Origin: Pseudomonadota bacterium
GTDB lineage: Bacteria; Pseudomonadota; Alphaproteobacteria; Acetobacterales; Acetobacteraceae
Direction: 5' to 3'
Assembly: GCA_021826425.1 (NCBI GenBank)
Contig: JAKAZY010000001.1
Coordinates: 1 to 33,470 of the forward strand
DNA: 33,470 bases
Part shown: piece after piece, positions 1 to 33,470 of the stretch
Layout: the number at the start of each line of letters is the position of its first letter
Numbering within the stretch: the stretch's first letter is position 1
Position numbers and translations under genes: made by a program
The notes under the pieces: generated by a model
Databases searched by the model: none
What the model was told of the DNA's origin: nothing
What the model saw: only the letters and a program-made list of their open reading frames with translations

Positions 1-2
1 TA

Positions 3-545
3 TCTTACGTCGCGGAGCTTCGCGCCGGGCGCAATACGGGAACGGATATTGTCCAGGATGCGAACGACTACGCCGCTTTAGCGGGTTTGCAGGACAAGGC
101 GGACGGCCTCTGGATGGTTTCCGCCCTGGCCGGTCGCGCCTGGCGCGCGCCGCGTATCGGGCGGGGGTTTGCAGCACCGGTAATGGAGGCAAGGCTGGAC
201 TGGTCGCCAGACCGGTTGGATGAGCTGCGCCTCAACCTTGCCCGCGAAATCGACGACCCGGATCGGCTGAGTGCCACGCCCTACACGCTCACGGCAGCAA
301 AACTCACCTTCATCCGCTCGGGTCTGCATGATGTGACCATGACGGCCAGGGCTGGCGCTTCGAACGCCGCCTATCTCGATACCCCGTTGCGGGAAACATT
401 ATTCACCGCCAGCGTGGAGGTGAAATGGCAGATGAGCCCGGCGCTGGCGCTGAACGGGCGCTATCTGTTCAACGACAGGCAATCAAACCAGCTTGGCGCT
501 GCCAATGAACATGTCCTGACGCTGGGGTTGAGCTGGACGCCATGA
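3..545 (+). CDS. C-terminal part of an outer-membrane beta-barrel protein (5' truncated by window edge), probably exopolysaccharide-cluster associated
   Basis: Frame is open from base 3 to the stop at 543-545. Alternating amphipathic segments end in an aromatic-rich barrel-like terminus (VLTLGLSWTP). Stop overlaps the next gene's ATG (ATGA). Confidence 0.55.
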   Translation, partial: SYVAELRAGRNTGTDIVQDANDYAALAGLQDKADGLWMVSALAGRAWRAPRIGRGFAAPVMEARLDWSPDRLDELRLNLAREIDDPDRLSATPYTLTAAKLTFIRSGLHDVTMTARAGASNAAYLDTPLRETLFTASVEVKWQMSPALALNGRYLFNDRQSNQLGAANEHVLTLGLSWTP

Positions 546-1279
546 ACCTGCTTGGCCTCTGTTTCAACGAACTGCCGCTGGAGCAGGCGCGTGACGTGAT
601 TCTAGCCCGCCCCATCAGCGCAGGGTTTGCCTATGTTGTTACCCCCAATGCTGATCATCTGGACCGGTTGCGCCGAGACCCCGGGCTGAGGCCGGTGTAT
701 GAAGCGGCGTTGATGCGGCTGTTCGATTCTCGGTTTCTTGCTCATTTCGCCCGGCTGCTGGGGCAAAAAGCGCCGCCCGTGGTAACCGGCGCTGACCTCA
801 TTGTTGCGCTACTGCCGCATCTTGCCGCAGACCGCGTCGCGGTGGTCGGTATGGAAGACCTCGCCTTCGCAGCACTCCGGCAGCGCTTCCCCCGCATCTG
901 CTTCCTCCGGCATAACCCGCCGATGGGGCTGTTCCACCACCCCGCTGCCTTTGCCGAGGCGGCGCAATTCGTCGCTTGCGCCAAAGTACGTCTCGTATTC
1001 TTCGCCCTTGGCTCGCCGGTGCAGGAGTTGCTGGCGTATGAGGTAATGCGGCAAGGCAAAGCGGTGGGACTTGGACTATGCATCGGCGCGGCATTGGAAT
1101 TTGCCGCCGGAACGCGGCCGCGCGCACCCGCCTGGATGCGACGCGCCGGGCTTGAATGGCTGCACCGCCTGGGTGCTGAGCCTCGTCGTCTTGGCCCCCG
1201 CTACCTGCTGCGCGCACCCCGCGTTTTGGTTTTATTGCTGGCGGAAGCCGTTGGTTTTCGGGCAAGATCAAACCAATAA
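542..1279 (+). CDS. WecG/TagA/CpsF-family glycosyltransferase
   Basis: 245 aa. Family-like segments include YVVTPNADHLDRLRRDP, LVFFALGSPVQELLAYE, GLGLCIGAALEFAAGTRPRAPAWMRRAGLEWLHRL and EPRRLGPRYL. Confidence 0.88.
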   Translation: MNLLGLCFNELPLEQARDVILARPISAGFAYVVTPNADHLDRLRRDPGLRPVYEAALMRLFDSRFLAHFARLLGQKAPPVVTGADLIVALLPHLAADRVAVVGMEDLAFAALRQRFPRICFLRHNPPMGLFHHPAAFAEAAQFVACAKVRLVFFALGSPVQELLAYEVMRQGKAVGLGLCIGAALEFAAGTRPRAPAWMRRAGLEWLHRLGAEPRRLGPRYLLRAPRVLVLLLAEAVGFRARSNQ

Positions 1280-1600
1280 AACGTCAACTGCACTGCATCC
1301 AGTATGGAGACATGATTTGGATTTTGTGACTCCTGAACGCCGCCGGGGCGGCGAAGAGTCCCTCTGGGCCGTTGTTGCGGTTATTGGCCGCGTCATCCGC
1401 ATCGCGGAAGTGTTTCCCAGCCGCGCTTTGGCGCTGAACGACCAGGCTTGGCGCGAAACCCAGGTCCGCGCCTATGCGACCTTCCTTGAAAGAACCGACC
1501 AGCCGGCCCCACGTTACATGATAAGGCCGATCCGCCGGACGGATCTGCCCCGGCGGTGGAAGCCCCTGCCGGCACTTGGATTTTTGCACGGGAATTGGTG

Positions 1601-3004
1601 ATGTCAGAACAACGGACCGAGCATGACGCGCTGGGTGATGTCGAAGTTCCGGCCAACCGGCTGTGGGGCGCGCAGACGCAACGCAGCCTCGAGAATTTCC
1701 ACATCGGGCGGGCGCGCTATGTGTGGGGCAGAGATGTGGTCCGAGGCTTTGGTGTTCTGAAGAAAGCCTGCGCGTTGGCCAATCAGGCGCTGGGGCAGCT
1801 CTCCGAGGAAAAGGCCCAGTTGATCGCCGCCGCTGCGCAGGAGGTGATCGACGGAAAATGGGACGATGAATTTCCCCTGGTGGTGTTCCAGACCGGCTCG
1901 GGCACCCAGAGCAACATGAATGCCAATGAGGTGATTTCCAACCGCGCCATCCAGATGGCGGGTGGGGTTGTTGGCAGCAAGCAGCCGGTCAACCCGAATG
2001 ACGATGTTAATCACAGCCAATCTTCCAACGATACCTTCCCCACGGTGATGCATATCGCGGCGGTGGAGGTGGCGGCGGGCCGGCTGCTGCCGGCGGTGCA
2101 GCGGCTGGCGGAGATATTCAAGGCCAAAAGCCTGGCCTATGGCGATGTGGTGATGACCGGGCGCACCCATTTGCAGGACGCCACCCCGGTTACGCTGGGG
2201 CAGGTGATCTCTGGCTGGCAAGTGCAGCTTGAACAGGCGGCGGCACTTATCAGATCGTCGCTAGAAGGGCTTTACGATCTAGCTATTGGTGGCACGGCGG
2301 TGGGCACCGGGCTGAACGCGCATTCGAATTTTGGCGCCACTGTTGCCGCTTTCGTCGCGGAGCAAACCTGCCATCCCTTCGTTTCCGCGCCCAATAAATT
2401 TGCGGCCTTATCGGCGCATGATGCGTTGGTTTCGGCCTCCGGCGCCTTGCGGGTGCTAGCCGGGGCGGCCATGAAAATCGCTAATGATGTGCGCTGGTAT
2501 GCCTCTGGGCCGCGCACCGGCATCGGCGAGCTATTAATCCCCGAAAACGAGCCTGGCTCTTCGATCATGCCCGGCAAGATCAACCCCACCCAGTGCGAGG
2601 CTCTGACCATGGTGGCCGTACAGGTATTCGGCAACGACCACGCGGTAGCCTTTGGCGGCTCCCAGGGCAATTTCCAGCTCAACGTATTCAAACCCGTGAT
2701 GCTGAGTAATTATCTGGATTCAGCCCATATCCTGGCCGACGCGCTGGACAGTTTCCGCATCCATTGCGCCACAGGCATCGAGCCGGCCTTGGGCAGGATA
2801 GAGGAAAATCTGGCGCGCAACCTGATGCTCGTCACGGCACTGAACCCGCATATCGGCTATTCCAAATCGGCGGAGATCGCCCTGAAGGCGCATCGCGAGG
2901 GGCTGACCCTGCGCGAGGCCGCCTTGGCCAGCGGGGCGCTGACGGAAGCGCAATTTGACGCATGGGTTGACCCCAGGGAGATGACGGCGCCGCTGGTGGT
3001 ATAG
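1601..3004 (+). CDS. fumC: class II fumarate hydratase
   Basis: ORF 1556..3004 with a better start at 1601 ([33 protein letters not shown]). Carries the signature [15 protein letters not shown]. Confidence 0.95.
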
Positions 3005-3126
3005 CGCCGGGCAAGAAATGCAGTCTTGCGGCTAGCAATTATTCTCAAAGACGCGCCACCGGCTTTGCCGCCGAGCTTTCGATTGTGTTAAGCTTTCTGA
3101 CTACAGGAAGCCGAGGAAGATTGCAT

Positions 3127-3933
3127 ATGGATGGCGGTGCCGATTCTCGCCGGATCGTTATTTACCAGCCGGAGGACTTCGCGCCGATGCGCGCGGCGGG
3201 ACGCTTGGCGGCCGAAACGCTGGATATGATCACAGAGCACGTCAAACCCGGTGTCACCACCGATCTGTTGAACGATCTCTGCCATGATTTCATCACAGCC
3301 CATGGTGCCACGCCATCACCGCTGAATTATCGGGGGTTTCCGAAATCCATCTGTACCTCAATCAACCATGTCGTCTGCCACGGCATTCCAGGCGAGAGGA
3401 AGCTGCTGGACGGCGACATCCTGAATATCGATGTAACTGTTACGTTAAATGGGTGGTTCGGCGATTCCAGCCGCATGTATGTGGCGGGCAATGCCAATAC
3501 CCGCGCCCGACGGTTGATCGAAGTGACTTACGAGGCGTTGATGCGCGGCATTGAGGCGGTGAAGCCCGGCGCCACCTTCGGAGATATCGGGTTTGCAATA
3601 CAACAATATGTCGAGGCGCAACGCTTCACCGTGGTGCGGGATTTTTGCGGGCATGGCATCGGGCAGCGATTTCACGAGCCACCCAATGTGCTGCACTTTG
3701 GCCGGCGTGGGGAGGGGGCGATGCTGAAACCTGGCATGTTCTTCACCATCGAGCCGATGGTGAATGCCGGAAAACCGGATGTAAAAATCCTGGATGATGG
3801 TTGGACGGCGGTAACCCGTGACCGTTCCCTCTCTGCCCAGTTCGAGCATATGATCGGGGTGACGGAGACCGGCGTTGAGATCTTTACCATCTCGCCCAAG
3901 GGATACGCCCAGCCGCCATACGCACAAGCATAA
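3127..3933 (+). CDS. map: type I methionine aminopeptidase
   Basis: ORF 3085..3933 with likely start at 3127. Contains SPLNYRGFPKSICTSINHVVCHGIP, NIDVTVTLNGWFGDSSRMY, GHGIGQRFHEPPNV and FTIEPMVNAG. Confidence 0.95.
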   Translation: MDGGADSRRIVIYQPEDFAPMRAAGRLAAETLDMITEHVKPGVTTDLLNDLCHDFITAHGATPSPLNYRGFPKSICTSINHVVCHGIPGERKLLDGDILNIDVTVTLNGWFGDSSRMYVAGNANTRARRLIEVTYEALMRGIEAVKPGATFGDIGFAIQQYVEAQRFTVVRDFCGHGIGQRFHEPPNVLHFGRRGEGAMLKPGMFFTIEPMVNAGKPDVKILDDGWTAVTRDRSLSAQFEHMIGVTETGVEIFTISPKGYAQPPYAQA

Positions 3934-3979
3934 AAAACAGTGTGGCTGCGCCTGTCGGGGCTCAGCCACACCATACCGA

Positions 3980-4585
3980 TCAAGCTTTGGGGTCGATCCA
4001 GCCGACATGCCCGTCGGCCCTACGGTAGATCACGTTCAAGCTGCCAGTCTTGGAATTACGAAACATCATCAAGGGCTGGAAAGCCAAGTCCATTTTCATA
4101 ACCGCGTCACGCACGCTCAGCGTCTCGATCATAGTCGTATCTTCTGCGATGATGGTGGCGTGCAACTCATAAGACAACGTCTCCGTGCCGTTCGCATGGT
4201 CAGTTGTGGCGACGCGTTCCTCATCATCCTCATCTTCTGGCGCCAGCACATAGGCACTGGCCATCTCTGGTTTGATCTTGTTCAGGTCGCGCTGATGCGC
4301 GGAAACGCGTCGACGGTAGCGACGCAGGCGCTTGGCGATATGTTCCGCGGCATCTTCGAATGCCGCACGGGCATCCGCCGCCTCGCCTTCACCGCGCACG
4401 GTTATGCCGCGTCCGGCGTGTAGATTGATGTCGCAGGTGAAAAAGCTACGCGCACGGCTGAAGGTGACCTGCGCTTCAAGGGCGTGATCGAAGTATTTCG
4501 CCGTGATTGTGCCGAGTTGCTTATCCACATGAACGCGCAAAGCGTCGGACAGATCGACTTGTTTACCTGAGACCGTTAGTTGCAT
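3980..4585 (-). CDS. hpf: long-form ribosome hibernation promoting factor (HPF/RaiA family)
   Basis: 201 aa. N-terminal S30AE-like domain plus C-terminal extension ending AFQPLMMFRNSKTGSLNVIYRRADGHVGWIDPKA. Confidence 0.92.
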   Translation of the reverse strand: MQLTVSGKQVDLSDALRVHVDKQLGTITAKYFDHALEAQVTFSRARSFFTCDINLHAGRGITVRGEGEAADARAAFEDAAEHIAKRLRRYRRRVSAHQRDLNKIKPEMASAYVLAPEDEDDEERVATTDHANGTETLSYELHATIIAEDTTMIETLSVRDAVMKMDLAFQPLMMFRNSKTGSLNVIYRRADGHVGWIDPKA

Positions 4586-4648
4586 GGTCTTCTCCCGAAC
4601 AAACCGGCTCGTAATATTTGCTTCGCAAGGGTGGTTCTTTAGTCCTTG

Positions 4649-6142
4649 CTAAGCGGGCATTTTCTCCCGCCTGCGCTGCGCCGAGCCGGGGATACGCAGC
4701 GCTTCACGGTATTTGGCCACGGTCCGCCGTGCTATGTCTATGCCTTCTTTCTGTAAAATGGCCGCTACGGCGTCATCCGACAAAATATTTTTTAGATTCT
4801 CCGCGCCGATGATCTGCGCGACCCGATGACGGACGGTTTCGGCCGAATGCGTCTCACCATTCGCCCCCGTCAGGGCCGTAGTGAAGAAGAATTTCAACTC
4901 GAAAATACCGCGCGGCGTGGCGATGGATTTGTTGGAGGTCACACGGCTGACAGTGCTCTCATGCAGCTCAACCTCAGTGGCGATATCGCGCAGAGTGAGC
5001 GGCCGCAGATGCGATATGCCGTGTCGAAAAAACCCGTCCTGCCGGCGAACGATCTCCGCGCATACCCGCAGAATCGTCTGCGCGCGGGATTCCAGCGCCT
5101 TCACCAGCCAGTTCGCACCCTGCAACTGTTCGGAGAGAAAGCTCTTCGTCTCCTTATCGGCTGAGGCTACCATTCGTGCGTGAAACCCGCGCCTAATGAG
5201 CAGGCGCGGCATGGTCTCTGGGTTGATCTCCAGCATCCAATCCGGCGCGCCATCCTCCGCCGACGGGGTAGGGCGCATCAGCACGTCCGGAATCAACGGG
5301 CGCAGCGGCTCGGAGTCGAATTTAGCCGCCGGTTTGGGGTCCAACCGCTTCAGCTCGGCGATCATATCGGTCATATCCGCTGAATCCACGCCGCAAATAT
5401 CAAGCAGAGCCGGCATCTCGCGCCGGGCCAGCAGCTCTAAATTATCCAGCAGCGCCTGCATTGCCGGGTCCAGCCGGTTCTGTTCCGCCAATTGCACGGT
5501 CAGGCACTCCGCCAGATTGGTAGCAAATACACCCACCGGATCGAACCGCATCATGACAGCGCGTACGGCCTCGAACCTGGAAAGCTCTATGTTAAGGGCA
5601 GCCGCCATCTGTTCCGGGGTTTCGCCCAACCGTCCAGTCGGCTCCAGTACCGCAATCATCGCCTGGGCGACCAGCAAATCGTCTTGGGTCGAAAAAGCGA
5701 GGCGCGCCTGCTGCTCCAGATGCTCACGCAGGCAAGGCCGTTCAGCCTCCAGCGCGTCCCAGGGGTTCCAATCCTCCCCCTCGCCGGAAAGTCCGGCGGC
5801 GCCGTATCCATCCGCGCCGGTTCCTGCGTCATACACATTGCTGACATCCAAATCGAGCGCGGTTGTGGCTGAGTCGGGCAGCATCCCCGATGCGGCGAGG
5901 CTGGCCGGATCGTCCGGAACGACGATCTCCAGCTCCCCTCGCGCCTCGATGGCGACTGCCATTTCACCCCCATTATCATGCTCAAGGAGCGGATTTTTAA
6001 GCAATTCGTCTTCGATGAATGCACTGGCTTCGAGGTTGGAAAATTGGAGCAATTGGATCGCTTGGCGCAACTGCGGAGTCATCACCAGGGACTGAGACTG
6101 GCGTAGATCCAAGCGAGGCGCATAGGATGCAGCAAAAACCAT
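4649..6142 (-). CDS. rpoN: RNA polymerase sigma-54 factor
   Basis: 497 aa. N-terminal LRQSQSLVMTPQLRQAIQLLQ, HESTVSRVTSNKSIATPRGIFELKFFF, and RpoN box ARRTVAKYREALRIPGSAQRRR. Confidence 0.97.
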   Translation of the reverse strand: MVFAASYAPRLDLRQSQSLVMTPQLRQAIQLLQFSNLEASAFIEDELLKNPLLEHDNGGEMAVAIEARGELEIVVPDDPASLAASGMLPDSATTALDLDVSNVYDAGTGADGYGAAGLSGEGEDWNPWDALEAERPCLREHLEQQARLAFSTQDDLLVAQAMIAVLEPTGRLGETPEQMAAALNIELSRFEAVRAVMMRFDPVGVFATNLAECLTVQLAEQNRLDPAMQALLDNLELLARREMPALLDICGVDSADMTDMIAELKRLDPKPAAKFDSEPLRPLIPDVLMRPTPSAEDGAPDWMLEINPETMPRLLIRRGFHARMVASADKETKSFLSEQLQGANWLVKALESRAQTILRVCAEIVRRQDGFFRHGISHLRPLTLRDIATEVELHESTVSRVTSNKSIATPRGIFELKFFFTTALTGANGETHSAETVRHRVAQIIGAENLKNILSDDAVAAILQKEGIDIARRTVAKYREALRIPGSAQRRREKMPA

Positions 6143-6220
6143 GCCAAAAGTCTAGCGCGTCTCTAAATCTCATCCAAGGGTGTTGGTGCGAAAAATGCGT
6201 AACTACAAAAAATACATCAT

Positions 6221-6240
6221 CGCATGCCGCAGGTCATGCG
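6221..6240 (-). terminator. hairpin just downstream of lptB, possible weak terminator or attenuator
   Basis: 6-bp stem CGCATG/CATGCG with an 8-nt loop, 18 nt past the lptB stop. On the minus strand a T6 run follows about 10 nt later, so it is not canonical. Confidence 0.3.
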
Positions 6241-6257
6241 GTTGTGGTCACGCTAGA

Positions 6258-7037
6258 TCAGAGGCTGAATTTTTCGCCCAGATACACCCGGCGCACGTCC
6301 TCATGTGCCACAATCTCCTCCGGATTGCCTTCCATCAGCACCTGGCCATCATAAAGGATATAGGCGCGGTCGATAATCTCCAATGTCTCGCGGACGTTAT
6401 GGTCAGTAATCAGCACGCCCAGACCGCGATGCTTCAGATGCGAAACAAGATCACGAATTTCGCCAACTGCGATGGGGTCTATGCCCGCCAGCGGTTCATC
6501 GAGCAGAATGTAGTTCGGACCTGTCGCCAAAGCCCGCGCAATTTCCACGCGCCGGCGTTCACCGCCAGACAAGGCAAGGGCCGGGGTGCGGCGCAAATGC
6601 GAAATGCCGAACTCGGCAAGCAGTTCGGTTAGCACCGCTTCGCGCCGGCCGGCGTCAGGTTCCACCATGTCGAGTGCCGCCATGATGTTTTGTTCCACAT
6701 TCAGCCCCCGGAACACGCTGGCTTCCTGAGGCAGATAGCCAATACCCAGCCGTGCGCGACGATACATGGGAAGGTTGGAGATTTCTACGCCGTCCAGTGC
6801 GATGGTGCCTGAATCTGGGCCGATCAACCCGACGATCATGTAGAAGGTTGTTGTCTTGCCAGCACCGTTAGGCCCCAGCAGTCCCACGGCCTCCCCGCGC
6901 CTTACAGAAAGCGAGACGTTTCGTACCACAGGGCGTTTCTTGAACCGCTTGCCCAGCCCGTTGACCACCAGTCCGGCATCACCGTGCGGCCCCGAGGCGA
7001 GGTTTTTCTGTTCTCTGCTTGTACTGGAGATCGTCAT
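6258..7037 (-). CDS. lptB: LPS export ABC transporter ATP-binding protein
   Basis: Walker [10 protein letters not shown], signature [15 protein letters not shown], Walker [14 protein letters not shown], and [19 protein letters not shown] typical of LptB. Confidence 0.95.
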
Positions 7038-7957
7038 TTCGCTTTCCCTGATCCCGGCAGGATTATGCCGGAAACCTGGCCACCCGGGGCGGCCAGCAGT
7101 GTGGCGACGCCGGTTTTCATGTTCACCAGCGCATCTGAGCCGGCAAGTTCGTTTTGCCCATGGATAATATGTACATTCCCACCTAGTCGGGCCTGGCCGG
7201 TGGGCGGCAGATACACACCGCGGTCCCCGGTCGCGGTATCAGTCGCGGTTTTGATGACGACATGGCCAACCGCCTCTACCCGTTTAAGGCTTCCGCCCTG
7301 GCTCAGCGTATCCGCATTTTGCGCCATGGCCTGAGTCTGGTTGGAGTCGTTCGCCGGGTTCTCAAAATAGCCAGTGATGACATCCGCAGCGATGGAACGC
7401 CCGTCACTCGCCAAAATCAGCGCATTGCCACGGGCGATGGCCTTATGTTCGGCCGCATAGTACTCAATAGAATCACGGGCGGTCACAACGTCCTGCCTCG
7501 TGGTCAGTTTCAAGTTTTTTCCGGTTAAAATCAGTACCTGCTGCCCGACCGAATAAACCGCTCGGTCTCCCCACGCATTATCGGTCGTGCTGTAAACATG
7601 CACATGGCCAATCGCATCCAGTTCCGTAAGCTGGGAGCTGCCCTGGTCCAGCGGGCTCGCGTTACCGGTGCCAGCTGATGTGTCCGGCTTAGACGAGGCT
7701 GGCTGGCTGCCGCTGAGGGTTTTTTTTATGTAATGTGCCACAAGCTCATCGGCGGTTACGGTTACATCGCCTCGCACGGCCTTGGCATTGCCGTTAGCAG
7801 TTACGGTCTGCGCGTCCTGCGACCACGTGATGCCCTGGGATGCGGTGATCTGGATTGGCACCGGCGCAGCGCCTGGCGGGCCGCTCAGGTTCAAATCCTG
7901 CGCGAAGGCAGGGGAGGCGGCGCAGGCCATGATCGGCAGAAGATAGAAACGCTTCAT
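7034..7957 (-). CDS. lptA: LPS transport periplasmic protein LptA/OstA-like
   Basis: Signal peptide, beta-jellyroll repeat pattern ([25 protein letters not shown] ... [24 protein letters not shown]), 4-bp overlap with lptB, adjacent to lptC. Confidence 0.85.
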
Positions 7958-8613
7958 TGAGCCTGGGAAATTGTCAGCGCGGCCGGGCCGTGGAAGATGA
8001 TTACAGTACCCTTCCCGGAGAGAGTAAAACCGTTCTGTGCGTTGAGGGTGCCGAACGGGCCCGTCACCTGCACGGGATTTGTGCTGGAGGCGCCAACCTG
8101 ACGAAGGTCGATGGCGCTGCTCTGCGTCGTCATAACGGTGCCGTCATTGCGATAGAGGGTCACGCCGCCAGTGAGGTCGAGCGTGTCACTCTTTTGGTGA
8201 TAAGTGCCCGTCGCCGATTTCAGCATCACCCAGGCACCGGATTTGAGCGTGATATCGCCCGCCGGTGCCGTGAGGGCCAGGTTGTCCCGCCCCCTTTGCA
8301 CGGCGCTCGCGGCTGTCAGCGTGTAAGGTTGCCCCTGCTGGTCGCGACCATGATAGGTTGCGCCCTGCATGCGCGAGGCGGTGTTGCCGGTCGATGGCGA
8401 GACGTGATAGGTAACGCGGTTCGAATCAGGGCCGGATTGCCAGGATGGCGCCAAAGCCAGCGCGGCAAGAAGTAGCAGCGCCGCTGCTGGCAAGGCACGC
8501 TTCAACAGGGTGATGCGCAAGCTCCGCCTGGCCAGGGTCGTTGTTGCCTGTTGCCGCTGGTGGCGGATTTCGTCCAGAACTGAGTGCCGTGAAACATTGC
8601 GGATGTGATTCAT
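7954..8613 (-). CDS. lptC: LPS export system protein LptC
   Basis: 219 aa. Single N-terminal transmembrane helix, LptC-like repeats (YHGRDQQGQPYTLTAASAVQ), 4-bp overlap with lptA. Confidence 0.82.
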   Translation of the reverse strand: MNHIRNVSRHSVLDEIRHQRQQATTTLARRSLRITLLKRALPAAALLLLAALALAPSWQSGPDSNRVTYHVSPSTGNTASRMQGATYHGRDQQGQPYTLTAASAVQRGRDNLALTAPAGDITLKSGAWVMLKSATGTYHQKSDTLDLTGGVTLYRNDGTVMTTQSSAIDLRQVGASSTNPVQVTGPFGTLNAQNGFTLSGKGTVIIFHGPAALTISQAQ

Positions 8614-8842
8614 GCGTACACCACACCCGGGATGATTAGGATTGGTGAAGCGGTAAACATGACAGCCTCATGCGCTGGAATTAAGGCGTTAGCAGGGCAG
8701 GGCGGGATCCACCCACGCTCCGTGGAAGAATCCGTTGCTGCCTGCGCGCTAGGCTGTCGGTCAACGCGAATCATTTGCTACGGTATGACTACCCCGGCCG
8801 CGCCGGTCAACACGATATGCGCAACCCTGTGTAACGGTTGGC

Positions 8843-9475
8843 TTAATGCGTGAACAGATCTGGGTCTACAAAGCCCAGCAAGTCGAGTTTGGCGCGGGTG
8901 GGTAGGAAATTGAAGGCAGCCTGGGCGATCTCCAGCCGGTTCTCGCGCGCCAGCAAGGCGTGCAGGCGCTTCCAGATTACGTGCAGGTACAGCACATCCG
9001 ATGCCGCATAGGCGAGTTGTTCCGGGCTCAGGTCCAGGGCACCCCAATCGCTGGTCTGCTGCTGCTTAGAGATATCAACCCCGGCCAGGTCCCGGCACAG
9101 ATCTTTCAGCCCATGCCGGTCCGTATAGGTACGCACAAGTCTTGACGCGATCTTGGTGCAGATCACCGGTGCCGCCAGCACGCCAAGCGCATTGTATAGT
9201 GCAGCGATATCAAACCGCCCGTAATGGAACAATTTTATTACATCAGGATTTGCAAGTAACGTCTTGAGGTTGGGGCAATTCATGCCTTGACCACCAAGAG
9301 ATTCAGGAATGATCTGTACGAGATGGGCGGTACCATCCCCGGAGGAGAGCTGCACCAAGCATAGCCGATCCCGGCGCGGATCGAGCCCCATAGTTTCGGT
9401 ATCTATCGCCACGACAGGCCCAAAACGGAGCCCGGCCGGCAAATCGTGCTTGTGGAGCTCAATGCCGTTCATCAC
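8843..9475 (-). CDS. ribonuclease D-like 3'-5' exonuclease (short, single domain)
   Basis: 210 aa. VAIDTETMGLDPRRDRLCLVQLS, KLFHYGRFDIAALYNALG, WGALDLSPEQLAYAASDVLYLHVIW. No room for an HRDC domain. Confidence 0.9.
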   Translation of the reverse strand: MMNGIELHKHDLPAGLRFGPVVAIDTETMGLDPRRDRLCLVQLSSGDGTAHLVQIIPESLGGQGMNCPNLKTLLANPDVIKLFHYGRFDIAALYNALGVLAAPVICTKIASRLVRTYTDRHGLKDLCRDLAGVDISKQQQTSDWGALDLSPEQLAYAASDVLYLHVIWKRLHALLARENRLEIAQAAFNFLPTRAKLDLLGFVDPDLFTH

Positions 9476-9507
9476 GCTACCTGAATTTTTAAAAAGTATA
9501 AAAATGG

Positions 9508-9591
9508 TGCCCAGGAGAGGACTCGAACCTCCACGCCCTTGCGAGCGCTAGCACCTGAAGCTAGTGCGTCTACCAATTCCGCCACCTGGGC
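9508..9591 (-). tRNA. tRNA-Leu, anticodon CAG
   Basis: Reverse complement gives GCCCAGG acceptor paired with CCTGGGC plus A. Anticodon stem CTAGC/GCTAG around loop TTCAGGT, variable arm, T-loop GTTCGAGTCC. Confidence 0.95.
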
Positions 9592-9746
9592 TTGACCATT
9601 TTTTGGGCGTTCCGGTTGCCCGATCCGCCACACGCTGCCGAAGCATTGTGGGAGGGGCGTTTAACCCCCCCTCAATCTGGCGTCAACATGGCTTGAGCGT
9701 GTTTTTCACGCGGCCTACAAGCGTGGTGGAACAGGAAGGGGCTTAC

Positions 9747-10685
9747 ATGCTGTCGGAACGGAAAATTGCTACGGTTTTTGGTGCTTCCGGATTTTTGGGG
9801 CGCTATGTCGTACAGCGGCTCGCGGCGCGCGGCTACACCGTTCGCGCCGCCGTGCGCGATACCGAAGCGGCGAAAATCGTTCGCCCGGTAGGAGTGGCGG
9901 GCCAGATTGTGGCGCTTTATGCGCCTGTTTCCCAAGAGGCTCTGGCGGCGCGTGCCATTGAGGGCGCGGATACGGTTATCAATCTAGCCGGTATACTAGT
10001 GGAATCGCAGAAGGGCGACTTTTATCGCACCCATACGGATGGAGCGGGCCGTGTGGCGCGGCTTGCGCATGCGGCTGGTGCCAGGCTCGTGCATGTGTCC
10101 GCCATTGGCGCCAACCCCGCCAGTCCGTCAATCTATGCCCGCAGCAAGGGCGAGGGTGAGCAGGCCGTGAAGAGCGTTCACCCCCGCGCCGCGATCCTGC
10201 GCCCGTCGGTTATCTTCGGCGCAGAGGATGAGTTCTTCAACCGCTTCGCCAAAATGGCGGCTTTGTTCCCAGTTCTGCCGATTGTGTATGGTGAAACTAA
10301 GTTTCAGCCGGTTTATGTGGCAAATGTCGCGGACGCGGTGCTGGCGGCACTCGGGCCGTTGGGCGCCGGCAAGTTATTTGAGTTGGGTGGTCCGCAGCAG
10401 CAATCCTTCAAGGCGTTGATCCAGCACATGCTGGCGATCATAGAGCGCAAATCGCATATATGGGACATGCCGATAGGGCTTGCGCGGCTGCTGGCGATGA
10501 TCCCTGGCTCGGGGCTGACTGCTGATCAGATCACGTTGCTAGCGTTGGATAACGTGGTTACGCCGGGCTTGCCGGGCCTCTTGGAGCTTGGCATTGCCCC
10601 GACGCCGATGGACTTGGTCTTACCGCTTTACTTGGCGCGTTACCGCGTCGGTGGTCGACGTCACAATGATGTTTTTAACGAATAG
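9747..10685 (+). CDS. NDUFA9-like (complex I-associated) NAD-dependent epimerase/SDR
   Basis: ORF 9564..10685 overlaps the tRNA, so the start at 9747 is preferred (MLSERKIATVFGASGFLGRYVVQRLAARGYTVRAAVRD). Also VHVSAIGANPASPSIYARSKGEGEQAV and LRPSVIFGAEDEFFNRFA. Confidence 0.88.
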   Translation: MLSERKIATVFGASGFLGRYVVQRLAARGYTVRAAVRDTEAAKIVRPVGVAGQIVALYAPVSQEALAARAIEGADTVINLAGILVESQKGDFYRTHTDGAGRVARLAHAAGARLVHVSAIGANPASPSIYARSKGEGEQAVKSVHPRAAILRPSVIFGAEDEFFNRFAKMAALFPVLPIVYGETKFQPVYVANVADAVLAALGPLGAGKLFELGGPQQQSFKALIQHMLAIIERKSHIWDMPIGLARLLAMIPGSGLTADQITLLALDNVVTPGLPGLLELGIAPTPMDLVLPLYLARYRVGGRRHNDVFNE

Positions 10686-10809
10686 GTCCGCTACGTGTCT
10701 TATTTATATCTAGACTCCGAGCTCCCAACCGTTAGGACGCTTGGTATCGGCGTTAAATAAGTCAGTATAGCTTTTATATTTTAAAAAAACCCTTGGCACT
10801 CTGTCAAAA

Positions 10810-10881
10810 ATCTCGCTAAGAGCGGGTTCTGACCCTGCGGAGCGCTGCGCGCTGTACTCCGCCCCTATTTGCGAGCGAGAT
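10810..10881 (+). promoter_or_regulatory. candidate structured 5' leader of gltD (three-way-junction-like fold pairing with the start-proximal region)
   Basis: Outer 8-bp stem ATCTCGCT (10810-10817) / AGCGAGAT (10874-10881), ending 3 nt before the ATG at 10885. It encloses GGGT/ACCC (10824-27/10832-35) and GCGGAG/CTCCGC (10837-42/10857-62). Confidence 0.4.
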
Positions 10882-10884
10882 AAA

Positions 10885-12318
10885 ATGGCTGAACGGATGC
10901 TGAAATTCATCAATCTGCCTCAGCAGACGCCTAAGAAGCGGTTGGCTGAGACTCGGCGCGAGGATTTTCAGGAAATTTACGATGATTTCCAACCGGAGGC
11001 GGCCGCCGCACAGGCAAGCCGTTGCTCGCAATGTGGTATTCCGTTCTGCTCGGTGCATTGTCCGCTCTCCAATAATATCCCGGACTGGCTGAAGCTCACG
11101 GCCGAGGGGCGGCTTGAGGAAGCGTATGAGCTTTCCTCTGCAACCAACACATTTCCTGAGATTTGCGGCCGCATCTGCCCACAAGACAGACTGTGTGAAG
11201 GTAATTGCGTGATCGAAAAAGGCTTCGATTCGGTCACCATCGGCGCGGTTGAACGCTACATCACCGATACCGCGTTCGAGAATAACTGGGTCAAGCCCAT
11301 CGCCCCGGCCTCAGAACGCCCAGAAACCGTCGGCATTATCGGCTCTGGCCCGGCGGGGCTCGCGGCTGCGGAGCGGCTGCGCGCCCAAGGCTATCAGGTA
11401 ACCGTTTACGACCGGCATGACCGCGTCGGCGGGCTGCTGATCTACGGCATTCCCGGCTTCAAGCTGGAGAAGGAGATCGTGCTGCGCCGCTGGAAATGGC
11501 TGGAAGAGGGCGGGGTGAAATTCGTGCTGAACGCCGATATCGGCGGCGCGGTGCCGTTTTCCAGGCTGCGTGTCGAGCACGACGCGGTACTGATCGCTAC
11601 CGGGGTGTATAAGGCGCGCGAGATCGGTGGGCCGGGTGCCGGCCTGCCGGGTATCGTCAAGGCGCTGGATTTTCTCATCACCTCCAACCGTAAGGGCCTG
11701 GGCGATGCGGTGCCGGATTACGATTCCGGCCTGCTGAACGCCGCCGGCAAGGATGTTGTGGTCATCGGCGGCGGCGATACGGCGATGGATTGCGTGCGCA
11801 CCGCCATCCGCCAGAATGCAAAATCTGTCACCTGCCTTTATCGGCGTGACCGCCAGAACATGCCGGGCTCTCTGCGTGAGGTGAAAAACGCCGAAGAGGA
11901 AGGTGTCACCTTCGCTTGGCTTTCCGCGCCGGAAGCGTTCCTTGGCGATGATAAGGTAACCGGCGTGCGCGCCGTGCGGATGCATCTTGGCCTGCCGGAT
12001 GCTTCGGGCAGGCAGTCTGTTGAGACGATTGAGAACTCTTCCTTCACCGTCAAGGCGGATCTTGTCATCAAGGCGCTCGGCTTCGATCCCGAGGAGTTGC
12101 CCGCCGCGTTCAACGAACCGGCGCTGCAACTCACCGGCTGGAGCACGCTGAAGGTGAACCCTCGCAGCTTTGAAACCTCGTTGCCCGGCGTTTACGCCGC
12201 TGGCGATATCGTGCGCGGTGCCTCGCTCGTCGTCTGGGCCATCCGAGACGGGCGCGATGCCGCCGCCGCCATCCATCGCCAATTTCAGACTGCCCAACAG
12301 GCGCAGGCCGCGGAGTAA
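10885..12318 (+). CDS. gltD: glutamate synthase (NADPH) small subunit
   Basis: CSQCGIPFCSVHCPLSNNIPDW, CGRICPQDRLCEGNC, GSGPAGLAAAERLR, VIGGGDTAMDCVRTAIRQ. Confidence 0.96.
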   Translation: MAERMLKFINLPQQTPKKRLAETRREDFQEIYDDFQPEAAAAQASRCSQCGIPFCSVHCPLSNNIPDWLKLTAEGRLEEAYELSSATNTFPEICGRICPQDRLCEGNCVIEKGFDSVTIGAVERYITDTAFENNWVKPIAPASERPETVGIIGSGPAGLAAAERLRAQGYQVTVYDRHDRVGGLLIYGIPGFKLEKEIVLRRWKWLEEGGVKFVLNADIGGAVPFSRLRVEHDAVLIATGVYKAREIGGPGAGLPGIVKALDFLITSNRKGLGDAVPDYDSGLLNAAGKDVVVIGGGDTAMDCVRTAIRQNAKSVTCLYRRDRQNMPGSLREVKNAEEEGVTFAWLSAPEAFLGDDKVTGVRAVRMHLGLPDASGRQSVETIENSSFTVKADLVIKALGFDPEELPAAFNEPALQLTGWSTLKVNPRSFETSLPGVYAAGDIVRGASLVVWAIRDGRDAAAAIHRQFQTAQQAQAAE

Positions 12319-12323
12319 TCGCC

Positions 12324-15300
12324 ATGAATCATGAAACCGCACCGGAATTTTTGGCTGCCTGGGACGCCAACAAGCAAATCCTGCGCGAAACCTATTTGTC
12401 CAACCAGGAACACGATGCCTGTGGCGTCGGCCTTGTTGCTGCGCTGGATGGCAAGAAACGCAGGGACATCGTACAGGCCGGCATCGACGCGCTGAAAGCC
12501 GTCTGGCATCGCGGCGCTGTGGATGCCGATGGCAAGACCGGCGACGGTGCGGGCATCCATATCGAAATCCCACAGGATTTCTTTGCCGATGAAATCAAGC
12601 GCGGCGGCGACCGGCTTCGCGAAAGCCCTATCGCGGTAGGCATGGTGTTCTTGCCGAAAACCGACCTTGGCGCGCAGGAGCGCTGCCGCCAGATCGTGGA
12701 AACCGAAATCCTGAATTTTGGCTATCGCATTTATGGCTGGCGGCAAGTGCCCATTAACGTCGCATGCATAGGCGAGAAGGCGAACGCAACGCGCCCCGAA
12801 ATCGAACAGATCATGCTCTGGAATGCCCGCGGCATCGCCGAGGATGAGTTCGAACGCGAGCTCTACATCATTCGCCGCAAGATCGAGAAGGCGGCCATCG
12901 AGGCGCAGATCCAGGACCTTTATCTCTGCTCGCTCTCCTGTCGCTCTATTGTTTACAAGGGCATGTTCCTGGCCGAAAGCCTGACGGAATTCTACCCTGA
13001 CCTGTTGGATGCGCGTTTTGTCTCGCGCTTTGCCATATATCACCAGCGTTATTCCACCAACACCTTCCCCACCTGGAAGCTGGCCCAACCCTTCCGCATG
13101 CTGGCGCATAACGGCGAGATCAACACCGTGGCCGGTAATGTCAACTGGATGCAAAGCCACGAAACCCGCCTGGGCGCTCAAGGGCTGGACGAATTTCTGG
13201 ATTACGTGAAGCCTGTGGTGCAGGCTGCCGGTTCCGACACGGCGGCCTTGGACAATGTTTTCGAGCTACTGGTGCGCGCTGGGCGCGACGCGCCGATGGC
13301 GAAGACGCTGATGATCCCGCCTTCCATCTCCAGCGACGCGACGATGCCCCAGGCCCATAAGGACCTGTTCCTCTATTGCAATGCTGTGATGGAGCCGTGG
13401 GACGGTCCGGCTGCCGTCTGCGCCTCCGATGGCCGCTTCGTCATCGCGGGTCTGGACCGCAACGGCCTGCGCCCCTTGCGGTACTCCATCACCCGGCAGA
13501 ACATGCTCATAGTGGGTTCTGAAACCGGCATGGTGAAGTTGGATGAGGAAGATATCATCGAGAAAGGTGCGGTCGGCCCCGGCCAGACCATCGCCGTGGA
13601 CCTTGATGAATCGAAATTCTACCACGATGCTGAACTGAAAGACCTGCTGGCCGCGCGGCAGGATTTCGCCGCCTGGACCAAGCGCATCACCGTCATCGAC
13701 CATATCGTGAAAACTGACGCGCCAGAGCCTGTGCGCCTGGACGCCGAGGCGCTGCGTCGGCGTCAGCTCGCGGTCGGGTTCTCGCTCGAGGATATGGAGC
13801 TGATCCTGCACCCGATGGTGGAAACCGCGCAGGAGGCCACAGGCTCGATGGGCGATGACACACCCGTCGCCGTGTTGTCCGACCGGTACCGTGGCCTGCA
13901 CCATTATTTTCGCCAGAGCTTCAGCCAGGTGACCAATCCAGCGATCGATAGCTTGCGCGAAACCAGAGTGATGACGCTGAAAACGCGCCTGGGTAATCTC
14001 GGCAATGTGCTCGACGAAACCGAGGACCAGTGCGATTTACTGCAACTCGAATCGCCGGTGCTCTCCAGCGCTGAATTCGAGGCGATGCGCCGCACCATGG
14101 GCGCTTCCGCCTGCGTGGTGGATGCCACCTTCAAAATCGCCAACGGAGAGGGCGGGCTTCGCCGCGCCATCGAGCGCATCCGTCGCGAAGCCGAGGAAGG
14201 TGTGCGTGCCGGCTGCACGCATGTGATTCTCACCGATGAAGGCATGAGCCCTGAGCGCGCGCCGATCCCGATGATCCTCGCCACCGGCGCTGTGCACACG
14301 CATCTCGTGCGGCAGTCTTTGCGCACGTTCACCTCGCTGAACGTGCGTTCCTCTGAATGCCTGGACGTGCATTATTTCGCGGTGCTGGTGGGCGTGGGCG
14401 CCACCACGGTTAACGCCTATCTGGCACAGGAATGCATCGCGGACCGCCATGCGCGCGGTCTGTTTGGCAATATGTCGCTGAAAGAATGCGTCGCCTGCTA
14501 TAAGAAAGCGGTGGATAAGGGGCTGCTGAAGGTGATGTCAAAGCTCGGCATCTCCGTCATCTCCTCCTACCGCGGCGGTTATAATTTTGAGGCCATCGGG
14601 CTTTCCCGCGCGCTGGTGGGTGAGTTCTTCCCCGGTATGGCCTCACGCATTTCAGGCATCGGTCTACCTGGCATCGCGCATAAGGTGCTGGAGCTGCACC
14701 AGAAAGCTTGGGGTGGTGTTGCCGTGCCGTTGGATGCCGGCGGGCTGTACCGCTTGCGCCGTACCGGCGAGGCCCATGCTTTCGACAATAACGCCATCCA
14801 TCTGCTGCAGACGGCTGTAGGCACCGGCTCCTACCGGATGTTCAAGAGATATTCAGAGATGGTACGCAAGCAAAAGCCGGTGGCTTTGCGCGACCTGCTG
14901 GATTTCCGCATGGAGGGCTTAAGCCCCATCTCGCCTGACGAGGTGGAGAGCATAACCTCCATCCGTAGGCGTTTGCTGGCTCCTGGCATTTCGCTGGGTG
15001 CGCTCAGCCCGGAAGCGCATGAGACGCTGTCCATCGCCATGAACCGCATCGGTGCGCGGTCTGATTCCGGCGAGGGTGGCGAAGACCCCGCCCGCGCTGA
15101 ACCGCGCCCGAATGGCGATAACGCCTCTTCTGCGATCAAGCAGATCGCCTCCGGCCGCTTCGGTGTCACCGCGGAATATCTGAATGACTGCAAGGAGATC
15201 GAGATTAAGGTGGCGCAGGGCGCGAAACCGGGTGAGGGCGGGCAGTTGCCCGGCTTCAAGGTGACGGAGCTCATCGCCAGGCTGCGCCACTCCACCCCAG

Positions 15301-16856
15301 GCGTTACGCTGATCTCGCCGCCGCCGCATCACGACATTTATTCCATCGAGGATCTGGCGCAGCTGATTTACGACCTGAAGCAGATCAACCCGCGCGCCAC
15401 GGTCTGCGTAAAGCTGGTGGCGCGCTCAGGCATCGGCACCATCGCCGCGGGTGTGGCGAAGGCCAAGGCCGATGCGATTCTGATCTCCGGCCATGTTGGC
15501 GGCACTGGTGCCAGCCCGCAAAGCTCGGTGAAATATGCCGGTATGCCCTGGGAGATGGGGCTTTCTGAGGCCCATCAGGTGCTCATGCTCAACCGGTTGC
15601 GTCACCAGGTGGTGCTGCGCACGGATGGTGGCTTAAAAACCGGGCGCGATGTCGTCATCGCCGCCATGCTGGGTGCCGAGGAATTTGGCATCGGCACGGC
15701 TTCGCTTATCGCCATGGGCTGCATCATGGTCCGGCAATGCCACTCCAACACCTGCCCGGTGGGCGTGTGCACACAGGATGAAGCGCTTCGCCAGAAATTC
15801 GATGGCACGCCGGAGAAGGTCATCAATTTGTTTTCCTTCGTGGCAGAGGAGGTGCGCGAGATTCTGGCCTCGCTCGGCTTCCGCTCCCTGCACGAGATCA
15901 TCGGCCGGACCGATTTGCTGCATCAGGTTTCGCGCGGCGCTGAATATCTTGATGACCTCGACCTCAACCCGCTCCTGGCTCAGGCCGATCCCGGCCCCTA
16001 TGCGCGCTATTGCACGCGCGTGGGCCGCAATGAGGTGCCGGAGACGCTGGATGCGCAGATGATCGAGGATGCCGAGCCGTTCTTTAAAAACGGCGAGAAG
16101 ATGCAGTTGCAATATAACATCCGCAACACGCACCGCGCCATCGGCACCAAGTTCAGCTCGCAGATCGTCGCCAAATACCGCAAGGCGAAGCTGCAACCAG
16201 GCCACGTGACCGTGCGGCTGCGTGGCTCGGCCGGGCAAAGTCTCGGGGCCTTCGCGGTGCAGGGGCTGAAGCTAGAAGTGTTTGGCGATGCCAACGATTA
16301 TGTGGGCAAGGGGCTTTCCGGCGGCAGTATCGTGGTGCGTCCCGGCCCGTCTTCCAAGCTCAAAACCAATGAGAACACCATCATAGGCAACACGGTGCTT
16401 TACGGTGCTGCCGCGGGCAGTTTGTTCGCGGCGGGCCTGGCGGGCGAGCGCTTCGCCGTGCGCAATTCGGGTGCCATTGCCGTAGTGGAGGGCATTGGCT
16501 GCAATGGCTGTGAGTACATGACCGGCGGTACGGTGGTGGTGCTGGGTGAGGTGGGCGATAATTTCGGCGCCGGCTTCACCGGCGGCATCGCCTTTATTTA
16601 CGACCGCGCAAAGACATTAGAGATGCGGCTGAATAAAGAAACGCTGCATTGGCAGCGGGTTAATTCCACCCATTGGGCCGGCGTGCTGCGCGGGTTGGTG
16701 GAAAGGCATGTGGCCGAAACAGAAAGCCGCTATGCCGCCACGCTGCTGAATGACTGGGACCGCGAGGCCCCGCATTTCTGGCAGGTGGTGCCAACTGAGT
16801 ACATTAAATACCTGCCCGCGGCACTCGATGACGCGCCGGCGCTAAAATCGGCCTGA
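12324..16856 (+). CDS. gltB: glutamate synthase large subunit
   Basis: 1510 aa. EHDACGVG (amidotransferase Cys after a propeptide), SGHVGGTGASP, CHSNTCPVGVCTQ, and C-terminal GXGXG-type repeats. Confidence 0.97.
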   Translation: MNHETAPEFLAAWDANKQILRETYLSNQEHDACGVGLVAALDGKKRRDIVQAGIDALKAVWHRGAVDADGKTGDGAGIHIEIPQDFFADEIKRGGDRLRESPIAVGMVFLPKTDLGAQERCRQIVETEILNFGYRIYGWRQVPINVACIGEKANATRPEIEQIMLWNARGIAEDEFERELYIIRRKIEKAAIEAQIQDLYLCSLSCRSIVYKGMFLAESLTEFYPDLLDARFVSRFAIYHQRYSTNTFPTWKLAQPFRMLAHNGEINTVAGNVNWMQSHETRLGAQGLDEFLDYVKPVVQAAGSDTAALDNVFELLVRAGRDAPMAKTLMIPPSISSDATMPQAHKDLFLYCNAVMEPWDGPAAVCASDGRFVIAGLDRNGLRPLRYSITRQNMLIVGSETGMVKLDEEDIIEKGAVGPGQTIAVDLDESKFYHDAELKDLLAARQDFAAWTKRITVIDHIVKTDAPEPVRLDAEALRRRQLAVGFSLEDMELILHPMVETAQEATGSMGDDTPVAVLSDRYRGLHHYFRQSFSQVTNPAIDSLRETRVMTLKTRLGNLGNVLDETEDQCDLLQLESPVLSSAEFEAMRRTMGASACVVDATFKIANGEGGLRRAIERIRREAEEGVRAGCTHVILTDEGMSPERAPIPMILATGAVHTHLVRQSLRTFTSLNVRSSECLDVHYFAVLVGVGATTVNAYLAQECIADRHARGLFGNMSLKECVACYKKAVDKGLLKVMSKLGISVISSYRGGYNFEAIGLSRALVGEFFPGMASRISGIGLPGIAHKVLELHQKAWGGVAVPLDAGGLYRLRRTGEAHAFDNNAIHLLQTAVGTGSYRMFKRYSEMVRKQKPVALRDLLDFRMEGLSPISPDEVESITSIRRRLLAPGISLGALSPEAHETLSIAMNRIGARSDSGEGGEDPARAEPRPNGDNASSAIKQIASGRFGVTAEYLNDCKEIEIKVAQGAKPGEGGQLPGFKVTELIARLRHSTPGVTLISPPPHHDIYSIEDLAQLIYDLKQINPRATVCVKLVARSGIGTIAAGVAKAKADAILISGHVGGTGASPQSSVKYAGMPWEMGLSEAHQVLMLNRLRHQVVLRTDGGLKTGRDVVIAAMLGAEEFGIGTASLIAMGCIMVRQCHSNTCPVGVCTQDEALRQKFDGTPEKVINLFSFVAEEVREILASLGFRSLHEIIGRTDLLHQVSRGAEYLDDLDLNPLLAQADPGPYARYCTRVGRNEVPETLDAQMIEDAEPFFKNGEKMQLQYNIRNTHRAIGTKFSSQIVAKYRKAKLQPGHVTVRLRGSAGQSLGAFAVQGLKLEVFGDANDYVGKGLSGGSIVVRPGPSSKLKTNENTIIGNTVLYGAAAGSLFAAGLAGERFAVRNSGAIAVVEGIGCNGCEYMTGGTVVVLGEVGDNFGAGFTGGIAFIYDRAKTLEMRLNKETLHWQRVNSTHWAGVLRGLVERHVAETESRYAATLLNDWDREAPHFWQVVPTEYIKYLPAALDDAPALKSA

Positions 16857-16866
16857 CCATTATCCC

Positions 16867-16901
16867 AAGAGGCTGCTTTTTTAAAAAGGCAGCCTCTTTT
16901 T
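16867..16901 (+). terminator. rho-independent terminator after gltB
   Basis: 10-bp perfect stem AAGAGGCTGC/GCAGCCTCTT with an AT-rich loop (TTTTTTAAAAAG), followed by further T residues. Confidence 0.85.
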
Positions 16902-16932
16902 GCGGGCTTTTTAGAATGCCATAATCGCGGCC

Positions 16933-17601
16933 ATGCGAGTCCTATATCACCTTCCGCTCTCCCCCTATTCGCGTAAGGTGCGAATGGTTTTGGCGGAAAA
17001 GCGTCTTCCCTTTGAGCTACGGGTCGAGAAAGTCTGGGACCGTCAGCCAAGCTATCTGGAGATGAACCCGGCTTGCACCGTGCCGACGCTGATTGAGGAT
17101 AACGGTCTCGTCGTGCCGGATTCACGGGTGATCTGCGAATATCTGGAAGAAGCCTACCCGGACAGCTCACTACTCAGCCGGTCCCAACCGGAGCGTGTGG
17201 AAACCCGTCGCCTTATCGCCTGGTTCGATGAGAAATTCTACGACGAGGTGGTCCGCAGCCTATATTGGGAAAAAAACCTTAAACAGGTCCTCAAGCTCGG
17301 CGCGCCGGATGGCAATGCCCTGCGGGCTGGCTACGCAAATTTGAAGCAGCATTTGCTCTATATCGGCTGGCTTGCTGAACACCGGCGCTGGCTGGCGGGA
17401 GCCAATCTGTCGGTGGCTGATTTCGCCGCCGCTGCCATGCTCTCCACGCTGGATTTCATGGGGGACGTGGATTGGTCCGTCTCCGCCCCCGCGAAGGAAT
17501 GGTACGCACGCATCAAATCCCGCCCTTGCTTTCGCGCCGTGCTGTCTGATCGTGTCAATGGCTTGGTGCCACCGCCTCATTACGCGGATCTAGATTTTTA
17601 G
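16933..17601 (+). CDS. glutathione S-transferase family protein, FzlA-like
   Basis: 222 aa. GST N-domain MRVLYHLPLSPYSRKVRMVLAEKRLPFEL, C-domain WLAGANLSVADFAAAAMLSTLDFMGDVDW, and terminus IKSRPCFRAVLSDRVNGLVPPPHYADLDF resembling alphaproteobacterial FzlA. Confidence 0.85.
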   Translation: MRVLYHLPLSPYSRKVRMVLAEKRLPFELRVEKVWDRQPSYLEMNPACTVPTLIEDNGLVVPDSRVICEYLEEAYPDSSLLSRSQPERVETRRLIAWFDEKFYDEVVRSLYWEKNLKQVLKLGAPDGNALRAGYANLKQHLLYIGWLAEHRRWLAGANLSVADFAAAAMLSTLDFMGDVDWSVSAPAKEWYARIKSRPCFRAVLSDRVNGLVPPPHYADLDF

Positions 17602-17767
17602 AGCCGGATCGGTCTCTACTTTGATTTGCTGGAGTTCGATTTAGACTTTCGGTGCGCTCGCATGGCGGCGCATAAATCGCATGCCGATCTTGCATTGATG
17701 CGCGCCATAAAGCACGCTTTGGGGCCGGCAGGGCGGTTCAACCCTGACAAACCATCCCGGAGACCTG

Positions 17768-18193
17768 ATGCAAGACCAGCCCCGCCTCGAAGACTTTCCA
17801 CTCCGCTCGTTCGACAAGCTGCGTTACGGCGACACCGACCGCCAAGGCCATGTGAATAACGTCGTTTTCGCCACGTTTCTGGAAACCGGGCGCTGCGATT
17901 TGCTGGATCGCGCCTTCGGACCCTCCCGCCTGGCTGCGGGTAATTTTGTCACCGCGCGTCTGGAGCTGGATTTTCGCGCTGAAATTTTCTGGCCCGGACA
18001 GGTCGAGATCGGCACGGCGGTAAAGACCATCGGCAACAGTTCAGTTCGCGTGGCGCAGGCGGTGTTCCAGAACGGAAAACTGGCCGCAACAAGCGAGTCG
18101 GTGATGGTGTATCTGGGCCAGAACAAGCGTCCGACATCGCTGCCTGATGACGCTCGCGCCGAACTTAAAGCGTTGATGCTGCCTTGCGCATGA
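17768..18193 (+). CDS. 4HBT-family acyl-CoA thioesterase
   Basis: Hotdog thioesterase pattern LRYGDTDRQGHVNNVVFATFLETGR. Confidence 0.88.
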   Translation: MQDQPRLEDFPLRSFDKLRYGDTDRQGHVNNVVFATFLETGRCDLLDRAFGPSRLAAGNFVTARLELDFRAEIFWPGQVEIGTAVKTIGNSSVRVAQAVFQNGKLAATSESVMVYLGQNKRPTSLPDDARAELKALMLPCA

Positions 18194-18596
18194 GCCGGTG
18201 AAGTATCCCCGCGTCGAGAAATTCAGGCCCCTCCGCCGTATAGCCTAATTTCTCGTAGAAACCCATGGCTTGGGTCTGTGCATCCAGCACGAAGCCGCTG
18301 CCCGGACATTCGGTCTCGATTGCCCGCATTACCGCTGCACCGATGCCGTATTTCCGGAAGGCTCTCAGCACCGCCACCCGGCCGATTTTTTGTAAACTAG
18401 GGGTTTTTTCAAAGGCTCGGGCCGTGCCAGCCGGCTCGCCATTCCACATCGCCAGTATATGCAGGGCTACATCATCAAATTCGTCCAGCTCTTGCTCCGC
18501 AGGCACACCCTGCTCGCCCGTGAACACCGCGAGGCGGATGGCAAAGCACGCCGCAAGCTCCGCCGAGCCGGGCAGCGCCCGTACAACCCGGATCAC
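18165..18596 (-). CDS. GNAT-family N-acetyltransferase
   Basis: CFAIRLAVFTGEQGVPAEQELDEFD, RVAVLRAFRKYGIGAAVMRAIE, LDAQTQAMGFYEKLGYTAEGPEFLDAGILH. Confidence 0.88.
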   Translation of the reverse strand: MIRVVRALPGSAELAACFAIRLAVFTGEQGVPAEQELDEFDDVALHILAMWNGEPAGTARAFEKTPSLQKIGRVAVLRAFRKYGIGAAVMRAIETECPGSGFVLDAQTQAMGFYEKLGYTAEGPEFLDAGILHRLMRKAASTL

Positions 18597-20173
18597 CGCG
18601 TGACCAGCCCGATGATCGTGGTCTGCGGTGGCATCGCCGGTTGCAGTGTCGGCCAGCGTGTGGCCGGATGATCAAAGTTTGCCCCCGGCGTGGCGCCGGG
18701 GTGGCGCACCGCGCCAAACGCCGTCTTGCTGGCAGCGTCGAACGCCGCCCCACCCGCAGCTGCGCCGACAGGCGCCAGATAAGCATAAGCCACAGCTCCC
18801 TGCGCCGGGCCCGTGGTTTGCATAATGAATAGCCCGTCGGCGGTTTGTGCCGTGTCGCCGCGCTGATCCGTACCGATCCAGAGATTTCCCGCAGGGTCGA
18901 TGGCGAGTGTACGTGGCTTGCGCAACCAAGCCTGGCTGCCGGGCCCATATTGCGTGCCTTCCTCGGTAGCCGGGTTGCCTCCGATCAACGCCAGGCTCGC
19001 GTGAAAATGCGGCGCTGTGGCATCGCCGCCAGGCAGGGCAAATTGCACGATATGCCCCGCATCGCTGTGAGGGTTTAGCGCATCTGCCACGCTGCGCCCC
19101 GGATTTCCTGCGCAGGCCAGATACAATTTGGCGCTGTCGGCGCTCAGCGCCAGCCCGCCAGGTGCGTCGAATGTTTCGCCCCCGGCGGTTATTCCCGCAT
19201 TCGCCAGCCCGGCGAGGTTGGGCACATCACTCGGCAAATCCACCCAGTCGATCCCGTCTCCGCCCAGAACCGCCACGGACAGCTTGCCCGAATCCAGCGC
19301 CGAACCATCGTTGGCGTTGGTTGCGGCGATAAACCTGAACAACATGCCAGAAGCCGCGTCCTGCGTGAAGAACACCACTGGGCGGCCATCCTTGCTGGCG
19401 GTGGCCAGAACCCCGGCGCGGGCAATGCGCCCAAGTGCCGTGCGTTTAACAGGAATGGAAAGTGGGTCGAGCGGATCGAACTCCACCACCCAGCCATAAC
19501 GTGCAGCATAGGCGGGGTCGGCATAACTCAGGCCAAGCCCTGCCAGCCGCGTGAGCCAAGGCCCGGCATCACCTTCAGCCAGCAGCACATTGCCCCAGGG
19601 GGTGTTGCTGCCACCATTCACCGCCAGCACGCCTTGCACCGTACCACCAATTTGCCGGGCTGCGGGGCCAGAAAGCTGGCACAGTGTACCATCTGACAAG
19701 CGCCGGGTCTGATAGCCGCCAACTACTGTTACCCAGCGCCCTGAGAGATATTGCAGGTTCACCACCGTGACACCCTGCTCGCGTCCCGCCACGGCGGGGT
19801 TATCTACACCGCCGGGAAAAAGCATACTGGCCGGGGCCGTGGGGTTGGCGGTCACGAGCACGAGTCGCGGGATGCCATCTTGAGAAGGCGGCGGCGAAAC
19901 CAGCGCTGCGATCACCGCGTCATAGGGAAACTGGCTGCTGGCCTGTTTGGCAGTCAGAGCCTGCGGATCGAAGGGCGGCGCACCCGGCTGTAACAAATCG
20001 CCCCAGCGGGCGATAACGAGGCGAGAATAACCAGCGCCTGGCTTGTCATCCAGCGCCGCGGTTTGAAAATTCTTCAGCACTGGCGCGGCATCGGCGCCAA
20101 GAGCGCTTTGCGCGCAAGCCCCCCCGGCCGAGAACGCGGCGAGACCGCCAAGCAGGAAAGGGCGCCGATGCAT
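18593..20173 (-). CDS. PhoX-like (DUF839) alkaline phosphatase family protein, Tat-exported
   Basis: Twin-arginine-like N-terminus MHRRPFLLGGLAAFSAGG; WGDLLQPG, GGSNTPWGNVLLAEGDAG, RYGWVVEFDPLDP and GNLWIGTDQRGD resemble the PhoX/DUF839 family. Confidence 0.85.
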   Translation of the reverse strand: MHRRPFLLGGLAAFSAGGACAQSALGADAAPVLKNFQTAALDDKPGAGYSRLVIARWGDLLQPGAPPFDPQALTAKQASSQFPYDAVIAALVSPPPSQDGIPRLVLVTANPTAPASMLFPGGVDNPAVAGREQGVTVVNLQYLSGRWVTVVGGYQTRRLSDGTLCQLSGPAARQIGGTVQGVLAVNGGSNTPWGNVLLAEGDAGPWLTRLAGLGLSYADPAYAARYGWVVEFDPLDPLSIPVKRTALGRIARAGVLATASKDGRPVVFFTQDAASGMLFRFIAATNANDGSALDSGKLSVAVLGGDGIDWVDLPSDVPNLAGLANAGITAGGETFDAPGGLALSADSAKLYLACAGNPGRSVADALNPHSDAGHIVQFALPGGDATAPHFHASLALIGGNPATEEGTQYGPGSQAWLRKPRTLAIDPAGNLWIGTDQRGDTAQTADGLFIMQTTGPAQGAVAYAYLAPVGAAAGGAAFDAASKTAFGAVRHPGATPGANFDHPATRWPTLQPAMPPQTTIIGLVTR

Positions 20174-20177
20174 TGGC

Positions 20178-20699
20178 CTAAAAGCCGCCGCTGTTGCCGC
20201 CGCTACCGCCTAATGTTCCAGCCCCGCCTGTGCTCGACCGATCGGTCGCAGCACCCAGCGGGTTGTAACTGCCTACGCCACCCACAACCTGCTGGAAAAA
20301 CCCGGCTGTGCCGCCCGGAACCGGGGTCTGCTTCCCGTCCATCTGCACCGGCACGGCGTCAGCCAAGGTCTCCTGAGTCACAGATTTGAAGGTACCATCG
20401 TTTTTAAAGGTCACCACCACGACGTTCTGGCTTTTCACGCCCTCGGTCTGGGCGATGCGCATCTTGGTGACCTGTGCGACATAGACCCAGTTGTTCGGGT
20501 CGTACTGCTCAATGAAGGTCGGCGGGCCAAGCAGCGCCTGCACATCCGCCTGCTGGGAAATGCCGGGGGTAAGCTGTTTGAGATCACTCTGTGAAACCGA
20601 AATGCCGCGGTAATGCGGCGCATCAGTGAACACGGCGCAGCCGGACACACCCAGGAGGGCAGTCATCAGCAGGCTTTTTGGCAGCTTGGTCAGGCGCAC
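20178..20699 (-). CDS. bamE: outer membrane protein assembly factor BamE-like (SmpA/OmlA domain) lipoprotein
   Basis: Lipobox-like LLGVSGC. SQSDLKQLTPGISQQADVQALLGPPTFIEQYDPNNWVYVAQ. Gly-rich C-terminus. Confidence 0.85.
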   Translation of the reverse strand: MRLTKLPKSLLMTALLGVSGCAVFTDAPHYRGISVSQSDLKQLTPGISQQADVQALLGPPTFIEQYDPNNWVYVAQVTKMRIAQTEGVKSQNVVVVTFKNDGTFKSVTQETLADAVPVQMDGKQTPVPGGTAGFFQQVVGGVGSYNPLGAATDRSSTGGAGTLGGSGGNSGGF

Positions 20700-20805
20700 G
20701 CTTCGATCCTTAGGCTAGAAACAATCGCACTCCAGGCGATCTCTCGCGCGTTTGGGTCTCACGGCAGGGGCTTACCTGTCAATGAGCAAGCTCTATAATG
20801 TGCGA

Positions 20806-21348
20806 ATGCAGGAAGAACTCAGCTACCCGGTCAGGGCCGCACTGATCAAGGATCAGAGCCAGATCTTCACCGTCCGCGCGAGTGAATCGCAGCGCGCGGC
20901 CCTCGCGTCCCGGTTCGCCCTGCCGGCGATTTCCCTGTTGGAAGGCCGTTTTGCCCTTCACCACGAGCGTTCGGGTATAATCTGCGCCACGCTGACGATG
21001 TACGCAGCCGTTACCCAGACATGCGTGGTGACACTCGACCCTTTCGAAGCCGTTATAAAAGATACCGCCGCCCTGCGCTTCGTGCCCGAAGCGGCGATGC
21101 GCTATGTGTCTGGTAGCGATGAGCAAGGGGAGGCGGAAGAGGATGTCACCCCAGATACTCTGGATTCGCCCGATGATATCCCCTACGCGAACGACAGCAT
21201 CGATCTGGGTGCCGCACTGGCCGAGCAGCTTGCCTTGGCGTTAGACCCCTATCCGCGCAAGCCCGGCGCAGCCTTGCCTGAAGCGGCATCGGACGACAGT
21301 GCCAACCCCTTCGCAGGGCTTTCAGCCCGCTTTGCCAAGCCCGATTGA
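20806..21348 (+). CDS. YceD/DUF177 family protein
   Basis: ORF 20752..21348; probable start 20806 (MQEELSYPVRAALI) or 20782. Acidic C-terminal half; position directly upstream of rpmF is typical of YceD. Confidence 0.8.
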   Translation: MQEELSYPVRAALIKDQSQIFTVRASESQRAALASRFALPAISLLEGRFALHHERSGIICATLTMYAAVTQTCVVTLDPFEAVIKDTAALRFVPEAAMRYVSGSDEQGEAEEDVTPDTLDSPDDIPYANDSIDLGAALAEQLALALDPYPRKPGAALPEAASDDSANPFAGLSARFAKPD

Positions 21349-21494
21349 AGGCTTAACGGCTCTTCAATCCGCACGCCGCCAGGCCCGCAGCCGTGCCCTG
21401 AGCGTGAATTTGGCTGCCATGACTTGCGATGCCGGTTCGGCTCTGCTACGCCGCGCCTTCCAATACTCAGACTGATTCTGTAAGGCGTTTTGTC

Positions 21495-21698
21495 ATGGCC
21501 GTACCCAAGAGAAAAACTTCCCCTTCGCGCGCTGGCATGCGCCGGAGCCACCAGGCGCTATCCGCCGAGGCGCACGCCGAGTGCGCCAACTGCGGTGAGC
21601 TGAAGCGCCCGCACCATGTGTGCGCCCATTGCGGCCATTACGACGGCCGTGAGGTTGTGGGTGCCGGCAAGGAAGCCAAAGGCGTGGTTCGCGTCTGA
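21495..21698 (+). CDS. rpmF: 50S ribosomal protein L32
   Basis: [22 protein letters not shown] ... [25 protein letters not shown] with start at 21495 inside ORF 21429..21698. Confidence 0.97.
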
Positions 21699-21752
21699 GA
21701 CCGGTTAAACGGTGGTTGGAAGCGGTTATGTAAAGCCCAAAATAGGGGTCAT

Positions 21753-22805
21753 ATGAGCCAGAGCAGTAAACTGGCAGTGGATGCCATGGGTGGTGACCAC
21801 GCGCCGGAAGCCATTGTTGCCGGGCTCAACATCGCCGCGGAACGTCAGCCGCGGGCCTCTTTTCTGATCTTTGGCGACGAGGCTCGTCTGGCGCCATTGT
21901 TGGCTGCGTCCAGGCATCTTGCGGGGCGGCATGAGCTGCGTCACTGCACTGAGGCCGTCACGGGGGACATGAAGCCGACCGTGGCTTTGCGCCTGCGCGA
22001 TTCCTCGATGCGGCGCGCGATAGACGCTGTGCTGGCTGGTGAGGCGCAGGGCGTCGTCTCCGCCGGCAATACCGGCGCCTTGCTTGCTCTCTCGAAAATC
22101 GTCCTTAAAACTTTGAATGGTATCGACCGTCCGGCCATGGCTGCCACCGCACCCTCGGCCAAAGGCGACGTGGTGATGCTCGATCTCGGGCTGAATGTGG
22201 TCTACGATGCTCGCAATCTCGTTGAATTTGCTCTGATGGGTATGATCTTCGCGCGCATCGTGTTGGGGCTTCCCGCGCCGAGCTTCGGCCTGCTGAATAT
22301 CGGCTCCGAGGAAGGCAAGGGCGACGATACGCTCCGCAATGCCGCCACGACATTGCGCGACGGCCCCTTCAGAGAGCAATTCTACGGTTTTATTGAAGGC
22401 CACGACATTGCCGCCGGCACTGTGGATGTGGTGGTGACGGATGGTTTCACCGGCAATGTCGCGCTCAAAACTGGCGAAGGAGCCCTGAAGCTGGTGGGAG
22501 ACCTGCTGCGCCGCGTCTTCAACGCCGGGCCGTTTGCCAGGCTGGGCTACGTCTTTGCCAGGAGCGCGTTGAAGCGCCTGAGAGAAACACTGGACCCGCG
22601 CCGCTATAACGGCGCCGTGCTGTTGGGCTTGAACGGGGTTGTCGTTAAATCCCATGGTGGCACCGATGCGCTAGGCTTTGCCCACGCCGTGGACGTTGCG
22701 CTGGATATGGTAGCGCATGATTTCAATATTCATATCGCCGAAGCGCTGGCGGCCATGGATCGCGCCATTCTCTCTGAAGAGTCGGTAATCCACAGCAATG
22801 GCTGA
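21753..22805 (+). CDS. plsX: phosphate acyltransferase PlsX
   Basis: LAVDAMGGDHAPEAIVAGL, VVSAGNTGALLALSKIVL, VVVTDGFTGNVALKTGEGA. Confidence 0.97.
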   Translation: MSQSSKLAVDAMGGDHAPEAIVAGLNIAAERQPRASFLIFGDEARLAPLLAASRHLAGRHELRHCTEAVTGDMKPTVALRLRDSSMRRAIDAVLAGEAQGVVSAGNTGALLALSKIVLKTLNGIDRPAMAATAPSAKGDVVMLDLGLNVVYDARNLVEFALMGMIFARIVLGLPAPSFGLLNIGSEEGKGDDTLRNAATTLRDGPFREQFYGFIEGHDIAAGTVDVVVTDGFTGNVALKTGEGALKLVGDLLRRVFNAGPFARLGYVFARSALKRLRETLDPRRYNGAVLLGLNGVVVKSHGGTDALGFAHAVDVALDMVAHDFNIHIAEALAAMDRAILSEESVIHSNG

Positions 22806-23781
22806 ACAATTTCTCTTAAAACGCGCGGTGCTCACCGGCATTGGCGCCTATCTGCCTGAGCAAATCCTCACAAATGAGGACATGGCCAAGCGTGTTGACA
22901 CATCCGATGACTGGATCGTCGAGCGCACCGGCATCAGGCAACGCCATTTCGCGGCACCGCATGAGACTGCAGCTTATATGGGCGCCGAAGCCGGACGCCG
23001 GGCGATGGAACAGGCTGGGCTGAAGCCCGAAGCACTGGGTGCGATTATTGTGGCCACCTCCACGCCGGACCAGGCCTTTCCAGCTACCGCCGTGCGCATC
23101 CAGGCGGCTCTTGGCGCTAAAAAAGCTTTCGGATTCGATCTTTCCGCCGCCTGCTCGGGCTTTATCTATGGGCTCTCGGTCGCGGATGCGATGCTGCGCG
23201 CCGGGCAGGTAAGGAGCGTGCTGATTATAGGCTCAGAGGTTTATTCCCGCATCCTGAATTTCGAGGATCGTACCACCTGCGTGCTGTTCGGAGACGGGGC
23301 TGGGGCGGTCCTGCTGGAGACCCGTGAGGTAGAGAAAGCTGGCCCAGGCCTGCTCTCGACCCATCTCTATGCGGATGGCACGCTGGGCGACATTCTATAT
23401 GTGGATGGCGCAACCGGCCAGAAGGACAAGCCCTGTCACCTGGTGATGCACGGGCGCGAGGTGTTCCGCCACGCCGTTAACCTGCTTGCGGGTGCTGTAA
23501 ATGACGCCTTAGCTGAGAACAGTCTCACACCAGCGGATATTGACCTGCTGGTGCCGCACCAAGCCAATAGGCGTATCATCGACGGCGTAGGCAAAAAGCT
23601 TGGCCTGCCGGCCGAGCGCGTGGTTGTCACTGTGGATAAGCACGCCAATACCTCCGCCGCGTCCGTTCCTCTGGCACTGGCCAGCGCCGTAGCGGAAGGC
23701 CGCGCAAAGCCCGGTCAGCTATTATTGTTGGAAGCGCTTGGCGGCGGCCTTACCTGGGGCTCGGCGTTATTACGTCTATAA
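22798..23781 (+). CDS. fabH: beta-ketoacyl-ACP synthase III
   Basis: GAYLPEQILTNEDMAKRVDTSDDWIVERTGIRQRH, DLSAACSGFIYGL, VPHQANRRIIDGVGKKL, KHANTSAASVPLAL. Overlaps plsX by 8 bp. Confidence 0.97.
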   Translation: MAEQFLLKRAVLTGIGAYLPEQILTNEDMAKRVDTSDDWIVERTGIRQRHFAAPHETAAYMGAEAGRRAMEQAGLKPEALGAIIVATSTPDQAFPATAVRIQAALGAKKAFGFDLSAACSGFIYGLSVADAMLRAGQVRSVLIIGSEVYSRILNFEDRTTCVLFGDGAGAVLLETREVEKAGPGLLSTHLYADGTLGDILYVDGATGQKDKPCHLVMHGREVFRHAVNLLAGAVNDALAENSLTPADIDLLVPHQANRRIIDGVGKKLGLPAERVVVTVDKHANTSAASVPLALASAVAEGRAKPGQLLLLEALGGGLTWGSALLRL

Positions 23782-23852
23782 AACGGCTTTTCGCCTAAAA
23801 ACCATTTAAAATCAACCTTAAACGGCATATACTGGGCAATTCATTGCGAATC

Positions 23853-23894
23853 GGTCAAGTAACTTGTTGACCCTAAAGCCTCTCGTGCTAATCT
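23853..23894 (+). promoter_or_regulatory. candidate ihfA promoter (TTGACC-16-TAATCT) with overlapping inverted repeat
   Basis: -35 TTGACC 23867-23872, -10 TAATCT 23889-23894, 6 nt before ATG 23901. Inverted repeat GGTCAA-8-TTGACC at 23853-23872. Confidence 0.6.
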
Positions 23895-23900
23895 TGCAAA

Positions 23901-24212
23901 ATGAACACATTGACCCGTGCCCAGCTTACCGAAGCGATCTATGCCAGCGTCGGCCTGTCACGGCATGAATCGGCCGACCTGCTGGAACATGTTCTGAACC
24001 GTATAGCGGAAGCACTCGAAGTTGGTAAATCTGTCAAAATCAGTGGTTTTGGCACTTTTTCTGTGCGGCAGAAAGGTCGACGGATTGGCCGGAATCCTAA
24101 GACCGGGGTGGAAGTGCCAATCCTGCCGCGCCGTGTGCTGGTATTCCGCCCAAGCCAAATGCTGCGTGACGCGGTAAATGCCATTCCGGCCACGACCGCA
24201 TCCAAAGCCTGA
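23901..24212 (+). CDS. ihfA: integration host factor alpha subunit
   Basis: [90 protein letters not shown]. Confidence 0.95.
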
Positions 24213-24228
24213 TTAGACAAAGGATCGC

Positions 24229-24864
24229 ATGGTGGACGAAGAGTACAACGCAGAGCTGGAGGACGGCACTGCGCCCGGCCTGAACAACGAAGCTGGGCGT
24301 CCACGGGTCCGCAAAGCCGCGGATGCGTTTCGCACCATTTCCGAGGTCGCGGACGAGTTGCATGTGCCCCAGCATGTGTTGCGATTCTGGGAGACGAAAT
24401 TTCCACAGGTTCGACCGCTGAAACGCGGCGGGGGGCGGCGCTATTATCGGCCAGAGGATGTCGGGTTGCTACGCCGGGTGGCTGACCTGCTCTATACACA
24501 GGGCTATACAATCAAGGGCGTGCAGCGCCTGCTGAGAGATGGCGGTATACTGACTGAGACGCAGGAACGCAGCCCGGAACCGGAGCAGGATTTCCTGATC
24601 CCGCCTGAAATGCCATTGCCGCGTCGTGAGCCAGGTGTCAGCTTAGCTTCCCCGCTTCCCGCACCGGTGGTTAGCCAAAAAAGGTATGTTGAACAGACAT
24701 TGACGGCAGAGGCTGAGCCAAACTTCGATCTGGCTCCTATTCCAGAGCCTTCCCGCCCGCAACCAGCCGCCGAAAACACGGGCGGTGAGGAGATCGCGCG
24801 CCTGCGTGAACTTTTGGCAGAGACGCTTTTAGCGCTTGAGGAGCTTCGCCGCACGATCGGTTGA
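24229..24864 (+). CDS. MerR-family transcriptional regulator
   Basis: [69 protein letters not shown], with a long disordered C-terminal half. Confidence 0.92.
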
Positions 24865-24996
24865 TCTTGCACCATTTTGCTGGGAAATTTGTCCAGTCAC
24901 CGAGCCTTATGCGCGGCGGTTTTACATGTACAGAGTAAAGATGCGCACAGGCTCTTGGCTTGGCGACGTTGTGCTGCTACAGCCTCGGCCCACGGC

Positions 24997-25073
24997 CGGA
25001 GCGTAGCGCAGCCTGGTAGCGCATCAGTCTGGGGGACTGGGGGTCGTGGGTTCGAATCCCGCCGCTCCGACCA
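24997..25073 (+). tRNA. tRNA-Pro, anticodon GGG, CCA encoded
   Basis: CGGAGCG acceptor pairs with CGCTCCG then ACCA. Anticodon loop CTGGGGG, T-loop GTTCGAATCCC. Confidence 0.96.
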
Positions 25074-25355
25074 TAAGGCCATTGGCAAAGTAACAATGAG
25101 GCGCTTGCCTCGTTCCGCGCTCAGCCCCTGGCTTAGCGCAGCTCTGTGCGGTTGGTGCGACTGCGACAGTAGCGGCGCAATATGCTCCTTCCCAGGTCAA
25201 CAAGCCAGCCAGAGCCAAGCCCCAGGGCAATCGGTATTCCAGTGCGCGCACTCGCTCTGCGCGAGGCGGTTTGTGCTTGCGGTAAGGCTGCTTAAGATCG
25301 GCCAGTCAAGATCCCCAGGGTTGTCCTCAAAATTGAAAAAACAGGAGAAAAAACC

Positions 25356-26225
25356 ATGAAGATCGGTTTTCTTGGCCTCGGTCGGATGGGTCACGGCATG
25401 GCTGCCAATCTCATCAAAGCGGGGCATGAGGTAACACTCTACAACCGCACACGAGACAAGGCCGTGGGGCTGGACGCGCCGATCGCCGCCACGCCCGGCC
25501 AGGCTACCGTCGGCAAGGAAGTCGTTTTCACCATGCTCTCCCACGATGCGGCACTTGAGGCGGTGATGCACGGGCAGGACGGCGTTCTTGCGCATCTGCC
25601 GAAAGGCGCCATCCATGTCTCCGCCAGTACCATCAGCGTTGCCACGGCCGAGGCGCTGGATGCGGCACATCGCAAAGCCGGGCAGAACTTTATCTCGGCA
25701 CCGGTGTTTGGTCGGCCCGAAGCTGCCATCGCCGGCAAGCTATTCATCGCCGCGGCAGGGGCGGAGGCAAACCTCGCGCGCCTGCAACCCCTCTTCGAAG
25801 CCATTGGCCAGCGGGTGTTCGTGGTCAGCGATGCCCCCTCGCGCGCCAACCTCGTGAAGCTGAGCGGCAATTTCCTGATCGCCTCGGTTATCGAATCTTT
25901 GGGCGAAGCGCTGGCGCTGGTGGCCAAAGGCGGGGTGGATGAAAAAGCCTATCTTGAGCTGCTCACCTCCACCTTGTTCAACGCCCCGGTTTACAAAACC
26001 TATGGGCAATTACTGGTGGAGCGGAAATTTGAGCCCGCCGGTTTTGCCGCGCCGCTTGGCCAGAAAGACATCCGCCTCGTGCTCGCCGCGGCTGAGACGT
26101 TAAATGTGCCGCTGCCAATCGCCAGCCTGCTGCGGGACCGTTTTCTCACCCTGCTGGCCCAGGGCGGAGAAAAGCTGGACTGGTCCGCCATCGGCGCGCT
26201 CGCCGCGAGGGATTCCAGCATATAG
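25356..26225 (+). CDS. NAD(P)-dependent beta-hydroxyacid dehydrogenase family oxidoreductase
   Basis: Rossmann start MKIGFLGLGRMGHGMAANLIKAGHEVTLYNRT, substrate motif IHVSASTISVATAEAL, and NLVKLSGNFLIASVIESLGEALAL with catalytic-Lys context. Confidence 0.92.
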   Translation: MKIGFLGLGRMGHGMAANLIKAGHEVTLYNRTRDKAVGLDAPIAATPGQATVGKEVVFTMLSHDAALEAVMHGQDGVLAHLPKGAIHVSASTISVATAEALDAAHRKAGQNFISAPVFGRPEAAIAGKLFIAAAGAEANLARLQPLFEAIGQRVFVVSDAPSRANLVKLSGNFLIASVIESLGEALALVAKGGVDEKAYLELLTSTLFNAPVYKTYGQLLVERKFEPAGFAAPLGQKDIRLVLAAAETLNVPLPIASLLRDRFLTLLAQGGEKLDWSAIGALAARDSSI

Positions 26226-26227
26226 GC

Positions 26228-26255
26228 TTGAAAACCTGACAGCAAGGCTTAAGCT
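26228..26255 (+). promoter_or_regulatory. candidate promoter for the riboswitch-crcB transcript
   Basis: TTGAAA (26228-26233), 16-nt spacer, TAAGCT (26250-26255), a few nucleotides before the aptamer. The match is weak. Confidence 0.35.
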
Positions 26256-26261
26256 ACGCGC

Positions 26262-26334
26262 ATGGGGATGGAGTCCCCCAAACCCGCTCCTCCGGGGAGC
26301 TGATGACTCCTGCAGGCGTCATGCACTGCGGGAG
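26262..26334 (+). ncRNA. fluoride riboswitch (crcB motif) with downstream mutually exclusive hairpin
   Basis: ATGGGGATGGAGTCCCCCAAACCCGCTCCTCCGGGGAGCTGATGACTCCTGC matches the crcB RNA layout: GGGG/CCCC P1, GCTCC/GGAGC P2, UGAUGACUCCU, pseudoknot GGAGT(26270-74)/ACTCC(26306-10). Located upstream of crcB. Confidence 0.93.
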
Positions 26335-26375
26335 CCGTTTGTCTAGGCCCCGCCTTATTGGAAGGAGATTGGCGG

Positions 26376-26816
26376 ATGTTTCAAACCCTGCTTGTTGCCC
26401 TCGGCGGTGCCATCGGCAGCGTCGGGCGATATTGGCTGGCCTTGGCGGCCATGTCCATCAGCCGCAACCTGCCGCTAGGCACCATCATCATCAATATTAT
26501 CGGCTCATTTGCCATCGGGTTTTTCGGCTCGCTGACGCTCAGTCATGGCCGGTTCCCCCTGCCCGAGCCCGCCCGCATCTTTTTCATGGTCGGCATCTGC
26601 GGCGGTTTTACCACTTTTTCTTCCTTCAGCCTGCAAACGCTGGACCTGCTGCGCGGCGGCGCGATGGGCCGGGCAATGCTCAATATCGGCATTTCCGTGG
26701 TCTTCTGCCTGCTCGCCGTGGCGGCCGGCTACGCGCTCGGCTCGCATCTCAGCGGCGCGCCGACACAGCTCAGCCAAAGCGCCAGCCAGATCGCCATCGA
26801 AGAAGAGGCCTCCTAG
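26376..26816 (+). CDS. crcB: fluoride efflux channel CrcB/Fluc
   Basis: [65 protein letters not shown]. Shine-Dalgarno GGAAGGAG upstream of the ATG at 26376. Confidence 0.97.
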
Positions 26817-26819
26817 GTC

Positions 26820-27623
26820 ATGCGCATTCTGGCAATGCTTACCCACCCGCTTACCGCCAGTTCGGTGCTCGCGGCCACATCCTGCCTGGCGGCGCGCTTC
26901 GGCCCAGTGGAAATCGATCTTATCTATCCCCGGCCGGATACCGACCCCGACCTGATGCCCACGGAGGATGTCTATACCGACGTGCAGCGCCAAGGTTTTG
27001 AAGCTTCGCAGGACCTGCTTGTGCAGCATCTTAGCCAGGAAGCGGCCAACTGGGCCGGGGCCGGGTTGCCTGGTTTGCGGCAGATCCGGGGCAAGCCCGC
27101 CGCCATTGCCCAAACCGCCGCCGCCGAGGCGAATTTTGTTGTCCTGGGCGCCCCGCATGGCGATTTTGAAGCCAACACCATTCTGGACGCATTGCTGTTC
27201 AGGGCGAACACGCCGGTTCTGCTTGTCCCGCGCACTATGCCGCGCAGCTTCGGCCAGCATATCGCCATAGCCTGGCAGGGCGAATGCGCCGCCACAGAGC
27301 GTGCCGTCGATTCGCTCGATGGCCTGCTACGGGGGGCAAAGCGCACCATAATCCTCGTCGGCGACCATAAGGCCAGTTCATCGCCGCCACCCGAAGTGCT
27401 CCTGCGCCGGCTGGACGAGGCTGACAAGCGGGCCACCGTTCATCATTTTCCGTTAGATGGGCGACATATCGGCGAGGCTTTACTCAGCGAGGCGCGCCAG
27501 GTCAAAGCGGATCTTCTGGTCATGGGCGCCTTCAGCCACGGCAGGCTGCGAGAGTTTATTTTCGGCGGGGCCACCATCGAGATTCTGCGTGATTTCGATT
27601 TGCCGGTGCTGATGCATCATTAA
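26820..27623 (+). CDS. universal stress protein (tandem UspA-like domains)
   Basis: 267 aa. Second domain ends ADLLVMGAFSHGRLREFIFGGATIEILRDFDLPVLMHH, a UspA signature. Starts 3 nt after the crcB stop. Confidence 0.92.
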   Translation: MRILAMLTHPLTASSVLAATSCLAARFGPVEIDLIYPRPDTDPDLMPTEDVYTDVQRQGFEASQDLLVQHLSQEAANWAGAGLPGLRQIRGKPAAIAQTAAAEANFVVLGAPHGDFEANTILDALLFRANTPVLLVPRTMPRSFGQHIAIAWQGECAATERAVDSLDGLLRGAKRTIILVGDHKASSSPPPEVLLRRLDEADKRATVHHFPLDGRHIGEALLSEARQVKADLLVMGAFSHGRLREFIFGGATIEILRDFDLPVLMHH

Positions 27624-27691
27624 CAGCCTTCCGGCGGTTTTTTAGCTGCGATTGGGTGTTACAAACGCCGCTGCCCGGCTATTGAAGCTGC

Positions 27692-28906
27692 ATGAACGAC
27701 TTTCTGACCTCGATGATCGATCTGATGATCGTCGCCATTGCGGTCGCTCTTGTCGCTCGTCGCCTGCGCCTGCCTTATACCGTCGGCCTCGTTATTGCGG
27801 GCATCGCGCTGGCGATGAGCCCGATTCATCTCGCAGTGGCACTCACCCAGAACGTCATTTTCGAAATCATCCTGCCGCCGCTGCTGTTCGAGGCCGCCAT
27901 CAACATCCAGTGGAAAGATTTGCGGCAGGACGCGCTGCCCATTCTCACCCTTGCCATCCCCGGCACGATGATCGCGGCCGTCATCGTCACCGTGGCCTGT
28001 CATCAACTTATAAAATGGCCGCTGCAGCCGTCGCTGATGTTCGGGGTGCTGATCGCGGCGACAGACCCGGTCGCCGTGATAGCGATGTTCAAAGATAATG
28101 GCGTGCATGGCCGGCTGCGCCTGCTGGTGGAAAGCGAGAGCCTGCTGAACGATGGCGTGGCGGCGGTGCTGTTCGCGCTGGTTCTGGCCTGGGCACAAGC
28201 GGCCGGGCAGGCCCACCCCAGCACTGGGCAGATCGCCCGGCTGCTAGGCGTGACTGTGGGCGGCGGCGGCATTTCGGGTGCTCTCTGTGCCGGCATTGCA
28301 ATTCTGCTGGTCCGGCGTACCACGGATCATCTCGTGGAGAGCACCGTTACCACCATCCTGGCTTACGGCTCCTTCCTGCTCGCAGCGCATTTCAACTGCT
28401 CCGGCGTTCTGGCCACCGTCACGGCTGGGCTGCTGATGGGCAATATAGGCCTTGTTTCCTCTGGCCGTTACGGCGCCTCCCTTTCAGACAAAGGCCGTGA
28501 ATTCACCCTAGCCCTCTGGGATTTTTTGGCCTTCATCGCCAATTCTTTCGTGTTCCTGCTCATCGGCATCACCGTCGCTGCGATTCCCTTCCGCGAGCTT
28601 GGTAATTATGCCCTTGCCCTGGCAATCATCATGGTTCTGCTAAGCCGTGCGCTGACCATTTACCCGCTCTGCGCTCTGTTTCAGGGCTCGGCCCGGCGGT
28701 TGCCGCTGCGGTTTCAGCACGTGCTCTGGTGGGGGGGCTTGCGCGGTGCGCTGGGTTTGGCTTTGGCGCTCTCCCTGCCAAAAGACTTGCAGATGCGCGA
28801 TGAAGTGCTCATCGCCACTTTTGGCGTCGTGGTCTTCTCGGTGGTGGTGCAAGGGCTCACCATGCCCCTGTTGCTGCGCGTCCTGAAAATCAGCCCGACC
28901 AGATAA
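27692..28906 (+). CDS. CPA1-type monovalent cation:proton antiporter
   Basis: Multi-TM; LRLPYTVGLVIAGIALAM, ILPPLLFEAAINIQW, GVLIAATDPVAVIAMFKDNGVHGRLRLLVESESLLNDGVAAVLF, WGGLRGALGLALALSLP. Confidence 0.93.
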   Translation: MNDFLTSMIDLMIVAIAVALVARRLRLPYTVGLVIAGIALAMSPIHLAVALTQNVIFEIILPPLLFEAAINIQWKDLRQDALPILTLAIPGTMIAAVIVTVACHQLIKWPLQPSLMFGVLIAATDPVAVIAMFKDNGVHGRLRLLVESESLLNDGVAAVLFALVLAWAQAAGQAHPSTGQIARLLGVTVGGGGISGALCAGIAILLVRRTTDHLVESTVTTILAYGSFLLAAHFNCSGVLATVTAGLLMGNIGLVSSGRYGASLSDKGREFTLALWDFLAFIANSFVFLLIGITVAAIPFRELGNYALALAIIMVLLSRALTIYPLCALFQGSARRLPLRFQHVLWWGGLRGALGLALALSLPKDLQMRDEVLIATFGVVVFSVVVQGLTMPLLLRVLKISPTR

Positions 28907-28908
28907 GC

Positions 28909-29469
28909 CTAACCCCGTGGCACCAGCGCCTTTACCAACCGCGCGGCCAGGGCTTCAGGCATACCGCTATCCGAGGGCAGGCGGGTATCGATCGCGAGGC
29001 TGGCCAACCCGTGCATCAGGCACCAGCATGCGAGGCTTTTATCTTCGGCCTCGCCCGGTGCCACGGTTTTGGCCACCCGTGCGGCGAGTATGCCATAAGC
29101 GGCGGCCAGCGCGTTCTCAAGCTCTGGGTAATGGGCCAGCCGTTCCGGCCCAAAGATCAGCCGGTAAAGAGCCGCATTTGCGGTGGCAAAATGCACATAG
29201 GCAACCCCTTGCGCGATCAGCGGCTCTGCGGCGGAGCGGTCCGCCGTCTCCAGATCCGCTGTCAGCTCCCACACGCCAGAAGTGGCGATGGCGGCAAGCA
29301 GATGCTCACGATCGGCAAAGTACCGGTATGCCGCCGTGGGAGACACGCCCGCGCGCCGCGTGACCGCGCGCAGGCCAAGCCCGGCCATACCATCCGCTGC
29401 CAGAATTTCGCGGCCGGCCTGAAGCAGCACAGAGCGCAGTTCTGGTTTTGCCGGTTTTTGAGTTGACAT
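28909..29469 (-). CDS. TetR-family transcriptional regulator
   Basis: LLQAGREILAADGMAGLGLRAVTRRAGVSPTAAYRYFADREHLLAAIA helix-turn-helix; WHG-like C-terminal domain. Confidence 0.92.
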   Translation of the reverse strand: MSTQKPAKPELRSVLLQAGREILAADGMAGLGLRAVTRRAGVSPTAAYRYFADREHLLAAIATSGVWELTADLETADRSAAEPLIAQGVAYVHFATANAALYRLIFGPERLAHYPELENALAAAYGILAARVAKTVAPGEAEDKSLACWCLMHGLASLAIDTRLPSDSGMPEALAARLVKALVPRG

Positions 29470-29676
29470 TGTTAACTCACAAAATAAAATTTGTTTACAG
29501 TGTTATACCAGTGAACCGGGACTATGCCAATCAAACGAATTTCAGCCGGTCAATCGGATTGGCCGGAGCTGGTTGTTGTTTATCTTGGTATGAAGAGGGG
29601 GCCTTGTCACGCTGTTGCGTATTGGCCCGCGCATCCGGGCGATGGTCGCGACCTGACCGTGACCGGCGCTGGCAGG

Positions 29677-30957
29677 TCAGTTGAGGGTCTGGACCAACAG
29701 CACCACGTTCAAAACCAAAATCGCCGCAGCGCCGCAGATCGCGGTGCCGTTCACCAGCCTGGTATTTGCAAACCGCCCCATGATGTCGCGCCGGCGGGTG
29801 AACACCACGAGGGCTACCATCGGCACGGGCAACGCAAATGAGAGCACAACCTGACTGATCACCAGCGCCTGGGTGGTATTCACGCCCATGGCCACCACCG
29901 CGAAAGCTGGCACCATGGTCACCACCCGGCGCACCCAGACGGGAATTTTGAACCCGGCAAAACCTTGCATGATCGCCTGGCCCGCCATCGTACCGACGGT
30001 GGAAGAGGAGATGCCAGACGCCATCAACGACACCAGAAACACGCCCGCCGCCGCCGGCCCGAGCAGCGGTGAAAGCGTATGATAGGCGGTACCGATATCC
30101 CCGACTTCCCGGTGCCCGGCGTGGAAGGCGCCGGCCGCGGTCATCACCATCGCCACATTCACCAGCCCGGCAACGCTGAGCGCCACCAGCACCTCGCGGT
30201 TGGAGAATCGCAACAGCATGCGGCGCTCATCGTCGTTGCGCGGCGTCACGCGGTGCTGGGTGAGGCTGGAATGCAGATAAAGCGCGTGTGGCATGACCGT
30301 GGCGCCGATAATGCCGACCGCGATGGTCAGCGCTTCGCTATCCGGTAACCGGGGCAGCACCGAACCGGTTGCCGCTTCTGCCCAATTTACCGGCGCGATA
30401 AACAGCTCCGCCACATAGCAGATCGCGATCACAAGAACGAGCAAGCCGATCATCAGCTCCATCGGCCTGAAACCACGCCCGCCTAACATCAGCATCAGCA
30501 AGGTGATGAGCCCGGTTATCACCATGCCCGGCATCAGCGGGAGATGGCACAGCAGCGAGAGGCCGATGGTGCCACCCAAAAATTCTGCCAGATCCGTTGC
30601 CATGGCGGCCACCTCGCTCACCGCCCACATCGCATAAACCAGAGGGCGGGGCAGATGGGTGCGGCAAAGCTCCGCCAGGTTGCGGCCGGTAACCAGGCCC
30701 AGCTTGGCGGAAAGCCCCTGGAACAGCATGGCAATGACATTGGCCAGCACCACGACCCACAGAAGCTGGTAGTTGTAGCGCGCGCCCGCCTGGATGTTGG
30801 TGGCAAAATTGCCTGGGTCCATATAGGCGATGGAAGCGATAACCGCGGGCCCAGCAAACAGCAGGGGGGTGGCGAACCCATGCCGCCGCCCGGCCAGAAC
30901 GGCCCGAATCTCCGTCTCCGTCCGCTTGCTCAGCCCGGTTTGTGTTTCGGCCTCCAT
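29677..30957 (-). CDS. mntH: Nramp-family divalent metal (Mn2+/Fe2+):proton symporter
   Basis: YMDPGNFATNIQAGARYNYQLLWVV (DPGN motif), IGATVMPHALYLHSSLTQ (MPH motif). Confidence 0.92.
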   Translation of the reverse strand: MEAETQTGLSKRTETEIRAVLAGRRHGFATPLLFAGPAVIASIAYMDPGNFATNIQAGARYNYQLLWVVVLANVIAMLFQGLSAKLGLVTGRNLAELCRTHLPRPLVYAMWAVSEVAAMATDLAEFLGGTIGLSLLCHLPLMPGMVITGLITLLMLMLGGRGFRPMELMIGLLVLVIAICYVAELFIAPVNWAEAATGSVLPRLPDSEALTIAVGIIGATVMPHALYLHSSLTQHRVTPRNDDERRMLLRFSNREVLVALSVAGLVNVAMVMTAAGAFHAGHREVGDIGTAYHTLSPLLGPAAAGVFLVSLMASGISSSTVGTMAGQAIMQGFAGFKIPVWVRRVVTMVPAFAVVAMGVNTTQALVISQVVLSFALPVPMVALVVFTRRRDIMGRFANTRLVNGTAICGAAAILVLNVVLLVQTLN

Positions 30958-31002
30958 ATCTTCGCGGCACTCCAGTTGCGCGGAGCTTCAGCCACGCCCG
31001 CC

Positions 31003-31024
31003 AAATGTAGCCAAGGCTACATTT
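31003..31024. promoter_or_regulatory. perfect 22-bp inverted repeat upstream of mntH, candidate MntR-like operator
   Basis: AAATGTAGCC-AA-GGCTACATTT; 45 bp separate it from the mntH start. No U-tract follows on the minus strand. Confidence 0.65.
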
Positions 31025-31062
31025 ATTTCAAGCCTCTCATGCCAGGATTAAACCCCGCTTTT

Positions 31063-31656
31063 TCAGACCATCTGCAAATGGCCGGTTTCGACGTTGAAAT
31101 GCAGCCCGGCCAGTGTAAGCCTGCCATCCATCACCCGCTCCTTGATCCAGGGAAAGGTGAGCAGGTTGGCAAGCGAAACGCGAACCGCCTCATGCTCGCA
31201 GGCGGCGCATTGTGTCTCGAAATCCGCCTCGGCGGTTTCGGGCGAATCGCATACCCGCTGGCGGGCGGCCTTGGCGATCTTCATCCAGGCATCCACGAAG
31301 TCACGCCCACCCTCAGGCCCCTTCATCAGCGCCTGAACGCCGCCACAGCGGCTATGCCCCAGCACGACGATGCTACGCACATGCAAAGCGTTCACCGCGA
31401 ATTCCACCGCCGCGGAGGTGCCGTGCTGCTTGCCATCAGGCGCGTAGGGCGGCACCAGGGCGCTCACATTGCGCACCACAAAAATCTCGCCCGGCGCGCA
31501 ATCAAAAATCGCCTCCGGGGCGACGCGGGAATCCGCACAGGCGATCACCATGGCGGGCGGGGACTGTCCGTCCCGTGCCAAGGTGGAATAACGGTCCTTA
31601 TGCTCCTGCCAATAGCCGTTGCGGAACCGCTCATACCCTTCAAGCAGTGTTTTCAT
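31063..31656 (-). CDS. beta-class carbonic anhydrase
   Basis: ACADSRVAPEAIFDCAPGEIFVVRNVSALVPPY and VVLGHSRCGGVQALM. ORF 31063..31683; start at 31656 (MKTLLEGYERF) preferred, giving an ATGA overlap with mazG. Confidence 0.95.
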   Translation of the reverse strand: MKTLLEGYERFRNGYWQEHKDRYSTLARDGQSPPAMVIACADSRVAPEAIFDCAPGEIFVVRNVSALVPPYAPDGKQHGTSAAVEFAVNALHVRSIVVLGHSRCGGVQALMKGPEGGRDFVDAWMKIAKAARQRVCDSPETAEADFETQCAACEHEAVRVSLANLLTFPWIKERVMDGRLTLAGLHFNVETGHLQMV

Positions 31657-32441
31657 AGTCCTTCCTTTTTGGCTTTGGTCCACAAATCTTCCATCTCTTC
31701 CAGCATTGAATCGCGTGGGGTTTTGCCGCGCGCGGCCAGCAACGCCTCCACCCGGCCGAAGCGCCGGATGAATTTCTCATTTGCCCCTTCAAGGCAGCTC
31801 TCCGCATCCTGCCCCAGCTTGCGGGCCAGGTTGACGAGGACGAAGAGCAGGTCGCCCAGCTCATCGGCAAGGCGCTCTGGCTTTGCTTCGTCCAGCTCGG
31901 CCTTTAACTCGGCAATCTCTTCTGCCAGCTTGTCCAGCACCGCCTCGGCATTTGGCCAGTCAAACTTCACCCGTGCGGCGCGACTGGTGAGTTTTTGCGC
32001 CCGCTTCAGCGCGGGCAAGGCCTCAGCTACGCCGTCCAGCGCCCCATGTTGGGCCAAACCGGCGCGTTCGTCGGCTTTTTGTGCTTCCCAGGCGGCGGTT
32101 TGGGCGGCTGCCGAGCGTGCCGCTTCCTCCCCGAACACATGCGGGTGGCGGCGGATCATCTTACCCGTGATCGCCTCGGCGACGTCATTGAATGTGAACC
32201 AGCCGCGCTCCTCGGCCATGCGGGCGTGGTAGACCACCTGAAACAGCAGATCTCCCAGCTCACCCTTCAGCCCAGCCGGGTCGCCGGAGACGACGGCGGC
32301 GCGCACCTCATAGGCTTCTTCAATGGTGTAGGGCGCGATGGTGGCAAAATCCTGCTCCTTGTCCCAGGGGCAGCCGGTCTCGGGGTCGCGCAGCGCCGCC
32401 ATCACGTTGATGAGGGCAAGAATCGGTGCTTCATTCGCCAT
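31653..32441 (-). CDS. mazG: nucleoside triphosphate pyrophosphohydrolase MazG
   Basis: LRDPETGCPWDKEQDFATIAPYTIEEAYEV, ELGDLLFQVVYHARMAEE, ELGDLLFVLVNLARKLG. Confidence 0.95.
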   Translation of the reverse strand: MANEAPILALINVMAALRDPETGCPWDKEQDFATIAPYTIEEAYEVRAAVVSGDPAGLKGELGDLLFQVVYHARMAEERGWFTFNDVAEAITGKMIRRHPHVFGEEAARSAAAQTAAWEAQKADERAGLAQHGALDGVAEALPALKRAQKLTSRAARVKFDWPNAEAVLDKLAEEIAELKAELDEAKPERLADELGDLLFVLVNLARKLGQDAESCLEGANEKFIRRFGRVEALLAARGKTPRDSMLEEMEDLWTKAKKEGL

Positions 32442-32470
32442 GATGGGTTTTTTAGGTTCCGGGAGTGAAA

Positions 32471-32947
32471 ATGGCCAGCGCTTACGAATTTTCGTTCAAA
32501 ACTTTAGGCGGTGCGCCTTATCCGCTCAGCGCCCTGGCAGGAAAACCCATTTTGTTGGTCAACACCGCCAGCCAGTGCGGCTACACCCCGCAATATGCAG
32601 ACTTACAGAAATTATGGGAGATTTATGGCCCACGCGGCTTAGTGGTGCTGGGCGTACCTTGCAATGATTTCGGCGCGCAGGAGCCAGGTGGTGCCGAGGA
32701 AATCGCTCAGTTCTGCCAAATGAATTACGGCGTTGACTTTCCCATGATGGCTAAGGAGCATGCCATCGGGGAGGCGGCGCACCCGTTCTTCCGATGGGTG
32801 GTGGCGGAAAAAGGCGTTCTGGCTCGGCCGCGGTGGAATTTCTACAAATACCTCATCGATAAGAACGGCGTATTGCTGGATTTCTTTGTCTCCACCACCA
32901 AACCGGAGGCTGGACGGGTAAAGCGGGCCATCGAAAAGGCACTCTAG
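32471..32947 (+). CDS. glutathione peroxidase family protein
   Basis: [64 protein letters not shown]. Start at 32471 or 32465. Confidence 0.94.
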
Positions 32948-33366
32948 GCAAGCCGGAATGCGGTCTCGATCATCCGCCGCGCGTCTTCACGGAGTTTATA
33001 GTTGTCGAACTCATCCGGCCGTGCCCAAGCTACCTCTCGCACATCGTCTCCCGCTACGGCCTCGCCGCCCACATAACGTGCTGCGAAATCCAGGATGGTG
33101 TAGTGATACTCAATCCTTCCCTGTGCATCGCGGTGGATGGAATCGGCGTGTCCCACAAGCACCAGCTTGCCGCATTCCAGCCCAGTTTCCTCCAGCAACT
33201 CCCGCCGGGCGGCTTCTTCGGCTGTCTCGCCAAGTTCCTGTTTTCCACCAGGCAAAGACCATAACCCCGCACCCGGCGGCTTGCCACGGCGGGCCAGTAA
33301 CACCTCGTTGTTTTTAATAAGCACAATACCAATGCCAACTTTCGGCGTGGTGGGGTAGGAAGCCAT
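32944..33366 (-). CDS. NUDIX hydrolase
   Basis: Nudix box [27 protein letters not shown] 32944..33384; start at 33366 (MASYP) or 33384. Confidence 0.93.
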
Positions 33367-33373
33367 TATGGCT

Positions 33374-33470
33374 CTATCCTGCATTCACGGTTGAAATCGC
33401 ATCGCGCTGGTCGAACAAATTAAGCAAAACCCTTAAAGCTTTCCCGCGCTCGCCCTCCAGCCTGGGGTCG
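33374..33470 (-). CDS. C-terminal end of a CDS entering from the right edge, possibly RecG helicase
   Basis: Minus-strand translation [31 protein letters not shown]. The layout resembles my memory of alphaproteobacterial RecG C-termini; only about 31 residues are visible. Confidence 0.35.

Follow-up and report, generated by a model that had tools for sequence, protein, structure and literature searches.

A predicted fluoride riboswitch upstream of crcB in an Acidocella-type genome, with a conserved hairpin that excludes the aptamer pseudoknot

Introduction

Fluoride enters the cells of an acid-living genus easily, as HF. The crcB leader of an Acidocella-type metagenome bin (80.8% complete) carries a candidate fluoride-sensing aptamer followed by a strong hairpin with a U-poor tail. 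The window referred to below is the whole stretch of 33,470 nucleotides from this bin that was analysed, and all coordinates are positions within it.

The use of the pseudoknot strand as the base of a competing hairpin is the described mechanism of fluoride riboswitches (PMC11077080, PMC10687018), and the exclusion of pseudoknot and hairpin also appears in PMC13273304. Fluoride exporters, followed by Na+/H+ antiporters, are the commonest genes under their control (PMC11139923).

Results

The aptamer precedes a putative fluoride-response operon

A covariance-model match to RF01734 was found by cmscan at 26255-26319 of the forward strand; it scores 47.8 bits, the gathering cut-off being 34, and has an E-value of 2e-10. 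It is the sole such match in a covariance-model search of the genome bin. Because the score lies above the cut-off and the element is positioned before a CrcB/Fluc gene, it is almost certainly a fluoride riboswitch. The first-pass annotation had reached the same identification and had named the search against the Rfam crcB model as a check. Its coordinates were all exact: GGAGT at 26270-26274, ACTCC at 26306-26310, CTCCTGCAG at 26307-26315 and CTGCGGGAG at 26326-26334.

26228..26255, + strand: predicted promoter, TTGAAA-N16-TAAGCT
26255..26319, + strand: predicted fluoride riboswitch aptamer (RF01734, cmscan)
26264..26279, + strand: aptamer hairpin P1, GGGG 26264-26267 with CCCC 26276-26279; its loop ATGGAGTC holds the 5' pseudoknot strand GGAGTC 26270-26275 (Rfam structure line and sequence)
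26286..26300, + strand: second aptamer hairpin, GCTCC 26286-26290 with GGAGC 26296-26300 (Rfam structure line)
26376..26816, + strand: crcB, fluoride channel/exporter, start ATG 26376 (PF02537 96.5 bits; TIGR00494 96.3 bits and NF010802 143.3 bits, each exceeding its cut-off)
26820..27623, + strand: Usp-domain protein, 3 nt past the crcB stop, probably on the same transcript (PF00582 42.2 bits)
27692..28906, + strand: CPA1-type Na+/H+ antiporter, probably in the same fluoride-response operon (PF00999 219.7 bits; TIGR00831 214 bits, below its cut-off)

The genes downstream of the aptamer, crcB, the Usp-domain gene and the CPA1 antiporter gene, are of kinds typical for fluoride regulons (PMC11139923). 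An Nramp-type metal transporter gene (29677-30957, - strand) is located nearby, beside a TetR-type regulator gene (28909-29469, - strand).

Six orthologues with the riboswitch were found in the same genus, Acidocella (L037, L035, L033, L036, L034 and L015). They have the same leader as the window and, upstream of it, the same reductase gene end. The nearest two orthologous loci belong to the bins REEB79 and REEB107, and the same-genus records include Acidocella isolates as well as bins. One further same-genus crcB (L048), whose protein is 82% identical, has a different upstream gene and no riboswitch.

The promoter prediction rests on its TTG-N16-18-TA arrangement, present in all seven orthologous leaders. 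In 7/7 leaders its second hexamer stops 7-9 nt short of GGGGATGG (the GGGG of P1). In the window, the promoter has 8 of 12 consensus matches and falls below the pattern-scan cut. Because its position is kept in the seven leaders, transcription probably starts close to the first base of P1.

The aptamer core carries a change at one joiner position

A long-range pseudoknot of 6 bp can be drawn between GGAGTC (26270-26275) and GACTCC (26305-26310), the strand after GAUG pairing with the P1 loop. The conserved core elements ATGG, CTGATG and T26311 are present, while the joiner is ACCC, not AACC. It reads AAACCCGC in the window and AAAACCGC in six of six orthologues, which corresponds to an A-to-C change at 26283. 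Because this position is otherwise near-invariant, the window copy might bind fluoride poorly.

It is conceivable that the window carries a decayed copy, in which an impaired aptamer has lost its fluoride response. An ACCC joiner occurs in only two of 113 family aptamers, all six orthologues have A at 26283, and the window aptamer scores 4-9 bits under them. However, its score is still 14 bits over the cut-off, and the pseudoknot is intact, as are the positions equivalent to the binding-site A-U pairs (A26268, T26301, A26303, T26311). The second ACCC aptamer, that of G160, has the same change, and in a metagenome bin the change could be an assembly error. We regard decay as improbable; the change may weaken binding, may be tolerated or may stem from the assembly.

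A conserved hairpin takes up the pseudoknot strand

The 3' pseudoknot strand runs on into a second structure, formed by strands A and B.

26305..26315, + strand: strand A, the 3' pseudoknot strand GACTCC 26305-26310 running on into CTCCTGCAG 26307-26315, which forms the switch hairpin's 5' arm (sequence, cmscan, shuffle test)
26326..26334, + strand: strand B, the 3' arm of the switch hairpin, CTGCGGGAG (sequence, shuffle test, MAFFT alignment)

The arms form 9 bp with one U-G pair and are followed by CCGTTTGTC. The hairpin grows inward by 2 bp (GC 26316-26317 with GC 26323-26324, A26325 bulged), and one predicted fold extends it outward by 4 bp into GATG (26302-26305 with 26336-26339). It is contained in the predicted minimum-energy fold of the window leader. 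Against dinucleotide-shuffled sequences, the window hairpin has an energy of -18.1 compared with -7.4 kcal/mol (z -4.7), and none of 500 shuffles was as stable. Because it takes up the overlapping pseudoknot strand, the two folds cannot coexist. This choice between A:B and the pseudoknot is very probably the switch.

The hairpin is conserved within the genus. Its z-scores against shuffles range from -3.75 to -5.42 in the seven leaders (window plus six orthologues). In the MAFFT alignment of these leaders 94.8% of cells in the A:B columns are paired, and shifting the partner by one to three columns lowers this to 34-56%. Strand A is invariant in all seven apart from position 26315. No compensatory changes in A:B were seen among the seven leaders, in which 7 of the 10 outer pairs never vary, so the hairpin is supported by conservation and not by covariation. 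Competition of the hairpin with the pseudoknot for the same bases, first proposed from the window alone, is borne out by the orthologues. In a non-redundant set of 98 family leaders, the pseudoknot strand has a downstream pairing partner in 59, where shuffles would give 26% (mean z -1.97).

The hairpin tail is not conserved

The window hairpin is followed by the tail CCGTTTGT, with 4 T in 8 bases. The orthologue tails are TCGTTCGC, CTGTTTGC, TCGTTTGC, TCGCGCGT (L036), GCGCGCGC (L034) and TTTTGTGC. The T counts in the 8 bases past the stem are 4, 3, 4, 4, 2, 0 and 5 for the seven leaders, so that five T are reached in one. Because the stem is nearly invariant while the tail varies from 0 to 5 T, intrinsic termination at A:B is unlikely. 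It was rejected as a candidate output, a U-tract being absent in six of the seven leaders. The early doubt about the U-tract was well placed, though Acidocella uses U-tract terminators elsewhere: U-rich tails were counted at 11 of 70 strands at convergent gene ends and at 2 of 60 at divergent ones, in a calibration that covered the window and some 400 kb from other stretches of the genus, with genes called crudely. Among 30 family crcB leaders, the strand pairs the Shine-Dalgarno directly in 7 and forms a hairpin without a U-tract in 22; a U-tract (five T in eight) past the competing hairpin was found in none.

The RNA polymerase of this lineage could nevertheless stop past the hairpin despite CCGUUUGUC, with fluoride preventing the stop as in Bacillus cereus. 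The strong hairpin and the 4 T of the window tail would suit such a terminator, orthologue L015 reads GGGAG-TTTTGTG, and terminators without a U-tract are known from other bacteria (reference cited in PMC13273304). On the other hand, the hairpin is identical or nearly so in L034 and L036, where it is followed by GCGCGCGC and TCGCGCGT. U-tracts are in use in genomes of the genus, and a pattern scan of the window found no terminator-like site. A U-poor terminator is unlikely, and we expect with good confidence an output other than intrinsic termination at A:B.

Strand B has a second partner downstream

A further strand, C, can pair with strand B once strand A is unavailable.

26328..26353, + strand: alternative hairpin B:C, GCGGG 26328-26332 (A26333 bulged) and GCC 26334-26336 with GGC 26346-26348 and CCCGC 26349-26353; excludes the switch hairpin (energy against shuffles)

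The B:C hairpin exists in the window as 8 bp of -15.3 kcal/mol (p 0.02, only the downstream part being shuffled). Alternative hairpins of 8-14 bp are present in all seven leaders, the strongest in L015 (GCGGGAG:CTCCCGC core). They beat shuffles in most orthologues, with a mean z of about 2.0 over the seven, and are at chance level in L033 and L036. The MAFFT alignment gave no B:C covariation beyond shuffles.

A similar excess is seen in the family. Among 50 leaders with 25 nt or more from B to the start codon, 11 reach p < 0.05 (combined p 3e-4). In the negative-control group, whose hairpin adjoins the start codon, 2 of 45 do (combined p 0.81). Gene starts were set by a crude rule, which has probably assigned some leaders of genes other than crcB wrongly; both this comparison and the survey of separate terminators below are noisier as a result.

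Separate U-tract terminators with a C-rich 5' arm were found 6-15 nt after B in several distantly related leaders, namely L002, L010, L023, L027, G007, G047 and two of G094. For other genera of the family, L002, L010, L023, L027, L096, L103 and L101 were noted as having a U-tract terminator of their own, 6-15 nt past the anti-aptamer hairpin. Pairing of B with the arms of the former set was mostly no better than with a shuffled arm of the same composition.

Possible outputs at the ribosome site or through Rho

26361..26368, + strand: Shine-Dalgarno AAGGAG and its flanks, 8 nt upstream of the start codon (sequence)

The A:B hairpin of the window stops 27 nt short of the Shine-Dalgarno, which lies outside it. 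Direct masking of this site by strand A is absent from the predicted folds of the window, where A:B wins; the only pairing of A with the site is a 5-bp CTCCT:AGGAG alternative. The segment that follows B can be drawn as a mask of the start region in several orthologues (CGTTTGTC with GGCGGAT; CCGCC:GGCGG), but at duplex energies not above shuffles (mean z -0.28), so this masking is not put forward here. Nor does the linker/C segment of the window pair with the start region above chance level (z -0.17).

The modelled cost of opening the ribosome site in the window drops from 9.1 to 6.5 kcal/mol between the states. Since this drop does not exceed the similar one given by a shuffled linker, it does not establish translational gating for the window. 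The gain in accessibility on blocking strand A is positive in most orthologues; it exceeds the shuffled-linker null only in L015 and, outside the genus, in L030. We put the chances of a translational output at about even.

Rho-linked riboswitches are established in Gram-negative bacteria (see the references in PMC5756330). In such a scheme, the leader and early crcB would be poorly translated without fluoride and Rho would terminate transcription, which fluoride would avoid. The absence of an intrinsic terminator is consistent with this, as is the excess of C over G in early crcB (C/G 1.4-2.1 from 26430). The leader, however, is not C-rich over G (0.69-1.17). We consider Rho-dependent control, and Rho as the output, rather unlikely. 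A candidate upstream reading frame, out of frame with crcB, opens at ATG 26303.

A relay is a further possibility, in which B pairs with A without fluoride or with C in its presence. When not paired to B, C would mask the start region or, in related genera, belong to a separate U-tract terminator. The pattern of B:C hairpins suggests such a relay platform with translational or Rho-dependent output, the evidence being moderate. B:C lies above shuffles in the window and most orthologues, the family enrichment stands out against its negative control, and the separate terminators carry their C-rich arms at a short distance past B. B:C is very strong in L015, where the cost of opening the ribosome site drops from 6.8 to 2.6. 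Against this, B pairs with those terminator arms mostly as it does with shuffled ones, and ribosome-site gating is at chance in the window, L033, L035 and L036. The relay is best taken as tentative.

Proposed mechanism

We propose that the leader is probably a cis-acting fluoride ON switch with the A:B hairpin as the switch element rather than a classical terminator. The exclusivity of the two folds, the aptamer membership, the A:B hairpin with its conservation, the lack of a conserved U-tract and the existence of the B:C alternative were computed here; a fluoride response, its ON direction and its output are those expected from the riboswitch family. Transcription would begin with the aptamer or immediately upstream of it. 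In the absence of fluoride, strand A (26306-26315) would quit a weak apo pseudoknot and pair with strand B (26326-26334), and the gene would be locked off. With fluoride, strand A would be kept in the pseudoknot GGAGTC:GACTCC and the switch hairpin would be prevented. The freed strand B would instead pair with the downstream strand C (26346-26353). Since the hairpin is nearly invariant and its tail is not, the off signal would most likely arise without an intrinsic terminator, through less initiation of crcB translation and/or Rho-dependent termination in the untranslated leader.

Discussion

The window almost certainly contains a genuine fluoride switch, one that is mostly ordinary. Its switch mechanism is not new, because the exclusion of pseudoknot and hairpin has been published. 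The annotation of a mutually exclusive platform stands; direct competition of this kind is the standard mechanism and does not set the switch apart.

The Bacillus cereus crcB and Thermotoga petrophila riboswitches resemble the window in aptamer class, in the 3' pseudoknot strand as the base of the competing hairpin and as ON switches (PMC11077080, PMC10687018). In both, the competing hairpin carries a U-tract and acts as an intrinsic terminator, whereas the window tail is U-poor and unconserved, with a second hairpin downstream. A covariation model of 1901 variants has, like the window, an aptamer with an overlapping downstream hairpin and covers transcriptional and translational types; its U-tract weakens to pyrimidines once all types are included. 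A third strand competing for the 3' arm, as in B:C, is not described in the available part of that source (PMC13273304). The translational fluoride riboswitches of Burkholderia pseudomallei and Pseudomonas syringae, named in the same source, come from Gram-negative bacteria and work without intrinsic termination, as the window switch probably does. Unlike that type, the window hairpin stops short of the Shine-Dalgarno. The predicted crcB fluoride riboswitch of Gluconobacter oxydans 621H belongs to the same family and gene. There, a transcription start of its own was not detected and leader and gene coverage were similar, while the window has a predicted promoter whose position is conserved in seven leaders (PMC5756330).

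The fluoride riboswitches of the Acetobacteraceae, including that of the window, might share a relay platform, although we hold this with less than even confidence. The anti-pseudoknot hairpin would be an intermediate whose 3' arm chooses the aptamer strand or a third, downstream strand, and so controls a start codon or a separate terminator. The literature searched, which left out most subscription papers and possibly the original class descriptions, held no description of such a platform. If true, it would represent a variation on the direct strand exchange already described for these riboswitches.

Several further observations concern the family. Some Acetobacteraceae genomes (G094, G183, G058, G134 and G037) have 6 to 14 fluoride riboswitches each. 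These are often clustered and often lie in divergent pairs with a few hundred bases between them, as with G022:C2:5570-5635 (-) and 5813-5873 (+). In L006, L017 and L026 the riboswitch is located directly before an apparent enolase, enolase being a fluoride-sensitive glycolytic enzyme. In L006 and L017 a long hairpin encloses the ribosome site, and strand B can pair with the 5' arm of that hairpin as well.

The locus adds a well-supported fluoride switch for an acid-living genus. Within one family, the same aptamer and anti-aptamer hairpin are seemingly wired to start-site masking, to a separate terminator or to neither. A comparison across the family would let the change of output be studied while the sensor is kept.
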